Below the pieces are notes generated by a model, which was not told the DNA's origin, searched no databases, and saw only the letters and a program-made list of their open reading frames with translations. This document shows, piece after piece, positions 1-64,000 of a stretch of 64,000 nt of DNA (the first letter of the stretch is position 1; each line of letters begins with the position of its first letter). The stretch lies in assembly GCA_004298015.1 (NCBI GenBank), contig SCSE01000022.1:1-64000 (forward strand). The letters run 5' to 3'. The translations under genes and the position numbers were made by a program. Source of the stretch: Rhodanobacter sp. (GTDB lineage Bacteria > Pseudomonadota > Gammaproteobacteria > Xanthomonadales > Rhodanobacteraceae).

Positions 1-206
1 GCGACGAGGTGATCGAGCGTGGCTTCGTCGCCGTCGTTGACTGGGACGGCGAACCACAGCCGCTGGAAGGGCAGGCTCTGCAATGGTTGCCACCAGCAAG
101 GATCGATCCGGCCATCCTGATCCCGGCCGACGGTCCGATCCTGCAGGCGCTGCTGGCGACGGGTCAGTTGCCTCTCCCGCAAGCCGATACCGATCCGCTG
201 TTGTAG
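1..206 (+). CDS. MutT/Nudix hydrolase, C-terminal fragment
   Basis: The frame is open from the window edge to a TAG at 204-206. From about position 37 the product reads DWDGEP, then EGQALQWLPP and PADGPILQALL, which is the usual C-terminus of MutT-type 8-oxo-dGTP diphosphatases that cleanse the nucleotide pool. The Nudix box itself lies outside the window. Bases 1-41 are identical to 349-389 inside coaE (opposite strand) and do not look like MutT, so the first dozen codons may belong to an assembly join rather than the gene. The stop codon is the TAG of a REP foot. Family assignment is by motif only. Confidence 0.6.
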   Translation, partial: DEVIERGFVAVVDWDGEPQPLEGQALQWLPPARIDPAILIPADGPILQALLATGQLPLPQADTDPLL

Positions 207-303
207 GAGCGCACCCTGTGCGCGATAGCTCTTCGTCATGCCGCCAAAAACCATCGCGCACGACCGAAGGAAGTCCCCTTTCGCGCACAGGGTGCGCTCC
301 TAC
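203..303. repeat. REP pair (BIME), family A, long form
   Basis: Two inverted copies of a REP unit. Each unit has a GTAG foot, two bases, and a hairpin GCGCAC-CCT-GTGCGC. They are separated by about 55 bp of spacer, part of which recurs in other long copies. The outer GTAG/CTAC ends provide the stop codons of both flanking genes (204-206 and 300-302). It may also act as a bidirectional terminator between these convergent genes. Confidence 0.9.
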
Positions 304-926
304 AGCGGTTTGTCGCCGGCCAGTGCCAGGTAGCGCCGATGCAGCGCGGCGACGAGGTGATCGAGCGTGGCTTCGTCGCCGTCGTTGACGATCACGTCGT
401 CGGCCAGCGCCAGTCGCTCGGATCGGGTGGCTTGCTGGGCCACCATGCGTTTCGCCAGTGCCTCGTCGATGCCATCGCGGGCCAGTAACCGTTCGATCTG
501 CAACGACTCCGGTACATCCACCAGCAGCACCCGGTCGATCCAGCGGTAGTGGGCGATATTTTCCGCCAGCAACGGGATCGCCAGCAGACAATACGCTGCG
601 GTTTCCGCGTGGGCGCGATCGTGCAGCCACTGGCGCACCCGCGGGTGGATGATGGCCTCCAGGCTGCTGCGAGTCGCGGCGTCGTTGAAGACGCGGCGTC
701 GCATGGCCGCTCGATCCAGCCGACCTGAATGATCCAGCGCCTCCGCGCCAAAAGCTTCCACGATGGCCGCCAGGCCTGGCGTGCCTGGCTCGATCACGGC
801 ACGGGCCGCCACGTCGGCGTCGTATACCGGAACGCCCAGGGCCTCGAAGCGTCGTGACACCGCCGTCTTGCCGGCCGCGATGCCGCCGGTAAGGCCGATA
901 ACCATGGCTGCCGGCTGCGCTGTCAT
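300..926 (-). CDS. coaE: Dephospho-CoA kinase
   Basis: A 208-residue protein that phosphorylates dephospho-CoA on the ribose 3'-OH, the last step of coenzyme A synthesis. The P-loop GLTGGIAAGKT is near the N-terminus, followed by the CoaE signatures YDAD and IIHPRVR. Length is normal for the family. The start ATG overlaps the pilD stop by four bases (ATGA), so the two are translationally coupled; a second in-frame ATG lies at 905. The stop codon is the TAG inside the adjoining REP, so the last residues may have been altered when the REP arrived. The pilBCD-coaE order is typical of this order of bacteria. Confidence 0.95.
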   Translation of the reverse strand: MTAQPAAMVIGLTGGIAAGKTAVSRRFEALGVPVYDADVAARAVIEPGTPGLAAIVEAFGAEALDHSGRLDRAAMRRRVFNDAATRSSLEAIIHPRVRQWLHDRAHAETAAYCLLAIPLLAENIAHYRWIDRVLLVDVPESLQIERLLARDGIDEALAKRMVAQQATRSERLALADDVIVNDGDEATLDHLVAALHRRYLALAGDKPL

Positions 927-1780
927 TGCATCCCGGTCACGTGCATGTAGCCGTGCAGCAGTTCGGGCCCGGCGATGAACCAGACCCAGCCGGCCGCCGC
1001 AATGAACGGCCCGAACGGCATCGGCACCTGGCTTTGATGCCGGCGCAGCGCAATCAGGCTGCCGCCCACCAGGGCGCCGATCAGCGAGGAGATCAGGATC
1101 ATCGGCAGCAGTGAAACCGGCCCCATCCATGCGCCCAGTGCGGCCAGCAGCTTGAAGTCGCCATGCCCCATGCCCTCCTTGCCAGTGAGCAGCTTGAATA
1201 GCCAGTAGACGCTCCACAAGCTTAGATAGCCAATCGCCGCGCCGATGATCGCCGCCGGCGCATCGACGAACATCGGCAGTAACGCCAGCAGCAAGCCCAT
1301 CCACAGCAAGGGCAGGGTCAACTGGTCGGGTAGCAGTTGGGTGCGAAAATCGATGCCGGCCAAGGCGATCAGGGTCCAGGTCAGCAGCAGTCCGGCCAGT
1401 GCCGGCCATGACGGACCAAACTTCCATACGACCACCGCGCTTAGCACGGCACTGAGCAGCTCGACCAGCGGATACTGGATCGAAATCCTTGCCTTGCAGT
1501 AGCGGCAGCGTCCGCGCAGCAACAGCCAGCCCAACAACGGGATATTGTCAGCGGCCGACAGCGGGTGCTTGCACTGCGGACAGTGCGAAGGCTCGCGCAC
1601 GATACCCGGCGGCAGGGGCGAGGCATCGCCCTCAAGCTCGAGTACATCGTGTGCTTCCTGGCGCCATGCCGCGGCCATGCGTTCGGGCAGGCGCAGGATC
1701 ACCACATTGAGAAAGCTGCCTACGACCAGGCCGAACACGGCGGCCAGGGCGATCCAGGCGGGGAGGGGGAGATCGGGCAT
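923..1780 (-). CDS. pilD: Prepilin peptidase / N-methyltransferase
   Basis: An inner-membrane aspartic protease of 285 residues that cleaves the leader of type IV prepilins and methylates the new N-terminus. It has the two zinc cysteine pairs of full-length PilD (C67/C70 and C92/C95) and the two catalytic aspartates (D144 in GIDFRTQ, D208 in GHGDFK), plus multiple membrane segments. Start chosen at MPDLPLPAW because the longer open frame upstream translates a REP element (1841-1914). Its substrates are presumably the pilins at 23.4-24.6 kb and the other pseudopilins of the cell. Its stop overlaps the coaE start. Confidence 0.95.
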   Translation of the reverse strand: MPDLPLPAWIALAAVFGLVVGSFLNVVILRLPERMAAAWRQEAHDVLELEGDASPLPPGIVREPSHCPQCKHPLSAADNIPLLGWLLLRGRCRYCKARISIQYPLVELLSAVLSAVVVWKFGPSWPALAGLLLTWTLIALAGIDFRTQLLPDQLTLPLLWMGLLLALLPMFVDAPAAIIGAAIGYLSLWSVYWLFKLLTGKEGMGHGDFKLLAALGAWMGPVSLLPMILISSLIGALVGGSLIALRRHQSQVPMPFGPFIAAAGWVWFIAGPELLHGYMHVTGMQ

Positions 1781-1840
1781 GTGTCGGCCTTGTGTTTCAG
1801 CGCCCCTCGTGAGGCAGGACATAAGGGTACGGTGCTTCAT

Positions 1841-1914
1841 GTAGGAGCGCACCCTGTGCGCGAGATCTTCCTGGCAACGATCATCAGGGCATCGCGCACA
1901 GGGTGCGCTCCTAC
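1841..1914. repeat. REP pair (BIME), family A, short form
   Basis: Inverted GTAG-footed REP units between pilC and pilD. It lies upstream of the pilD start and after the pilC stop (minus strand), so it sits in the intercistronic region of the pil operon, where REPs commonly affect mRNA stability. Confidence 0.9.
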
Positions 1915-1967
1915 CATACAAACGACGGGCCATGCCCGCCGTTTGTGGGTCGATCGTGTCGGATGCG

Positions 1968-3230
1968 CTAGAACGTGCCGGCGAGCTTGAAAATCGGCAG
2001 GTACAAGGCGATCACGATACCGCCTACCAGGGTACCCAGTACCACCATGATGAGCGGCTCGAGCAGGGTGGACAGGGTATCGACCGCGTTGCTGACCTCT
2101 TCTTCGTAGAACTCGGCGACCTTGAACAGCATGTTGTCCAGGGCGCCGGATTCCTCGCCGATGGCAGTCATCTGCACCACCATGTTGGGAAACAGGTTGG
2201 TTTGTTTCATCGCCAGCTGCAGTTGATGCCCGACCGCGATGTCGTCGCGCATCTGCCTCACCGCATCCCCGTAGATGATGCTGCCGGTCGCGCCGGCGAC
2301 GGCATCGAGCGCCTCGACCAGCGGCACGCCGGCGCGGAACGTTACCCCGAGGGTACGCGCAAAGCGGGCAATCGCCGAATTGCGGGTGATATTGCCCATC
2401 ACCGGCAATTGCAATGCCACCCGGTCGAGAAAATGAGCAAACTTGACCGAGCGCTTCTTGCCGATGACTATCGCCGCGATGGCGCCGACGATCACGCCGA
2501 CGACCACCCACCAGTAACTTTGCATGAACTCCGAGGCATTCACCAGCAACTGGGTCGGCGCCGGCAACTGGGCACCGGCATCCTGGAAGGTCTTGGCAAA
2601 CACCGGCACCACGAACAGCAGCATGATCAGGATGACCACGAATACCACCGCCAGCACCATCATCGGGTAGAACAGCGCTTTCTTGATCTTCTTCTTCAGC
2701 GCCTCGGTGCGTTCCTTGTAGGTGGCCACCGTATCCAGCACGGTATCCAGCACACCGGATGTTTCGCCGGCATGTACCAGGTTGCAGTAGAGCTCGTCGA
2801 ACTGGACGGGGTAATGCCCCAGTGCCTCGTGCAGCGCGGAGCCGCCCTCGATATGCTGTTTCACGTCCAGCAGTATGTTCTTGAAGCGGACGTTCTTCTG
2901 GCCGTCGGCGATGATGTCGAAGGACTGCACCATCGGCACACCCGAGGCCATCATGGTGGCGATTTGCCGGCTGAAGACCGCCACATCGCCGGGTTTGACG
3001 GTGCTGCCCGTGGCACCGAACAGTGGCTTGGAGCGTTCCCGCACCGTTTGTGGATTCATGCCCTGGCGGCGCAGCTCCGCCTTGACCAGCGAGGCATTCT
3101 TCGCCGGCATGTCGCCCTTCATCCGTTTGCCGCGTTTGTCCAGCGCCACCCATTCGTAGGTGGTCAGCTTGCTGACGACGGCGCGCTGTGCACCGAGCGT
3201 TCGCGCCTTGTTTGCGGTAGCCGTGGCCAT
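1968..3230 (-). CDS. pilC: Type IV pilus inner-membrane platform protein
   Basis: A GspF/PilC-family platform protein that couples the PilB/PilT motors to pilin assembly. Two T2SSF domains are visible, with the repeated pattern F-R-x-L-G/I-A-x-M-x-x-G-V-P; the first begins VFSRQIATMMASGVPMV and the second FARTLGVTFRAGVPLV. Hydrophobic segments follow KKALFYPMMV and lie near the C-terminus. Two starts are possible: ATG at 3236 and ATG at 3230. The second is preferred because a GGGGGA Shine-Dalgarno sits about 8 nt upstream of it but only 2 nt from the first. It lies downstream of pilB in the same orientation. Confidence 0.95.
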   Translation of the reverse strand: MATATANKARTLGAQRAVVSKLTTYEWVALDKRGKRMKGDMPAKNASLVKAELRRQGMNPQTVRERSKPLFGATGSTVKPGDVAVFSRQIATMMASGVPMVQSFDIIADGQKNVRFKNILLDVKQHIEGGSALHEALGHYPVQFDELYCNLVHAGETSGVLDTVLDTVATYKERTEALKKKIKKALFYPMMVLAVVFVVILIMLLFVVPVFAKTFQDAGAQLPAPTQLLVNASEFMQSYWWVVVGVIVGAIAAIVIGKKRSVKFAHFLDRVALQLPVMGNITRNSAIARFARTLGVTFRAGVPLVEALDAVAGATGSIIYGDAVRQMRDDIAVGHQLQLAMKQTNLFPNMVVQMTAIGEESGALDNMLFKVAEFYEEEVSNAVDTLSTLLEPLIMVVLGTLVGGIVIALYLPIFKLAGTF

Positions 3231-3373
3231 GCGCATCTTCCCCCAGTGATTCAGTCCTGATCCGTCCGAAGCGGACGGCTGACATCATATTGGTACAGCT
3301 TATGCTACTTGTTGCGTCGCAAACCGTGCCGCGCAACGCAAGTTGAATCCTCGAATCGTGCCGAACCCGGCAT

Positions 3374-5095
3374 TTATTCCTTGGTGACCCGGTCGATCTC
3401 GGTCAGGCTGGTCAGGCCAGCCTTGACCTTCAGCAGCGCCGATGCGCGCAGGTCATTGACCCCGGCCTCGCGCGCTACCTCGCTGATTTGCAGGGCATTG
3501 CCGCCTTGCAGGATGATTTTCTGGATCTCCTCCAGCATCGGCATCACCTGATAGATGCCCACGCGGCCCTTGTAGCCCTCATTGCAGCCATCGCAACCGG
3601 CCGGTTCGTAGACCGTCAGGCCGGCGTCGATGTCGGCCTGGGTAAAGCCGGCCTTGAGCAAGACCTCGGTCGGGAGCTCCTGGGGTTTCTTGCAGTCATG
3701 CAGGCGTCGTGCCAGACGCTGGGCGATGATCAGGGTGACCGAGGAGGTAATGTTGTAGGGGGCGATACCCATGTTCATCAGGCGCGCAATGGTCTGCGCT
3801 GCGTCGTTGGTGTGCAGGGTGGAAAGCACCATATGGCCGGTCTGCGCTGCCTTGATCGCGATCTCGGCGGTTTCCAGGTCGCGGATTTCGCCGACCATGA
3901 TCACATCCGGGTCCTGGCGCAGGAACGAGCGCAATGCGGCGGCGAAGGTCATCCCGCGCTTCACGTTCTGCTGCACCTGATTGATGCCCTCGACACGGAT
4001 CTCGACCGGGTCCTCCACCGTCGAGATATTGCGCTCGGCGGTATTGAGCATGTTCAGGCCGGTATACAGCGACACCGTCTTGCCCGAGCCGGTCGGGCCG
4101 GTAACCAGCACCATGCCGTAGGGTTTGTGGATCGCGTCGATGTAGAGCTTCTGCTGCTCGGGCTCGTAACCGAGCTTCTCGATACCGATCTTGGCCGATG
4201 ATCCGTCCAGGATACGCAGCACGATCTTCTCGCCGAACAGCGTGGGCAGCGAGCTGACGCGAAAGTCGATCGCGCGGGTCTTGGACAGGTTGAGCTTGAT
4301 GCGGCCGTCTTGCGGTACGCGCTTCTCTGCGATGTCCAGTTGTGCCATGACCTTCAGGCGCGAGGAGATGCGATTGGCCAGCTTCATCGGCGGACTGGCC
4401 ACGGCACGCAACATGCCGTCCATGCGCAGGCGCACCCGGTATTGCGTTTCGAACGGCTCAAAGTGGATATCCGACGCGCCACGCCGAATCGCGTCGACCA
4501 GAATCTTGTTGACGAACTTCACCACCGGGCCGTCATCGGCGGAGTTGGCGTCGATGCCGGTGCTCTCAGCCTCCCCGTCGTCGACTTCCAGGTGCATGCC
4601 GTCGAGGTCGTCGTTGCCCATGTCGGGCATGATGTCGCGCATGTTGTTGAGTACGCTCTCGATCACCCGGACCAACGAGCTGCGCTCAATCAGGATCGGT
4701 TCCACCATGCAATTGGAGTGGAACTTGATATCGTCCAGCGCATGCGACTGCATCGGATCGGCAATGCCGACGAACAGCCGCTTGTTGCGGCGGAACAGTG
4801 GCAGCACCTGATGCTTGGTGATCAGGGCCTCGCTGATCAGATCCAGCGGCATGTTGCTGGGATTGAGCGCGCTGACATCCATCATCGGCATGCCGAACTC
4901 CGCCGAGGCGACGTGTGTCAGCTTGGCGCTGTCGACCAGGTTGTTGTCCAGCATCCATGCGGCAAACGTGACCTTGTTCTGGTTGCTGTCGGCGACCGCT
5001 TTGCGGACATCGACTTCGGGCAGGATGCCTTCAGAAACCAGCCGCCGCGCCATGCCGGACAGGCCCGTCAACGAAGGTTGCGGTTGAGATGACAT
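3374..5095 (-). CDS. pilB: Type IV pilus extension ATPase
   Basis: A cytoplasmic hexameric motor ATPase of 573 residues that drives pilus extension. It has an N-terminal MshEN/GspE-N region, Walker A GPTGSGKT at 333-340, an Asp box at STVEDPVE, Walker B DPDVIMVGEIRD around 395-406 and a His box STLHTNDA. The C-terminal metal-binding region contains C468, C501 and C504, with RRLHDC where related ATPases often have a C-x-x-C. First gene of the pilB-pilC-pilD-coaE run. Unlike relatives in which the pilin genes are close by, pilA is about 18 kb away here. Confidence 0.95.
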   Translation of the reverse strand: MSSQPQPSLTGLSGMARRLVSEGILPEVDVRKAVADSNQNKVTFAAWMLDNNLVDSAKLTHVASAEFGMPMMDVSALNPSNMPLDLISEALITKHQVLPLFRRNKRLFVGIADPMQSHALDDIKFHSNCMVEPILIERSSLVRVIESVLNNMRDIMPDMGNDDLDGMHLEVDDGEAESTGIDANSADDGPVVKFVNKILVDAIRRGASDIHFEPFETQYRVRLRMDGMLRAVASPPMKLANRISSRLKVMAQLDIAEKRVPQDGRIKLNLSKTRAIDFRVSSLPTLFGEKIVLRILDGSSAKIGIEKLGYEPEQQKLYIDAIHKPYGMVLVTGPTGSGKTVSLYTGLNMLNTAERNISTVEDPVEIRVEGINQVQQNVKRGMTFAAALRSFLRQDPDVIMVGEIRDLETAEIAIKAAQTGHMVLSTLHTNDAAQTIARLMNMGIAPYNITSSVTLIIAQRLARRLHDCKKPQELPTEVLLKAGFTQADIDAGLTVYEPAGCDGCNEGYKGRVGIYQVMPMLEEIQKIILQGGNALQISEVAREAGVNDLRASALLKVKAGLTSLTEIDRVTKE

Positions 5096-5611
5096 AGACT
5101 GATTCGACCCTGTACCCGTATGTTGTTGAATCTAACTCAGTTCGGCAGTCAGGTCACGTTGTGTTTTATCTACCGGCGTGGAGGGTGACGCAGCGCACAA
5201 AGCCGCATCTCGCCCCACCCGCTACATCCTCACTTCCACGAATCCTCATCAGATGGCCGTTTGCGGCTGCAGCCTGCCAACGGTTGCCCGACCCTACCGA
5301 TCGAGGATAGCGATCGCACGCGCGCATCGGCGTAGGGCGGACACTGTCCGCCGATCCGGCCCGGCGCGTGATGACGAAGCGCGTCGATCGCCACAGGCAG
5401 GCAATATTTCAAAACCTCTCCGAGCTGGCCTGTCGCGGCCCAAGGCACCGACGCGCGTACCGAAGACGTCACCGCACCTCGTTTCGTGTCGGTTCGATAT
5501 ACGTCCCCGCGCGCTCGACCCGACAGCGAAAGCGATTTGTCGCCAGCCCACCGAATCCGTGCCGGGAATCGGCTACGCTGGCGTTTCTGCCCAACGCCCG
5601 ACCTCGCATCC
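5096..5611. other. Intergenic region with repeats between pilB and aminotransferase
   Basis: A 516-bp stretch between divergent genes, with no convincing gene. It contains half of a family B REP (GTAG foot at 5332, hairpin GGCGGAC-ACT-GTCCGCC). Bases 5268-5385 form a direct repeat with 7281-7397, and 5225-5262 resemble 6969-7008. The pilB promoter must lie near 5100-5200, but I cannot point to convincing boxes. Confidence 0.7.
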
Positions 5612-6796
5612 GTGTCCAGTGAACCCACGCCACCGCCCTTCCTGACCTTCGGGGCACCGTCCATCGGCGAGGCCGAGATGGCGGAAGTCGAAGCCTGCCT
5701 GCGTTCCGGCTGGCTCGGAACCGGGCCGCGCGTAGCGCAGTTCGAGCGCGACTTTGCCGTCTGGCGTGGCGTGAAGGCTGGCCAGGTCGCGGCGCTCAAC
5801 TCTTGTACGGCCGCCCTGCACGTCAGCATGGTAGCGGCCGGCATCGAGCCGGGCGGGGAGGTGATCACCACCCCATTGACCTTTTGCGCCACCGTCAACG
5901 CGATCCTGCATGCCGGGCTTGCTCCGGTGTTGGCGGACGTCGATCCGCTGACCCAGAACATCGACCCCGACGCGATCGAGGCCGCGATCACGCCGCGGAC
6001 GCGGGCGATCTTGCCGGTGCATTTCGCCGGACGGCCCTGCGCGATGGACCGGATCATGGCGATTGCCGACAAACACGACCTGGTCGTGATCGAGGATTGC
6101 GCACACGCCGTCGAAACCGAGTTTCACGGGCAGAACGCCGGCACCTTCGGCGATTTCGGTTGCTTCAGTTTCTACGTCACCAAAAACGTCGTGACCGGTG
6201 AGGGCGGCATGATCGTCGGTCGTCGCGAAGCCGACATCGCGCGGGCACGCATGCTGGCCCTGCACGGCATGAGCCAGGATGCCTGGCACCGCTTCGGCGA
6301 CCAGGGCTACAAGCACTACCAGGTGGTCGAATGCGGCTTCAAGTACAACATGATGGATCTGCAGGCCGCGATCGGCCTGCACCAGCTGGCCCGGGTCGAG
6401 GAAAACTGGCGCCGTCGCCAGGCCCTGTGGTGGCGCTACGACGAGGCGTTTTGCGATCTGCCGATCACTTTGCCTGCCGCAGCTGAAGCGGACACCCGGC
6501 ACGGTCATCATCTGTATACGGTGATGGTCGACGAATCCCGCTGCGGGATCGGTCGCGACGGCTTTCTGGAGGCGATGAATGCGGCGGGCATCGGCACCGG
6601 CGTGCACTATCTCTCGGTGCCCGAACATCCCTACTACCGGCAGCGCTTCGGCTGGCAGCCCGAGCGATGGCCGCATGCCATGCGTATCGGCCGCGAAACC
6701 GTCAGCCTGCCGCTGTCCCCGGCAATGAGCGATGCCGACGCCGAGCGTGTGATCGCCACCGTGCGGCACATCCTGCGTCCCACGGCCCACCGATAG
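5612..6796 (+). CDS. DegT/DnrJ/EryC1/StrS-family aminotransferase
   Basis: A PLP-dependent sugar aminotransferase of about 394 residues that would place an amino group on a nucleotide-linked keto-sugar. It has the family signatures LNSCTAALHVSM (phosphate binding), VIEDCAHAVE and the Schiff-base lysine in FYVTKNVVTGEGG. The GTG at 5612 is chosen because family homology begins just after it (FLTFGAPSIGEAEM); upstream frame is repeat-derived, so the start is uncertain. No dehydratase or ketoreductase for its substrate sits next to it. It is bracketed by direct repeats (about 5268-5385 and 7281-7397), which suggests a mobile or recombinogenic segment. Confidence 0.85.
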   Translation: MSSEPTPPPFLTFGAPSIGEAEMAEVEACLRSGWLGTGPRVAQFERDFAVWRGVKAGQVAALNSCTAALHVSMVAAGIEPGGEVITTPLTFCATVNAILHAGLAPVLADVDPLTQNIDPDAIEAAITPRTRAILPVHFAGRPCAMDRIMAIADKHDLVVIEDCAHAVETEFHGQNAGTFGDFGCFSFYVTKNVVTGEGGMIVGRREADIARARMLALHGMSQDAWHRFGDQGYKHYQVVECGFKYNMMDLQAAIGLHQLARVEENWRRRQALWWRYDEAFCDLPITLPAAAEADTRHGHHLYTVMVDESRCGIGRDGFLEAMNAAGIGTGVHYLSVPEHPYYRQRFGWQPERWPHAMRIGRETVSLPLSPAMSDADAERVIATVRHILRPTAHR

Positions 6797-7534
6797 CAGC
6801 GGTTGCAGTCTCGCCGGATCGCCAACGCCCACGGCGGGCACCGCCCGCCGATCCATCAGGCTGCCCGAAAAATCCGCATGCCTGGCCAGTTCTCAGCGGT
6901 GGTGAAAATATCGGTCGCCGTAGCGAGAGCGTCGCCAGGGGGCCGTGACAAGGTGTGTCCCGGTTACCCACATGTTGCATCCTCACTTCCGCAGCGCCTC
7001 GTCAGAGGGCTGTTTGAAGCGGTGCTCAGCCAAATCCTGCTTGACCCACATTCCGCACCAGCCGCCATCCCATGCCTTTCTCGAAACGCGGGTCCGGCAG
7101 CTGGGTGATCCGTACATCCATCGCAACCCGTGCATCGGCGTAGGGCGGACACTGTCCGCCAACCCGGCCTGGAGCGGCATGACGAAGCGCGGCGGACAGT
7201 GTCCGTTCTACGCGATGCAAGAAAACGTGCCTCCTGAGGCACCACCCCCGCATCGTCACTGTGTGCGAATTGGCATCCACTGCAGCCTGCCAACGTTTAC
7301 TCGCCGCCACCGATCGAGGATAGCCATCGCAACCCGTGCATCGGCGTAGGGCGGACACTGTCCGCCGACCCGGCCCGGAGCGGCATGACGAAGCGCGGCG
7401 GACAGTGTCCGCCCTACGATGTCTCGCCTGCCGTATCTGGCCGCCGATCTATCGGGCTACCCGAAAAATCCGGACACGCGACCTCCCGTCAGGCTTCACG
7501 TTATGATCGCCACTTCCTCCGGGGGAGCCGAGCG
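6797..7534. repeat. Repeat-rich intergenic region with two family B REP pairs
   Basis: No gene is supported here. Two complete family B BIMEs lie at 7140-7211 and 7346-7417, each with inverted GTAG-footed GGCGGAC-ACT-GTCCGCC-type hairpins and near-identical spacers. Bases 6852-6885 and 7442-7475 share a direct repeat containing GGCTGCCCGAAAAATCCG-like sequence. The segment 7281-7397 repeats 5268-5385 on the other side of the aminotransferase. Confidence 0.85.
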
Positions 7535-8389
7535 TTGAATCATCTGAGCATCATCCTGCCCGCCAAAAACGAAGCCCCGGCACTCACCTTGCTGTTGCCG
7601 CGTCTGCGCCAGGCGTATCCCGGCGCCGAGATTATCGTGGTCGACGATGGCTCCACGGACGATACCCGCGGTATCTGCCAAAGCAGCGGCGTCACCTGCC
7701 TGTCCTCGCCGTATTCGATGGGCAACGGCGCGGCGATCAAGCGCGGGGCGCGAGCGGCGAGTGGTGAGATTTTCGTGTTCATGGACGGCGACGGCCAGCA
7801 CGACACGGCGGACGTCGCGCGGCTGCTCGAACAACTCGACCAGGGCTACGACATGGTGGTCGGTGCCCGCGACTGGGGCAGCCAGGCCGGTGTCGGTCGC
7901 GGTCTCGCCAACAGCTTGTACAACTGGCTCGCCAGCCGCATCACCGGTCACCGGATTGCCGATCTCACCTCCGGCTTTCGTGCCGTGCGCGCGGAAAAAT
8001 TCCGCGAATTCCTGCACCTGCTGCCCAACGGCTTCAGCTACCCGACCACCAGCACCATGGCCTTCTTCCGCAGCGCGTACCCGGTTACCTACGTACCGAT
8101 CAAGGCCGCCCAGCGGATCGGCACCAGCCATATCAGGCCGTTACGCGACGGTGTGCGTTTCCTGCTGATCATCTTCAAGATCGCCACACTGTATTCGCCG
8201 CTCAAGCTGTTCGTGCCGGCCAGCGTGCTGTTCTTCCTGCTCGGCTGCGCCAACTATGCCTGGACTTTTCTGCACGAGGGAAGGCTTACCAATGGCAGCA
8301 CCTTGATGTGGAGTGCGGCGGTGATCGTGTTTCTGATCGGACTGGTGTCCGAGCAGATCACCGGGTTGATGTATCGGCGCGATGTGTGA
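7535..8389 (+). CDS. Family 2 glycosyltransferase (dolichol-phosphate-mannosyltransferase-like)
   Basis: A GT-A enzyme of 284 residues, probably transferring a sugar from a nucleotide donor to undecaprenyl phosphate or a lipid-linked glycan at the inner face of the membrane. Visible motifs are LSIILPAKNEA, VVDDGSTDDT and the metal-binding MDGDGQHD, with DPM1-like spacing. Two hydrophobic segments lie at the C-terminus (LFVPASVLFFLLG and MWSAAVIVFLIGLV). The TTG start at 7535 has GGGGGA 8 nt upstream, and homology begins immediately after it; the longer open frame upstream is a REP translation. A decayed copy of its last 25 codons lies at 8892-8968. Confidence 0.85.
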   Translation: MNHLSIILPAKNEAPALTLLLPRLRQAYPGAEIIVVDDGSTDDTRGICQSSGVTCLSSPYSMGNGAAIKRGARAASGEIFVFMDGDGQHDTADVARLLEQLDQGYDMVVGARDWGSQAGVGRGLANSLYNWLASRITGHRIADLTSGFRAVRAEKFREFLHLLPNGFSYPTTSTMAFFRSAYPVTYVPIKAAQRIGTSHIRPLRDGVRFLLIIFKIATLYSPLKLFVPASVLFFLLGCANYAWTFLHEGRLTNGSTLMWSAAVIVFLIGLVSEQITGLMYRRDV

Positions 8390-9119
8390 GGACCGGGGCA
8401 GGCTGTCAAACTTCGTCACAAAATTGTGGCCCACAGGTGAATCGCCATGCCGGAGTCCACCAGTCCAGGCCCCATCTCTCGCGTTTACTGGACAAGGCGC
8501 ATCATCCTTGCGGTTTCTGACGACTGCATGGCTGATCAAGCAGGTATCCAGTGTCTGTTACACCATCCTGATGGGGCACCGCAGTCGCATTGCGGGAGTC
8601 CGTGCAGTCCACCCTCATTTGATTGCGCCAGTACGTAGGGCGGGCACCGTCCGCCGATCTTCGTCATCACCATCAGGCCAAGAGCTGGCGGCCGCTCGTT
8701 GGCAATGGCGCGGATCTCCTTGGTCGCCTTCTGAGGCGGTCGATCTCAATCAATCCACATGTTTAGCTTGATGGCTAAACGCTGGCGCGAATCAGTAAGG
8801 CCTTGGGTTAAACTGAATGCACCGGCCGCCACTGGAATCCGCATGCAATTCAACGCGCAACGCATCGAGTGGTTGATACGCCAGGCCGACTCAACAACGG
8901 CAGCACCTTGCTGTGGAGTGCAGCGGTGGGGGTGTGCCTGATCGGGCTGGGGTCTGGGCAGAGCATTCATGGACCTGCCGGCACGACAAATAAATTCATT
9001 GTCGACATGGCGGATCAAAAAGCCATGCGAAGGGGTTTCGCCTAGCCTCTCGTCAAAAACGGCCTCGCGTTAAGTTTTCAGATGTCGGTCATACGCCGTA
9101 AACAGGACCCGGACAATTG
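8390..9119. other. Intergenic region with a half REP and a gene remnant
   Basis: A 730-bp stretch without an intact gene. It holds a half family B REP at 8635-8660 and a decayed copy of the end of the upstream glycosyltransferase (listed separately). It looks like the scar of a deleted or degraded gene. Confidence 0.65.
8892..8968 (+). pseudogene. Remnant of a duplicated family 2 glycosyltransferase C-terminus
   Basis: Read in one frame, this segment gives NGSTLLWSAAVGVCLIGLGS, closely matching NGSTLMWSAAVIVFLIGLVS at the C-terminus of the glycosyltransferase ending at 8389. The DNA is similar as well. Nothing upstream restores the rest of the gene, so this is the last piece of a paralogue. 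Confidence 0.7.
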
Positions 9120-10232
9120 ATGCATGTACTCCTGATCAGTACTTCATATCCTCGGCATACTTCCGACTGGCGTGGAATATTCATGCGGTATCTAGTTGCC
9201 GCACTTGCTCGTGAGCCGTCGATCGAACTAGGCGTGTGGGCGCCTCCCGGGGAACTTCCAGAGCGGGCGATGAGTGTTGTCTCACCCGTCGATGCTGACT
9301 GGTTGGGGGGACTCATGGCGGCCGGCGGCGTATCGCACATGATGCGCAGCGGGGGGTGGCGCGCATGGCTTGTGCCAGTTCGTCTCTTGCGCATGATCGG
9401 CAAGGCGTATCGGGATAACCCGGGAGTCGATATCTATCACATCAACTGGCTGCAATGTGCATTGCCGCTTCCAGGCAATCAAAAGCCCGCTCTAATAACC
9501 GTGCTGGGCAATGACCTCAGACTTCTAAAACTGCCATTCATGCGCACCATGCTGTTGAGGGCCATGAAACGGCGGCGGGTGGTCATTTGCCCTAACGCCG
9601 ACTGGATGCGTCAGCCGCTGGCGGCGGCGTTCGGAGGCGTTGCCGAGATATGCCCGGTTTCATTCGGCATAGATCCGGACTGGTACGCTATCAATCGAGA
9701 ACGCGGGCTTGAGAAGCCATATCGCTGGCTTGCCGTCACCCGCCTTACTGCGGACAAAATCGGCTCGTTGTTCGATTGGTCGGAGAGATTCTTTCGCGAT
9801 GGGCTTCGCGAATTGCACTTGTTCGGACCCATGCAGGAGAATGTCGAGGTGCCGGGTTGGGTTCATTACCATGGCCCGGTTACGCCGCAACAGCTGGTGT
9901 CCGAGTGGTTTCCCTATGCTTGTGGTTTAATCACGCTGAGTCGTCATGCCGAAGGTCGGCCGCAAGTTATGCTGGAGGCTATGGCGGCCGGTCTTCCCAT
10001 CATTGCTTCTCGAATGCCGGCGCATGCCGGTATTGTCTTCGACGGGGAAACGGGTGTGCTGTGCGATGACTCCGATGGCTACGGCGCAGCCCTCCTCAAA
10101 CTGGAGAATACGTTGACCAATCGACGCATGGGAGAGGCCGCGCGGCGCTGGGTAGCTGGCGAAATCGGTACTTGGGATGATTGCGCACAGCGCTATGTGC
10201 GCATCTATAAACGACTACTCGGAAGGTCTTGA
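9120..10232 (+). CDS. GT4-type glycosyltransferase (GT-B fold)
   Basis: A 370-residue retaining glycosyltransferase, likely adding a sugar to a lipid-linked surface glycan. The N-terminal Rossmann-like half begins HVLLISTSYPRHTSDWRGIF, where the P-x4-D-x-R-G pattern is common in group 1 enzymes. The C-terminal nucleotide-binding half holds SRHAEGRPQVMLEAMAAGLPIIAS, with the E-x7-E element of the family. The ATG at 9120 is preferred over the TTG directly before it. It is followed without gap by the epimerase gene (stop TGA at 10230-10232, ATG at 10233), so the two are co-transcribed. Confidence 0.85.
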   Translation: MHVLLISTSYPRHTSDWRGIFMRYLVAALAREPSIELGVWAPPGELPERAMSVVSPVDADWLGGLMAAGGVSHMMRSGGWRAWLVPVRLLRMIGKAYRDNPGVDIYHINWLQCALPLPGNQKPALITVLGNDLRLLKLPFMRTMLLRAMKRRRVVICPNADWMRQPLAAAFGGVAEICPVSFGIDPDWYAINRERGLEKPYRWLAVTRLTADKIGSLFDWSERFFRDGLRELHLFGPMQENVEVPGWVHYHGPVTPQQLVSEWFPYACGLITLSRHAEGRPQVMLEAMAAGLPIIASRMPAHAGIVFDGETGVLCDDSDGYGAALLKLENTLTNRRMGEAARRWVAGEIGTWDDCAQRYVRIYKRLLGRS

Positions 10233-11159
10233 ATGACGCACCCGATCATTGTTCTGGGTGCAGGCGGTTTCATCGGGCAGCAATTAGTCCGGACGCTGGC
10301 GCAACACGGCGAACAGGTGGTCGCCGTCAGTCGCAGCGCCGTCCAGTTTGAGTTCGCCAACATTGAGACGCGCATTGGCGTGTTGCGCGAACCGAAGGAC
10401 TTCGCGTCGTTGGTTGCGAATAGTCGCGCGGTTGTGTATCTGGCAACCACCTCCACTCCCGGGAGTTCCGCAGGTCGCCCGACCCAAGACGTTACTGGCA
10501 ATCTGCTTCCATTTGCGGCGTTCTTGGAGGTGTTGCAGGATCATGCGGATGTCGAACTGCTGTACTTGTCATCCGGAGGCGCACTCTATGCTCCCGCCGG
10601 TGACAGCATGTCGAACGAGACGATGCAGGTGCGGCCGCTCTCCTATCATGGCGCGGGCAAAATCGCTGCGGAATATTTCATCTCAGCCTGGTGCGACCAG
10701 TACTCGCGAAAGGCAACGATCGTGCGACCGTCCAATGTTTATGGGCCGGGTCAGCCGGAGCGCGCGGAGTTCGGCATCATTCCCGCCGCGCTGGGTAAAA
10801 TCAAGCGCAGCGAAACCTTGCATGTATGGGGTGATGGCTCGGCAGTGCGTGACTACCTGTACATCGACGACTTGGTGAGATTGATGCTGACGATCCTTCA
10901 CAAGCCCACGCCCAAAGGGGCGCGCGTTGTCAACGCTTGCAGTGGCGTGGGTGTCAGCTTGAACGAGCTGTTTGATGTTCTTCAGGACGTCACCGGCGTC
11001 TCGCTGTCTTGCAGCTACGAAACCAGCCGCGCAGTGGATGCTTCACGCGTCGTCATGGACCCTACCCTAGCGAAGCGCGAATATAATTTCCTGGCTGCAA
11101 CGCCCCTGCATGAAGGACTAAGGCGGACATGGGCCTGGTTGAACAGCACCACGCACTGA
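10233..11159 (+). CDS. NAD-dependent epimerase/dehydratase-like extended SDR
   Basis: A 308-residue Rossmann protein of the GalE/WcaG group, expected to interconvert or reduce a nucleotide sugar. The cofactor loop GAGGFIGQQL is at the N-terminus, the catalytic serine region is YLSSGGALYAP, and RPSNVYGPGQ and GDGSAVRDYLYIDD are typical of the family. The usual catalytic Y-x3-K reads SYHGAGK here: the residue four before the lysine is histidine, with a tyrosine one place further upstream. Whether it is an active epimerase is therefore uncertain. Its 3' end overlaps the next glycosyltransferase by 31 bp. Confidence 0.85.
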   Translation: MTHPIIVLGAGGFIGQQLVRTLAQHGEQVVAVSRSAVQFEFANIETRIGVLREPKDFASLVANSRAVVYLATTSTPGSSAGRPTQDVTGNLLPFAAFLEVLQDHADVELLYLSSGGALYAPAGDSMSNETMQVRPLSYHGAGKIAAEYFISAWCDQYSRKATIVRPSNVYGPGQPERAEFGIIPAALGKIKRSETLHVWGDGSAVRDYLYIDDLVRLMLTILHKPTPKGARVVNACSGVGVSLNELFDVLQDVTGVSLSCSYETSRAVDASRVVMDPTLAKREYNFLAATPLHEGLRRTWAWLNSTTH

Positions 11160-12178
11160 ATCGACCGGAGGACCCGGAATGCTCCGTCTGCATCGCCAAC
11201 TACAATGGTGCAGACTTGCTGGACGACTGCCTGACCTCGGTTATTTCTCAGCACGGCGACATCAGCATCGAGATCATCGTGCACGATGATGCTTCGACGG
11301 ACGATTCGGTTGCCTTGCTGCGTGTGAGGTATCCCCAGGTGGAGGTGCTGGCGAGTCTGGAGAATGCAGGCTTCTGCATCGGCAACAATCGCATGGTCGC
11401 GCATGCGCGCGGCGAGTTCGTCCTGCTGCTGAACAATGACGCAGCGCTGCTTCCGAATGCGCTGCTCACGTTGATCGAGGCTGCGCGCGCGCAGTCGCCT
11501 GCAGGAATCCTGACCTTGCCTCAGTACGACTGGGAAACCGGCGTGCTGGTTGATCGGGGTTGTCTGCTCGACCCGTTCTACAACCCGGTGCCGAACCTCG
11601 ATCCCGACCGTCGTGACGTGGCAATGGTTATTGGGGCGTGTCTTTTCTTGCCTCGCGCCTTGTGGGGCGATCTTGGCGGTTTCCCGGAATGGATGGGCTC
11701 AATAGCGGAAGACATGTACCTGTGCTGCACCGCCAGACTTCGTGGTTTCGGTGTAGCGGTACTGCCTGACAGTGGCTATCGTCATCGCCAGGGCGCCAGC
11801 TTCGGCGGAAATCGCGTCGATGCAGGGAGGCTGAGCAGTACCTTCCGACGACGACGGCTGAGCGAGCAGAACAAGACCACGGTTATGCTTATTTGCACTC
11901 CGAGCGTGGTGGTGTGGCCGCTTCTTGGGCTGCATCTGATCGAGCTCGCCGTGGAGGGTGCCGTACTCAGTGGACTCAGCTGGGACCGACGGATATGGAC
12001 GCAGATTTATGCCCCAACGTTTGCCCATCTCGCCAGCAACCTCGGCCAGCTTCGCAAATGCAGAAAATTGGTACAGCTTGGTCGTCGATTGAGTCTGCGC
12101 CGGTACACGCGCTGCATGGTGCTGCTGCCACGCAAGCTGGCCATGTTGTGCCGCTACGGTGTGCCTACCCTGAAGTGA
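11129..12178 (+). CDS. Family 2 glycosyltransferase (rhamnosyltransferase-like)
   Basis: A 349-residue GT-A enzyme with SVCIANYNGADLL, VHDDASTDDSV and LLNNDA (the D-x-D position reads NND, as in many rhamnosyltransferases). A hydrophobic stretch near residue 255 and a basic C-terminal tail suggest membrane association. It begins inside the epimerase gene (31-bp overlap) and ends the plus-strand run of the island, meeting the minus-strand genes tail to tail. The acceptor is unknown. Confidence 0.85.
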   Translation: MGLVEQHHALNRPEDPECSVCIANYNGADLLDDCLTSVISQHGDISIEIIVHDDASTDDSVALLRVRYPQVEVLASLENAGFCIGNNRMVAHARGEFVLLLNNDAALLPNALLTLIEAARAQSPAGILTLPQYDWETGVLVDRGCLLDPFYNPVPNLDPDRRDVAMVIGACLFLPRALWGDLGGFPEWMGSIAEDMYLCCTARLRGFGVAVLPDSGYRHRQGASFGGNRVDAGRLSSTFRRRRLSEQNKTTVMLICTPSVVVWPLLGLHLIELAVEGAVLSGLSWDRRIWTQIYAPTFAHLASNLGQLRKCRKLVQLGRRLSLRRYTRCMVLLPRKLAMLCRYGVPTLK

Positions 12179-12190
12179 GTCGGAAATGCC

Positions 12191-12220
12191 GGCGTTCGCA
12201 ACGCCTGCCAGTCCTGGCAG
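12191..12220. terminator. Hairpins between convergent genes
   Basis: Two perfect inverted repeats lie back to back in the 51-bp gap between convergent genes: GGCGTT-CGC-AACGCC (12191-12205) and CTGCCAG-TC-CTGGCAG (12205-12220). Neither has a T-run, so terminator function is inferred from position only. Confidence 0.4.
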
Positions 12221-12229
12221 CTCCCAGCG

Positions 12230-13006
12230 TCATGGATCGCCCGGCCGCTGGAACAGAAACAGCGGCTCCTTCGGATTGATGCCGCAAGTGGCAGCATCCA
12301 CGTCCGCCAGCACGTCATCGTGATGTCGGACGCACGACAGCAGGCCTGACGACGCGAATCGCGCAAAAATATCCTGCCCGAACAGTCGAACGTGGTCGCT
12401 TTGGCCGTAAGCTTGCAGTCGTGCCGCGTCATCGTCGATGCCAGAGTCCTGCCAGGTGCGATGTAATTTTGCGCTGTAAGGTGTCTGCAAAATCGCGTAA
12501 CCGTCAGGCTTGAGCACCCGGTAAATTTCGCCTAACGCTTTCAGGTCATCGTCGACATGCTCCAGCACGTGATTCGCGATGACCACGTCAAATGACTGGC
12601 TTTCAAATTGCATCTGGAGCATATCCACACGTTGCACCTGCGGCGCGCCTGGGTAGAGATCGGCAAGCACGTAGCGGGTCGGTTCGGTGGCAGCAATACG
12701 CCGTGATAGCCGCTTTTCCGGTGCAAAGTGGAGCACTGACTTGCCGCCAAAGCCCGCCAGTAGTCCGGTCTTCTCCAGATACATCAACAAGTGCCGTTCG
12801 CGATCATGGGCGCCGCAACGAGGGCATTCAAATTGATCGGGGTTGCTGCCGATCATGTCGATGACATGCATCAATCCTGGGCCACCCAGTGAGCAACTCA
12901 TGTACGGCATGAAACGCCATACGCGATGACCGCACATTATGCACTGCCGACGACCACCGGGTAGCCAGCCGGCGAGTGCGTATTTGGCGAGTTTGGTGAG
13001 ATTCAT
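12230..13006 (-). CDS. SAM-dependent class I methyltransferase with N-terminal zinc ribbon
   Basis: A 258-residue protein. Two C-x2-C pairs (CIMCG and CPRCGAHDRERHL) form a predicted zinc ribbon in the first third, followed by a methyltransferase core with SVLHFAPEKRL, DVVIANHVLEHVDDD and LKPDGYAILQTPY. Start at MNLTKL, with AGGAA just upstream. The ANHVLEHV motif is typical of glycan- and natural-product methyltransferases. It is the last minus-strand gene of the island and probably methylates a sugar of the surface glycan; the substrate cannot be read from sequence. Confidence 0.8.
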   Translation of the reverse strand: MNLTKLAKYALAGWLPGGRRQCIMCGHRVWRFMPYMSCSLGGPGLMHVIDMIGSNPDQFECPRCGAHDRERHLLMYLEKTGLLAGFGGKSVLHFAPEKRLSRRIAATEPTRYVLADLYPGAPQVQRVDMLQMQFESQSFDVVIANHVLEHVDDDLKALGEIYRVLKPDGYAILQTPYSAKLHRTWQDSGIDDDAARLQAYGQSDHVRLFGQDIFARFASSGLLSCVRHHDDVLADVDAATCGINPKEPLFLFQRPGDP

Positions 13007-13025
13007 CGTGTTCCTGCGTGGGGAG

Positions 13026-14036
13026 CTAGCGACGATACAGCACACTGGATCCATTTCTGTGGATGCGGCCGATTAGCTCCTTGTATGCCATGCGGATGAT
13101 GGCGCCAAGCGCCAGTGCGCTCGTTCGGGTTCGGCCATACGGTGATGCGGCGAAAGCACGTGGCATCCATTCCTTGAGCAGGGCGGTCTGCCGGGTGCGT
13201 AATGCGCGAAAGAATACTCGGCGCATGAAGTCTGCGATGCCGCGGGCAAGGTCATCATTCGTGATCAACTCGCGAGGCACACTCATGATGGCTTCCCAGT
13301 AGAGTTGCCGAACACGGTTGTTGCCGTGCGTCACCATCGAGCTCGCCGAGCCGATACGATAGGTGGCCAGTGGTTCGGACAGCTGTGCCACGAAGCCAGT
13401 TTGTGCCAGCATCAGGTGCCCGCGATAGTCGATTGATGGCGTATCAATCCCAAGTAGTGCCGGGCGAGACGTCGCGCGATAAACCATTGAGCTGTTGTTG
13501 AGAAAATTCCCCCGACGCAATAATGCGCTCAGGTCGAACTGCCGGTTTCCGACATCATTGAACACACCGAGGCGGTGGTCATCCCGGTCGACTGTCAGCG
13601 CATTGGTGAAGACGGCAGCACAGCCGGCATGCTCGCGCAGAAAGTTGATCTGGCGCAGCAGTTTTCCCGGCAGCCAGTAGTCATCACCGTCGAGATAGGC
13701 GTGAAACGCGCCTCGTGCGGCCCGCAAGATGCGGTGGTGATTCTGTGTAGGGCCGACGTTCGTGTCAGCCGTGAATATCCGGATGACATCCGGATATTCC
13801 GCTTGATATCGCAGCGCGATTTCGCGGGTATTGTCAGTCGAACAGTCTTCGCCAATCAACAATTCGATCGGCACGTCGATTTGCTGTGCCAGCACGCTGT
13901 CTATCGCCTGCGCGAGGTAGGGGGCGTGGTTGTAGGCAAGCATGAGTACGCTGACTACCGGCTGCTTGCTCAGCGCCAAAGGGTCGCTGATCTCGTAGCT
14001 ATTACGTGATCTATCGCTGTTGGATACTAGCGTCAT
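13026..14036 (-). CDS. Family 2 glycosyltransferase
   Basis: A 336-residue GT-A enzyme with SVLMLAYNHAPYLAQAIDSVLAQ as its N-terminal signature cut here after the first strand, GEDCSTDNT and AYLDGDDYW, which carries the D-x-D metal site. It resembles the WcaA/WbbD-like enzymes of O-antigen clusters. It is placed 20 bp upstream of the methyltransferase and 25 bp after the flippase, consistent with one operon. Donor and acceptor are unknown. Confidence 0.85.
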   Translation of the reverse strand: MTLVSNSDRSRNSYEISDPLALSKQPVVSVLMLAYNHAPYLAQAIDSVLAQQIDVPIELLIGEDCSTDNTREIALRYQAEYPDVIRIFTADTNVGPTQNHHRILRAARGAFHAYLDGDDYWLPGKLLRQINFLREHAGCAAVFTNALTVDRDDHRLGVFNDVGNRQFDLSALLRRGNFLNNSSMVYRATSRPALLGIDTPSIDYRGHLMLAQTGFVAQLSEPLATYRIGSASSMVTHGNNRVRQLYWEAIMSVPRELITNDDLARGIADFMRRVFFRALRTRQTALLKEWMPRAFAASPYGRTRTSALALGAIIRMAYKELIGRIHRNGSSVLYRR

Positions 14037-14061
14037 GCGGCGATTTCGTTGCTATCTGTCA

Positions 14062-15516
14062 TCAAATTGATGTGTCGGATTTTACGCGTAGTGAGCGTAG
14101 CAAGGTCAGCAAATTGCTCAGCGCGGCGTTGCGCGTGAGCATGGCTAGCCCACCATAGACAAAAGCAGCCGCCGCGACGGCACCCAGCATGGAAACAGGC
14201 CCCGGAGGTGCCCAGTGCAGGATTACCCAGCCAACGATGGCTGCCGCTAGCGACAAAGCACATGTGGCTGACTGATCTCGTAGCTGCGCCAGCGCGCCAT
14301 AGCCGAGCAACTTCTTCGAGTAGTAGGCGTTGATCGCAACGCCAAAAAAGCCGGAGACAAGTACGGCCCCCGCGATGGCCAGCGGACTCCAATGCGCGGC
14401 AGCCAGAATCAAGAGGATGCCGATGAGCTGCTTGATCACTTCTACACGCAATAGCAGATTGGACTTTCCTTGGGCGCCAATGGCAGCGAGATTGAGGATA
14501 TGAATGGGCCAGAGCACGCCGCTCAGGGCAAGAATGCTCAAAATGGGTGCTGCGGGCGCCCAGCGTGCACCGTAAACCAACGTGATCAACGGTTTGGCGA
14601 CCACGGCCATGCCAACCATGCAAGGGACAAACAGGAACATCGCCATGCGCAGTGACGAACGGAAAGCAGAGCGCAGCTTGGCTTTGTCAGCTGCGATCGT
14701 GGAAAAGACCGGCAAACCAACCCGTTTGAGGATGCCGTCAATCAGTGATGCGGGCGCTTGTTGGGTGTTCTGGGCAAGGGTATAGAAGCCCAGGGTGCGC
14801 GCGTCGAACAGCTTGCCAATCAACAAGGATTGCAGGCGCACCGCGACGGCGTTCAACAATCCTGTGAGCAGCATGTATCCACCGAAGCCGAACAGGCGGT
14901 GGAACGAAGCGCCACGGTAACGGCCGCGTGGCCGCCATCCCGAGTAAAACCACAGCAGCAGTCCGCGCACACCAAGCGAAACGATGCCCTGCCATGCCAA
15001 GCTCCACACGCCAAACCCTCGCAGCGCCATCACCACAGCCACCGTTCCCGAACACAACGACGCGATCACCTCCGCGCGTGCACGCGCCTTGAAGTTGAGC
15101 CGCATGGTCAACAGGGCGTCGGGTACGGCGGCAAAGGCGCCGAGCGGCAAAACCACCGCCATGACCCGGGTCAGATCGATCAACTTGGCTTGGTGGAAGA
15201 AGGCGGCAATGGCAGGGGCGCTGAGTGCCAGCACTACGGCGGTGACTATGCCGATAACCATGGTGAAAATGAAGACCGTGGTCTCGTCGTCTGTGGTTGT
15301 CTGCTGGCCCTGGATCAGGGCCGCACCGAACCCCGAGTCGACCAGCAGCGTGCCGACGCTGGTGAATACCAGCAGCATCGCGATCAGGCCGAAGTCGGTC
15401 GGATTGAGTAGGCGAGCCAGCACCACCATGACAACAAACTGGACACCATAGCGTGCCAAGATCTCCAGCGTGCTCCACCAAGCGGCGTGGGCCGCGCGTT
15501 CGTTGATGTTCCTCAT
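14062..15516 (-). CDS. Polysaccharide/O-unit flippase of the MOP superfamily (WzxC-like)
   Basis: A 484-residue integral membrane protein with about 12 to 14 hydrophobic segments. It starts AAWWSTLEILARYGVQFVVMVVLARLL and continues with NPTDFGLIAM and VDSGFGAALIQ, the classic N-terminus of WzxC-type flippases. It should move undecaprenyl-linked oligosaccharide across the inner membrane. Its presence shows that the island assembles a lipid-linked glycan. No Wzy polymerase or Wzz is visible in the window, so the product may be a short oligosaccharide. Confidence 0.9.
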   Translation of the reverse strand: MRNINERAAHAAWWSTLEILARYGVQFVVMVVLARLLNPTDFGLIAMLLVFTSVGTLLVDSGFGAALIQGQQTTTDDETTVFIFTMVIGIVTAVVLALSAPAIAAFFHQAKLIDLTRVMAVVLPLGAFAAVPDALLTMRLNFKARARAEVIASLCSGTVAVVMALRGFGVWSLAWQGIVSLGVRGLLLWFYSGWRPRGRYRGASFHRLFGFGGYMLLTGLLNAVAVRLQSLLIGKLFDARTLGFYTLAQNTQQAPASLIDGILKRVGLPVFSTIAADKAKLRSAFRSSLRMAMFLFVPCMVGMAVVAKPLITLVYGARWAPAAPILSILALSGVLWPIHILNLAAIGAQGKSNLLLRVEVIKQLIGILLILAAAHWSPLAIAGAVLVSGFFGVAINAYYSKKLLGYGALAQLRDQSATCALSLAAAIVGWVILHWAPPGPVSMLGAVAAAAFVYGGLAMLTRNAALSNLLTLLRSLRVKSDTSI

Positions 15517-15603
15517 ATCAACCCTGCTACGTTCCCGCTTCCGCGTGACGTTGATGCCGGTAGACCTATGCGCATCGAGAATGCGCCGTAGCCATCGTCA
15601 TTC

Positions 15604-16347
15604 CTAAGAACCAGGACTCGGATTTTTACAGATCGAAAACATTGAACCCGCGAAGTCAGGATATTCGAGTCCCATACGATAAAGGCCATCGATCTGAGCG
15701 CTTCCGAGAATTTTCTGTTCCATTAGAAGGTTCATTTGGAAGTCTGCCAATGGCTTGAACAGGAGGCCGCCCTGTGCAACCTGTTCAAGCCCGGCACTCG
15801 CTATGTCACGGCTAAGCAAAGCTCTGTCATAGACGCGACGATGTCCATGATCATGGTCGTTCGTGGTTAGTGCGAATAAATTGTCGAGCAAGCCCATATG
15901 ACGTGCGAGCTGGCGTGACATCGCACGGGCATTTGGTACTACTACGAAGAGCCTGCCATCTTCTGAAAGGAGCGCACGGATGTGTTTGAGCAACACCACT
16001 GCGTCGTGTACATGTTCGAGAACATAGGTGGCAAATATGCAATCAAACCTCTTCGTTGGCGTAAAGTTCTCGAAGAGTGAATGTGTAAAATCCACGTTGG
16101 GCAAGCTTCTCGCCTTGGCCATTTCGATGAAATGCCTTGAGCCATCCACCACGGAAAGCTGCGTTACTAGTGGTGCGATCAACGACGTCATGTAGCCGTC
16201 GTCGCAGCCAAGTTCCAAGCCCCGCGCGCTCTGTGGGATATAGGGTGCAAAGGATTTAATCGCGAGGGACCTTATCACCTGATCCTGCATGCTGCCGCCG
16301 GTCTTGTAGCTTTGCGCTACCTGCTCGAGGAACTCCATCTCTTTCAT
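15604..16347 (-). CDS. SAM-dependent methyltransferase
   Basis: A 247-residue class I methyltransferase with GLELGCDDGYMTSLIAP (motif I), DCIFATYVLEHVHD and LLSEDGRLFVVVPN. The C-terminal part contains HDHGHRRVYDR, as in some sugar methyltransferases. Its ATG overlaps the stop of the upstream ATP-grasp/HAD gene by four bases (ATGA), which implies coupled translation and a shared task. Base composition is clearly more AT-rich than the rest of the window, suggesting acquisition by transfer. Confidence 0.8.
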   Translation of the reverse strand: MKEMEFLEQVAQSYKTGGSMQDQVIRSLAIKSFAPYIPQSARGLELGCDDGYMTSLIAPLVTQLSVVDGSRHFIEMAKARSLPNVDFTHSLFENFTPTKRFDCIFATYVLEHVHDAVVLLKHIRALLSEDGRLFVVVPNARAMSRQLARHMGLLDNLFALTTNDHDHGHRRVYDRALLSRDIASAGLEQVAQGGLLFKPLADFQMNLLMEQKILGSAQIDGLYRMGLEYPDFAGSMFSICKNPSPGS

Positions 16348-17717
16348 ATTGATTTGTTCCAGTCAACGACCGTGTTGAGAGGTTCAGCCTGTTCTATCAG
16401 CATTTCCAGCATGCTGGCGTCGAATGTGGGAATACCGCACACGCGTGCGACCTCTGCGCGTTCCGTAAAGCTGTCGTCTATAAAAATAGCACCTGAACGC
16501 ATGATATGTGCTGACTTCGGAGTGCCATCGCGGATATGGATAACTTCATCAAAAATACTGGTCAATCGATATTTCTGCAGCGTACTTGTCAAATCACCTT
16601 GATGGCGTGTGAGCAGAATCACTGGTTTTCGACGGTTGATGCATGAATACAGAAGCCTGAGAACATCAAGGTTTACTTCATCATTGCATATGAGGGTGTC
16701 GTCCAGATCGACATACACGGTGGTAAATTGGATGTCGTGCAAATATCGATTACGCAGGCTGCGGTCCAATTCAACTGTGCCCGGATTGATTGTGACTTTT
16801 AACAGAATTCCGTCCTGTTCGAGAATACTCAACAATGGGAAATTGACCCCAGACACCCGGTGCGCTGCCATGGCTCCAGCGACACGCGGCGCAACTTCGA
16901 GCAGCGTTAGCGTTCCGGCTGTATCGCGCTTTAGCTGAAAGAACCACGCACCTCGCAGTGTCAGTTCGTTGCTGATCTTGCTGGCCATTTCCCAGATGCC
17001 TGGGATGTTCTCAGTGATGGTGTTGACGGAGATTCCATTTCGAGTCCGGCGCCGTTGTCTCGCCCCGGCGAAGAGTAATCCCTGCTGAGCCGATGAAAGA
17101 CAATCGACGGTGTACTCGTCGCCGGAAAGGTAGTCGCAGATGATCATTTCCTCGTCAACCTTGAGTGCTACTTCCAATTGTTCGTTGGAATCGATCCTCT
17201 GCGCACCTCTTGAACCCTGGCCACGGTCTGGCTTCACAAACACGGGATAGCTCATCACCTCGGACGCGCTGTTGTAGATGCGGGGGACAGGCAGGATTTT
17301 ACCGAGCTTGCGGTATGTCTGCGATTTGGATCGGGTCGTGAGGCAAGCATCCGGAGGTGACGTGACGATGACCGCTCCGATGTGTTCACGTGCTTCGCTG
17401 AGGGCGACAACCGCGTCGTCGTGGGCTGGGAAGATGTAGCCGATTTGGAGGCGGGCGCAAATGGATATGAGGTCTTCAAGCCACCCATCCAAATGGACAT
17501 TGCGAACGACATAGTACTCACGGTAGGCAAATCGAGCGTGATTGGAGACATCGTCGCCCGCGCCGAAGAGCTTGATGTTGCGACAACCACGCAGCGCCGC
17601 GAAGATCTCCATGCCAATTTCGGTACCAGCTGGAAAAACGAGCACTCTGCGCTCACACAAGACGTCGGCCTGCTTCAGGACCTCGTCGCCTCCAGTGGCG
17701 TGGTATGTGGATGCCAT
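16344..17717 (-). CDS. ATP-grasp ligase fused to a HAD-family hydrolase
   Basis: A 457-residue two-domain protein. The first part is a carbamoyl-phosphate-synthase-like ATP-grasp ligase: an N-terminal Rossmann portion (RVLVFPAGTEIG), then VFVKPDRGQGSRGAQ, IICDYLSGDEYTVDCLS and LLEVAPRVAGAM. The last 110 residues form a HAD domain with motif I YVDLDDTLI, motif II ILLTRHQGD, a motif III lysine in GTPKSAHI, and motif IV IFIDDSFTE. It starts one base after the stop of the aminotransferase and overlaps the methyltransferase, so these three probably act in sequence. A ligase that joins an amine, for example an amino-sugar, to a carboxylate would fit, but the function is not known. AT-rich like its neighbour. 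Confidence 0.8.
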   Translation of the reverse strand: MASTYHATGGDEVLKQADVLCERRVLVFPAGTEIGMEIFAALRGCRNIKLFGAGDDVSNHARFAYREYYVVRNVHLDGWLEDLISICARLQIGYIFPAHDDAVVALSEAREHIGAVIVTSPPDACLTTRSKSQTYRKLGKILPVPRIYNSASEVMSYPVFVKPDRGQGSRGAQRIDSNEQLEVALKVDEEMIICDYLSGDEYTVDCLSSAQQGLLFAGARQRRRTRNGISVNTITENIPGIWEMASKISNELTLRGAWFFQLKRDTAGTLTLLEVAPRVAGAMAAHRVSGVNFPLLSILEQDGILLKVTINPGTVELDRSLRNRYLHDIQFTTVYVDLDDTLICNDEVNLDVLRLLYSCINRRKPVILLTRHQGDLTSTLQKYRLTSIFDEVIHIRDGTPKSAHIMRSGAIFIDDSFTERAEVARVCGIPTFDASMLEMLIEQAEPLNTVVDWNKSI

Positions 17718-17718
17718 G

Positions 17719-18894
17719 TCACGTGTTTCCAGCAGTGCGAATAATAGTGCAACAGATTTGGATTGCCTCTTCGGTCATGGCCATTCCACTGGGAAGAACG
17801 ATCACTGATGCGCCTAGTCGCTCGGTGTTTGTCAGCATCACACTGGCATGCGGGAAGAGATCCCGGTAAGGCTTCATCTTGTGCGCGCCTGGCCAGAAAT
17901 ATTTCCGAGCCAGTACATTTTCAGCCTGCAGGGCCGCGACAACTTTGTCACGCGTTGCGACGCACTTCTCGGCGACCTCAAGCACGACATAGTGATGGCT
18001 GTTCTGTTCGTAGGGATCGTATGCCAGCACCGTGATGCCCGGGACATTGGCAAGACCTGCGGTGTACGCCGCGTGGTTGTGCTTGTTGCCCTCGATCACC
18101 TCGGCATGTGAGTCCAGGTTCGTCAGCCCCATCGCCGCACACACCTCGATCATCTTGCCGTTGGTACCGGGATGGATGACGTTGTCGTAGCCGCTGAAGC
18201 CAAAGTTGTGCATCAGACGCGCTGTCTCGGCTAGTTCGTCATCGTTGGTGACGATGGCGCCACCCTCGAACGTGTTGAACGACTTGGTCGCGTGGAAGCT
18301 GAGCACCTCGCATGCACCGAATCGGCCGATAGTCTGGCCTTTGTATGTGCTGCCGAATGCGTGGGCCGCATCGAACAGCAGCTTCAGTCCATGCTCGTCG
18401 GCGATGGTTTGCAGTTCATCGATCGGCGCGGCCCGGCCCCACAGATGCACCCCAATGATGCCGGTGGTACGCGGCGTAATCATGCGTCGGACGGCGGCGG
18501 GATCGAGGTTGTGCGTGGTGGGGTCGATGTCGGCAAACACCGGCGTGATGCCCTGCCAGTAAAGCGCGTGGGCGGTGGCCACGAAGGTCCATGACGGCAC
18601 GATGACTTCGCCTTCCAGCCCCAGTGCACGGATGGCGATCTCCAGCGCGACGGTGCCGTTGCACATGGCAATGCAATGTTTGACGCCAAGGTGTGCAGCG
18701 ATACGTCGCTCGAATTCCTGGACCATCGGGCCGTTGTTGGTCAGCCATTGGTTGTCGAGGATCTGGTTTACGCGTTGAAGGAAGGCTTCGCGGTTTCCTA
18801 TGTTAGGCCGGCCGACGTGCAGCGGTTTCTCGAAGGCTGGCGGTGCGCCATTGATAGCCAGGTCGGCCTCGCTGCGTATGATTTTGGTTGGCAC
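17719..18894 (-). CDS. DegT/DnrJ/EryC1/StrS-family aminotransferase
   Basis: A 391-residue PLP enzyme for sugar amination. It shows MCNGTVALEIAIRAL, LLFDAAHAFGSTY and the Schiff-base lysine in SFHATKSFNTFEGGA. The sequence is clearly different from the aminotransferase at 5612-6796, so the two are not recent duplicates. It heads the run aminotransferase, ATP-grasp/HAD, methyltransferase (1-bp gap to the next gene), and a plausible path is amination, acylation or amidation, then methylation of a sugar. That path is inference. Confidence 0.85.
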   Translation of the reverse strand: MPTKIIRSEADLAINGAPPAFEKPLHVGRPNIGNREAFLQRVNQILDNQWLTNNGPMVQEFERRIAAHLGVKHCIAMCNGTVALEIAIRALGLEGEVIVPSWTFVATAHALYWQGITPVFADIDPTTHNLDPAAVRRMITPRTTGIIGVHLWGRAAPIDELQTIADEHGLKLLFDAAHAFGSTYKGQTIGRFGACEVLSFHATKSFNTFEGGAIVTNDDELAETARLMHNFGFSGYDNVIHPGTNGKMIEVCAAMGLTNLDSHAEVIEGNKHNHAAYTAGLANVPGITVLAYDPYEQNSHHYVVLEVAEKCVATRDKVVAALQAENVLARKYFWPGAHKMKPYRDLFPHASVMLTNTERLGASVIVLPSGMAMTEEAIQICCTIIRTAGNT

Positions 18895-19007
18895 GGTAGG
18901 TTAGTCCCTGAAGATCGATCCCGTCTTTTGGATCAAGCGTAACGCAATCGTCAGAAATGTATCTGGTTGCAGGTTCCCGGGTGACACTTGCTGATCCTGG
19001 TTCTCTG

Positions 19008-21257
19008 CTATTGCATCCCCGGCAATGCCCGCAACTCCTTCAAGCTGGTGTCTAGTCGCCCGCCGATATCAAGCGGCTGCAGGCCTTGCAGTGCGACATG
19101 AGCCTCGGCTTTACGCCCCTGCGCCGCCAGCATTCGCACCAGGGTAATGCGGTAAGCCGGTTCGTTCGGCGCAGTATTTACGGCATCGGCAGTCATGCGT
19201 TCACCTAACGCATGATCATCCAACACGTTCCAGGCATAGTCACCGTACATTGCCAGCAGTCGAGCATTCGGATCTGGATGCGACAATGCAGCCAGATAGG
19301 CTTCGACCATGCGTTGTTTTGGCAAGTCGCAGTGGTGCTCGCGGTCGCATTGGGTCAGGGCGCCGAGCGAGCTTTCGTCCTGCACGCCGGGCTTGCGAGC
19401 CTTCAACTTGGTGATCATGCTGTTCCACCACTTTTCTTTCAGCGGCAGGTGCATGCGCGAGTTCATGAAGATCAGTGCCTGCTCGGGCAGGATCGATGCA
19501 TCGGGCAGGGCCGCGGCTTTTTCCAGCGGCGCATAAGCCAGCTTGGTGAAGGGCGAGGTTGGATCGTAGTGCGAGTAGATGATGTAGGTGCGACCCAGTT
19601 CGTATTCGGCACGCGGTGACTGGGGTGAGCGGGCAGCCAGGTCTTCTGCCAGTCGCAGCGGGTTGCCCCAGGCGTAGGCTGTGAGTGCCGTCAGCGCGGT
19701 CCAGACCAGCATGAGTCCGCCGAGTAAAACGTAGCGTGGCAAGGCCATCGGCAGGCCATCGACCGCAGCATTTGTAGGAGCGCACCCGGTGCGCGATGGC
19801 ATTTCGCGCACAGGGTGCGCTCCTACGGTGACGCGAGGCGCAGCGAGCAACGGGATCACGGCCAGCATCAGGCCGAAGCTGGCGAAATAATTGCGGTGCT
19901 CGTAGATCAACTCCAGCGGAATGATGGTGCCGGTGAGTAACTGGCAGCCCAGAAACAACGCCAGGCCCAGTGCCACCAACGGTCGACGTTTGCGCAGCCA
20001 GAAAGTCGAGGTGATCAAGGCCACTAGTGCGACGATGCTGGCCAGGGTGGTCCACGGGGTCAGCAGGCCGGTCGAAATGCGAAAATTGTCGTGATAGAAC
20101 GACAGCGCATGCGGTGTTGGCAGCAACGTCCAGACGATGTAATCGACGACGATGCGCGCCTCGCTGAGCAAACGCGTACCGAGGGTGAAGTCACGCGTGG
20201 CCCAGGTTTCCGGGGTCAAGATGCCCGGCAGCAGCCACGCCAGTCCCAGCACCATCGGCAACACCAGTACCAGCAAAAACAGCGCAATGATCCGCCGATC
20301 CCGCGGCGGCTTCGGTGTATTCTTTGGCCGTGGCTTCAGTCGCGCTGTCTCCGGGTGATGCAAGCGACTCCCGGGTTGATCGAGGCCTCCATCCCATGCC
20401 ATGGGAGCGCCGATATCGGACAGACCAAGGCGTGGCGTCCTGAACTCGAACAGCGCCCATTCGACCAAGCATGCATACAATGGCAGCATTACTGCGGTTT
20501 CCTTTGCCAGGATGCCGACCACGGTGGGTACCGTAATACTGAACAGGCAGAGGAGGAAGCCGCGGCTGGATGTCAGCGGTCGGTGTCTCGGGTCGTTCGG
20601 TTCACCTTCCGCAGGCGTGTGGGTGCTCGAAAGTCCCAGCATGCGCCGGCGCCCGGCGACGTAACCGATCAGCCCCGCCAGTACAAACAGGTTGGCCATG
20701 CTCTCCATGCGCTGCACGACATACAACACCCCGGTGAGATTGATCGGCAGCAACATCCAGCCAGCGGCGATCAACGCGGCAACGATGCCGATGCGGCTCC
20801 CTGTAGGAGCGCACCCTGTGCGCGAAAACTCTACGTCTATCGGAGAACAATCGCGCACGACCGAAGGAGGCCCCCTCTTGTGGACAGGGACCGCTCCTAC
20901 AGGCGCCGAACACAGCAGGGCGCGGGCAAGCAGAAAAACCAGCAGGCCGTTCAACAGATGAATGACCAGATTGGTCAGCTTCATCCAGTACGGGTTGAGA
21001 CCGGTGGCGAGGTAGTTGGCGGCGAAGCTCAAGGAGGCAAGCGGGCGCTTGAATTCGCTCGAGGGCGAAGACAACGCCGCCGTGACTAACGTGGCTACAT
21101 CTACATGCTTGGGCTGTACGCCTTGGTTATCGACAATATTGGGGTAGTCGTCGAACAGGTAGCCGCCGTAGAGGCCGGGCCAGTACACCGCCGTGGTGAC
21201 CATGAATGCCACAGCAAGCAGAAGCAGGTGGAAGGATGATCGCAGGGGAGAGCGCAT
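19008..21257 (-). CDS. GT-C-type membrane glycosyltransferase-like protein with TPR-like tail, carrying two in-frame REPs
   Basis: A 749-residue polytopic membrane protein. The first loop after TM1 has YLFDDYPNIVDNQ, an acidic pair in the place used catalytically by GT-C enzymes and similar to the FDD motif of TMTC-type O-mannosyltransferases. About ten more hydrophobic segments follow, with a conserved-looking LELIYEHRNYFA, then a soluble C-terminus with TPR-like helices. Residues near 120-155 and 480-500 are translated REP elements (20803-20900 and 19774-19826), inserted without breaking the frame. Its ATG shares one base with the stop of the upstream paralogue. Position after the pilins suggests a pilin glycosyltransferase (TfpW-like role), but this is inference. 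Confidence 0.7.
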   Translation of the reverse strand: MRSPLRSSFHLLLLAVAFMVTTAVYWPGLYGGYLFDDYPNIVDNQGVQPKHVDVATLVTAALSSPSSEFKRPLASLSFAANYLATGLNPYWMKLTNLVIHLLNGLLVFLLARALLCSAPVGAVPVHKRGPPSVVRDCSPIDVEFSRTGCAPTGSRIGIVAALIAAGWMLLPINLTGVLYVVQRMESMANLFVLAGLIGYVAGRRRMLGLSSTHTPAEGEPNDPRHRPLTSSRGFLLCLFSITVPTVVGILAKETAVMLPLYACLVEWALFEFRTPRLGLSDIGAPMAWDGGLDQPGSRLHHPETARLKPRPKNTPKPPRDRRIIALFLLVLVLPMVLGLAWLLPGILTPETWATRDFTLGTRLLSEARIVVDYIVWTLLPTPHALSFYHDNFRISTGLLTPWTTLASIVALVALITSTFWLRKRRPLVALGLALFLGCQLLTGTIIPLELIYEHRNYFASFGLMLAVIPLLAAPRVTVGAHPVREMPSRTGCAPTNAAVDGLPMALPRYVLLGGLMLVWTALTALTAYAWGNPLRLAEDLAARSPQSPRAEYELGRTYIIYSHYDPTSPFTKLAYAPLEKAAALPDASILPEQALIFMNSRMHLPLKEKWWNSMITKLKARKPGVQDESSLGALTQCDREHHCDLPKQRMVEAYLAALSHPDPNARLLAMYGDYAWNVLDDHALGERMTADAVNTAPNEPAYRITLVRMLAAQGRKAEAHVALQGLQPLDIGGRLDTSLKELRALPGMQ
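19774..19826. repeat. REP pair (family A, shortest form) inside a coding sequence
   Basis: A 53-bp BIME with GTAG foot and inverted hairpins and only a short spacer, lying in frame inside the GT-C gene and adding about 18 codons. Frame and membrane helices on both sides are intact. Confidence 0.9.
20803..20900. repeat. REP pair (family A, long form) inside a coding sequence
   Basis: A 98-bp BIME with a diverged second arm, in frame within the same GT-C gene. It encodes about 33 extra residues between two hydrophobic segments, with no stop codon in the gene's reading frame. Confidence 0.9.
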
Positions 21258-23266
21258 CAGTGGGTCGTTTTCTGAGCTGAATTCGAGCGTGCAGTATTGT
21301 CGCTGTCAGTGTTTGCGTCGAGCATCAGCTGTTTGCTCAGCCGGGCCACTTCGTTCGGCCAATAATTTTGCCGGGTAAGCACCCAGTCGTGGAGAGTGAC
21401 CATGTTGAGACTCATGGGTTTTGCCTTCTGGGGTATGTGCTGGTAGTGATCAAGTAAGCGCAAACCTTGTTCAGGGTATCCGTATTGTCCCAATGTGGCT
21501 GCCGCCTCCAGTGCCATGCCCGGATGCGGTAGAAGATCAAGTGCGCGGACAAAATCCGCCAGTGCGGTATCAGGGTCGTGTTGTGCCAACGCGATGCGGC
21601 CTTGCATATAAGTCATATCCTGCTGCGGCCCGGCAGTCGCCAGTTTCGGGTTCTTCAAACCGGCATTGATCAATTCCAGCAAAGCCGACGGCGTCAGGCC
21701 TTGACAGTGGTCCGTTGTGGCCAGCGGCAGCACCCGGTCGAACCAGCGTATAAACAAGGTGCCGGTATTGGCAGTGTGCAGCATTGCCGTGCGGGCGATC
21801 TTCAGATCCGTGGGATTGACGCCGCCTGACAGACAGCGGGCATTGATCAAATTGAACGCAAGCTGCGCCTGATCGGGCTGGATGGCCAGCAGTAGCTTCA
21901 ACTTTCGTGCCGCCGTTTTCGCGTGGCCCTGGTACATCTCGATCTCAGCAACATTCGCTTGAGCACGCGGCGACGCCGGATTGATACGCGCCCAAATCGA
22001 CCCCTGCGTTTGCACATTGCCCCATACCACGGTGCGGGCATGCGTCATGCCAGCCAACGTGATGGGGAGTGCCAGCATCAGCGCAACCTTGAGCCAGCGC
22101 ATTTGCCGGGTGTCGGCCAGCCATAGGCCAAGTGGCCAGAACATCAGCAGGGCTGGCGTGTAATTGCGGTGTTCGAAATACAGTTCCAGCGGAATCGAGC
22201 TGGATTCAAGCAACTGTCCGGCGAAGTAAAACAGCACCGCCAGCGCCAGTGCAGGGTGTCGCCGCCGTTGCCACCAGGCACCTCCGATCAGGGCGAACAC
22301 GGCGAGTATCGATGGCAACGTGGTGCTCGGATGCAGCCATGACGTCGACGCGATGTACTGATCATTGAACAGCCCGCTGGAAAACGGCCGCGGCAGCCAC
22401 AGCATCTTGAGGTAATCGAGCAATATTCGCGGCTCGGTCAACAGGCGTTGGCCGATGCTCCAGGGACGGACGCCGACGGGACCGCCGAGCCAAAGGCCAT
22501 GCACCGCTGTCCATAATATGTAGCCCAGCACGGTGGCAGCAGGAATAACCCCCAAGGTGATCATGATGATCTGATGTGTGCGCCGCGCCGTACCGTCAGG
22601 TATGGGCCGTCGCGGTATCAGCACAATCAGTTCGATCAGCACGGCGTAGAGCGGCAGCAGTACGCCGTTTGCCTTGGACAGCGTGGCGAGTAGCGTGAAA
22701 CCACCCAAGCCCAACAGGCTCCATAGCGAGCCGGCTTTCAGCCGACCCTCAAGCACTAGCTGGCGACCGTGCAGCCATGCCAGCAATCCGCTCATCACGA
22801 AGGTCGCTACCAGCATGGCTTCGCGCTGAACGATGTAAAGCGTGGTAGAAACCAATAGCGGGTGCAGCAACCACAGACTGCAGCCCAGCAAGGCGGCCAG
22901 GCGTACGCGGCGTGCGTCGATTGACAATAGATCGCCCAGACGGGCCAGCAGCGCATACAGCAGTACACCGTTGGCCAAGTGCAGAATCAGGTTGGTGCGC
23001 TTGAAGGGAAGGGGGGGGGCGGGCCAGTTGTGGGCGTCAAGCAGAAACGTCAGCAAGGCCAGCGGTCGGCCTGTGGGATCGGCGGTGCCTGAGGTGATGT
23101 AGCGCCAGAAGGTGGCCCAGTGTGTTACCGGGCCATAGGCACCCAGTGCTGGCAGGCTGCCGAAGTCATCAAACAGGAAGCCGCCGTGCAGGCCTGGGGC
23201 GTAAGCCCACCACGTCACCAGTGCGAGCACAGGGAGAAGAAGGCCAGAGCGATAACGTGGCGGCAT
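21257..23266 (-). CDS. GT-C-type membrane glycosyltransferase-like protein with TPR-like tail
   Basis: A 669-residue paralogue of the following gene. It has TM1, then GGFLFDDFGSL with the acidic pair, about ten TM segments, IPLELYFEHRNYTPA (the counterpart of LELIYEHRNYFA) and a C-terminal region of helical repeats with the TPR-like pattern HDPDTALADFVRALDLLPHPGMALEAAA split over residues 560-590. The coding strand has a run of nine C at 23019-23011 near residue 85, a possible slippage site. It begins 88 bp after the pilin stop, beyond a terminator, so expression may depend on read-through. A role in pilin glycosylation is inferred from context. Confidence 0.7.
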   Translation of the reverse strand: MPPRYRSGLLLPVLALVTWWAYAPGLHGGFLFDDFGSLPALGAYGPVTHWATFWRYITSGTADPTGRPLALLTFLLDAHNWPAPPLPFKRTNLILHLANGVLLYALLARLGDLLSIDARRVRLAALLGCSLWLLHPLLVSTTLYIVQREAMLVATFVMSGLLAWLHGRQLVLEGRLKAGSLWSLLGLGGFTLLATLSKANGVLLPLYAVLIELIVLIPRRPIPDGTARRTHQIIMITLGVIPAATVLGYILWTAVHGLWLGGPVGVRPWSIGQRLLTEPRILLDYLKMLWLPRPFSSGLFNDQYIASTSWLHPSTTLPSILAVFALIGGAWWQRRRHPALALAVLFYFAGQLLESSSIPLELYFEHRNYTPALLMFWPLGLWLADTRQMRWLKVALMLALPITLAGMTHARTVVWGNVQTQGSIWARINPASPRAQANVAEIEMYQGHAKTAARKLKLLLAIQPDQAQLAFNLINARCLSGGVNPTDLKIARTAMLHTANTGTLFIRWFDRVLPLATTDHCQGLTPSALLELINAGLKNPKLATAGPQQDMTYMQGRIALAQHDPDTALADFVRALDLLPHPGMALEAAATLGQYGYPEQGLRLLDHYQHIPQKAKPMSLNMVTLHDWVLTRQNYWPNEVARLSKQLMLDANTDSDNTARSNSAQKTTH

Positions 23267-23296
23267 GCTGCGTTTCAGCGAAAGAGATGGTTTGCG

Positions 23297-23329
23297 AAAA
23301 AACGAAGGGCCACCAGCGGTGGCCCTTCG
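23297..23329 (-). terminator. Rho-independent terminator of the major pilin gene
   Basis: Perfect hairpin with arms GAAGGGCCACC and GGTGGCCCTTC (23304-23329), followed on the minus strand by a run of six T (AAAAAA at 23297-23302 on plus). It lies just past the pilin stop at 23354, as expected for a highly transcribed pilin gene. Confidence 0.85.
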
Positions 23330-23353
23330 GGCAATGCCAAGCGTCTGTCTTGA

Positions 23354-23800
23354 TTACGGGCGGCAGGACGACGGCAGATATTTGGGTGGAACAGTCTGTG
23401 CGTGGGCAGTACTGTTGCAGGTCCAGTTCATCGAGCCACCATTGTCCGTCGGAGACAAAACGAAGGTATCGCCTTTGATCTTGCTGTTGACGCCCGGTCC
23501 GCTGAAGGTGGCGGTAATGACGCCGGTGGCGACGGCAACTTGGGATACATATTTACCGTTGATCGATGTGGCGTTAGTGGGTAGGCCCGCGGATTGGTTG
23601 GTCAGGGGGTAATGTCCGTGGTTTGAGTAAAATTCAGCAACAGCCGTCTTGGCTCCATCGGACAGGACCGCGCCCTCGGAAACCTGCGCACGGATCAGGT
23701 AATCCTGATACGCCGGAATAGCAATGGCGGCCAGGATGGCGATGATCGCGACCACGATCATCAGTTCGATCAGGGTAAAGCCTTTCTGCGTGTTCTTCAT
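23354..23800 (-). CDS. pilA: Type IV major pilin (PilA-like), pilin 1
   Basis: A 148-residue prepilin. Short leader MKNTQKG, then the mature N-terminus [22 protein letters not shown] with Glu5, the cleavage and methylation target of PilD. The C-terminal cysteine pair (C in NWTCNS and C in LPSSCRP) would form the D-region disulfide loop. Serines and threonines near the C-terminus are possible glycosylation sites. AGAGGA lies 7 nt upstream of the start. A sigma-54 promoter precedes it and a terminator follows it. Confidence 0.95.
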   Translation of the reverse strand: MKNTQKGFTLIELMIVVAIIAILAAIAIPAYQDYLIRAQVSEGAVLSDGAKTAVAEFYSNHGHYPLTNQSAGLPTNATSINGKYVSQVAVATGVITATFSGPGVNSKIKGDTFVLSPTDNGGSMNWTCNSTAHAQTVPPKYLPSSCRP

Positions 23801-23925
23801 GGTGGTTCCTCTGTATTGGTTAGCTAACCGTGTGATGCCCCCTGAGCCCCAGTCCCGAATCCCCTAGGTGGACCGGCACCCCTACTCGCATGGTCAGGAA
23901 CGACCAGGAAGCTCGCGACAGCTGA

Positions 23926-23941
23926 AGCAGATTGCATGCCA
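23926..23941 (-). promoter_or_regulatory. Sigma-54 (RpoN) promoter of pilin 1
   Basis: On the minus strand the site reads TGGCATGCAATCTGCT. The GG and GC pairs are separated by exactly 10 nt, as in the -24/-12 consensus TGGCAC-N5-TTGC. It lies about 126 nt upstream of the pilin start. PilSR/RpoN control of pilA is established in Pseudomonas and Xanthomonas relatives. Confidence 0.75.
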
Positions 23942-24148
23942 TACCTGTCGCGGGTGTATTTCCGCATGATGCGAACATTTGGATTGTGCCAGTCGTCACG
24001 AAAGCCGGCAACAGCGCCATGTGCTGAGATGCGGGGCCCGCCAGAGGGGCTGAGTCGAGGTTCTTGAAAGGCCGTTTTGGGGCAGATAGTGACGTTACGG
24101 GTCAGTTTGTTGCATATGATGCCGCCACCTGGGTCAGGTTCAAGTGTT
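23942..24148. other. Region between the two pilin genes
   Basis: This carries the upstream activating region of pilin 1, where a PilR site would be expected. I see no open reading frame with support and no clear terminator for pilin 2 apart from a weak CCACCTG/CAGGTGG pairing near its stop codon. Confidence 0.5.
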
Positions 24149-24592
24149 CTATGAGCGGCAGGTGGTAGGCAGGTATTTCGGCGTCACGGTGCTTGATGTG
24201 CAAGTCCATACGATGCTGCCGGCATGGCTGATCGGCGACAGCACCAGATACTGAGTGCTGGGCCTGATCGCACTATTGGCCTTGGGTCCGTTGTAGAGCA
24301 TCTTGATCACGCCGTTGGTGACATCGACGCTGGACACGTAGCTGCCGGTGATGGACGTGCTTGTGGCCAGATCGGCACTTTGGTTGTTTGGCGGGAATTT
24401 TCCAGTGTTGGAAACAAAGTCCCAGACTGCCGCCTTGGCGCCGCTGGATAACACCATGCCCTCGGCTACCTGCGCCCGGATCAGGTAATCCTGATACGCA
24501 GGTATGGCGAGCGCGGTGAAAATGGCGAGGATCGCCACGACGATCATCAGTTCGATCAAGGTAAAGCCTGCGTTAAAGCGCTGGCGCCGCAT
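24149..24592 (-). CDS. Type IV pilin (PilA-like), pilin 2
   Basis: A 147-residue prepilin with leader MRRQRFNAG followed by [22 protein letters not shown] and a C-terminal cysteine pair (IVWTCTS, LPTTCRS). It is diverged from pilin 1 in the variable middle but shares [11 protein letters not shown] and the PKYLP-x-x-C ending. The ATG at 24592 is chosen over the one at 24607: GGGGA lies 8 nt before it, and the predicted transcription start near 24616 would leave almost no leader for the upstream ATG. Two pilin genes in tandem are common in this order; one usually builds the pilus shaft. Confidence 0.9.
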
Positions 24593-24626
24593 GCTGGATT
24601 TCCCCATTGCACGTTGATGCAAGTAA

Positions 24627-24642
24627 AGCACGGTTCGCACCA
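24627..24642 (-). promoter_or_regulatory. Sigma-54-type promoter of pilin 2
   Basis: On the minus strand it reads TTGGTGCGAACCGTGCT across this site. GG and GC are 10 nt apart and the -12 element TGCT is good, though the -24 flank (TGGTGC) departs from TGGCAC. It lies 35 nt from the chosen start, giving a leader of about 24 nt. Confidence 0.55.
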
Positions 24643-24872
24643 AGGCCGGAGGCGGCAGGTGATTGGCGTCACAGTTGTGGATGTTGCGCCAGATCGTGTG
24701 CCGTTCGGTCCGGATCTGGTCTGGCCGCGCAGGCAAAGCCAGATCCGGCTGCTCATGCCCTTGGACTTCGTCGCGAAGGGGGGGCCTGGCTCAAGTGTGG
24801 CTCGTATGGTGAGGTGACGTCGTAATTTGCGTTCGCTGAGGAAATGACCAGAGATTTCTTCTTTCCGCACTG

Positions 24873-25000
24873 TTGCTGACACTGTTGGGGTGGCCAGTCA
24901 GCGCCGGTGGTGCCGTGAACACCACCGTTTGTGCCAAGTCATACGCCCATTTGTTCAACGTGCGGGATCTGGTGATGATGGATCGAATCAGCGATCTGCG
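24873..25000 (+). pseudogene. Remnant of a duplicated S9 peptidase N-terminus
   Basis: The translated frame contains a degraded signal peptide (LLTLLGWPVSAGGA) and then FNVRDLVMMDRISD, almost identical to FNVRDLVMMDRVSD at residues 35-48 of the intact S9 peptidase at 25940. Similarity stops abruptly near 25000. It is a leftover of a tandem duplication or of a lost paralogue. Confidence 0.8.
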
Positions 25001-25154
25001 GCGTTGGGGTGTTCCTGCGTATGCGATGGGCAGCTCAGCTACGCATCGGGCATGCAGACGATGGTGTCGCTACGGCGTTCGATACTTTCACCACCTCTGA
25101 TACCAGCGAGCCGTAGTCAACGTTGAAGGCTGGGCGCGGAATCTCGGGGGCCGT

Positions 25155-25590
25155 TCAGTTCGTCGGGTACTTGATGGCGCGGGCCAAGGCGCCGAAGTCG
25201 CGAAGGTACCGGATGGCAATAGCGTGCACGATGGTCCAGTCGATGTCGCCGTAGTTGTGCGCGGCGATATTGCGGAAACCGACGGCCTTCTTCAGTCGCA
25301 ATGCCAACTCAACGGGGACGTGCCTTGCGTCGGCGAGTTGGTCGAACGCCTGTCCCATCGTGTCGGGCACCGGTTGCTCCAGGCTTGAGAGTGCGTGGAG
25401 TGCAAGATCGCGCAGATCTGTACGGCGTGGCTCAGGTTGATTACGACAACGTCCTGCAGATCGGGGGCGTGGGCCAGCGTTTCGACGTCGGCGGGCCGGC
25501 GCGCGCGCACCCGGTCGAGGCCACGCCGCAACGAACCGGGCTTGCGCGCAACGATCGGTGGTGGAGTGGCGATGCGGGCGACAAGGGTGG
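25155..25590 (-). pseudogene. HepT-like HEPN ribonuclease toxin, frameshifted and without its antitoxin
   Basis: The C-terminal part contains VGFRNIAAHNY, matching the R-x4-H-x-Y active site of HepT (DUF86) toxins that cleave or otherwise target RNA and pair with an MntA nucleotidyltransferase antitoxin. The N-terminal part (LRRGLDRVRARR through NLSHAVQICA) lies in another frame; the two meet near 25409, where inserting one G would restore AVQICADLALHAL. No start codon with support precedes the N-terminal half, which runs into family B-like repeat sequence, and no mntA is present beside it. Probably a dead toxin gene, unless the frameshift is a sequencing error. Confidence 0.75.
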
Positions 25591-25939
25591 GGCGGACGGT
25601 GCCCACCCCACGGAGGATGCCGTGATTTCCCTCGCACGTTGTGGTGTGGCGTAGGGCGGGCACAGTCCGCCGCTCTTTAGCTATGACGATCCGGGCAGGA
25701 GCCGGCGGACGGTGTCCGCCCTACGAGAGCCGGTTTTGCGGCTTGCTGGATCGATGGGACGATGGGCGCGCACCCCGTCCACCGATGGGGGCTTCCTCCA
25801 GTCGTGCGCGATGGCGGCCGATCGGCGCCATGGCAGCGCTTGCGAACGGGCGCGCCTGAACGGCGTGCGCGGGTGCCAAAGCTTGCCTGCAACGTGGCGG
25901 GCACGTACCGTCACTACTCTGACCTGCCAAGGATCTTCC
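25591..25939. repeat. Intergenic region with a family B REP pair and a decayed family A REP
   Basis: A complete family B BIME lies at 25651-25724 (GTAG-footed arms with CGGGCAC-AGT-GTCCGCC-like hairpins). At about 25764-25812 the sequence matches the spacer and one arm of the long family A BIMEs with many changes. No gene is supported; the S9 peptidase promoter must lie in or after this stretch. Confidence 0.75.
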
Positions 25940-28090
25940 ATGAAACCTCTGCTTGCCGCGCTGCTGCTTGCGCTGGTGGCCTCGCCGGCGCTGGCGAGTA
26001 GCACCGTGGACACGACCTTCGTCAAAACCTCGGGCCCGCATGCCTTCAACGTGCGCGATCTGGTGATGATGGATCGGGTCAGCGATCCACAGTTGTCGCC
26101 GGACGGGCGCTATGCCGCGTTCAGTGTGCGCAGCACCGACTACGCGGCCAACAAGGGTGTCAACGCGATCTATGTGCTCGACCTGGCGGGCAACGGTGCC
26201 AGGCCGGTGAAGGTGGTGGACAAGGGCAGTGCTGCACGGTGGTCGGCGGATGGGCGGAGTCTGTATTTCCTGGCGCCTTCCCACGGGGTGAGCCAGCTGT
26301 GGAAGCTCGATCTCGCGCCTCATGGCGCGACCGGCCATGGGCGTTTCCTCAATCTCGACCAGATACCCGCGGGCGTACAAGTGAGCCACGGGGTACTGGA
26401 CATCAACGACTACAAGCTTTCGCCGCACGGCAAGCGTGTGCTGTTGTCGTATCAGGTGTTTACCGATTGCGCCACGCTGGCGTGCACCGAGCAACGCATC
26501 GAGGCGCGCAAGCAGGACAAGGCCAGTGGCACGCTGTACCACAAGCTGTTTGTGCGGCACTGGGATACCTGGGCCGACGGGCGGCGCAACCAGCTGTTTG
26601 TCGCGCGCTTTGATCCGCATGGCCAGTTGCCCGCCGAGCCGACCCTGTTGAGCCGAGGCATCGATGGCGATGTGCCGAGCAAGCCGTTTGGCGACGCCAG
26701 CGAATTTGCGTTTTCGCCGGATGGCCAGAGTGTCTACTTCGATGTGCGCATTGCAGGCCGGACCGAGCCGTGGTCGACCAATTTCGATATGTACAAGGTG
26801 CCGGTGAATGGTTCCGCGCTGCCGAAAAACCTCACCGCGGCCAACAAGGCGTGGGACGCCTACCCGGTGCCGTCGCCGGATGGCAAGACGCTGTACTACC
26901 TGGCGATGAAGACGCCGGGCTTCGAGTCCGACCGGTTTGCGATCATGGCCAGGAATCTGGCGACCGGCATTACCCGCGAGGTGGACCCGCATTGGGATCG
27001 TTCGCCCGGCGATCTGTCGATTTCCGCCGACGGCAAGACCTTGTATGCCACCGCGGATGACGAGGGTCAGCACCCGCTGTTTGCGATCCAGGTTGCCGAT
27101 GGCAAGGTGACGCGGCTGTCCGGCGATGGCACGGTGACCGGTTACTCCCGGGCAGCCGGCAAGCTGTTGCTGGCGCGCGACGACCTGAAACACCCTGCCG
27201 ACCTGTATACCCTCGATGGCAGCGGCGGCGAGCTGGCGCAAGTGACCCACTTCAATGCGGCCGACCTGAAGCAGGCGCAGATGGGTGACGTCGCGTTTTT
27301 CCGCTTTCCCGGCTGGCATGACCAGAGCGTGCAGGGCTACGTGGTCAAGCCGGCCAACTACCAGCCGGGCAAGACATATCCGGTCGCCTTCATCATCCAC
27401 GGCGGGCCGCAGGGTGCGATGAGCAACGGCTGGAGCTATCGCTGGAATCCGCAGACCTACGCCGGGCAGGGCTTTGCCGTGGTGACGGTGAACTTCCACG
27501 GTTCCACCGGCTATGGCCAGGCGTTTACCGATTCGATCTCCGGTGACTGGGGCGGCAAGCCGCTGGAGGATCTGAAGCGGGGCTGGAAGGCGGCGCTGGC
27601 GAAGTACAGCTTCCTCGATGGCCATCGCGCGTGCGCACTCGGTGCCAGCTATGGCGGCTACATGGTGTACTGGATGGCCGGTGTGTGGAATCGCCCGTGG
27701 AAGTGCTTCGTCGACCATGACGGCGTGTTCGACACCCGCGCGATGTATTACGACACCGACGAGCTGTGGTTCGAGGAAAAGGAAAACGGCGGCACCCCGT
27801 GGGCGCAGTCGGCGAACTACGAGCGTTTCAACCCGGTCGACCACGTAAAGGACTGGCGCGTCCCGATGCTGGTGGTGCATAGCGGCGACGACTTCCGCAT
27901 TCCGATCACCCAGGGGCTGGGTGCCTTCACCGCGCTGCAGCGCCGTGGTATCCCCAGCGAGTTCCTGACCTTCCCCGACGAAAACCACTTCGTGCTGAAA
28001 CCCCACAACAGCGTGCAATGGCACGACACGGTGAATGCGTGGCTGAAAAAATGGACGGCCAAGGATGCGCCAAAAGCAGGGTCAAACTGA
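25940..28090 (+). CDS. S9 family serine peptidase (prolyl oligopeptidase / acylaminoacyl-peptidase type)
   Basis: A 716-residue secreted peptidase. Signal peptide MKPLLAALLLALVASPALA, a beta-propeller built from repeated LSPDGR/SADGK/SPDGQ motifs (residues 45-430), then an alpha/beta-hydrolase domain with HGGPQG (oxyanion), the nucleophile in GASYGGYM, the Asp in HSGDDFRIP and the His in DENHFVL. It would release dipeptides or oligopeptides in the periplasm, typical of peptide-scavenging Xanthomonadales. Start chosen at the ATG preceded by AAGGA; the longer open frame is repeat-derived. A remnant of a second copy lies upstream. Confidence 0.95.
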   Translation: MKPLLAALLLALVASPALASSTVDTTFVKTSGPHAFNVRDLVMMDRVSDPQLSPDGRYAAFSVRSTDYAANKGVNAIYVLDLAGNGARPVKVVDKGSAARWSADGRSLYFLAPSHGVSQLWKLDLAPHGATGHGRFLNLDQIPAGVQVSHGVLDINDYKLSPHGKRVLLSYQVFTDCATLACTEQRIEARKQDKASGTLYHKLFVRHWDTWADGRRNQLFVARFDPHGQLPAEPTLLSRGIDGDVPSKPFGDASEFAFSPDGQSVYFDVRIAGRTEPWSTNFDMYKVPVNGSALPKNLTAANKAWDAYPVPSPDGKTLYYLAMKTPGFESDRFAIMARNLATGITREVDPHWDRSPGDLSISADGKTLYATADDEGQHPLFAIQVADGKVTRLSGDGTVTGYSRAAGKLLLARDDLKHPADLYTLDGSGGELAQVTHFNAADLKQAQMGDVAFFRFPGWHDQSVQGYVVKPANYQPGKTYPVAFIIHGGPQGAMSNGWSYRWNPQTYAGQGFAVVTVNFHGSTGYGQAFTDSISGDWGGKPLEDLKRGWKAALAKYSFLDGHRACALGASYGGYMVYWMAGVWNRPWKCFVDHDGVFDTRAMYYDTDELWFEEKENGGTPWAQSANYERFNPVDHVKDWRVPMLVVHSGDDFRIPITQGLGAFTALQRRGIPSEFLTFPDENHFVLKPHNSVQWHDTVNAWLKKWTAKDAPKAGSN

Positions 28091-28119
28091 GCCGACGTTC
28101 GGGACGGCAACGGTTTTGC

Positions 28120-28220
28120 GTAGGAGCGCACCCTGTGCACAAAAGGGGACTTCCTTCGGTCGTGCGCGATAGCTCTTCGCCACATCACGAAAGGCTATCG
28201 CGCACAGGGTGCGCTCCTAC
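28120..28220. repeat. REP pair (BIME), family A, long form
   Basis: A 101-bp BIME between the S9 peptidase and the RAYT gene. Its spacer is shared with the copies at 203, 20803 and 28733. The foot CTAC at 28217-28220 contains the stop codon of the RAYT frame. Confidence 0.9.
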
Positions 28221-28675
28221 AGCCACGTGGCGTTCCAATAGGGATAGTCGTTCACGTGTTCGACGAGGCCTGCACGTACGGGATTGGCCATGATGTAGCG
28301 CGCTGTCGTGGGGAGATCTTCGTCATGGCGCAGTGCGTGGTCGTGGAAACCGCGTGCCCAGATGCAAGGTTTCTTCATGCCGTGTCCGAGCCGCTTGCTG
28401 ACAAGGGATTTAAAGCGATTCATGATAGTCGACAGGTCATCGCGCTCGCCGAGTGCGATCAGGCCGTGCCAGTGATCTGGCATCAATACCCAGCACAATG
28501 CGTTCGCATCTCCCCATGTCCGGGATTCCATCATCAGCCGGCAGGCTGTGCGGGCGAACTCCGGCTCCAGGAAGTACGGGACGCGGTCTGCGGTGACGCT
28601 CGTCAACAGGTAGATCTACCCTGGCAGCGAGAGGCGACCCTTGCGGAGTGCCCGATGGCCTGCGGTGTCTTTCAT
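28217..28675 (-). pseudogene. REP-associated tyrosine transposase (RAYT, TnpA_REP-like) interrupted by an amber codon
   Basis: Read from the ATG at 28675, the frame gives MKDTAGHRALRKGRLSLPG, then TAG at 28618-28616, then IYLLTSVTADRVPYF and a complete RAYT core. The core has the HUH motif in MPDHWHGLIAL and the catalytic-tyrosine region ARYIMANPVRAGLV. Relatives usually have Q at the stop position (CAG to TAG is one change). A TTG at 28606 could initiate a shorter protein lacking the first beta strand. RAYTs process GTAG-footed REP hairpins as single strands, and this gene lies between such REPs, so it is the likely source of family A. Confidence 0.85.
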
Positions 28676-28732
28676 CCCAAAAATATGGGTGATCGAAGAC
28701 AAGCGTGCCAGCAGAAAACCACCCGATGACGT

Positions 28733-28990
28733 GTAGGAGCGCACCCTGTCCACAAAAGGGGACTTCCTTCGGTCGTGCGCGATAGCTCTTCGTCACGTGA
28801 CGAAAGGCTATCGCGCACAGGGTGCGCTCCTACAGGCGGGCAGAGCCATCGCGCACAGGGTGCGCTCCTACAGGCGGGCAGAGCCATCGCGCACAGGGTG
28901 CGCTCCTACAGGCGGGCAGAGCTATCGCGCACAGGGTGCGCTCCTACAGGCGGGCAGAGCTATCGCGCACAGGGTGCGCTCCTACAGGGC
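28733..28990. repeat. REP pair followed by a tandem array of REP units
   Basis: One forward REP (GTAG at 28733) faces a row of five inverted units. The TCGCGCAC cores start at 28811, 28849, 28887, 28925 and 28963, exactly 38 bp apart, each unit ending CTACAGGCGGGCAGAGC. The array ends 6 bp before the corA stop. Confidence 0.95.
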
Positions 28991-28995
28991 TTCGC

Positions 28996-30015
28996 TCAGA
29001 GCCATTTCGAGCGTTTCAGCAGGAAGAAGATGCCGCCGACTACGACCACCATCAGTGTGATCATGGCGGGGTAGGCCCAGGGTTGGCTGAGTTCGGGCAT
29101 GTGGGTGAAGTTCATGCCGTACCAGCTGGTGAGCAGGGTAGGGGCGGCGAGCATGGCGGCCCAGCCGGCGAGTTTTTTCATCACTTCGTTCTGGCCGAAG
29201 CTGACCAGCGACAGGTTGACGCTGATCGCCGCGGCGAGCATCTCGCGCATTGCGCTGATCGATTCATTGACGCGGAATACGTGGTCGTAGACGTCGCGGA
29301 AATACGCCCGCAGTTCGTCGGGAATCAGATTCGGGTGCAGTCGTACCAGCTGGCTGATGATGTCCTGCAAGGGTGCCACGGCGAGGCGCAATCGCATCAG
29401 CTCATGCTGCATGTCGTAAAGACGGCGCACCGTGTCACGGTTGAAGGTTTCGGCGAAGATGTCCTTTTCCAGTTGCTGCAGTTCTTCGCGGAAGTCGCGG
29501 ATGATCGGCGACATGTTGTCGACGATGAAATCGAGCACGCCATACAGGCCGTAGCTCGGCCCGAGCGCGAGCAGCTCCGGGGTGTGTTCGCAGGTTCGCC
29601 GGGCTGGCGCATAGGACAGCGAGGCGCCGTGACGCACGGTGACCAGGTAGCGTGGCCCCAGGAAGATATGGGTCTCGCCGAAGGCAAGGTGCCCCTCGAC
29701 CAGTTGGGCGGTCTGCACCACCAGAAACAGCGAGTCACCGTAGGTTTCGATCTTGGTGCGCTGATGGGCGTTGTGGGCATCCTCGATCGCCAGATCGTGC
29801 AGGCCGAACTCCTCCTGCAGTTTTTCCAGCAGGGCTTCGTCCGGTTCGTGCAATCCGACCCACACGAAGGTGTCCGGTTGGGCCAGGGTGTCGCTGATGG
29901 CGTCCAGCGTGATGTCGCCGATGCGTTTGCCATCCTTGTGGTAGGCGATGCAGTTGACCACCATGGGCTGGTCGGTCACGGCGGTGGCTGGTTCAGAGGT
30001 CGTGTTCAGGTCCAT
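28996..30015 (-). CDS. corA: CorA-like magnesium/divalent cation channel
   Basis: A 339-residue protein with a large cytoplasmic N-terminal domain, a long helix (residues 190-280) and two C-terminal TM segments. The pore signature YGMNF sits at the end of TM1, followed by the acidic loop HMPE and a basic C-terminus KRSKW. It imports Mg2+, Co2+ or Ni2+ as a pentamer. Start at MDLNTT by family length; the frame is open further upstream through GC-rich repeat sequence. It follows the corC/DUF4105 pair in the same direction, but a 346-bp repeat region separates them. Confidence 0.9.
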   Translation of the reverse strand: MDLNTTSEPATAVTDQPMVVNCIAYHKDGKRIGDITLDAISDTLAQPDTFVWVGLHEPDEALLEKLQEEFGLHDLAIEDAHNAHQRTKIETYGDSLFLVVQTAQLVEGHLAFGETHIFLGPRYLVTVRHGASLSYAPARRTCEHTPELLALGPSYGLYGVLDFIVDNMSPIIRDFREELQQLEKDIFAETFNRDTVRRLYDMQHELMRLRLAVAPLQDIISQLVRLHPNLIPDELRAYFRDVYDHVFRVNESISAMREMLAAAISVNLSLVSFGQNEVMKKLAGWAAMLAAPTLLTSWYGMNFTHMPELSQPWAYPAMITLMVVVVGGIFFLLKRSKWL

Positions 30016-30361
30016 CGACTCATGATGCCCGGCGGGGGGAGATCGGGCAATCGAGTGGGTCGGTGCCGAGCCGTGTGCGCTCCGGCGCTTCATCCTGCTC
30101 CGAGGGCGGTGAGTGAGTCGGCCCGCGGTGCGCGGCCTACGCAAGTGTTCGGTGCCGGTGGGGTGGGCACGGATTGCCGTGGCTTTGAGGGTGGTGTGTC
30201 GGCGCGCAGTGCGCGCCCTACGCGAGTGTTCGGTGCCGTTGGGTGGGCACGGATCGCCGTGGTTTCGAGGGTGGTAGGTTGGCGCGCGGTGTGCGCCCTA
30301 CGTGACGTACTCGGCCCGGGTAGGGCGGGCGCGGCCCGCCGTTGCGTTTTGCCCCAGGGTT
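30016..30361. repeat. Intergenic region with an 81-bp tandem repeat
   Basis: Two imperfect 81-bp copies (30118-30198 and 30199-30279) and about 40 bp of a third. Each contains GGCGCGCAGTGCGCGCC-like hairpin sequence and a GTGTTCGGTGCCG core. A half family B REP (GTAG at 30320) adjoins. No gene is supported. Confidence 0.85.
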
Positions 30362-31570
30362 TCAACGCTGGTGACGCAGGCCCCAGGCAAGCGCGAGCCA
30401 ACAGGGCAGGGCGAACAACAGCCATGGCTGGTTTTGCTGCACGGTACCGGGTAGCAGGTGCAACAGCACGGCGATCAGCATCGCCAGCAGTTGCAGCAGC
30501 AACAGGCTGTCGGCGAAGCGTGATGGGGCAATGCCGCGGCGTGCACGCCACAGCGCCGGCAGCAGCAGCCATGCCAGCGGATTGAACACCAGGAGGTTTG
30601 CGTTGGCCCATGCCGCGTGATGGCTGGTAAGCGTCCACAAGGCCAGCAGCAGCAGACCGACGATGCCGGCACACAGCAAGTACAGACTGCCGATCAGGAC
30701 GTGACCCATCGGCCATCGACGCCGGGTAAGCACGAGCACACCAGCCAGTGCCAGTCCGGCCAGCCCCAGTGGCCATTGCAGGTCGGGTGGGGATGCCGGC
30801 GGTGGCTGCAGGCGGTTGGCCGAGATTAACTGTTCGCGCTGTACCAGCGGCTGCGATCCGCCATGACCGTCGCTGACCCGTATCCGCCCCAATTGCGCTT
30901 GCAGCACCATCGGCAGAAAACTTTCCCGCCAGGCGTTCAGAGGCTGGTCGGCATACGGCCCCAGGCCCAGATCCATCGCCAGCATCAGCCACGGTTGCGC
31001 ACTCATCAGGCGGTCGGTCTGCTGGCGGTAGGTCATGCCGCCCGGCTGGACGCTGAGCTGGGTCTCGAGGATACCGCCGAGGGCGTTGTTCAGCGCGTCG
31101 CGTACGCGCGTGGTGCAGTTGTCGGCGTAGTAGTCGTAGTTGTAGCCGGCATTTTCCGGGCGCAGATTCCACAACAGGAAATCGCGCAACGCGGCAGCCT
31201 GTGGCGGCGTGAGCGCGAGGCGCTGGCGGGTGACCGAGCGGCCTGCCTGCGCGTAGTAGGCCTCCTCGCCCGCGGTGGCTTCGGCGTCCATCATGTAGCG
31301 CATGTGGCCACGGGCGAAGTTGAGGAAGAAATGCTTCTGGTTGAAGTCGAACACGCCGTAGTTGAAGTTGATCGCCTGCCCCGAGACGCGGTCGCGCAGC
31401 TCGATGGCATCGTGGCCAAAGCGCTCCCAGTAGATTTTTCCGGGGCCGTAAGTGACCAGCGAAACGTCGAGATCGGCGCCGGGCGCGTTGGCGACGCTGG
31501 CGTGAGCTGGTGCGATGGCGACCAGCAGGAGCCATGCGGACAGGATGATGGTGCGGCTGATCAGATTCAT
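30362..31570 (-). CDS. DUF4105 membrane protein (Lnb-like)
   Basis: About 402 residues. N-terminal signal peptide NLISRTIILSAWLLLVAIAPAHA, a DUF4105 domain with FGHDAIEL, NYGVFDF and YDYYADNCTTR (histidine and cysteine in the thiol-protease-like active-site positions), then five or six TM segments at the C-terminus. DUF4105 includes Lnb, an enzyme that transfers an acyl chain to the N-terminus of lipoproteins in Enterococcus. The gene follows corC, the place where lnt is found in E. coli, so a lipoprotein-modifying role is tempting but unproven. An alternative ATG is at 31579; neither has a good Shine-Dalgarno. Confidence 0.75.
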   Translation of the reverse strand: MNLISRTIILSAWLLLVAIAPAHASVANAPGADLDVSLVTYGPGKIYWERFGHDAIELRDRVSGQAINFNYGVFDFNQKHFFLNFARGHMRYMMDAEATAGEEAYYAQAGRSVTRQRLALTPPQAAALRDFLLWNLRPENAGYNYDYYADNCTTRVRDALNNALGGILETQLSVQPGGMTYRQQTDRLMSAQPWLMLAMDLGLGPYADQPLNAWRESFLPMVLQAQLGRIRVSDGHGGSQPLVQREQLISANRLQPPPASPPDLQWPLGLAGLALAGVLVLTRRRWPMGHVLIGSLYLLCAGIVGLLLLALWTLTSHHAAWANANLLVFNPLAWLLLPALWRARRGIAPSRFADSLLLLQLLAMLIAVLLHLLPGTVQQNQPWLLFALPCWLALAWGLRHQR

Positions 31571-31591
31571 GCGACTCATCGACGGGCTGGT

Positions 31592-31666
31592 GTAGGAGCG
31601 CACCCTGTGCGCGATGTTCTTTGCCTGCACCCGCGTAAAAGCATCGCGCACAGGGCGCGCTCCTAC
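31592..31666. repeat. REP pair (BIME), family A, short form
   Basis: Inverted GTAG-footed REPs between corC and the DUF4105 gene (minus strand). The CTAC end at 31663-31666 contains the corC stop codon. Confidence 0.9.
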
Positions 31667-32508
31667 GAGGGGCTTCGGGCGACGCGGAATTGCTGCACGC
31701 GGCGGTCGTCGGCTTCGGTGACCTGGAACAGGTAGCTGCCGATGGCGACTTCCTCGCCGACCTCCGGCAGGTGGCCGAATTCCGAGGTGACCATGCCACC
31801 GACGGTGTCGTATTCCTCGTCCGGGAATGACGATTCGACCCGTTCGTTGAAATCGGCGATCGGGGTCAGTGCACTGACCAGCCAGTCGCCGCCGGGTTGC
31901 TCGTGCATCAGTTCGGGCTCTTCCTCGTCATCATGCTCGTCGTCGATCTCGCCGACGATCTGCTCGAGCACGTCCTCGATGGTGATCAGCCCCGCGACGC
32001 CACCGTACTCGTCGACCACCAGCGCCATGTGGTTGCGTGACAGGCGGAATTCGGCGAGCAATACGTTCAGTCGCATCGATTCGGGAATCAATACGGCGGG
32101 ACGCAGGATCGCGCGGATGTCGAAATGCTCGGCGGCAGCGAAGAATTTCAGTAAATCCTTGGCCAGCAGGATGCCGAGGATCTCGTCCTTGTCGTCGCCA
32201 TGCACCGGGAAGCGCGAGTGACCGGATTCCACCACGGTCGCCAGGATGTCGGCCAACGGCGAGGCGGCGGCCAGCATCACGATCTGTACACGGGGGACCA
32301 TGACGTCGTCGACGTCCAGCTCGGTCACCTTCAGCGCACCCTCGACCATGGTCAGGGTGTCGACGGACAGCAGTCCGTTGGTTTGTGCAGCACGCAATTC
32401 CTCGATCAATTCTTCGCGGTTGCGTGGCTCGCCGGAAAACATGTGGCCCAGTCTGTCCCACCAGGTACGGTGAGCCGGGCCGCTGGTACTGCCAGGGTCG
32501 TCGTTCAT
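31663..32508 (-). CDS. corC: CorC/YbeX-type CBS-pair protein
   Basis: A 281-residue cytoplasmic protein with two CBS domains (from [11 protein letters not shown] and [12 protein letters not shown]) and a C-terminal CorC/HlyC domain ([23 protein letters not shown] cut here at domain level). It is linked to magnesium/cobalt efflux and, as YbeX in E. coli, to ribosome metabolism. It normally follows ybeY directly; here a four-gene polysaccharide operon sits between them. The last codons (RSPS) run into a REP, which provides the TAG. Confidence 0.9.
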
Positions 32509-32569
32509 GTGCTGCGGGTGCAGTGTTATGGACTGAAGGACGCAGTCTACAGTAAACCCGAGATGGGCT

Positions 32570-34066
32570 CTAACGGGCTGCGCCGGCGACGTTGCGTGCC
32601 GCTGCCTGGGTCGCTACCGGCCTGGACATGCCGCCCCAACCGCCACCGAGTGCCTTGTACAGGTTGACCTGGTTGACTGCCTGATCGAGCTCGAGGCCGA
32701 TCAGCTTCTGTTGCGCGGCATACAGCGAGCGTTGCGCGTCCTGGGTGGCAATGTAGTCGTCAAGCCCACTCTTGAAGCGTACGCGCGAAATGGCATAGAC
32801 GTGCTTGGCCTGGTCGACGAGGGCCCGCTGGGCGTGCAGCTCCGGCACGATATGGTCGCGCACGGCCAACGCATCGGCCACTTCGCGGAATGCTTCCTGC
32901 ACTGTGCCCTCGTAGGCTGCTTCGGCCCCGTTGAAACGTGCCTTGCTGCCGGAAAGGTCGTTCTTGTGCTTGCCCCAGTCCAGCAACGGCATCGAGACGG
33001 AAGCCGCGCCGTTCCACGCGGCCGATCCTGCCTGGAAAAGTCCTGCCAGATTGCCACTCAAGGTGCCCAGCACTGCCGTCAGGGCAATATTGGGGAAGAA
33101 AGCGGCGCGTGCCCGGCCGATATCCGCATTGGCGGCCTGCAGGCGTTCCTCCGCGGCGACGATATCGGGCCGGCGATCGAGCAAACCGGAAGGCAACCCG
33201 GCCGGCACATCGGTCAACAACGGTGCCTTCCACGCGCTGGGTGTGTCGTAACCTGCCGGCAGCGGCTGACCGATCAATACCGCCATGGCATCGATGTCCT
33301 TGGCGATGCGCATCTGCACTTCCTGGAGATCCACCTGTGCCGCATTCACCTGGGTTTGCGAGCGCCGCATGTCGAACTCCGACACCCCGCCATCGGCGTA
33401 GGCCTTCTTCATCACGCTGGCGTGTCGCTGTTGGTCCGCGAGGGTGTGCTGCGTCAGTTGCAGCAACGCGCGGTCGGCATTGAGCGCCAGGTACGCATTG
33501 GCGACTTCGCCGATCAGGGCCATGCGTGCGGATTGATAGTCGGCGCTACTGGCTTTGGCCAGCTTGGCTGACTCGTGCGTGATCGCGCGTTGGTGGCCGA
33601 AAAAGTCGAGCTCGTAGCTGGTCATCCCGGCCTGCACCTGATAGGTGTTGAAGGTGGACGCTTCGGTGCGATTGTTCTGCAACGGGCCGAGCGTGCCGTT
33701 CCCCGGCTGTTGCACCATGGCCGGCAAGCGTTGCCGTCCGGCATAACCTTGTAGGCCGATCTGCGGGAACAAGTCGGCGCGGGACATCCCATAGTCGGCG
33801 CGTGCCGCCGCCATGTTCGCGGCAGCTACTCGCAAGCTGCGATTTTTCTGCAAGGCGATCGAGATCAACTGTTGCAGTACCGGGTCACGAAAGAAGTGAT
33901 GCCAGCTGACGGGTGTCACGGCTGCAGGGTTTGCGGCGGCGGTTGGGGTGCCATGGTCTGGGTAGCTGCCGGGAACCGGCATCGCGGGCCGGTGGTAGGT
34001 GGGGGTCATCGAACATCCCACCAGCAGGCAACTGGCAACGGTCGCGGAAACGAGCAAAGGCTTCAT
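32570..34066 (-). CDS. Outer-membrane factor lipoprotein (NodT/OprM family)
   Basis: A 498-residue TolC-like channel. Lipobox LLVGC after a short signal sequence, then two OEP domains with the internal repeat typical of the family (for example RRPDIVAAEERLQAANADIG). It is 16 bp downstream of the PilZ-containing polysaccharide synthase gene and preceded by GGAGAG. With the HlyD adaptor at the head of the operon it could form the periplasmic and outer-membrane conduit for the polymer. It might also serve the ABC exporter at 41-44 kb, which has no outer-membrane partner of its own. Confidence 0.9.
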   Translation of the reverse strand: MKPLLVSATVASCLLVGCSMTPTYHRPAMPVPGSYPDHGTPTAAANPAAVTPVSWHHFFRDPVLQQLISIALQKNRSLRVAAANMAAARADYGMSRADLFPQIGLQGYAGRQRLPAMVQQPGNGTLGPLQNNRTEASTFNTYQVQAGMTSYELDFFGHQRAITHESAKLAKASSADYQSARMALIGEVANAYLALNADRALLQLTQHTLADQQRHASVMKKAYADGGVSEFDMRRSQTQVNAAQVDLQEVQMRIAKDIDAMAVLIGQPLPAGYDTPSAWKAPLLTDVPAGLPSGLLDRRPDIVAAEERLQAANADIGRARAAFFPNIALTAVLGTLSGNLAGLFQAGSAAWNGAASVSMPLLDWGKHKNDLSGSKARFNGAEAAYEGTVQEAFREVADALAVRDHIVPELHAQRALVDQAKHVYAISRVRFKSGLDDYIATQDAQRSLYAAQQKLIGLELDQAVNQVNLYKALGGGWGGMSRPVATQAAARNVAGAAR

Positions 34067-34082
34067 GTCATTCTCTCCGGGG

Positions 34083-36056
34083 TCAGCGCATCGGACGCCA
34101 GGCGAAACCGGCCAGGCGCAGGAACTGGCCAAAGGCATGCAGCGGTCGCGCTTTGACGGCGATGTTGTGGGGCGTGTTGCAGAAAAGCAGTCTGATCAGA
34201 CGATGACGGGTTGCTTCGTCGGCATCAAATTGCACGCAAAGACGCCGCCGGCTATGGCGTGCCACCCTCGCCGGAACCCAGCCAACTTCGGGAACATCTA
34301 TCTCGATGGGCGTGCCCGGTGACGGCATCTTCGACCCACGCATCAGGGCGGCACCGTTGAGGGAGATGTCGATGAAATGACTGGACTCCAGCTCCCTCCC
34401 GTGACGCCAGCGGGCGGCACGCCTGAAGGGAAAACGTTCCTCCTGTTTCTGTCGCGGCAGATCCACGCAGGCCATGATGGCTGCCAGATCGAGGACCAGG
34501 GCCACCAGGGTCCAGGCCAGGTTGAAGAGGGTTCCAGCGCTGAGAGAAGCGGTCAGTAGTGCGTTTACGGCACCGAGTTGCAGGCAGAGCATCAGCACGA
34601 TGAAGAAGCTGGCGAGTCGCCAGTGCACCACGACCTTGCTGCGATCAAGTCCCTTGGCGGTGACCTTGAATGGACGGCCGAACGGCCGTATGCAGGCAGC
34701 CGCAATGGTCCGGGTAACCGCGTAGGCGGCGACCAGCTGCGTCACTTCGGTAAAGATCGGCAAGGTGCGCTTTTCAGTGATCCACGGACCGTAGCACCAG
34801 AAGCCCAGCAACGCCGGAAGTCCGTAGAACAGGAACTCGCTCGGGGTGGTATAGAACGCCGCGATGTCGAAGTACCAGTACAGCACCGGTGCCAGCAGCA
34901 TCAGCAGCAGGAACGGCTTGCTCAGCCAGTGCAGCATGCCGTGGATATAGTGCAACCGGTCCATCAAGGTGTAGCCGGAGCCACGCAGCGGACCGTCCTC
35001 GAGCAGCGCCACCTGCATCGTGCCAAGACACCAGCGGCTGCGCTGGTTGATGTACTCCACCAGGCCCTCGGCGGAGAGGCCCACCGACAGGCGCTCGTTC
35101 AACCAGCGCGTGATGTAGCCGTGCTTGCGCAGCAGGTAGGTGGTATGGATGTCTTCGCATACGCTTCCGGTCGGAAAGCCCCCGGCCTCGGTGATCGCCG
35201 CGCGCGAAATCACAAACGATGTGCCCACGCAAAAGGCTGAGTTCCAGGCGTCGCGGGAGGGCTGAAAGATGTCAAAAAACACCCGTTGTTCGTCCACCCA
35301 GCTGTCGGTTGCGCCGAGGTTGTGCTGGATCGGATCGGCGTTGTAGTAGAACTGCGGGGTCTGCACCAGGGCGACGCCGGGTTCGGCGAACAAGCCGAGA
35401 ATGCGATAGAGAATGTTCTTCTGCGGGGCGAAGTCGGCGTCGAGCAGCAGGATATAAGGCGCATTGGTGGAGCGTGCCGACAGCATCAGCCCGTTGTTGA
35501 GGTTGCCTGCCTTGGCATGGCTGTTGTCGGGTCGCCGCGCATAGTGGACGTCTTGTCGCGCGCAATACTCCCGAAGCCAGTCGCGGCGGGTATCGTCCAG
35601 AACCCACACGTTGACGTGCGGGTAATCGATCGCCTTGGCAGCGATGATGGTCTTTTCCAGAACCTGCAGGTCCTCGTTGTAGGTGGCGATGAATACATCG
35701 ACGGCGGGCACTTCTGCCCCGGCGCCTCGAAGCCGGGCCTCACCGGCATCCGCCCCCGGGCGCGCGTCACTCCGGCGCAGCATCACGATCATCGCCCCCA
35801 GGGTATAGACGATCGAAATCATCTCAAAGGCGTAGAACACATAAGCCCAGACACTGGCGAACCCATGGCTGGGATCAGGCAGCGTCCGGGTGCTTCGCCA
35901 GATGGCGTAGCGCACCAGCAGGGCACCGCTGAAAAGGCCGAACACGAGGCGATGGCTCGCGCGGGCGGGATCACCAAAACGTACCAGCAGGATTCCCAGC
36001 AGCAGGGTCAGGCCGATGATCTGGAGCAGCAGCGCGTTGTCGATGAGGACATTCAT
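34083..36056 (-). CDS. Cellulose-synthase-like family 2 glycosyltransferase with PilZ domain
   Basis: A 657-residue processive beta-glycosyltransferase. Four N-terminal TM segments region, then the GT domain with DVFIATYNED, VLDDTRRDW, LLDADFAP (D-x-D), SVCEDIHTTY (the TED-type base) and QRSRWCLG (Q-x-x-R-W), then further TM segments, then a C-terminal PilZ domain with RFPFRRAARWR and DISLNGAAL, the residues that bind c-di-GMP. It therefore resembles BcsA, but no bcsB, bcsC, bcsZ or bcsQ is present. The ATG overlaps the stop of the upstream barrel-enzyme gene (ATGA). The polymer could be a beta-glucan; the sequence does not settle it. Confidence 0.85.
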   Translation of the reverse strand: MNVLIDNALLLQIIGLTLLLGILLVRFGDPARASHRLVFGLFSGALLVRYAIWRSTRTLPDPSHGFASVWAYVFYAFEMISIVYTLGAMIVMLRRSDARPGADAGEARLRGAGAEVPAVDVFIATYNEDLQVLEKTIIAAKAIDYPHVNVWVLDDTRRDWLREYCARQDVHYARRPDNSHAKAGNLNNGLMLSARSTNAPYILLLDADFAPQKNILYRILGLFAEPGVALVQTPQFYYNADPIQHNLGATDSWVDEQRVFFDIFQPSRDAWNSAFCVGTSFVISRAAITEAGGFPTGSVCEDIHTTYLLRKHGYITRWLNERLSVGLSAEGLVEYINQRSRWCLGTMQVALLEDGPLRGSGYTLMDRLHYIHGMLHWLSKPFLLLMLLAPVLYWYFDIAAFYTTPSEFLFYGLPALLGFWCYGPWITEKRTLPIFTEVTQLVAAYAVTRTIAAACIRPFGRPFKVTAKGLDRSKVVVHWRLASFFIVLMLCLQLGAVNALLTASLSAGTLFNLAWTLVALVLDLAAIMACVDLPRQKQEERFPFRRAARWRHGRELESSHFIDISLNGAALMRGSKMPSPGTPIEIDVPEVGWVPARVARHSRRRLCVQFDADEATRHRLIRLLFCNTPHNIAVKARPLHAFGQFLRLAGFAWRPMR

Positions 36057-37324
36057 TGCGGAGCCTCCCGGCTATCGTCCGAGCCGCCGGTGAAGGGGTT
36101 CCACCGCGTGGCGGCCAGCGCGATCCACGCGGTCGCGCCCAGGTGGGGCAGGTGGTAGTAATAGAAATCCGCATGGGTCGAATCGGGGCCGATCGCCAGA
36201 TCGGTGCCGATCCGCGCTTGAGGCGTGGCGTAAAACATGCCGTCAGGACTGCGTTGTGCCGCCAACAGTTGCCACAGGGTGGCCGGCACCGGCTTGCCGT
36301 CGGCCTGCAGGGCGGCGGCCACCTGCGCCGTGCCCTCGGTCCAGACTCCGTCGGGATGACGCCGATAGCCGTAGCCGTTGCCGCTGCGATGCTGGGCCGC
36401 CACCCAGGACCAGACCTGGCTCCAGCCTGCTGGCGTGGGGCGGAACGCCAGCAGTGGCCAGACTTGCGAATCGAGACCGGACTTCTCCCGGGAGAGGGTG
36501 GTGCCGTTGTCCAGGGTGCCGATATAGAAACGATGCTGGCTGGCACTCCACATCGACTTCACGAAGCTTCCGGCGATCCGCGCCTGCCCGGCCAACTGGG
36601 GGTCGGGGTGATAGGTGAGAGCCCAGCGGGCCGCGGCGTAGATGTCGATGTTGTGTTCGGTCGACTTCCAGTGCTGCGTGCGCTGCGCATTGTCATAGCC
36701 GAAGACGCCGCCCTCATACCCTTCCGGTGCGTTTTTGCCGAGGGTATGGGTACGGACCCAGCGAAGCTGGGCGAGTGCGCCCTGCAGGTAACGGGGGTCG
36801 TGGCTTTTTTCGTAGACGGTCAGCAGCAACAAGGCTGCCCAGCCGACGTTACCGGTGGCCGTACCTACCTGGTAGGCGTCCTGGTTCCAGAAGTTGCCGT
36901 GGGTGTCCCAGTAGCCAGGCAGGGCCACCTTGGTGCCCTGGATCGCGCCGGCGCGGTAGGCGTTTCGAAGACGTCCGTCCTTGAAGCCGGGGTCGTGGGC
37001 TGCGGCGATCAACAGGGCGTCGGCGATCCGTCTCGCCTGGGCCGTGTCGCCGCACGCGGTCAGCGCGATGCCGGCCAGCGCGTTGTCGTAGACGAAGGCG
37101 ACGTGTTGCAAGGCGCGCCATTTGTCATCGCCATTCAGGCCGGGATAGCTCGACAGCAACATCGGGCCGGTGCCGGGTATGGCCTTGGCAGCCTTCACCA
37201 GGGCGCTGCAACTTTGCTGTTCAAGCTGCTGTTGCGGAAGTGACGCTGGTGGGGCTGCACGGACTGGTGGCAGCAGGGCTACCGTCAATCCAATGCACGC
37301 CGCCAAGCTAAGTCGTGCTTGCAT
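36053..37324 (-). CDS. Periplasmic (alpha/alpha)6-barrel protein, probable glycan-active enzyme
   Basis: A 423-residue secreted protein with signal peptide ARLSLAACIGLTVALLPPVRA. Regular helical hairpins with W-x-x-A and aromatic-rich loops (YDNALAGIAL, WNQDAYQVGTATGNVGWAAL, HNIDIYAAARWAL, DSQVWPLLAF) point to a six-hairpin toroid like glycoside hydrolases or polysaccharide lyases. No exact family is recognised. Translationally coupled to the synthase, it could trim or cleave the polymer in the periplasm, as BcsZ or AlgL do in their systems. Confidence 0.65.
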   Translation of the reverse strand: MQARLSLAACIGLTVALLPPVRAAPPASLPQQQLEQQSCSALVKAAKAIPGTGPMLLSSYPGLNGDDKWRALQHVAFVYDNALAGIALTACGDTAQARRIADALLIAAAHDPGFKDGRLRNAYRAGAIQGTKVALPGYWDTHGNFWNQDAYQVGTATGNVGWAALLLLTVYEKSHDPRYLQGALAQLRWVRTHTLGKNAPEGYEGGVFGYDNAQRTQHWKSTEHNIDIYAAARWALTYHPDPQLAGQARIAGSFVKSMWSASQHRFYIGTLDNGTTLSREKSGLDSQVWPLLAFRPTPAGWSQVWSWVAAQHRSGNGYGYRRHPDGVWTEGTAQVAAALQADGKPVPATLWQLLAAQRSPDGMFYATPQARIGTDLAIGPDSTHADFYYYHLPHLGATAWIALAATRWNPFTGGSDDSREAPQ

Positions 37325-37345
37325 GGCAGGATTCTCCTGAGGGTT

Positions 37346-38614
37346 TTAACGGAGGCTGGTCACGACCGACCGCCCTGGCGCGCATGCTTCGGCCGCGAGT
37401 CGTGGCGGCGTGTCCGCGTCCCACTGCGCCAGTGCGTAGACCGAGCCATCCTCGGCGTAGGGGAACGGTGCGGCATAGCCGCGCTGAACTGCTTCAGGGG
37501 CTGAGGGCAGCAATTGGGTGATGTGCGCTCCGAGCGGCCCTTGTGCAGCGCTTACCTGCACCACGAGCCTGGTGCCACGGTCCAGGCGCGGCGCCATGCG
37601 TGCGGGAAACACAGCGACCACGCCTGACTTGCTGCAGTCGGTGGCGCGTACCAGGGTGGCGCCGGCGGTGACCTGGGTTCCCACCGGGGCGACGATTTCC
37701 TGGGCGGTGCCCGAGGCGTAGGCCTTGATGTCGTAATCCGACAGTGTCTGTACCCGTTGCTTCTCCTTGTCGATCAACCGATTCAGGTCGCCAAGTTGGC
37801 TATTCAGCGCATCCGCTTCGGCTTGCTCGTTTTGGATGCTGTTTTGCAAGTCTGCGCGCCGGTGTGCGAGTTGGGGCAGGAGACTGTTTCCGGCCTGGTC
37901 CGCGGATACGTAGACGCCGTGCTCGGCGGCATTGATGATGGCACCATGACTCTGCGTGTTCTGTTCGAGTGCGTCTTTCTCACTCTGCGCCGCGTCCATC
38001 TTTGCCCGCGCCGCGGTGACAGCCGCCGCACTGACCGCGCCATCACGGTGCAGTGCCACGGTGCGCCAGAATTCGGTGCTGAGCCCCTCGAGTTTCGCTG
38101 CGGCGGCGTCCTGCTGTGCGCGCAGGCTGGCGTCGGCGCTGCGAAGCTGGGTCAGGCTGGCGTTGTGGTATTGCATATATTGGCTGTCGATATAGCCAAG
38201 CATGCGCTGATTGGCCTGGATACGGTCCTTGAGGTCCTCGGCATGACTTTGCAGTTCGAGTCGCCGGGTAAGCAGGGAGGTCAGGGCGTCGCGGGCGACG
38301 GTGGTGTTTTTCACCACGGCGACCGTCTGACCGGGTTTCAGCGCGTCGCCACTTTGCGCATGCAGGGCGGTGACGGTGCCGGCGATCGGGCTGGTAATCA
38401 GAATCGCTGGCGCATCCAGAATGGCCCGGGTTGCCTTGGTGGAAATCCACGGTTTGAGCAAGGTGGAGAACAGTAGCCAGGCGAGAAACGCCATGAACAG
38501 GTACCCGGCCATGCGGGGTATCTGTGCGAGTCCGGATTTTCGCTTCGGCTTGACCAGGGTGGTGCGCCGAGTGGCCGGATGAAAGCGGTCGGTGGGTTGC
38601 AGTTCGGGTTTCAC
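37346..38614 (-). CDS. HlyD-family periplasmic adaptor
   Basis: A 422-residue membrane-fusion protein: a cytoplasmic basic N-terminus, one TM segment (YLFMAFLAWLLFSTLL), a split biotinyl-lipoyl-like motif (APILITSPIAGTVTALHAQSGDALKPGQ and YASGTAQEIVAPVGTQVTAGATL, described by position about 70-100 and 300-325) and a long coiled coil between. First gene of the adaptor, barrel enzyme, synthase, outer-membrane factor operon. In Sinorhizobium meliloti an HlyD-like protein (BgsB) pairs with a GT2 synthase (BgsA) to make mixed-linkage beta-glucan, a useful comparison. Confidence 0.85.
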   Translation of the reverse strand: MKPELQPTDRFHPATRRTTLVKPKRKSGLAQIPRMAGYLFMAFLAWLLFSTLLKPWISTKATRAILDAPAILITSPIAGTVTALHAQSGDALKPGQTVAVVKNTTVARDALTSLLTRRLELQSHAEDLKDRIQANQRMLGYIDSQYMQYHNASLTQLRSADASLRAQQDAAAAKLEGLSTEFWRTVALHRDGAVSAAAVTAARAKMDAAQSEKDALEQNTQSHGAIINAAEHGVYVSADQAGNSLLPQLAHRRADLQNSIQNEQAEADALNSQLGDLNRLIDKEKQRVQTLSDYDIKAYASGTAQEIVAPVGTQVTAGATLVRATDCSKSGVVAVFPARMAPRLDRGTRLVVQVSAAQGPLGAHITQLLPSAPEAVQRGYAAPFPYAEDGSVYALAQWDADTPPRLAAEACAPGRSVVTSLR

Positions 38615-39093
38615 GGATAGTCGCCTTTATCAATTACGTACGTTACGGAACGTTCCAGTCGCCCCGACCTGCATGGCAAGCCAAGGGACGGTCCCTCCGT
38701 GGGATGTAGTTGAGGGGTGAGTTTTCGTGGTCCGGGCAACTACGGCTCGCAGGCGGGTCAGATGTGGTCATGCCTACTGGGTACAGCCGCAATGAGTCAT
38801 GCCGAACGCGAGCCAAGAGATAGACGAGCTGGCATGAATATCTGCTGTCTCGCCCCTCGAGGCGCGACTTTCTGGTTTAGTTCTTGTTGTAAAAAAGAAA
38901 AAATCTTGGTGCGATTTAATATCGGAATCACAAGAAAAAGAACTGACTTTCACGCGAGGGGTCGTTTCCGGAATGTAAGCCATCCTGCGGAAAGATCGCG
39001 GTGAGCATATCGTCCAGCGAATGGATCGATCTTTATGGCTTTATGGAATGGACGTCTTTACGGCTATCCATGCGCGGCCAGACGATGTCCGCG
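38615..39093. other. Intergenic region upstream of the polysaccharide operon
   Basis: A 479-bp stretch with no supported gene. It includes an AT-rich segment (about 38870-38960) that stands out from the high-GC surroundings and is where the operon promoter and any H-NS-like binding would be expected. I cannot assign promoter boxes. Confidence 0.5.
38637..38656 (-). promoter_or_regulatory. Palindromic candidate operator upstream of the HlyD gene
   Basis: Two perfect palindromes lie close together 23-42 nt before the HlyD start codon: ACGTACGT (38637-38644) and GGAACGTTCC (38647-38656). Their position suggests a repressor or activator site. No matching regulator is recognised. Confidence 0.3.
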
Positions 39094-39645
39094 TCAGTTT
39101 GCAAGATACGGATCGGCGATCCCGAGGCGGGACAGGATGCGTGTCTCGAGCCGCTCCATGGCGTCGGCTTCGGCCTCCACGACGTGGTCGTGACCGAGCA
39201 GGTGCAAAACGCCGTGGATGGTCAGGTGCGCCCAGTGGTCGTGAAGCGCCTTGCCTTGTTCGCTGGCTTCCCGGGCGACGACTGGGGCGCAGATCGCCAG
39301 ATCGCCGAGCAACGGCAGGGCGATACCCGGCGGAAGTTCAGCGGCGAAGGACAGCACATTGGTGGCGTAATCCTTGCCGCGGTAGTCGCGGTTTAGGGCA
39401 CGGCCTTCGTTGGCATCGACGATACGAATCGACAGTTCCGCTGGCTTGCGTCGTCTGGCGCCACGCAATGCGGCTTCGACCCAGCGGCGAAAGCTGATCG
39501 ATGCGGGCAGGCCCTTGCGGGATACCGCATAACCGACATGGACCTGTAGGAGCGCACCCTGTGCGCGATGCTCTTGACCGTGGCCTGCAGAAGCATCGCG
39601 CACACGGTGCGCTCCTACGGGCGAAACGGGAGACCGGCGGGTCAC
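39094..39645 (-). CDS. ybeY: Endoribonuclease YbeY with an in-frame REP near its N-terminus
   Basis: A 183-residue protein; the enzyme matures 16S rRNA 3' ends and takes part in ribosome quality control. The zinc motif [11 protein letters not shown] is intact, as are [27 protein letters not shown] (residue range about 73-99) elements of the family. The ATG at 39645 overlaps the phoH stop by four bases. Residues about 10-34 are the translation of a REP (39546-39618) between MTRRSPV and VHVGYAV, so the N-terminus carries some 25 foreign residues. If translation instead began after the REP, no good start codon is available. Confidence 0.9.
39546..39618. repeat. REP pair (family A, short form) inside ybeY
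   Basis: A 73-bp BIME, GTAG to CTAC, located 27 bp downstream of the ybeY start codon and read through in frame. Confidence 0.9.
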
Positions 39646-40622
39646 GAGTCGGCCTCGTCCCTCTGCTCGAAGGCCTCGTAGGCGCGGACGATCTTGGCGA
39701 CCAGCGGATGGCGGACCACATCACGCGAGGTGAAAAAGGTGAAGCTGATGCCGTTGACGCCGCGCAGCACCTCGACGGCCTGACGCAGGCCTGAGCGGGT
39801 GTTGCGCGGCAGGTCGACCTGGGTGACGTCGCCGGTAATCACCGCGACGGTGCCGAAACCGATGCGGGTCAGGAACATCTTCATCTGCTCGACGGTGGTG
39901 TTCTGCGCCTCGTCGAGAATCACATAGGCATCGTTGAGCGTGCGTCCGCGCATGTAGGCCAGCGGGGCGATCTCGATCACGTTGCGTTCGATCAGCTTGG
40001 CGACTTTCTCGAAGCCGAGCATTTCATACAGCGCGTCGTACAGCGGACGCAGATAGGGGTCGACTTTCTGCGACAGGTCGCCGGGCAGGAAGCCGAGCTT
40101 TTCGCCAGCCTCGACCGCCGGGCGCACCAGCAACAGCCGCTGCACGCGATTGGCTTCCAGCGCCTCGACCGCACTGGCCACGGCCAGATAGGTCTTGCCG
40201 GTACCGGCCGGGCCGACGCCGAAGTTGATGTCGTGGCTGGCGATTGCGTGCAGGTAGCGGTCCTGGTTTGCGCCACGGCCCTTGATCACGCCGCGCTTGA
40301 CCCGGATCACTACCTCCTGGGTGCCATCGATCGATGCTTCGGTGATCGCGTCGATACCGGATTCGGCCAGTTGCAGGTTGATCTTCGCACCGTTCAGCGA
40401 CTCGTCCTCGGTGACCACGTAAAGCGCGCGCAATACCTTCTCGGCGGCGTGGGTGACCGCGTCATCGCCGATCACCTGGAACAGGTTGCCGCGATGGTTG
40501 ATCTCCACGCCGAGGCGCAATTCGATCTCCCGCAGATGCGCGTCGAACGGGCCGCACAGGTTGGCCAGGCGGGCGTTGTCTTCCGGGTCGAGTGCGAAGT
40601 CGCGTTGTTCGAGTTCGGTCAT
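39642..40622 (-). CDS. phoH: PhoH-like ATPase
   Basis: A 326-residue protein with an N-terminal KH-like region, the P-loop [13 protein letters not shown], and DEAQNTT (Walker B) with the following [17 protein letters not shown] motif. PhoH/YbeZ is an RNA-helicase-like ATPase that works with YbeY. Start at MTELEQRDF by homology; the upstream open frame extends toward the divergent TetR gene. Stop overlaps the ybeY start. In most relatives miaB directly precedes this gene; here a transporter cassette intervenes. Confidence 0.9.
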
Positions 40623-40724
40623 AAGACGCGGGAGAGTAACGCGCAATGCGCGCAAGAACCACAGGGGGGCTTCTTTCGGCCAGGAGGCTGTCGGACTTTG
40701 CGTGGTCGATTCATCTCGCTTGCA

Positions 40725-40747
40725 TATAATTAAATGATGAATTAATT
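40725..40747 (+). promoter_or_regulatory. Promoter -10 box and inverted repeat before the TetR gene
   Basis: TATAAT at 40725-40730 is a perfect -10 box 25 nt before the TetR ATG; the -35 is not clear. AATTAA (40728-40733) and TTAATT (40742-40747) form an inverted repeat with an 8-nt centre overlapping the promoter, a good candidate for autoregulation. Confidence 0.5.
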
Positions 40748-40754
40748 TATCCAC

Positions 40755-41435
40755 ATGACATCATCCAGCCAGCATATGCCGAACGGGTGTGGCCGCCGCG
40801 CCGGTCGACCACCAGGCACCGACGAACCCGATATGCGGGCACGACTGCTGGATGCGGCGATCGGGCAGTTCGCGGCTGCGGGCATCGGTGCGACTTCGTT
40901 GCGGTCGATCGCCAGCGCTGCCGGTGTCACGCCGGCGATGCTGCACTATTATTTCGGCGACAAGGCCAGGCTCACTCAGGCGTTGATCGATGAGCGGCTG
41001 CTGCCGGTACTGGCCATGCTCCGAACCTGGCTGGAAAACACCGGGGACGATCCCGTCGCGTTGATGGAAGGCTTTGCGCGTGGCGTCGGCGAGATCGTCG
41101 CCAGCCATCCCTGGCTACCCCCGCTGTGGGTACGCGAGGTATTGAGCGAAGGTGGCGCCTTGCGCGAGGTGGTGTTCCAGCAATCGGTTCCGTCACTGCC
41201 ACAGATGCTTGCGCAACGTTTCGCGGAAGCACAGGTAGAGGGCCGGCTCAATGCCGGTCTCGATCCGCGATTGCTGGTTGTCTCGCTGATCGGCCTCACC
41301 CTGTTTCCCGTCGCCAGCGCACCGGTCTGGAAACGTATTTTCGCAATCGACGATATCCCTGCCGATGCCTTGCTCAAGCATACGCTCGCGTTGCTGGGCC
41401 ACGGTGTTGGCAGCGCCGAAGCTGAGGAAGCGTGA
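40755..41435 (+). CDS. TetR-family transcriptional regulator
   Basis: A 226-residue repressor. The N-terminal helix-turn-helix region reads LLDAAIGQFAAAGIGATSLRSIASAAGVTPAMLHYYFGDKARL in segments at residues 31-73, the standard TetR pattern. The C-terminal ligand domain is similar to the YbhR/CerR type that controls drug or solvent exporters. It is translationally coupled (TGATG) to the HlyD-like lipoprotein and should repress the operon it leads. Confidence 0.9.
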   Translation: MTSSSQHMPNGCGRRAGRPPGTDEPDMRARLLDAAIGQFAAAGIGATSLRSIASAAGVTPAMLHYYFGDKARLTQALIDERLLPVLAMLRTWLENTGDDPVALMEGFARGVGEIVASHPWLPPLWVREVLSEGGALREVVFQQSVPSLPQMLAQRFAEAQVEGRLNAGLDPRLLVVSLIGLTLFPVASAPVWKRIFAIDDIPADALLKHTLALLGHGVGSAEAEEA

Positions 41436-42409
41436 TGGTCCACCCTCGCACCATGATTCGTCTGTCGATCATTGCCTTGGCCGGCGGACTGCTTCTCGCC
41501 GCTTGCGCGAAGCCGTCGCCGCAGGCGCTGGGTACGCTGGAATATGATCGCATTGCGTTGCCGGCGACGGCAGTGGAACGCATTGTCGCCATCGATGTGC
41601 ATGAAGGCGAACATGTCGTGGCAGGACAAGCGCTGTTGCAGCTGAATCCCGCACACACGCAAGCCGAGCTCGCTGCCGTGCTGGCGCAGGCGCAGCAGCA
41701 GCGCGAGGCGCTGGCGGAACTCAAGGCCGGGCCACGGAAGGAGGACATCGTCCGCGCGCGCGCAAATCTGGCAGCCGACGAAGCGCAGTCGCGCGAGGCG
41801 CGTGCTTATGACAAACGGCTACGTTCGCTGAAAGGCAGCCAATACGTCGCCGCCGCCGATCTGGATCGCGCCCGCGCCGCCGCTGGCAGTGCCGAGGGTC
41901 GGGTCGACGCTGCCCGGGCCACGCTGGAGGTGCTGCTGCACGGATCACGACCCGAGCAGATCGCCCAGGCACAGGCGGCCCTCGCCGCGGCCGTGGCCAA
42001 TGTCGGTGCAATGCGGATCGTGTTGGGGAAGTTGCATGTGGTCGCGCCACGCGCGGGTCGGATCGACAGCCTTCCGTACCGGCTTGGGGATCAGGCGCCG
42101 GTCGGGGCGCCCCTGGCGATTCTTCTGGTCGGTGCGACACCCTACGCACGGATTTATGTGCCTGAGCGGGAACGTGTGCATGTGCATGTGGGCGATCCGG
42201 TTCGGGTGTTTATCGACGGTCGCGCGAGGGCCTATGCCGGCAAGGTGCGCATGCTGCGCAGCGAACCCAGCTTCACGCCGTACTACGCCTTGGTCGGCGA
42301 GGACGCGGCACGTCTGAGCTACCTCGCCGAGGTCAGTCTGGGCAGCGACGCAGCCGGTCTGCCGGCCGGCCTGCCAGTGCACGTCGAGTTTCCCGGACCC
42401 GGAAAGTGA
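41435..42409 (+). CDS. HlyD-family adaptor lipoprotein of an ABC exporter
   Basis: A 324-residue membrane-fusion protein with lipobox LLLAAC after MIRLSIIALAGG. It has a coiled-coil hairpin rich in Ala, Gln and Glu (residues 70-190) between the two halves of a lipoyl-like domain (VHEGEHVVAGQALLQL). Similar in layout to YbhG and YhiI. The start ATG overlaps the tetR stop; its own stop overlaps the next gene (GTGA). It would link the ABC permease to an outer-membrane channel. Confidence 0.9.
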   Translation: MVHPRTMIRLSIIALAGGLLLAACAKPSPQALGTLEYDRIALPATAVERIVAIDVHEGEHVVAGQALLQLNPAHTQAELAAVLAQAQQQREALAELKAGPRKEDIVRARANLAADEAQSREARAYDKRLRSLKGSQYVAAADLDRARAAAGSAEGRVDAARATLEVLLHGSRPEQIAQAQAALAAAVANVGAMRIVLGKLHVVAPRAGRIDSLPYRLGDQAPVGAPLAILLVGATPYARIYVPERERVHVHVGDPVRVFIDGRARAYAGKVRMLRSEPSFTPYYALVGEDAARLSYLAEVSLGSDAAGLPAGLPVHVEFPGPGK

Positions 42410-43380
42410 GCGCCGACGAGGCTATCGCGATCCGTGCACGTGGCCTGACCCGACGCTTCGGCGAGCTGGTGGCGGTCGATCATGTCGATCTCGACGTGCC
42501 GGCGCGGCAGGTTTACGGCTTCCTTGGCCCCAACGGCTCGGGCAAGTCGACGACCATCCGCATGCTGTGCGGGCTGCTGACCCCTTCGGCGGGTGAGATC
42601 GAGGTGCTCGGCCTGCGGATACCGGCCGAGGCGGACGCGCTGCGTCGGCGTATCGGTTACATGACGCAGCGGTTCTCGTTGTTCGAGGATCTCACAGTGC
42701 GCGAAAACCTCGAATTTCTGGCCGCGGTACAGGGCGTGCCGAAAGCGCGCAGCCGGAGTCGCATCGATGAGCTGGTCGGCCAATACCATTTCGCCGAGCA
42801 GAGGAATCAGCTTGCGGGAACCCTGAGTGGTGGCCAGAAACAGCGCCTCGCGCTTGCCGGCGCGGTGATCCACGAGCCGGAGCTGCTGTTTCTCGACGAG
42901 CCGACCAGTGCGGTCGACCCCGAGTCGCGCCGCGACTTCTGGGAGAAACTGTTCGACCTGGCCGATACCGGGACAACCTTGCTCGTCTCCACCCATCTGA
43001 TGGATGAGGCCGAGCGCTGCCACCGTCTGGCGATACTCGATCGCGGCGCGCTGGTCGCCGATGGCTCGCCACGCGAACTGACCAGCGCGTTGCAGGGACG
43101 CACCTTGGTCGTGGATGCCATTGACCCGCGTCGTGCACAACGAGTGATCGTCGATCTGCCGGGGGTGCTCAGCGTCGCCCAGGTGGGCAGCAGCTTGCGC
43201 GTGCTGACGACCGAGCCGGTGACTGCTGCAGAGGCCGCGACGGATACGCGCCATCGTATCGACGAGGCGCTCGTCGCGGCCGGGCAGCAGGCCGCGACGA
43301 CCGCAACGCCGGCCAACCTCGAGGACGTGTTCGTCGCGGTCACCCGCAATCCGATGAAGCCGGAGGCGCACGCGGCATGA
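42406..43380 (+). CDS. ABC transporter ATP-binding protein
   Basis: A 324-residue ATPase with Walker A GPNGSGKST, Q-loop YMTQRFSLF, signature LSGGQKQRLALA, Walker B LLFLDEPTSAVDP and H-loop STHLMDEAERC. The C-terminal extension after residue 215 is typical of drug-exporting DrrA/YbhF-like subunits. GTG start overlapping the previous stop. One ATPase domain, so two copies would pair with the permease dimer. Confidence 0.95.
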   Translation: MSADEAIAIRARGLTRRFGELVAVDHVDLDVPARQVYGFLGPNGSGKSTTIRMLCGLLTPSAGEIEVLGLRIPAEADALRRRIGYMTQRFSLFEDLTVRENLEFLAAVQGVPKARSRSRIDELVGQYHFAEQRNQLAGTLSGGQKQRLALAGAVIHEPELLFLDEPTSAVDPESRRDFWEKLFDLADTGTTLLVSTHLMDEAERCHRLAILDRGALVADGSPRELTSALQGRTLVVDAIDPRRAQRVIVDLPGVLSVAQVGSSLRVLTTEPVTAAEAATDTRHRIDEALVAAGQQAATTATPANLEDVFVAVTRNPMKPEAHAA

Positions 43381-44486
43381 ACGGGCGTCGGCTCTGGGCG
43401 ATCGTGATCAAGGAATTGCGCCAGCTGCGCCGGGACCGCATCACGCTGGCCATGGTCATCGGTATCCCGGTGCTGCAGCTGGTGCTGTTCGGTTATGCGA
43501 TCAATACCAATCTGCGCGGACTCAACGCCGGCATCGCCGACCAAGCGCATACGGCCGGATCGCGTGCGTTGGTGATGGACATGCTTGCCACTGGCGTCGT
43601 GTCGCCGGTGGCGACGGTGAATACGCCACAGCAGCTGATGACGATGTTGCGCCGGGGCGAGATCAGCGTCGGCATCGTGATACCCGCGGATTTCGAGCGC
43701 CGTCGCATCGATGGCCGCCCGGTCGCTCAGATACTGGTCGATGGCAGCGACACGGCGGTGCAGGCTGCGGCGGCGCAGTTGGCGCAGACCCCGGTGGACA
43801 GCGCGTTACCGGATACCCGTGCCCCGCCGACGAGCACGCCACGGAGCGGCAGGATCAGCGTGGTGGGGTTCTACAATCCGCAGCGCCGCTCCGCCATCAA
43901 TATCGTGCCGGGCCTGATCGGCGTGATCCTGACCATGACCATGGTCTTGTTCACCGGCATCGCGATCGTGCGTGAGCGTGAGCGCGGCAACATGGAGCTG
44001 CTGATCGCCACGCCGCTGACCAGTGCCGAGTTGATGGTCGGCAAGGTGCTGCCCTACATCGTGATCGGCCTGCTGCAGACCACGGTGATTCTGGCGCTCG
44101 GGGTCTGGCTGTTTGCGGTGCCCATCCGTGGCAGCGTATTGGATGTGTATCTCGCCACCGGGCTGCTGATTCTTGCCAATCTCGCGCTCGGTCTGCTGAT
44201 CTCGACGCGTGCCCAGTCGCAGTTTCAGGCGATGCAGATGACTTTTTTCATCTTTCTGCCGTCGATCCTGCTGTCGGGTTTCATGTTTCCGTTCGCCGGC
44301 ATGCCGAAGGCGGCGCAATGGATTGCCGAAGTGCTGCCGTTGACCCATTTCCTGCGACTGATTCGCGGCGTGATGCTGCGCGGTGCCGGTCTGTGGGACC
44401 TATGGGGCGATGTACTGGCGCTGGTCGCATTCATCGTGGTGATGATGGCTGCCGCCATCATGCGCTTCCGCAAGCGGCTGGACTGA
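43377..44486 (+). CDS. ABC-2 type permease
   Basis: A 369-residue YbhS/YbhR-like permease. TM1 lies at residues 22-42 (LAMVIGIPVLQLVLFGYAI), followed by a large periplasmic domain, then five TM segments (from INIVPGLIGVILTMTMVLF onward) and the ABC-2 signature IVREREGN-like region IAIVRERERGNMELLIATP. Only one permease is present, whereas ybhFSR has two, so it should act as a homodimer. Last gene of the TetR cassette; a REP pair follows. Confidence 0.9.
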   Translation: MNGRRLWAIVIKELRQLRRDRITLAMVIGIPVLQLVLFGYAINTNLRGLNAGIADQAHTAGSRALVMDMLATGVVSPVATVNTPQQLMTMLRRGEISVGIVIPADFERRRIDGRPVAQILVDGSDTAVQAAAAQLAQTPVDSALPDTRAPPTSTPRSGRISVVGFYNPQRRSAINIVPGLIGVILTMTMVLFTGIAIVRERERGNMELLIATPLTSAELMVGKVLPYIVIGLLQTTVILALGVWLFAVPIRGSVLDVYLATGLLILANLALGLLISTRAQSQFQAMQMTFFIFLPSILLSGFMFPFAGMPKAAQWIAEVLPLTHFLRLIRGVMLRGAGLWDLWGDVLALVAFIVVMMAAAIMRFRKRLD

Positions 44487-44511
44487 CCCCCGCATGCGCC
44501 AACGCCTGCCT

Positions 44512-44589
44512 GTAGGAGCGCACCCTGTGCGCGAATGCTTTTTCGATGAATATCCGCAAAGAGCATTCGCGCACAGGGTGCGCTCCTAC
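44512..44589. repeat. REP pair (BIME), family A, short form
   Basis: Inverted GTAG-footed REPs between the convergent permease and miaB genes. The CTAC end contains the miaB stop codon (44586-44588). It could form a strong bidirectional hairpin. Confidence 0.9.
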
Positions 44590-45929
44590 ACGAGTTGGAT
44601 GCGCCCGCGCAGCGAGTTGCTCATTGCTTCGGTGATCTCGACGTCGATGAACTGGCCGATCAGCCGCGGATTGCCCGGGAAGTTGACGAAACGCATGTTC
44701 TCGGTGCGCCCGGTCAACTCAGCCGGATCGCGGGTGCTGGGCTTCTCCACCAGCACCCGTTGCACGCTGCCGATCATCGCCTGGCTGATCTTCTTCGCGT
44801 TGGCATTGATCGCCGCCTGCAGACGCATCAGCCGCGCATGTTTTTCGCTGGCCGGGGTGTCGTCGGCGAGGTTGGCCGCCGGTGTGCCCGGGCGCGAGGA
44901 GAAGATGAAGGAGAAGCTCTGGTCGAAACCCACGTCCTCGATCAGCTTCATGGTCTTGCCGAAATCCTCCTCGGTCTCGCCGGGGAAGCCGACGATAAAG
45001 TCGGACGACACGCAGATGTCCGGCCGTACCGCGCGCAGCTTGCGGATCTTCTGCTTGAATTCCAGCGCGGTGTAGCCGCGCTTCATCGCGCCGAGGATAC
45101 GGTCCGAGCCGGCCTGCACCGGCAAGTGCAGGTAATTGGCCAGTTGCGGCACGTTGGCGTAGGCCTCGATCAGCGAGTCGGAGAACTCCAGCGGGTGCGA
45201 GGTAGTGAAGCGGATCCGGCCGATGCCTTCGATCTGCGCGATGGCGTGGATCAGCACCGCCAGGTCGGCAATGCCGCCATCGTGGGTGGGGCCGCGATAG
45301 GCGTTCACGTTCTGCCCGAGCAGATTGACTTCGCGCACCCCTTGTTCGGCGAGCGTGGCCACCTCGACCAGCACGTCGTCGAACGGCCGACTCAGTTCCT
45401 CGCCGCGGGTATACGGCACCACGCAGTAGCTGCAGTACTTCGAGCAGCCCTCCATGATCGACACGAAGGCCGTCGGGCCTTTGGCACACGGCGCGGGGAG
45501 GCGGTCGAATTTTTCGATCTCGGGGAAGCTGATGTCGACCTGTGGCTTGCCGCTGGCGCGCTGCCGGTCGATCAGTTCGGGCAGCCGGTGCAAGGTCTGC
45601 GGGCCGAACACCAGGTCGACATAGGGCGCACGCTTGACGATCGCCTCACCCTCTTGCGAGGCGACGCAACCACCGACCCCGATCAGCACCGGCTTGCCGC
45701 CTTTTTTGTGTTCTTTCCAGCGGCCGAGCTGGCTGAACACCTTCTCTTGTGCTTTTTCGCGGATCGAGCAGGTGTTGATCAGGATCACGTCTGCGTCGGC
45801 CTCGTCGGTCGTCAACTCCATGCCGTGCGATGCCTTGAGTACGTCAGCCATCTTGGCCGAGTCGTACTCGTTCATCTGGCAACCGTGGGTCTTGATGAAG
45901 AGTTTCGCGGGCGGGTGCTGGCCGGTCAT
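44586..45929 (-). CDS. miaB: tRNA-2-methylthio-N6-isopentenyladenosine(37) synthase
   Basis: A 447-residue radical-SAM methylthiotransferase acting on A37 of tRNAs that read UNN codons. N-terminal UPF0004 domain with cluster cysteines C17, C54 and C88; radical-SAM cysteines C162, C166, C169 in [11 protein letters not shown]-terminal TRAM domain ([15 protein letters not shown] onward). Full length. The final codons meet a REP that supplies the TAG. It usually heads the miaB-phoH-ybeY-corC operon. Confidence 0.95.
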
Positions 45930-46222
45930 GGCGTGGATACCGTGGTTCGTGGGGCGCTGGGAGAAGCCGCGTAACCGCGCAGTTTACCCGCGTGATGCCG
46001 TCTTCGCCAGCAGATCGGCATGAAAGATCAATCACTTGCAACGCTCTCGGCGCGGCGCTTCGGGATGGGCGTTCCCGCTGTGTCGCCGGCCTTCGTGGGA
46101 AAAAAATGTCGGTCTCCATGCCCTGTCGGGGGGAGTACTCGAGAAGACTTCATGCTGGACGCGGCGCGCGAAATCGAGGCTGCGGACTTGGCGCGCGCGC
46201 GCGATGACGGCACACTGCGCCC

Positions 46223-47380
46223 ATGTTCGACGTCGCAAGCCCCGGGGGAGGCGTCGGTCAACCGGTTGCATGCCTTCCCGTCTGCTCGATCCTGTCGCGG
46301 CTCGCGGCAGGCTGTGTGCTGCTGACACTGCTGGGCTGGCAATCGGTGGCGCATGCCGGCAGCTTGTACCGCTGTGTCGGCAGCAAGGGCGAGGCGGTTT
46401 ACAGCAGCAGCACGGCCGGCTATCGCGGTTGTCACAAGATCAGCTCGTTTGTCAGCCCGGTGCCGCGCCGCAAGGCGCCCGAAGCCAGGGTGTCGCTGAC
46501 CCGGGTGGGTGCCTCGGTCGTCACCACGGCACGCAATCTGGGTGCCGATGGTGCCCATCCGACCTCGCTGGCGGGGGTGCGGGGCGGGGCGATGACGACG
46601 GCGCGAGCGCTTGCCGCAGCGCGCGTGCAGCGCGTATCGCTGGCCGCCGTGACCGGTACTGCGGAATCGAGCGCCAAGCTGCCATTGGCGGCCGTGGCGG
46701 CGGGCACGCCGGCAGCATGGTCGTATCGCGAATCGCGTGGCGTGTCGTCGGTGGCAGCAGGGTCACAGGTTGGCGGCAACAAGACATTGCGCGGTGCGGT
46801 GTACCGCGTGGCGCAACCCGACGGCAGTGTCGAGTACACCAATATTCGCCCGTCGGCCCGGCATGGTCGCGCCGTGACCATGCTGTTCAGTTATATCGCA
46901 ACCTGTGCAGCTTGCAGCCTGCATTCACCGATTCACTGGTCCCGCGTGCCTCTCCACCTGACCGCCTACAGCGATTCGATCCGCTCAGCCAGCGTCGAAT
47001 ACGGTGTCGACGAAGCCTTCCTGCGTGCGATCATTCATGCCGAAAGTGCCTTCAATCCGCGCGCGCTGTCGATCAAGGGGGCCCAGGGTCTGATGCAGTT
47101 GATGCCCGCCACCGCCAGCGACATGGGTGTGCTCGATGCGTTCAACACCGATCAGAACATCCGCGGCGGTGCGCGCTATCTGAGTTTGCTGTTGCGCGAT
47201 TTCCACGGCAACGAAAAGCTGGCAGCGGCCGCCTATAACGCCGGGCCGGGGGCGGTGGAGCGCTACAGCGGTGTGCCACCGTATGCCGAAACCCGGGTCT
47301 ACGTGCAGCGCGTGGGTATCCTGCGGCGGCGTTACGGTCAGGCCATCCATCCGCCGCTTGCGTCCAGTGGACCGGGCTAG
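46223..47380 (+). CDS. Lytic transglycosylase (SLT domain) with DUF4124-like N-terminus
   Basis: About 385 residues. A signal-like hydrophobic stretch (LAAGCVLLTLLGWQSVAHA), a DUF4124-like segment (LYRCVGSKGEAVYSS), a long low-complexity linker rich in Ala, Arg and Val, a second short DUF4124-like segment (YRVAQPDGSVEYTNI), then the SLT domain with the catalytic Glu in IIHAESAFNPRALS, GLMQLMPATA and AYNAGPGAV. It would cleave peptidoglycan in the periplasm. The ATG at 46223 lacks a Shine-Dalgarno, so the start is uncertain. The stop lies in the left arm of a large palindrome. Confidence 0.85.
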   Translation: MFDVASPGGGVGQPVACLPVCSILSRLAAGCVLLTLLGWQSVAHAGSLYRCVGSKGEAVYSSSTAGYRGCHKISSFVSPVPRRKAPEARVSLTRVGASVVTTARNLGADGAHPTSLAGVRGGAMTTARALAAARVQRVSLAAVTGTAESSAKLPLAAVAAGTPAAWSYRESRGVSSVAAGSQVGGNKTLRGAVYRVAQPDGSVEYTNIRPSARHGRAVTMLFSYIATCAACSLHSPIHWSRVPLHLTAYSDSIRSASVEYGVDEAFLRAIIHAESAFNPRALSIKGAQGLMQLMPATASDMGVLDAFNTDQNIRGGARYLSLLLRDFHGNEKLAAAAYNAGPGAVERYSGVPPYAETRVYVQRVGILRRRYGQAIHPPLASSGPG

Positions 47381-47543
47381 GAGCGTGGGCCGTAGAAATC
47401 TTCGGGCTGCGATTGTGCTCTCATCCATAGGCTGAGTTTCTCGTCAGGCTTGCATAGAACCACTATGCGCTCCTTCCGATACACCCATCCTATTGGCGAT
47501 AGCGCAATCTCGCTCTCCAAAGTTTCTACGGCCCAAGCTCCTG
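47378..47543. repeat. Large imperfect palindrome (ERIC/MITE-like element)
   Basis: Terminal arms 47378-47398 and 47523-47543 are inverted repeats matching at 19 of 21 positions (core GGGCCGTAGAAA). The exact centre holds a hairpin GCATAG-AACCA-CTATGC (47452-47468), and subterminal parts also pair loosely. The whole 166 bp can fold into one long hairpin. It contains no gene. Confidence 0.75.
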
Positions 47544-47563
47544 GGATGTTGCCGGGCTGAGCG

Positions 47564-48730
47564 TCAGGGCGTGCCCCTGTCCATCGCCGGTCGCTGCATC
47601 AGGGTGATTTTCTTGTGGAACGGGTTGCCATTGCGCAGGCCGGAGATCTCGACGGTGGTGCCGGGTTTCAGCGCGGCCTCGTGGCGACGCAGGTCGGCCG
47701 GGTCGAGAATGTCGTGGTCGCCGATGCGCAACAGAATGTCGCGGGGCTTGATGCCGGCCAGCGCCGCCGGGCCACCGGGGTAGACGGTGGTGACCTGAAC
47801 TCCGCGCGCCGCCGCCGGCAGGCCACTGTTGGCCGGGACCGGCACGAACGCATAGTCGGCGCCGATCCAGCCACGCACCACATGCCCGGTGGCGATGATC
47901 TGGTCGAGCACGTTCTTGGCGGTATCCACCGGTATCGCAAAGCCGATGCCTTCAGCGCCGGCCGCCTTGCCGATAAGCAAGGTGTTGATGCCGACCAGTT
48001 GGCCCTCGGTGTTGATCAGCGCGCCGCCGGAGTTGCCCAGGTTGATGGCGGCATCGGTCTGAATGAAATCCTCGGCGCTGGAGCTGTTCAACTGACGGCC
48101 GACGGCACTGACAATACCCATGGTCACGGTCTGGTTGAGGCCGAGCGGATTGCCGATCGCCAGCACCACGTCACCGGCACGCAGCGTCTGCTTGTCAGCC
48201 AGCTGGATCGCCGGCAGGTTGTTGGCGTCGATCTTCAGTACCGCCAGATCGGTTTCTGCATCCGCGCCGACCAGGGTGGCCTTGGCGATGCGGCCGTCGT
48301 ACAGCAGCACCTGGATGTCGGCGGCATTGGCGATTACATGATTATTCGTCAATACATAATCGTGACCGTGCGCACGCACGATAACGCCGGAACCTAGCGT
48401 CTGTTCGCGATGCTGATACGTGGTAGGCATGCCGCCAAACAGTTGCTGCAGCACCGGGTTGTTGTACATGCGCAAGGCTTTTTCGGTAATGATCTTGTTG
48501 GCGTAGATATTCACCACCGAGGGCGCTGCGAGGGCCACGGCGTCCGCGTACGAAACCGGGCCTTGTTGCCGCCGCGCACTGACCTGTTGGATCGGTGCGA
48601 CGCCGAAACCGAATCGGCTGCGCAGGCGTTGCCCGCTACCGGGCCAGAACAGGCTGATCACGAATGCTACAGCCAATCCGAGAATGACAAATCGGGCGAT
48701 AAAGGCGAGCGTGCCGGCAGCGTGTTTCAT
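47564..48730 (-). CDS. DegS-like membrane-anchored serine protease (HtrA family)
   Basis: A 388-residue HtrA protein with a single N-terminal TM anchor (FVILGLAVAFVISLFW), a trypsin-like domain with the triad in LTNNHVI, AETDLAVLK and NLGNSGGAL, and only one PDZ domain (GIKPRDILLRIGD). One PDZ and an anchor match DegS/AlgW, which start the sigma-E envelope stress cascade by cutting RseA/MucA, rather than the soluble two-PDZ DegP. No rse genes are nearby. Confidence 0.9.
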   Translation of the reverse strand: MKHAAGTLAFIARFVILGLAVAFVISLFWPGSGQRLRSRFGFGVAPIQQVSARRQQGPVSYADAVALAAPSVVNIYANKIITEKALRMYNNPVLQQLFGGMPTTYQHREQTLGSGVIVRAHGHDYVLTNNHVIANAADIQVLLYDGRIAKATLVGADAETDLAVLKIDANNLPAIQLADKQTLRAGDVVLAIGNPLGLNQTVTMGIVSAVGRQLNSSSAEDFIQTDAAINLGNSGGALINTEGQLVGINTLLIGKAAGAEGIGFAIPVDTAKNVLDQIIATGHVVRGWIGADYAFVPVPANSGLPAAARGVQVTTVYPGGPAALAGIKPRDILLRIGDHDILDPADLRRHEAALKPGTTVEISGLRNGNPFHKKITLMQRPAMDRGTP

Positions 48731-48817
48731 GGCAAAGAATGAGTCCCGGCAAAGTCGTGGCGAAAATGTTGCGGCGGATCGACTTCGCCGGCGGTGCGGT
48801 TTTATGGCGCGGTTACA

Positions 48818-48846
48818 TTGTACGTGGCAAGTCCTGACGCTACACT
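48818..48846 (+). promoter_or_regulatory. Sigma-70-like promoter of the petABC operon
   Basis: TTGTAC (48818-48823) and TACACT (48841-48846) are separated by exactly 17 bp. They lie about 60 bp before the petA start, which has GGAGAG in front of it. Confidence 0.55.
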
Positions 48847-48905
48847 AACGCGATTTTCACGAGGTCCCAAACCTCGACGTGTCGTTGCAAATATCGGAGA
48901 GACTG

Positions 48906-49511
48906 ATGGGGAATGAAGTCGTCGATCACGGCCGTCGCCGATTCCTTACTGCTGCCACAGCTGTGGTCGGTGGTGTGGGAGTTGTCGCGGCAGCTGTGCC
49001 CTTCATCAAGTCGTGGGAGCCCAGCGCACGGGCGAAGGCGGCTGGTGCCCCGGTAACCCAGTCGTTGAAAAAGATCGAACTGGGCCAGCAACTGATCGTG
49101 AGCTGGAGAAGCCTGCCGATCTTCATCGTCAACCGGACCAAGCAGCAACTGGCCGCCCTGCCGGGGCAGGACCCGCGGCTGGTCGACCCCAAGTCGGACG
49201 GTAGCTCGTCCGCCCAGCAGCCGAAATACGCGCAGAACGAAGCCCGGTCGATCAAGCCCGAATGGCTGGTGATGATCGGCATCTGCACGCATCTCGGGTG
49301 TGTGCCGACCTATGTCGGGGAGATGAAGCCCGAGCCCTTCGATCCGAACTGGCAGGGTGGCTATTATTGCCCCTGTCATCACTCCCGATATGACATGGCT
49401 GGCCGCGTCTACAAGGACGTGCCTGCGCCGAAGAACATGGTGATCCCGCCTTATCACTACGTGGACGACATGACTGTGCAGATTGGCGTGAATCCGAAGG
49501 AGGCCAGCTGA
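48906..49511 (+). CDS. petA: Ubiquinol-cytochrome c reductase, Rieske iron-sulfur subunit
   Basis: A 201-residue subunit of the cytochrome bc1 complex carrying the 2Fe-2S cluster that takes an electron from ubiquinol. It begins with a twin-arginine-like leader (GRRRFLTAATAVVGGVG) that serves as membrane anchor; cluster motifs CTHLGC and CPCHHSRYD are complete. The ATG at 48906 is preceded by GGAGAG. Stop and petB start overlap (TGATG). Confidence 0.95.
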   Translation: MGNEVVDHGRRRFLTAATAVVGGVGVVAAAVPFIKSWEPSARAKAAGAPVTQSLKKIELGQQLIVSWRSLPIFIVNRTKQQLAALPGQDPRLVDPKSDGSSSAQQPKYAQNEARSIKPEWLVMIGICTHLGCVPTYVGEMKPEPFDPNWQGGYYCPCHHSRYDMAGRVYKDVPAPKNMVIPPYHYVDDMTVQIGVNPKEAS

Positions 49512-50812
49512 TGGCCAACGTATTCTCCCGTCTCGGCGGCTGGATCACCGAGCGCTCGCCCGGCCTGATGCCGATGTACCGCAAGCACATGAGCGAGTAC
49601 TACGCGCCGAAGAATTTCAATCTCTGGTACTACTTCGGTTCGCTGGCTTTCCTGGTGCTGGTCAGCCAGATTGTGACCGGCATCTTCCTCACGATGAACT
49701 ACAACCCGAGTGCCGCGGGTGCATTCGATTCGGTGCAGTACATCATGCGCGACGTCGAGTGGGGCTGGCTGATCCGCTACATGCATTCCACCGGTGCCTC
49801 GCTGTTCTTCATAGTGGTGTTCCTGCACATGTTCCGCGGCATCATCTACGGGTCGTACAAGAAGCCGCGCGAGCTGGTGTGGCTGCTCGGGATGCTGATT
49901 TTCCTGGTGCTGATGGCCGAGGCGTTCATGGGCTACGTGTTGCCGTGGGGCAACATGTCGTTCTGGGGCGCCAAGGTGATCATCTCGCTGTTCGGAACGA
50001 TTCCGGTGATCGGCGGCCATCTGGTGGACTGGATCATGGGCGACTTCCTGCCAGGCGACGCCACCTTGAACCGGTTCTTCGCCCTGCACGTGATTGCGCT
50101 GCCGCTGGTGCTGTTGCTGCTGGTGGTGCTCCACCTCGCGGCGTTGCACGAGGTAGGCTCCAACAATCCGGACGGTGTGGAGATCAAGAAGGGCCCCAAG
50201 GGTAATCGCTGGAGCCCGCTGGCGCCGGCTGACGGCATTCCGTTTCACCCCTATTACACGGTAAAGGATCTGTTTGGCGTCGGCTTTTTCCTGCTGATCG
50301 CCGCCTTCATCATCTTCTTTGCGCCGACCCTGGGTGGCTGGTTCCTGGAGCATGACAATTCGATCCGGGCCAATAACCTGGTGACCCCTTCGGAGATCAA
50401 GCCAGTCTGGTACTTCACCTCGTTCTACGGCATCGTGCGCGTGATGCCGGCTTTCCTGGGAACCGCCGTCTGGGGCGTGCTGACGATGTTCGCGGCGATC
50501 GCGGTGCTGTTCCTGTTTCCATGGATCGATCGAGGCCAGGTCAAGTCGATCCGTTACCGCGGAACCGGCTTCAAGGTGGGCCTCGGGGTGTTCGTCCTCG
50601 CCTTCATCGGTCTCGGTTCACTGGGTGCCGGGGTGACCGACAAGGTCTTCCCGGAGTGGTTTGGCGATGTCGATCTCGCCACGTGGGACAACAATTTCGG
50701 TCGCCTGATGATCTTGCTCTACTTCGGCTTCTTCGTGTTTCTCTGGGCATACACGCATTTCGGGTGGGAGAAGACCAAGCCGGTTCCGGATCGGGTGACG
50801 ATGCATGATTAA
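49511..50812 (+). CDS. petB: Cytochrome b of the bc1 complex
   Basis: A 433-residue integral membrane subunit with eight TM segments, two pairs of heme histidines (in IRYMHSTGASLFF/FLHMFRG and ALHVIALPL/VLHLAALHEVGSNNPDG) and the Qo-site region with PE-related element. It follows petA with overlap and precedes petC, the standard order. It conducts electrons between the Qo and Qi sites and pumps protons. Confidence 0.95.
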   Translation: MANVFSRLGGWITERSPGLMPMYRKHMSEYYAPKNFNLWYYFGSLAFLVLVSQIVTGIFLTMNYNPSAAGAFDSVQYIMRDVEWGWLIRYMHSTGASLFFIVVFLHMFRGIIYGSYKKPRELVWLLGMLIFLVLMAEAFMGYVLPWGNMSFWGAKVIISLFGTIPVIGGHLVDWIMGDFLPGDATLNRFFALHVIALPLVLLLLVVLHLAALHEVGSNNPDGVEIKKGPKGNRWSPLAPADGIPFHPYYTVKDLFGVGFFLLIAAFIIFFAPTLGGWFLEHDNSIRANNLVTPSEIKPVWYFTSFYGIVRVMPAFLGTAVWGVLTMFAAIAVLFLFPWIDRGQVKSIRYRGTGFKVGLGVFVLAFIGLGSLGAGVTDKVFPEWFGDVDLATWDNNFGRLMILLYFGFFVFLWAYTHFGWEKTKPVPDRVTMHD

Positions 50813-51581
50813 TCGGCAGACCTTCATGACACGGCGACCAGCGATGAAATACTTTTTCCCGGTATTGGCCTTGACCCTTGGCCTGCTTGCGGGCAGCGCG
50901 TCGGTGCAAGCGGAGGAGGGGCATGGCAGCGAGCTGATGTCCTCCGGTGCGAGCGTGCGCGACCAGGCCTCGCTGCAGCGTGGTGCGCGGCTCTACTTCA
51001 ACTACTGCGTCGGCTGTCATTCGCTGAAGTACATGCGTTATTCGCGCATGGCCAAGGATCTTGGGCTCACGGAAAACGAGGTGATGCAGAACCTCAACTT
51101 CACCGGCGCCAAATTTGATGGTCCGGTGATTTCACACATGCCGCCCGCGCTGGCGACCAAGTGGTTCGGCAAGGCGCCGCCGGACCTGTCGCTGGAGGTG
51201 AGTGCAAAGGGCGCCGACTGGGTCTACACGTATCTCAATACGTTCTACCTGGACCCGCACAGCCCGGTGGGCTGGAACAATTTAACGCTGCCGAACGCCG
51301 CCATGCCGTTTCCGTTGTGGGAGTTGCAGGGCATGCAGACAGCGGTGATGAAGCCAGGTTCTGCTCATCAGGTGGAGAAGCTGGAGCTTTCCCAGCCAGG
51401 TCGATTGACCCCGGCCCAGTACCAGCAGGCGACCCGCGACCTGACCAGTTTTCTGCAGTACGTGTCCGAGCCGGCGGCCCTGCAGCGGCATCGCTATGGG
51501 GTATGGGTCCTGCTGTTCCTGGCCTTTTTCACGTTGCTGGCCTATATGCTCAAGAAGGAATACTGGAAAGACGTCCACTGA
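50805..51581 (+). CDS. petC: Cytochrome c1 of the bc1 complex
   Basis: Up to 258 residues. Signal peptide KYFFPVLALTLGLLAGSASVQA, the heme c motif CVGCH (C68, C71, H72 counted from this start), the axial methionine region further on and a C-terminal TM anchor (YGVWVLLFLAFFTLLAYMLKKEYW). Start options are ATG at 50805 (8-bp overlap with petB), 50826 or 50844; the last would give a more usual signal peptide length. It hands electrons to soluble cytochrome c. Confidence 0.95.
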   Translation: MINRQTFMTRRPAMKYFFPVLALTLGLLAGSASVQAEEGHGSELMSSGASVRDQASLQRGARLYFNYCVGCHSLKYMRYSRMAKDLGLTENEVMQNLNFTGAKFDGPVISHMPPALATKWFGKAPPDLSLEVSAKGADWVYTYLNTFYLDPHSPVGWNNLTLPNAAMPFPLWELQGMQTAVMKPGSAHQVEKLELSQPGRLTPAQYQQATRDLTSFLQYVSEPAALQRHRYGVWVLLFLAFFTLLAYMLKKEYWKDVH

Positions 51582-51653
51582 GCCGGATGACCCGTATCCG
51601 GCGGCGGTAGCTACAGGTTGCCGCATTCATGTATCGATGGGGATGGATGGCGG

Positions 51654-52274
51654 ATGGTTCCAAGTGCTCGCACACGTACCGTATTGACGTTGTACACCAC
51701 GCCCGATGACATCCAGTGTCATCGGGCGCGCCTGGTGCTCGCCGCCAAGGGGGTAGCCTACGAGCGCGTGCTGGTGGATCCGGCCAGCCCGCCAGAAGAT
51801 CTGATCGAGCTCAATCCCTACGGCAGTACGCCGACGCTGGTGGACCGCGACCTGACGTTGTTCGACACCTCGGTGGTCAGCGAGTACCTGGACGAGCGTT
51901 ATCCGCACCCCCCCTTGATGCCAATCGATCCGCTGTCGCGTGCCCGCTTGCGGGTAGCTGCGGTGCGTGTGGAAAAAGACTGGGTGAGCGAGGTCGATAT
52001 CATTCGTTTGGGCGGGCGCCCGGCCGATAGCGCACGCAAACGCCTGCGCGCGAACCTGCTCTCCACCGTGCCCTTGTTCAAGGCATCCAAATTCTTTCTC
52101 AATCCCGAAATGAGCCTGGTCGATTGCCTGGTGGCTCCGGTGATCTGGCGGTTGCCCTGGCTCGGGGTGGAACTGGGTCGCGAAGGCAAGCCGCTCCTTG
52201 ATTACGGCGAACGTTTGTTCCACAGTCAGGGTTTTGCGCGCAGCATGACCGATATCGAAAAGGCCATGCGATAA
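51654..52274 (+). CDS. sspA: Stringent starvation protein A
   Basis: A 206-residue glutathione-S-transferase-fold protein that binds RNA polymerase in E. coli and affects stationary-phase and virulence genes. It has the thioredoxin-like N-terminal half (VLTLYTTPDDIQCHRARLVLAAKGV) and NPYGSTPTLVDRDL, with an SspA-like helical C-terminal half. Start at MVPSARTRT; upstream ATGs lie in a G-rich run. petABC-sspA-sspB is a common order in gammaproteobacteria and betaproteobacteria. Confidence 0.9.
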   Translation: MVPSARTRTVLTLYTTPDDIQCHRARLVLAAKGVAYERVLVDPASPPEDLIELNPYGSTPTLVDRDLTLFDTSVVSEYLDERYPHPPLMPIDPLSRARLRVAAVRVEKDWVSEVDIIRLGGRPADSARKRLRANLLSTVPLFKASKFFLNPEMSLVDCLVAPVIWRLPWLGVELGREGKPLLDYGERLFHSQGFARSMTDIEKAMR

Positions 52275-52277
52275 ACC

Positions 52278-52718
52278 ATGAACGATAATGAAGCCGCTTC
52301 AATGAGCTCCAACCGCCCCTATCTCTTGCGGGCGATCTACGACTGGATCAGCGACAACAACCTCACGCCCTATGTACTGGTGGACGCCGGCTACGAAGGC
52401 GTACGGGTGCCACCCCAGGTCGTCAAGAACGGTCAGGTGGTGATGAACCTGGCGATGCGGGCGGTGGCCAATCTCGATCTCGGCAATGACTGGATCAGTT
52501 TTCAGGCGCGCTTTTCCGGCGTCAGTCAGGCAATCCATATCCCGGTGCAAGCCGTGCTGGCGCTTTATGCGCAGGAAAACGGACAGGGCATGATGTTTCC
52601 CGCCGAAGAGGGTGGTGATACTCCACCGCCTTCCGCACCCGAACCCGAAGAAGGGCCGACCGCACCGGAGGGTGAAAAACCGAAGCGGAGCGGATCGCAT
52701 CTTCGAGTGGTCAAGTAG
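52278..52718 (+). CDS. sspB: Stringent starvation protein B, ClpXP adaptor
   Basis: A 146-residue adaptor that delivers ssrA-tagged proteins to ClpXP. The folded N-terminal domain (residues 10-105: SNRPYLLRAIYDW, then VVKNGQVVMNLAMRAV) is followed by a flexible acidic, proline-rich linker and a C-terminal ClpX-docking tail ending LRVVK. It starts 3 bp after sspA. Confidence 0.95.
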   Translation: MNDNEAASMSSNRPYLLRAIYDWISDNNLTPYVLVDAGYEGVRVPPQVVKNGQVVMNLAMRAVANLDLGNDWISFQARFSGVSQAIHIPVQAVLALYAQENGQGMMFPAEEGGDTPPPSAPEPEEGPTAPEGEKPKRSGSHLRVVK

Positions 52719-52794
52719 CGCGGGTTCAGGGGGCGGCCGGCCCAGGACAACTCACTTGCAGCCACCCGCTGTGATGCTTGTCGTGCGGGATGGC

Positions 52795-53205
52795 TCAGTG
52801 CAGCCGATGGTCGGAACGCGATGAAGGGCGCAGCGGTATCACATTGCTGACCGTGGCCACGGCCGTGGACAAGTCGTCGGCAGCTAATGTCGCTGACGGT
52901 TTGGCTGCAGGCAGGCTGAGACCTGCAAGCGTGTTGCCGAGCATCCACAGGTGGGCCGAGACGCGATCGTGGCCATCGAGGCTGACCTCGAATCCGTAGC
53001 AGCGCTCCGCCCGCAGCAGGCCATTTGCCCGGCGCAGGCGTACGCGGCGCAAGCCAACGGTTTCATCCAGCAACTGCAGTCCGTGCTGCTGGCACAGGCG
53101 TCGCGCCTCCAGCACGGCCCGCTCGCGGGCGGCGCTGAGCTTCAACCAGAGCCCGACGATGGCAACGAGTGCCAGCAGAAGCATCAAATTGGAGGGGTCG
53201 CTCAT
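52795..53205 (-). CDS. DUF3301 family protein
   Basis: A 136-residue protein with an N-terminal TM segment (LMLLLALVAIVGLWL) followed by a basic cytoplasmic domain: ARRLCQQHGLQLLDETVGLRRVRLRR in pieces at residues 34-59, then RCYGFEVSLDG. This is the DUF3301 pattern; function unknown. It is often found near nadC in relatives and is in the same direction here. Confidence 0.85.
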   Translation of the reverse strand: MSDPSNLMLLLALVAIVGLWLKLSAARERAVLEARRLCQQHGLQLLDETVGLRRVRLRRANGLLRAERCYGFEVSLDGHDRVSAHLWMLGNTLAGLSLPAAKPSATLAADDLSTAVATVSNVIPLRPSSRSDHRLH

Positions 53206-53244
53206 GTCCGCAGTGTGGAGGCAGGTGGTGCCGGGGACAAGGCT

Positions 53245-54102
53245 TCAACGCAGGTGAAGTCGCAGCGACAGGTCGATCGCGCGCACATGTTTGGTCAGCG
53301 CGCCGACGGAGATGTAGTCCACGCCAGTGCGGGCCATGTCGCCGATGCTGTGAAGATCGACGTTGCCGGAGGCTTCCAGCGGAATGCGCCCCGCCGTGAT
53401 TCGTACCGCCTCGCCCAGCAGGGAAAGGCTGAAATTGTCCAGCATGATACGGTCCGGGCTGGCCTCCAGCGCCTCGTCGAGCTGTTCCAGGTTCTCGACT
53501 TCGACTTCCAGTGGCAGACTCGGGTGCAGGCGTCTGGCCAGTTGCACTGCTGCGGCCAGGCTACCGGCGGCGGTGATATGGTTTTCCTTGATCAGGATGG
53601 CGTCGTAGAGTCCCATCCGCTGATTGCGGCCGCCCCCGCAACGGACGGCATACTTTTGTGCCAAGCGCAGGCCGGGCAGCGTCTTGCGGGTATCCAGAAG
53701 GCGAACATGGGTGCCTGCCACGGCCTCGACATAGGCGGCAGCCGCAGTCGCGGTCGCAGAGAGCAACTGCAGGAAATTCAGTGCCGGGCGCTCGGCGCTG
53801 ACCAGGGCACGGGCGCGCCCGGACAGTCGACAGACGATCGCGCCTGCCGCTATCCGCTGCCCATCCTGCGCAAACCATTCAATTCGTGTTTGTGGATCCA
53901 TTCTCCGAAAGCACGCGTCGAACCAGGCGCTGCCGGCGAGCACCGCATTGTCGCGGCATGTCAGCTCGGCATGCGCGTGGGCTTCGAGCGGGAGCAACTC
54001 GGCAGTGACATCACCGGTGCCAAGATCTTCGGTGAAGGCGCGCTCTATATCTGCGGCGACCTGATCCGCCGAAGGTCCTGTGATACAAGCGTTGTCACTC
54101 AT
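53245..54102 (-). CDS. nadC: Quinolinate phosphoribosyltransferase (carboxylating)
   Basis: A 285-residue type II PRTase that converts quinolinate and PRPP to nicotinate mononucleotide in de novo NAD synthesis. Motifs: EDLGTGDVTAELL, ALNFLQLLSATAT, LDTRKTLPGLRLAQKYAV, GGGRNQRMGLYDAILIKENH, EVEVENLEQLDEAL and the C-terminal EASGNVDLHSI with GVDYISVGALTK. Start overlaps the stop of the DUF1631 gene (ATGA). nadA and nadB are not in the window. Confidence 0.95.
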   Translation of the reverse strand: MSDNACITGPSADQVAADIERAFTEDLGTGDVTAELLPLEAHAHAELTCRDNAVLAGSAWFDACFRRMDPQTRIEWFAQDGQRIAAGAIVCRLSGRARALVSAERPALNFLQLLSATATAAAAYVEAVAGTHVRLLDTRKTLPGLRLAQKYAVRCGGGRNQRMGLYDAILIKENHITAAGSLAAAVQLARRLHPSLPLEVEVENLEQLDEALEASPDRIMLDNFSLSLLGEAVRITAGRIPLEASGNVDLHSIGDMARTGVDYISVGALTKHVRAIDLSLRLHLR

Positions 54103-56408
54103 TCAGTGGCTGCGCCGGGGGATTGTTCAGGCTTGCTGAGTCGATCCACGATCGCGCTCATTGCACGGTCGAACAGCGCATTCGCGGCGAGTACGGTTGC
54201 GCGGCCCTCAACGAGCAGGGCGGCCAGCCGTTGCGGTTCGTAATCCGCCACCTTGAGGCCTCGCCGGTTGACGAACAGGTAGCGTCCGCTCATCGGGCTG
54301 ATCCAGGACAGTTTCGCACGCGTCATGGCTTCGTCCGGCAAGCAGAATTCCAGCCAGGTGCCTGGCTGCAATGACTGCACCTGCAGCCATTCGGGACTGT
54401 CCAGCGGGATCGGTTCGGGTTCCTTGTCGTCGCCATCGTCGCCGTCAGAGCTCAGCTCGGCTGCCGCGGGGCGAATGTTGTCCGGCAATACCAGCATCGC
54501 CGCATCGTCCTCGATCTCATCGAGGCTTGCCAACTCCGCCTGATCCACGGTTTCACCGAGCTGCTGCCGGTAATAGGTGTGCAACTGCGCGAGCAGGCGT
54601 TCGATATCCTGTTCCTGAAACGCGACATTGGCCAGACCGAGCCGCAAGTTGCGCTCGATGCCTGGCAGCATTTGTCGCAGCAGTTGCCGCTCCTCCTGAT
54701 GGCTCACCGGCTGGCTGCTGGCGATGAAGTCGTCGACGAAGTGCAGCGCACTCCTGAATTCGGGCGAGCTTTCACCCTGACGCAGCAGCAGCAGTACCAG
54801 ATGATTGGCCCAGGCGCGTGCGAGAACGCCATGCAGCAGCGGTGGCATTTTACGGTCACCGATGCGTTCGATGATCTCGCGAGCCGCGCGGCGCCTTGCC
54901 TGCTCAAGTTTCTCGCGCCCGCGGGTCGACTCCGCCACCCGTTGCTCGGCCAGTTCGGAGCGACGCTTGCTGAGTTCCTGAAACTGCTGGAGATCGACCA
55001 GAAGGCGGTCGAAGATTTCCATGTCGTCGTCGAACTCGTGCAGCAATTGCTCAACGATCGACTTGACCTTGTCGTGCAGGCGACGGTCACGATCGGATTC
55101 CTCCGACCAGCCCTTGGCCTGATCGGCCAAGCCGTCCAGCAACCGTCGTGCGGGGTGCTGGCGATGGGCGAACATCTTGCGGTCGAGAATCGCCGCCTTC
55201 AGATAAGGGATTTGCAGCCGCGCCAGCAACGCCTGCATCTGCGCCGGCAGGTTGCGGTCCTCGAGAATGAACTCGAACAACATCCCGACCAGATCGATGG
55301 TGTCTTCGTCGATGGTGGAAACATGGCTGGGCCGCTCGCCGCGCAGCGAGCCGATTTGATTGAGCAACTGTTCCTTCAGGTGCGCGACTTCGTTACCGAG
55401 ATCGTCGTTCTGGCCCGGCTTGGCGTACAGCAATGGACCGGCGCTCGCAATCTGGCTCTGCAGCACGCTGAGCGCGCCCAGCAGTTCATTGGCCGAAGGC
55501 AGCGGGCCACCGGGCAGCGGCTGGCCGGCCACGCCTTGCGCGGCCCCGGCGTGCGGCGTGCGGCGGGCATGGAACAAGGAACGCAGGGTGTGCAGCAGGT
55601 CGCTGGATATTTCGGCGGCTTCCTCGGCATTGCCGGGTTTGGAGGAGGCTGACGAGCCCGTCGGCGTCGCGTCCCTGCCTGCACCTGAAGCGCCCTCCTG
55701 GCCGCGCAGGACTTCATGCCGCAGTTGCGGCAGCACGCCTGCGCGGACCAGTTGCAGGTTGATCTCCTGATACAGCTCTTCGAGCGAGGACAGTACGTAA
55801 CGATCGAACAGTTTGTAGACAATCAGCTTGACCCGCAGATCCGCGGGAAGCTCCTGCAATGCCTGACGAAACGCCTTGGTCAGGGCTGCGGGTGCCACGG
55901 GATTGCCCGCATCATCGATCTTGTGGCCGCCGCAAATCACGGACAGCCGCTGATTGACGGCAAACAGGTCGCGCGACAGTCGCGACTCATGCTTGCTGAT
56001 CAGACTGGTGATGGCGAGCGATTCTTCCAGTTCATTGTCGGCTACCAGCGAGAGTTCGACGGTCCCGGTGGACGATGGCGTGTCGGCCGCCGCCTGGCGG
56101 GCGGGATGCGCCAGCTCGCCAACCTGCCGGCTCACGGTGGCCAGAAAACTGCGCTCCACACCGGGGCGGCGTTTGCGTACTTCGCGCATGCCATCGAAGT
56201 AGTGCATCTGTGCCGCATTGTTTTCAGCTTTTTCGGCCAGGTCGAACAAGGCATCGTCGACTTGCTCGAACATGTTGCTGACGGAGCGCTGCAGGCCTCG
56301 ATTGGCGATGCCGCGCACGGCATTGAGAAGATCGCCGACACGCTCCTCCGGTGGCCTTGGACGCTGGCTCAGATTGACGATCTTCGGTGAATCGCCGGCT
56401 TCGTTCAT
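54099..56408 (-). CDS. DUF1631 family protein
   Basis: A 769-residue, mostly helical, charged cytoplasmic protein matching the DUF1631 pattern (early LLNAVRGIANRGLQRSVSNMFEQVDDALFDLAEKAENN region at residues 27-64, FLRP-type helices in the middle). The last 100 residues (WLEFCLPDEAMTRAKLSWISPMSGRYLFVNRRG region) resemble a PilZ-like beta barrel but lack R-x3-R and D/N-x-S-x2-G, so c-di-GMP binding is doubtful. DUF1631 genes are often mislabelled thymidine phosphorylase. Coupled to nadC by overlap. Function unknown. Confidence 0.8.
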   Translation of the reverse strand: MNEAGDSPKIVNLSQRPRPPEERVGDLLNAVRGIANRGLQRSVSNMFEQVDDALFDLAEKAENNAAQMHYFDGMREVRKRRPGVERSFLATVSRQVGELAHPARQAAADTPSSTGTVELSLVADNELEESLAITSLISKHESRLSRDLFAVNQRLSVICGGHKIDDAGNPVAPAALTKAFRQALQELPADLRVKLIVYKLFDRYVLSSLEELYQEINLQLVRAGVLPQLRHEVLRGQEGASGAGRDATPTGSSASSKPGNAEEAAEISSDLLHTLRSLFHARRTPHAGAAQGVAGQPLPGGPLPSANELLGALSVLQSQIASAGPLLYAKPGQNDDLGNEVAHLKEQLLNQIGSLRGERPSHVSTIDEDTIDLVGMLFEFILEDRNLPAQMQALLARLQIPYLKAAILDRKMFAHRQHPARRLLDGLADQAKGWSEESDRDRRLHDKVKSIVEQLLHEFDDDMEIFDRLLVDLQQFQELSKRRSELAEQRVAESTRGREKLEQARRRAAREIIERIGDRKMPPLLHGVLARAWANHLVLLLLRQGESSPEFRSALHFVDDFIASSQPVSHQEERQLLRQMLPGIERNLRLGLANVAFQEQDIERLLAQLHTYYRQQLGETVDQAELASLDEIEDDAAMLVLPDNIRPAAAELSSDGDDGDDKEPEPIPLDSPEWLQVQSLQPGTWLEFCLPDEAMTRAKLSWISPMSGRYLFVNRRGLKVADYEPQRLAALLVEGRATVLAANALFDRAMSAIVDRLSKPEQSPGAATE

Positions 56409-56562
56409 GGCCGTTCCCCTGCGGTGTTGCCACGCATCGCCCGCATGACGATACGGGCAGACAGGTTGCCAAGGTAATTCAAACGCCGGTCCGTGTCATG
56501 TGATGCCATGCCCTGACCGGCCCGGCAAGCGCCAACGGTGATAGACATCACAATCAGGCATG

Positions 56563-56835
56563 TCACGGTGCGGCAGGGAAGTCTTTGATCTGCAAGGTGC
56601 CGATGCCCTCTTCGGGCAGCATCACGGGAATGCCGTCTTCGACCCGATAGATGACCTTGTGGTCGGTAGTGATCAGGCCCTCGCTGACACGCTCATGTAC
56701 TGCGGTGCCGGCCACGGAATCCACCGCGCCAGCAGCGATTGCCTGATTCAGGATGTTGAGCTCGGGTTTGCCGAGTGGCCGTACCGGCGTCTTGCTGACC
56801 GGGCAGCACAGGATATCGAGGAGGCGCTTGTCCAT
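56563..56835 (-). CDS. Trm112-family zinc-ribbon-like protein
   Basis: A 90-residue protein with the N-terminal signature MDKRLLDILCCPVSKTPV and the C-terminal YRVEDGIPVMLPEEGI, characteristic of the YcaR/Trm112 family. In eukaryotes and some bacteria such proteins activate methyltransferases. The second zinc cysteine pair is absent, as is common in bacterial members. Length is slightly above the usual 60 because of a short insertion between the two motifs. Divergent from purE. Confidence 0.85.
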   Translation of the reverse strand: MDKRLLDILCCPVSKTPVRPLGKPELNILNQAIAAGAVDSVAGTAVHERVSEGLITTDHKVIYRVEDGIPVMLPEEGIGTLQIKDFPAAP

Positions 56836-56903
56836 GGTGAATTGCGGGGCTGTGCCCGAGCGGGGGAAAGCCCGTACAATAGCCGTTTTTGGATGCTCCG
56901 GCC

Positions 56904-57407
56904 ATGACAGGAACAGCCAAGCCACCACGCGTGGGTGTGGTGATGGGCTCTCGCTCGGACTGGGAAACGATGCAGCATGTCGTAGAGGTGCTGACCGCGC
57001 TGGAGGTGCCGCACGAGGTGCAAGTGGTTTCTGCGCATCGCACCCCCGATTTGCTGTTTCGCTATGCCGAACAGGCAGCAGGACGAGGCATCCAGGTGAT
57101 TATCGCCGGCGCCGGTGGCGCGGCGCACCTGCCTGGCATGCTGGCAGCCAAGACCCCTCTCCCGGTGCTGGGTGTGCCGGTGCAGTCCAGGGCCCTCAAT
57201 GGGATGGACTCGTTGCTGTCGATCGCCCAGATGCCGGCCGGCATCCCGGTCGGCACGCTGGCGATCGGCCGTGCCGGCGCGGTCAACGCAGGATTGTTGG
57301 CGGCCGCCGTGCTGGCGCTGCACGATCCGGTACTGGCGGCGGCCCTCGATCGTTGGCGGGCGGCGCAGACCCAGGCGGTGCTGGAACATCCGGATCCGCG
57401 CGCATGA
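56904..57407 (+). CDS. purE: N5-carboxyaminoimidazole ribonucleotide mutase
   Basis: A 167-residue class I PurE that converts N5-CAIR to CAIR in purine synthesis. Motifs: [42 protein letters not shown] and [23 protein letters not shown]. The ATG at 56904 is used by homology; an ATG 15 bp upstream has no better ribosome site. Stop overlaps purK (ATGA). Confidence 0.95.
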
Positions 57408-58561
57408 GTACCGATCGGCAGCCAGTGCTGGGTATTCTCGGGGGCGGGCAGCTGGCCCGCATGCTGGCCCTGGCCGCGGCGCCGCTGGGCGTCAATACAC
57501 TGGTGGTGGACACCTCGGCAGAGGCTTGTGCGGGCCAGGTGGCGCCCTTGTTGGTGGCCAACTGGACCGACTACGAGGCACTGCAGCGGTTTGCCGAAAA
57601 GGTCGATGTCGTCACTTTCGATTTCGAGAATGTCCCCGCCGAAACCGCGCACTGGCTGGCCGAACGGGTGAAGGTTTTCCCCGCGCCACGGGCGCTGGCG
57701 GTGGCGCAGGATCGACTGGCCGAGAAAAACCTGTTTCACGAATGTGGCTTGCAGACCCCTGCCTTTGTCGCGGTCGATACCCGTGAGGAGCTGGATCAGG
57801 CGATAGCTGCGATCGGGGTGCCGGCCATTCTCAAGACGCGACGACTCGGTTATGACGGCAAAGGCCAGTTTCGCCTCGCCCAGCCCGCCGATGCCGATGC
57901 GGCGTGGGCGGCATTGGGCACGCAGGCGGCCGCGCACGGGCTGGTTCTCGAGGCCTTCGTGTCGTTTGATCGTGAGTTGTCGGTGCTTGCCGTGCGAGGT
58001 CGCGATGGCGATTTCCGTACCTGGCCACTGACCGGCAACTGGCATACCGACGGGGTGCTGGCGATGAGTCTCGCACCCGCGCCGGACAGTGAGAGCTTGC
58101 AGGGGCGCGCCGCTGCACTGGCGAGGACCTTGGCCGAGCACCTCGACTATGTGGGCGTATTCGCCCTGGAGCTGTTTGTGAAGGGCGATGAATTGCTCGG
58201 CAACGAAATGGCCCCGCGGGTACACAACTCCGGTCACTGGACCATCGAAGGCGCACGAACCAGCCAGTTCGAGAATCACGTGCGTGCCGTGCTGGGCTTG
58301 CCACTGGGTGATACCGGCGCGCGTGGGCCGTCGGCAATGTTCAACTGGATCGGCGAGCTGCCTGACAGGGCGGCCGTACTCGCTGCCACCGACGCGCACT
58401 GGCACGACTATGGCAAGGCATCGCGACCCGGACGCAAGGTCGGGCACGCGACGATTTGCGCCAGCGATACCGTGGTCTTGCACGAACGCCTTGCTGCACT
58501 GGCCGCGACACTGGGGCGGACGCCGCAGGCGCAGCCGGTACTGGCTGCGTTGAAGGACTGA
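57404..58561 (+). CDS. purK: N5-carboxyaminoimidazole ribonucleotide synthase
   Basis: A 385-residue ATP-grasp enzyme making N5-CAIR from AIR, bicarbonate and ATP, the step before PurE. Motifs: [59 protein letters not shown] and [17 protein letters not shown]. Complete and coupled to purE. Confidence 0.95.
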
Positions 58562-58785
58562 CGCCAGCGTGCGTCGTGCTGCGGAGGTCGCAGCCTGTTA
58601 CGATAGGCGGCTTGGTCGCGGGTCCTGCGGCTAACCACGAGATTTTCCGCCAGTGTAAGTCGCATCCCTCGCCTCCGTCCGACCAGCCGGTATCGCTCCA
58701 TGCCGGACGTTTATTCAGCCGTGTCTCGCGCGCCGTGCTGCTCGTTGCGCCGGCGAATGCTGCTGCCAAGCCAGGGATTCATTCG

Positions 58786-60288
58786 ATGTCACTTTCATTC
58801 GCGGAAGCGAAAAACAATGTCTTGTCCGGTATCACGGTTGCGTTTGCGCTGGTACCGGAGGCGATCGCGTTCGCCGTGGTCGCGCATGTCAATCCGCTGA
58901 CCGGTCTCTACGCCGCCTTCATGATGTGCCTGATCACTGCGGTGCTGGGTGGTCGGCCGGGAATGATTTCAGGTGCCACCGGCTCAATCGCGGTGGTAAT
59001 CGTGGCGCTGGTGGTCCAGCACGGGGTGCAATATCTGTTCGCGGCGGTGGTGCTGATGGGACTGCTGCAACTGCTGTTCGGCGCGCTGCGGCTGGGCAAG
59101 TTCATTCGCATGGTGCCGCATCCGGTGATGCTTGGCTTCGTCAATGGCCTGGCGATCGTGATCTTTCTCGCCCAGCTGCCGCACTTCCAGCAACATGGCG
59201 TGTGGATCGCCGGTCACGCCTTGTGGGTGATGCTGGGACTGGTGGCAGCCTCCATGGCCGTCATTTATCTGTTGCCGCGGCTGACCAGGGCGGTGCCATC
59301 GGCCTTGGTGGCGATTCTTGCGGTAGCCGTGCTGACCAATGTTTTCGGCATCGAAACGCGTACCGTGGGTGACATCGCCTCGATCAAGGGCGGCCTGCCG
59401 AGCTTTCATATTCCCGCGGTACCGTGGAATCTGGAGACGCTGCGAATCGTGTTTCCGTACGCGCTGATCATGGCCATGGTCGGACTGATCGAGTCGCTGC
59501 TGACACTGAATCTGATCGACGAGATGACCGATACCCGCGGCAAGCCGAACCGCGAATGCCTGGCGCAGGGAGCGGCCAACGTGGTCACCGGCTTTTTCGG
59601 TGGCATGGGTGGCTGCGCGATGATCGGTCAGAGCATGATCAATGTCGGCGCCGGGGCCACGCGCCGGTTGTCGGGCGTCGTTGCCGGCTTGGGCCTGCTC
59701 AGTTTCATCCTGTTCGGCTCCAGCCTGATCGAGCGGATACCGCTGGCGGCCCTGATCGGGGTGATGTTCGTGGTCGCAGTGAAGACTTTCGAGTGGGGCA
59801 GCGTGCGGGTGCTTGGCAAGGTGCCGCGTGCCGATGCGCTGGTGATCGTGGCCGTTACCGTGGTCACGATATTTACCGACCTGGCGGTGGCGGTGGTGAT
59901 CGGGGTGGTGATCGCGGCGCTGGTGTTTGCCTGGCAGCATGCCAGCGAGATTGCGGTGAGTACACGCACCGATGCCTATGGCAGCCGCATCTACGAGCTG
60001 AAGGGGACGTTGTTCTTCGCCTCGACCCGCCATTTCCAGAATCTGTTCAATCCGAAGGATGACCCGGAGCAGGTGATTGTCGAGTTCAGCCAGGCCAGGG
60101 TGATGGACCATTCAGCGATCGAGGCGATCGATGCGCTGGCCGAGCGCTATCAGAAGCTCGGCAAGAAGCTGCATCTGCGCCACCTCAGTGCGGATTGTGC
60201 CGAGCTGTTGCTGAAAGCCGGCGGCATGGTCGAGTCCAATCTGGCCGAAGACCCGCATTATCATCTGGCGGATGACCGGCTCGGCTGA
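58786..60288 (+). CDS. SulP-family anion transporter with STAS domain
   Basis: A 500-residue transporter with 10-12 TM segments starting at NVLSGITVAFALVPEAIAFA, the ATGSIAVVI and GGMGGCAMIGQSMINVGAG motifs of the family, and a C-terminal STAS domain (VIVEFSQARVMDHSAIEAIDAL region). Shorter, bicarbonate/sulfate-type SulP proteins of this form are common in proteobacteria; the substrate cannot be told. Start at MSLSFAEAK with AGGGA nine bases upstream; the frame is open far upstream but unrelated. Confidence 0.9.
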   Translation: MSLSFAEAKNNVLSGITVAFALVPEAIAFAVVAHVNPLTGLYAAFMMCLITAVLGGRPGMISGATGSIAVVIVALVVQHGVQYLFAAVVLMGLLQLLFGALRLGKFIRMVPHPVMLGFVNGLAIVIFLAQLPHFQQHGVWIAGHALWVMLGLVAASMAVIYLLPRLTRAVPSALVAILAVAVLTNVFGIETRTVGDIASIKGGLPSFHIPAVPWNLETLRIVFPYALIMAMVGLIESLLTLNLIDEMTDTRGKPNRECLAQGAANVVTGFFGGMGGCAMIGQSMINVGAGATRRLSGVVAGLGLLSFILFGSSLIERIPLAALIGVMFVVAVKTFEWGSVRVLGKVPRADALVIVAVTVVTIFTDLAVAVVIGVVIAALVFAWQHASEIAVSTRTDAYGSRIYELKGTLFFASTRHFQNLFNPKDDPEQVIVEFSQARVMDHSAIEAIDALAERYQKLGKKLHLRHLSADCAELLLKAGGMVESNLAEDPHYHLADDRLG

Positions 60289-60305
60289 TTTCCGGAAACA
60301 GCGGC

Positions 60306-60347
60306 ACCAACAAAAACGGAGCCGTTGCCGGCTCCGTTTTTGTTGGT
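60306..60347. terminator. Bidirectional rho-independent terminator
   Basis: A perfect hairpin with 18-bp arms (60306-60323 and 60330-60347; ends ACCAACAAAAACGGAGCC) and a 6-nt loop, with T-rich flanks on both strands. It lies between the convergent sulP and sodB genes and would stop both. Confidence 0.9.
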
Positions 60348-60361
60348 CACAGGATGCGGAC

Positions 60362-60940
60362 TCAGGCGAGATTCTTGGCCGCGAAATCCCAGTTGACCAG
60401 ATTCCAGAACGCTTCCAGATACTTCGGACGGGCATTGCGGTAGTCGATGTAGTAGGCGTGCTCCCACACGTCGGCGGTGAACAGCGGTTTGTCGCTGCCG
60501 GTGATCGGGGTGGCCGCGTTGGAGGTGTTGACGATGCCCAGCGAGCCGTCTGTGCGCTGCACCAGCCAAGTCCAGCCCGAGCCGAAGTTGCCGGCGGCGG
60601 ACTTGCTGAACGCTTCCTTGAACTTGTCCACCGAGCCGAAGGCCTTGTTGAGCGCATCGGCCAGCTTGCCGCTCGGTGAGCCGCCGCCCTTGGGACTCAT
60701 CGAATTCCAGTAGAAGGTATGGTTCCAGATCTGCGCGGCATTGTTGAAAACGCCACCGGACGCCTTTTTGATGATGTCCTCAAGCGCGGCATCGGCGAAT
60801 TCGGTGCCTTCAATCAACTTGTTGAGGTTGGTCACATAGGCCTGATGATGCTTGCCGTAGTGAAACTCCAGCGTTTCGGCGGAGATATGCGGCTCCAGTG
60901 CGTTTTTTTCATAGGGAAGCGGGGGAAGTTCGATCGCCAT
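60362..60940 (-). CDS. sodB: Iron/manganese superoxide dismutase
   Basis: A 192-residue cytoplasmic dismutase removing superoxide. Metal ligands are visible: H27 in EFHYGKHH, the His in IWNHTFYWN, and Asp and His in [19 protein letters not shown]-type glycine-rich segment is replaced by [10 protein letters not shown], and [13 protein letters not shown] is typical of the Fe type. AGGAG lies 7 nt before the start. Divergent from grxD. Confidence 0.95.
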
Positions 60941-61004
60941 GAGTGACTCCTGAGCATTGACAGGTGAGACAGGCCGGCGCCGCGGACGGCGGCCGACGGG
61001 TGAC

Positions 61005-61013
61005 TGGTACAAT
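61005..61013 (+). promoter_or_regulatory. Extended -10 promoter of grxD
   Basis: TGG immediately followed by TACAAT forms an extended -10 element about 39 bp before the grxD start. No -35 box is seen, which this promoter type does not need. Confidence 0.45.
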
Positions 61014-61051
61014 ACCGGTCTGCCTGCATTGTAAAGATGAAAGACCGAGCT

Positions 61052-61375
61052 ATGGACATTAACCAGCAAATCCGGGCGGTGCTTGCCGAGCATCCGATCG
61101 TGCTTTTCATGAAAGGCACGCCGGAGTTTCCCATGTGCGGTTTTTCCGCCCGGGCGGCGCAGGCATTGTCGGATGCAGGCGCGACGTTTCATGTGGTGAA
61201 CGTGCTCGCCGATCCGCAGGTGCGCGCTGCATTGCCGCATTTCGCCAACTGGCCGACGTTTCCACAGCTGTTCATCCAGGGCGAGCTGCTCGGTGGTTGC
61301 GACATCATCGAGGAGTTGAACTCCGTGGGCGAGCTGACCCGCATGGCCCATGACGTGTCCGGGGTGGCATCTTGA
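61052..61375 (+). CDS. grxD: Monothiol glutaredoxin, CGFS type
   Basis: A 107-residue protein with the CGFS active site (C29), [24 protein letters not shown] and GGCDIIEEL, as in E. coli GrxD. It binds or delivers 2Fe-2S clusters. The ATG at 61052 gives an N-terminus aligned with E. coli GrxD; ATG at 61037 would add five residues. Stop overlaps the next gene (TGATG). Confidence 0.95.
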
Positions 61376-62142
61376 TGTCATTGCCGGTGACGCGTCTGCC
61401 CCGGGACTGGGAGCCGACGGCCGACAGTCTGGCCGGTCGGGTGGTGCTGGTGACCGGCGCCTACGGTGGTCTTGGCGGTGCGGTGGCACGCGCGGCGGCG
61501 CAGGCTGGGGCGACCGTGGTGATCACCGGCAAGCGCAAGCGTCAGCTGGAGCAGTTGTACGACGCGATGCTGGCCGGGGGCTTGTCCGAGCCGGTGATTC
61601 ATCCACTGGACATGGAAACGGCCACGCCGACGGATTACGCCGCGCTCGCCGACGGCCTGGAGCGCGACTTCGGCCGACTGGACGGTATGGTGCACGCGGC
61701 GGCCAGCTTCGCCGGGTTGACCCCGATCGCGATGCACAAGCCGGACGAGTGGCTGCGTGCACTGCACGTCAATGTCTCGGCGCCGTTTGCGCTGACCCAG
61801 GCCTGCATGCCGTTGCTGACCAGGGCCAGCGACAGCTCGGTGGTGTTCGTGCTGGACAGTCCCGAACTGCTGCAGCGGGCGCACTGGGGCGGTTACGGGG
61901 TATCGAAGGCGGCATTGGAGCGTCTGGTGGCGATCCTGCATCAGGAGACGGACGAAAGTTCGCTGCGTGTCCATGCGTTGTTGCCGGCACCGATGCGTAC
62001 CAGGTTGCGGCGTCAAGCGTACTTCGGCGAGGACGTCATGCAGCAACCGCTGCCAGATGCGACGGCGCGGGCTGCGATCTATTTGCTCGGTGCCCAGGCC
62101 GCAGCGGCGCGTGGCGCAGCTCTCGACCTGCGCGCCGGCTGA
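61375..62142 (+). CDS. Short-chain dehydrogenase/reductase (YciK-like)
   Basis: A 255-residue classical SDR with cofactor motif [26 protein letters not shown] (the NAG position reads HAA), NVSAPF and catalytic YGVSK. It resembles E. coli YciK, of unknown physiological substrate. The catalytic serine is in the segment VLDSPELLQ. It is coupled to grxD, an arrangement seen in related genomes. Confidence 0.85.
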
Positions 62143-62489
62143 GGCGCCAAAAGTATCTGGAAACCTGTTGCAGCGGCTTCAGCCGGCATGCCGTCGTGGT
62201 GCTCCAGGATGGTGTGAGCATCGTGGCTTGAGCGATACCGCAAGTATCTTGCTGCCGTCCCGGCTGGCAGGGCAAGGTGCCTACCTGACATCGAAGACCA
62301 CCTATTGTGATCCCAGCGCAGGCGGGGTCAGCGTCTTTGGGGCTTTGCGGCGGTCTCGAAGTCGCTCGATTCCCGCGTGAGCCGCCATTCGGCCGTCGAG
62401 AGTCGCGGGAGTGACGAACGTCAAGCACGTGCAATCTAGGCTTGCAGGGTTTTCCCGCGCAGGGGTTTCAACCATATTATGGAGTCGAG
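62143..62489. other. Intergenic region without recognised features
   Basis: A 347-bp stretch between the SDR and marC genes. I find no gene, REP or clear terminator. GGAG at 62481 is the ribosome binding site of the next gene. Confidence 0.5.
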
Positions 62490-63101
62490 ATGGACGCACA
62501 ACTGACCACCTTGTCGGCGGGAATCATGCTGTTCCTGATCATGGACCCACTGGGCAATATCCCGTTCTTCCTGAGCTTGCTCAAGGATGTGCCGCCACGG
62601 CGTCGGCGCTGGGTGATGGTGCGTGAACTGTTGATCGCGCTCGGTGTGCTGCTGGGATTCCTGTTCGGTGGCCAGCACATCCTCAGATTGCTGCAGCTGA
62701 AGCCGGATTCGATCAGCATTGCCGGTGGCATCGTGCTGTTCCTGATCGGTATCCGCATGGTGTTTCCTCCGGCGGACGGTGGCGGGATCTTCGGCAAGAC
62801 CGGGGAAGGCGAGCCGTTCATCGTGCCGATGGCGATTCCCGGCGTGGCGGGTCCTTCGGCGATGGCGGCGCTGTTGCTGCTGACCAATACCCAGCCGGGC
62901 AGGACCGCGGATTGGGTCACGGCCCTGTTGCTGGCGTGGTTCGCCACGTCGCTGATCCTGCTCAGCGCAACCTACCTGTTCCGTTGGCTCGGTGAAAGCG
63001 TCCTGACGGCACTGGAGCGGGTGATGGGCATGCTGCTGATTGCGCTGTCGGTGCAGATGTTCATGGCCGGTGTGGCGTCATTCCTGCACCTGGCCGTGTG
63101 A
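62490..63101 (+). CDS. MarC/YhgN-family membrane protein
   Basis: A 203-residue protein with six predicted TM segments. It has the duplicated MarC signature, with LFLIMDPLGNIPFFLSLLKD at the first half and MAIPGVAGPSAMAALLLL in the second. The family was once linked to multiple antibiotic resistance, but that role has not been confirmed. Start at MDAQLTT with GGAG six bases upstream. Confidence 0.9.
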   Translation: MDAQLTTLSAGIMLFLIMDPLGNIPFFLSLLKDVPPRRRRWVMVRELLIALGVLLGFLFGGQHILRLLQLKPDSISIAGGIVLFLIGIRMVFPPADGGGIFGKTGEGEPFIVPMAIPGVAGPSAMAALLLLTNTQPGRTADWVTALLLAWFATSLILLSATYLFRWLGESVLTALERVMGMLLIALSVQMFMAGVASFLHLAV

Positions 63102-63205
63102 CGGGTCTTTATCTTGCGACGAGCGCGTCACGATTTTGTGCGCCGGATGATCCTGCGGTTGTAACAATCGGTCGGCAGCATGGCGAAAACGACGAGGATT
63201 TTGCC

Positions 63206-64000
63206 ATGCTCCGGATCGAACAGACGCTCGCTGAACGCCTGCCCTGGCTGAATCAACACCCCGGTATCCGCCGCCCGGTGAAGGACCTGCTCGGTCGGCT
63301 CGCCGACGAAGAGGGTTTCGGGCGTGTGCTGGATCAGGCCGGCGCGGTCGAAGGGCTGGAGTTTGTCGAGCGTACCCTGGACCTGCTGGACATCCGCTAC
63401 AGTCTCGATCCGCGTGAACGCGAGCACATCCCGGTCGAAGGGCCGTTGCTGGTGGTCGCCAATCATCCGCTGGGCATGCAGGACGCGATGGTGCTGTTGC
63501 AGATGGTCGGTTCGGTGCGCCCGGATGTACGCATCCTGGCCAATCGATGGTTGATGGCTATCCCTTCGCTGCGCAAGCTGTTGTTGCCCGTCGATGTGTT
63601 TGGCCAGGGCGGCACCTCGAGTCAGCGAGGCATCTATCGGGCACTGGACCGTGGCGAGGTGCTGATTGCCTTTCCGGCCGGCGTGGTGTCGCGAGTGGGG
63701 CCCGGAGGCGTGCGCGACGGACGCTGGTCGGATGGCTTTGCCCGCCTGGCCATGCGCTCTGGCGTGCCGGTATTGCCGGTGCATGTCGCCGCGCGCAATT
63801 CGGCGGCGTTCTACGGTATCTCGATGCTTTCGCGACCGCTCGGCACGGCGATGTTGCCGCGCGAGGCGGTGGCGCCAGGTGGTCGGCGCATCGGCCTGAG
63901 CATCGGTGCGTCAGTCAGCGCCGCGGAATTGAAGGCACGCAGTGGCGGTGTGGCCCGGCAGGCGGCAAAGCTGATGCGCCGGCACGTTTATCGGCTCGCT
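63206..64000 (+). CDS. PlsC-like acyltransferase, 3' end beyond the window
   Basis: 265 codons are visible and the frame is open to the edge. The acyltransferase block VVANHPLGMQDAM contains the catalytic His and Asp with the H-P-x-G-x-x-D spacing found in OlsA/lysophospholipid acyltransferase-like hemolysin-family proteins. Further blocks are GQGGTSSQRGIYRAL, IAFPAGVVSRVG and RSGVPVLPVHVAARNS. It would transfer an acyl chain to a lysophospholipid, ornithine-lipid precursor or similar. GAGGA stands 8 nt before the ATG. Confidence 0.85.
   Translation, partial: MLRIEQTLAERLPWLNQHPGIRRPVKDLLGRLADEEGFGRVLDQAGAVEGLEFVERTLDLLDIRYSLDPREREHIPVEGPLLVVANHPLGMQDAMVLLQMVGSVRPDVRILANRWLMAIPSLRKLLLPVDVFGQGGTSSQRGIYRALDRGEVLIAFPAGVVSRVGPGGVRDGRWSDGFARLAMRSGVPVLPVHVAARNSAAFYGISMLSRPLGTAMLPREAVAPGGRRIGLSIGASVSAAELKARSGGVARQAAKLMRRHVYRLA

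Follow-up and report, generated by a model that had tools for sequence, protein, structure and literature searches.

How can a mobile repeat come to lie, complete and in frame, within the gene of a membrane protein, and what allows it to stay there? The question is raised by the segment 20803–20900 of a 64,000-nucleotide stretch of a Rhodanobacter genome (the window), which forms a complete head-to-head pair of REPs, a REPIN of the GTAG type. The original prediction had described it as a 98-bp BIME translated within a 749-codon gene for a GT-C membrane protein, and had offered either tolerance in a loop or a frame-keeping insertion mechanism as the reason for its survival. The coordinates, the length and the open frame proved right on the evidence of the ORF, the hairpin and the copy number. 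The label was right in so far as the element is a REP pair, but an E. coli BIME consists of REP units of E. coli, which have spacer motifs of their own, and REPIN or GTAG-REP dimer is the fitting term.

The two REPINs and their host gene

The 98-bp REPIN starts with GTAGGAGCG and ends with CGCTCCTAC, with GTAG at one end and CTAC at the other. Its ends pair through 20-nt arms (20800–20819 and 20884–20903) that are 90% complementary, and the two REPs stand head to head in one hairpin. The fold energy of the strand is −27 kcal/mol (z −5.79), and none of 200 shuffles was as good. The element is an asymmetric long-form REPIN: the arm at 20803–20825 (plus strand) is a perfect 23-nt REP arm, while the arm at 20878–20900 (minus strand), of the long-form type, differs from it by five mismatches. 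Long-form copies that are 80–82% identical to it are located at 203–303, 28120–28220 (80%) and 28733–28833 (82%). The REPIN lies wholly within the ORF 19008–21257 (minus strand) and leaves its frame open; by predicted translation it encodes 33 residues (120–152), with VGAVPVHK derived from the divergent arm and SRTGCAPT, the C-terminal end of the insert, from the perfect one. A whole REP would thus be translated in frame in an ORF whose predicted product is far from a short hypothetical protein (<120 aa). The same ORF contains a second REPIN of 53 bp (19774–19826), overlooked in the original prediction, which corresponds to the 18 residues 478–495. At both ends of both elements an imperfect palindrome carries the GTAG (or GTGG) tag on its outer side, and both inserts terminate in SRTGCAPT, one arm being read in one reading frame.

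The 749-aa product was modelled with AlphaFold from 58 sequences (pLDDT 80.5, pTM 0.83). The model has a membrane domain at approximately residues 2–533 and a C-terminal TPR domain. The first 19 structural matches are OST or its translocon complexes, AglB, PMT, PglB and ArnT (Z 13.4–17.5), and the GT-C matches over approximately residues 2–533 reach Z 12.5–17.5 with an rmsd of 4.2–6.3 and about 300–354 aligned residues; the structural matches of the C-terminal part are TPR proteins. Because of these matches, the GT-C assignment of the original prediction is supported by the predicted fold, and the protein appears to be a glycosyltransferase-like GT-C membrane protein with a TPR domain. It shares the fold of the membrane domain with the GT-C glycosyltransferases (OST/STT3, AglB, PglB, PMT, ArnT), and differs from them in that it carries the TPR domain and that no Pfam or NCBIfam profile passed the threshold used. 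By Foldseek alone the model had no match at E ≤ 0.001. A sequence comparison with solved structures yielded no convincing relative (best E 0.076). The adjacent gene (21257–23266, minus strand) encodes a paralogue of 669 aa, in which no REP was detected. Two type IV pilin genes are located beyond the paralogue, near the GT-C gene.

Three variable loops of the membrane domain are of interest here: loop 1 (residues 118–152), which contains the 98-bp REPIN, loop 2 (473–504), which contains the 53-bp REPIN, and loop 3 (271–320; 20298–20447, minus strand), in which a weak REP match with five mismatches is found. Residues 120–152 lie between the predicted helices 89–117 and 153–169, which bears out the claim of about 33 added residues between two membrane segments. 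The model has low confidence in the loop cores, with pLDDT of 42–52 for residues 121–150 (42–50), 281–310 and 481–500. The REPIN-bearing loops are likely to be disordered; the model allows this to be called only likely, since other, partly conserved loops (residues 61–70, 381–400 and 441–450) have an equally low pLDDT of 44–51. By helix order, loops 1, 3 and 2 are placed on one side of the membrane together with RRR 203–205 and RKRR 422–425, and the nearly invariant D36-D37 and the invariant E453-H454-R455-N456 on the opposite side. Helix order and the positive-inside rule suggest that the three loops face the cytoplasm.

REPs in the genome and among the orthologues

With up to three mismatches allowed, the 3.93-Mb genome has 150 copies of the 23-nt arm (reversed-pattern control: 0); the 98-bp query matches 67 places, and the window contains 22 REP-like matches against 0.81 expected. 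The genome-wide classification covered 46 stretches around the best 100 of the 150 arms, 97 of them exact and 3 with one mismatch; together these stretches amount to 240,519 bases, or about 6% of the genome. Sites with inexact arms only may be missing from the 68 sites obtained. Among the sites from these arms, 5 of the 68 are in frame within confirmed genes and 63 are not, compared with about 60 in-gene sites expected if insertions were evenly spread and 88% of the genome is taken as coding. Two of the five are those in the GT-C gene; the others are in polA, between the 5′–3′ and 3′–5′ exonuclease domains, in a hrpA-type helicase gene and, as a cluster of REPs, in an icmF-like mutase gene, the names hrpA and icmF being our assumption from the domain make-up. 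Only these four genes were counted as hit. ORFs that span REPs and have no Pfam match (L101, L102, L112, L125 and L130) were left out, as were other REP-spanning ORFs, including L136, on codon score alone. The codon score of L125 is positive on both sides of its REP. Across the genus, REP arms are present in 15 of 30 polA loci and 10 of 30 hrpA loci (for each gene the best 30 loci from 45 genomes, among them this one); the two genes are biased controls, picked for their REPs in this genome.

A RAYT gene (28217–28606, minus strand; NF047646, E 3.8e-35) is located 7 kb from the 98-bp REPIN and is flanked on both sides by the same REP family, by the long-form REPIN 28120–28220 on one side and by the region 28733–28985, comprising the long-form REPIN 28733–28833 and a tandem REP array, on the other. 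Its product of 129 aa is read from a TTG codon just upstream of which a TAG stands in the same frame, so that its integrity, and with it the function of this copy, is uncertain. PF01797 matches four further places in the genome. Nine of the 68 REP sites fall within the 64-kb window (binomial P 1.7e-6); when the two RAYT flanks are set aside, the figure is 7 of 66 (P 1e-4). Moreover, four of the nine full-length (1–98) matches to the 98-bp element, itself included, are on this contig. The window was, however, chosen because of its REPs, and among 30 GT-C loci in-loop REPs were found in 4 of 5 genomes with PF01797 within 20 kb on the same contig versus 11 of the other 25, which is no clear difference. 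Local hopping from the RAYT gene is a lead only.

Orthologues of the GT-C gene were collected from 80 loci and reduced to 58 distinct sequences, 22 having been dropped for identical C-terminal 400 residues. The variable stretches, loops 1–3 and residues 205–232, make up 15.0 kb, and the rest of the genes 104 kb. All 46 REP arms detected at up to five mismatches are located in the variable loops; at up to six, 50 are located there and 4 in the remaining 104 kb. The shuffled-loop control gave a mean of 0.98 and a maximum of 6. No REP match occurs in the stretch 205–232 of the 58 orthologues. REP arms are carried by 19 of the 58 sequences at up to five mismatches and by 14 at up to two. They belong to three families: A (GTAGGAGCGCACCCTGTGCGCGA), B (GTRGGAGCGRCTTCAGYCGCGA) and C (GTAGGAGCCCGCTCGCGGGCGAT). 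Loop 1 carries family A in eight orthologues, B in eight and C in two, loop 2 carries A in two and B in six, and loop 3 of the orthologue L027 contains a perfect family-B arm. No interrupting stop was found in the REP-bearing frames of the orthologues.

As a control, 50 named loci of about 8 kb were searched at up to three mismatches. The GT-C genes contained 29 arms in 107 kb, spread over 14 of the 50 genes. Their paralogues, found at 25 of the loci, contained 11 arms in 51 kb, all in two genomes, and the remaining 241 kb contained 7 arms, six of which form one array in L097. REP arms of paralogues in L050 and L051 lie, by eye, in stretches that match loops 2 and 3.

None of the 58 orthologues shows the same length and sequence at the site of the 98-bp REPIN without similarity to a REP. 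The nearest relative, L021 (about 80% identical), has no REP match at up to six mismatches, and its loop 1 is 16 codons shorter. The exact insertion and a target duplication, which orthologue alignment had been expected to reveal, are not definable, as the REP-free loops do not align base by base. The sisters L027 and L030 carry different families, B and A respectively, in both loops. On the gene tree, the state of loop 1 (none, A, B or C) changes at least 14 times (shuffled mean 17.1; 2 of 300 shuffles as low) and that of loop 2 at least 7 times (shuffled mean 7.8; 60 of 300 as low); these are minima on an uncertain, quickly built tree with 24 of 55 inner branches open, and L041 is a partial sequence without most of loop 1. 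The loop states seem to track descent only loosely, with slight clustering for loop 1, and the copies need not all be independent. Decay is visible among family-B remnants in loop 1: an in-frame difference of 24 nt separates those of the sisters L031 and L033, and one of 15 nt, resembling a duplication beside the arm, those of L025 and L026.

In several clear cases (seven genomes) the family found in the gene outnumbers the other two in the host genome: C in G014 (126 arms), A in G000 (139) and G020 (500), and B in G002 (299), G003 (293), G031 (230) and G017 (210), to which the locus L065 was assigned by its coordinates. There are exceptions. The gene L094 carries family A, yet its genome (G025) has 193 B and 82 A arms; L023 carries a decayed B copy in a genome (G023) with one B arm; and the in-gene A arms of G041 and G026 are near-perfect, although these genomes have only 2 and 3 A arms in all.

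Frame, silent sites and the origin of the in-gene copies

The lengths of the two-armed in-gene REPINs fall into one class modulo 3 within each gene: 2 in the GT-C family (17 of 17), 1 in polA (14 of 14) and 1 in hrpA (10 of 10); the REP cluster in the icmF-like gene, 180 bp long, is 0 modulo 3. When 49 extragenic REPINs were read in every orientation and phase, 152 of the 294 readings were free of stops. Only 4 of the 98 readings in which the TAG of GTAG is in frame were open, versus 80 and 68 in the other two phases, and the 5′ arm is read as VGA at all five in-gene sites of this genome. The silent sites of the arms are nearly frozen. The identity at four-fold sites is 0.974 for the GT-C arms (5 sequences, all loop 1) compared with 0.546 elsewhere in the gene (0 of 500 windows as high), 0.983 for the hrpA arms (9 sequences) compared with 0.684 (0 of 1186 windows), and 0.934 for the polA arms (9 sequences) compared with 0.721 (6 of 858 windows).

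The established facts, a REPIN in frame, in multiple copies, recurring among orthologues and confined to variable loops that are modelled with low confidence, are probably best accounted for by blind insertion followed by selection, with variable loops retaining frame-compatible REPINs that later decay. A pair of GTAG-type REP hairpins, mobile but non-autonomous and presumably moved by a RAYT, would have landed as a REPIN in the GT-C glycosyltransferase-like gene without regard to its content, and nearly all such hits in coding sequence would be removed by selection. A copy would survive where it entered a loop that varies in length, is probably disordered and joins two transmembrane helices, on the putative cytoplasmic side and away from the conserved loops; its orientation and phase would have to be free of stops and its net length compatible with the frame. 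Its peptide would be expressed and neutral. Loops 1 and 2, and clearly loop 3 in one orthologue, would have been fed repeatedly by at least three REP families in different species, and older copies would decay through point mutations and in-frame length changes until they resemble an ordinary variable loop. Blind insertion and selection explain why in-gene REPs are rare, why they are located in variable loops and linkers, why their frame is open and why the families turn over. The first of the two options in the original prediction, tolerance in a loop, is supported, as the REPINs are situated in length-variable, low-confidence loops of the family and REPs are depleted from genes. Against blind insertion with selection stand two results: no exact empty site or target duplication was obtained, the loops of L021 differing in length and sequence, and each gene has one fixed frame class whatever the REP family, unlike what chance insertions would be expected to give. 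The nearly frozen silent sites fit blind insertion and neutral decay only if the copies are recent, and their recency is in doubt because of the shared aligned position of six family-A copies in loop 1 and the alike spacers of some hrpA copies, both described below. The exceptions to the family match and the low pLDDT of other loops lower our confidence in this explanation slightly.

We consider it unlikely that the in-gene REPINs are old and inherited, with arms kept at the level of DNA or RNA by a role of the hairpin such as translation pausing between helices or domains or mRNA protection. Such a role would be consistent with nearly frozen silent sites in three unrelated genes and with the near-perfect arms in G041 and G026, genomes almost without other copies. 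It would also fit the loop 1 offsets, as six of the eight family-A copies start at offset 15, one aligned position. Furthermore, 4 of 36 hrpA spacer pairs are 0.83–0.90 identical, above the extragenic 99th percentile of 0.774 (a baseline from this genome alone), which suggests inheritance with the arms unchanged. However, 39 of the 58 GT-C orthologues, 15 of the 30 polA loci and 20 of the 30 hrpA loci have no REP, the families differ between sisters, and the long form is present in opposite orientations in L020 and L039. The GT-C and polA spacers are on average even less alike (mean identities 0.497 and 0.539) than extragenic ones (0.607), partly from length differences. No GT-C pair and only the polA pair L170/L172 exceed the extragenic 99th percentile.

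Replacement in place, in which a resident REPIN is exchanged from the GTAG tip to the CTAC tip for another genomic REPIN by RAYT-mediated exchange or gene conversion, is also improbable on balance. A frame-neutral site, once founded, would in this way keep gaining fresh arms, and fresh arms are indeed seen alongside differing spacers. In loop 1 the families A, B and C have one register in common, with 5′ phase 0 and 3′ phase 2 in all 13 two-armed copies, and in hrpA the families A and B have the phases 0 and 1 in common. In contrast, A and B are in different registers in polA, and loop 2 of L030 deviates from the other three two-armed loop-2 copies. The loop 1 offsets, 15 in six of eight family-A copies and 36 in four of eight family-B copies, also speak against a single site, and the passages of the REP literature considered here describe no such exchange.

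Recent insertion, replacement in place and selection at the DNA level each cover only a part of the nearly frozen silent sites and the gene-fixed frame class. We put forward tentatively, as a minority view, that the in-gene arms are maintained as DNA or RNA and not merely tolerated as protein, either through selection on the hairpin or through repeated replacement at founded frame-neutral sites. If this is true, some protein loops and linkers of Rhodanobacter are standing docking sites for a mobile repeat. It would account for the gene-specific frame class and for silent sites being frozen, and also for the position that distant orthologues share and the near-perfect arms in genomes that have almost no copies of that family elsewhere.

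The second option in the original prediction, an insertion mechanism with a fixed, frame-preserving net length, is very improbable. Although the lengths are equal modulo 3 within each gene, as such a mechanism would predict, the value varies between genes (2, 1, 1 and 0), and therefore no single net insertion length fits; the 54 REPINs counted in the genome stretches and the window are moreover spread over all length classes (24, 15 and 15). Selection can suffice, since about half of the extragenic REPIN readings are stop-free, and no special frame-keeping mechanism is needed. That the gene is a pseudogene or an assembly artefact with a frame open by chance is barely credible, even though the assembly is a draft of 90 contigs and the REP-encoded peptide is so far a predicted one, as the GT-C gene has matches in 39 of the 45 genomes of the genus (one of them, in G029, weak) with no stop in any of those listed, many invariant residues flank the loops on both sides, coding scores are positive on either side of both REPINs, and 19 of the 58 orthologues carry in-frame REPs in the same loops.

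Relation to known in-frame repeats

REPs within genes are already known, mainly from a 2013 paper that we take to be by Di Nocera and colleagues. As described in its main text (PMC3733652), GTAG and CGTC REPs or REP dimers lie in frame inside many known genes and typically add 20–30 residues. The notion that REPs are normally excluded from genes therefore holds as a tendency, with 5 of 68 sites in genes here, and not as a rule. The targets in that text include DNA polymerase I and RNA helicases; double insertions are reported, for example in uvrA of O. terrae, and recB of X. campestris and X. oryzae was struck at about the same site. Loops and linkers were proposed there as tolerant places, and a link was made to the palindromic elements of Rickettsia. 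In-frame REPs, double insertions and the polymerase and helicase targets are common to those cases and ours. The present case is set apart from those in that main text, where the word Rhodanobacter is absent, by its target, a GT-C membrane protein, by its recurrence in 19 of the 58 orthologues with REPs of three families spread over two to three loops, and by the frozen silent sites.

According to the relevant passages of PMC10969869 and PMC3733652, Rickettsia palindromic elements are likewise palindromic mobile elements in frame in unrelated protein genes. The elements described here differ from them in being GTAG REPINs with a RAYT gene nearby and in that only a small minority of their sites in this genome are in genes; the likeness claimed here is one of behaviour. 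The REPINs of Pseudomonas fluorescens SBW25 are, in the passages of PMC3116915 devoted to them, inverted REP pairs proposed as the mobile unit, associated with a RAYT and mostly extragenic, as here; in-gene copies are no subject of those passages, and the word "intragenic" is absent from the text. Among the titles and abstract openings listed for REPs, REPINs and RAYTs of Rhodanobacter, in-frame REPs and intragenic REPINs, no report of REPs in a GT-C protein was found. The one listed paper in which Rhodanobacter and "repin" occur together owes the second word to a surname among its references.

The GT-C gene is thus a new and unusually well replicated case of in-gene REPs and an unusually clear hot spot. 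It represents a replicated natural experiment, in which one gene with two to three loops can be followed through 58 orthologues, three families and all stages from fresh perfect copies to decayed remnants. While earlier in-frame REPs were scattered cases, this family opens the frequency of tolerated coding insertions, their decay and the selection on their arms to study, and it bears on whether the turnover of REPINs supplies new protein sequence to variable loops. For annotation it carries a warning: variable loops that are in frame can be mobile DNA.

In-frame REPs in other genes

REPs lying in frame were also found in three further genes. In the source genome, the polA gene carries a REPIN, a head-to-head pair of GTAG-type REP arms, in the linker joining the 5′-3′ and 3′-5′ exonuclease domains (L114:2477-2549). 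Arms of REP family A or B occupy this linker in 15 of the 30 best polA loci (L146-L175) from 45 genomes. The hrpA-type helicase, named from its domain make-up, contains an in-frame REPIN in one loop (L138:2463-2538 in the source genome). This single loop holds a REPIN in frame in 10 of the 30 best loci (L176-L205), and the silent sites of its arms show nearly no change. In the icmF-like fused mutase, a cluster of three tandem REP units coding for VGAHPVRD and one inverted arm lies in frame at the junction of the MeaB-like and mutase domains (L107:2491-2670).

Length class of the REPINs within each gene

The lengths of the two-armed REPINs modulo 3 were compared among the GT-C, polA and hrpA orthologues (L020-L049, L060-L094 and L146-L205). 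The class is uniform within each gene (17/17 in GT-C, 14/14 in polA and 10/10 in hrpA), regardless of REP family or reading phase, and it is not the same from gene to gene.

Two GT-C orthologues, L037 (G041) and L038 (G026), contain near-perfect in-gene REPINs in genomes with only two and three family A arms, respectively (at most two mismatches). In loci L050 and L051, the paralogue adjoining the GT-C gene (646-2944 and 2-1883, respectively) likewise has REP arms in variable stretches, where they form composites of families A and C.

The RAYT gene and its surroundings

The gene for the REP-associated tyrosine transposase (RAYT) is located on the minus strand at 28217-28606 of the window, with an in-frame TAG immediately upstream of its TTG start. 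Long-form REPINs of the same type as the 98-bp element in the GT-C gene lie on both sides; the flanks (28120-28220 and 28733-28985) comprise these REPINs and a tandem REP array with a 38-bp period. The 64-kb window (1-64000) holds 9 of the 68 REP sites seen in the source genome, near the RAYT gene. This gathering of sites may reflect local hopping.

In several members of the genus (G002, G003, G004, G012, G013, G017, G022, G025 and G031), the GT-C gene and a RAYT-like match to PF01797 are separated by about 6-18 kb, possibly an old location that these genomes have in common.
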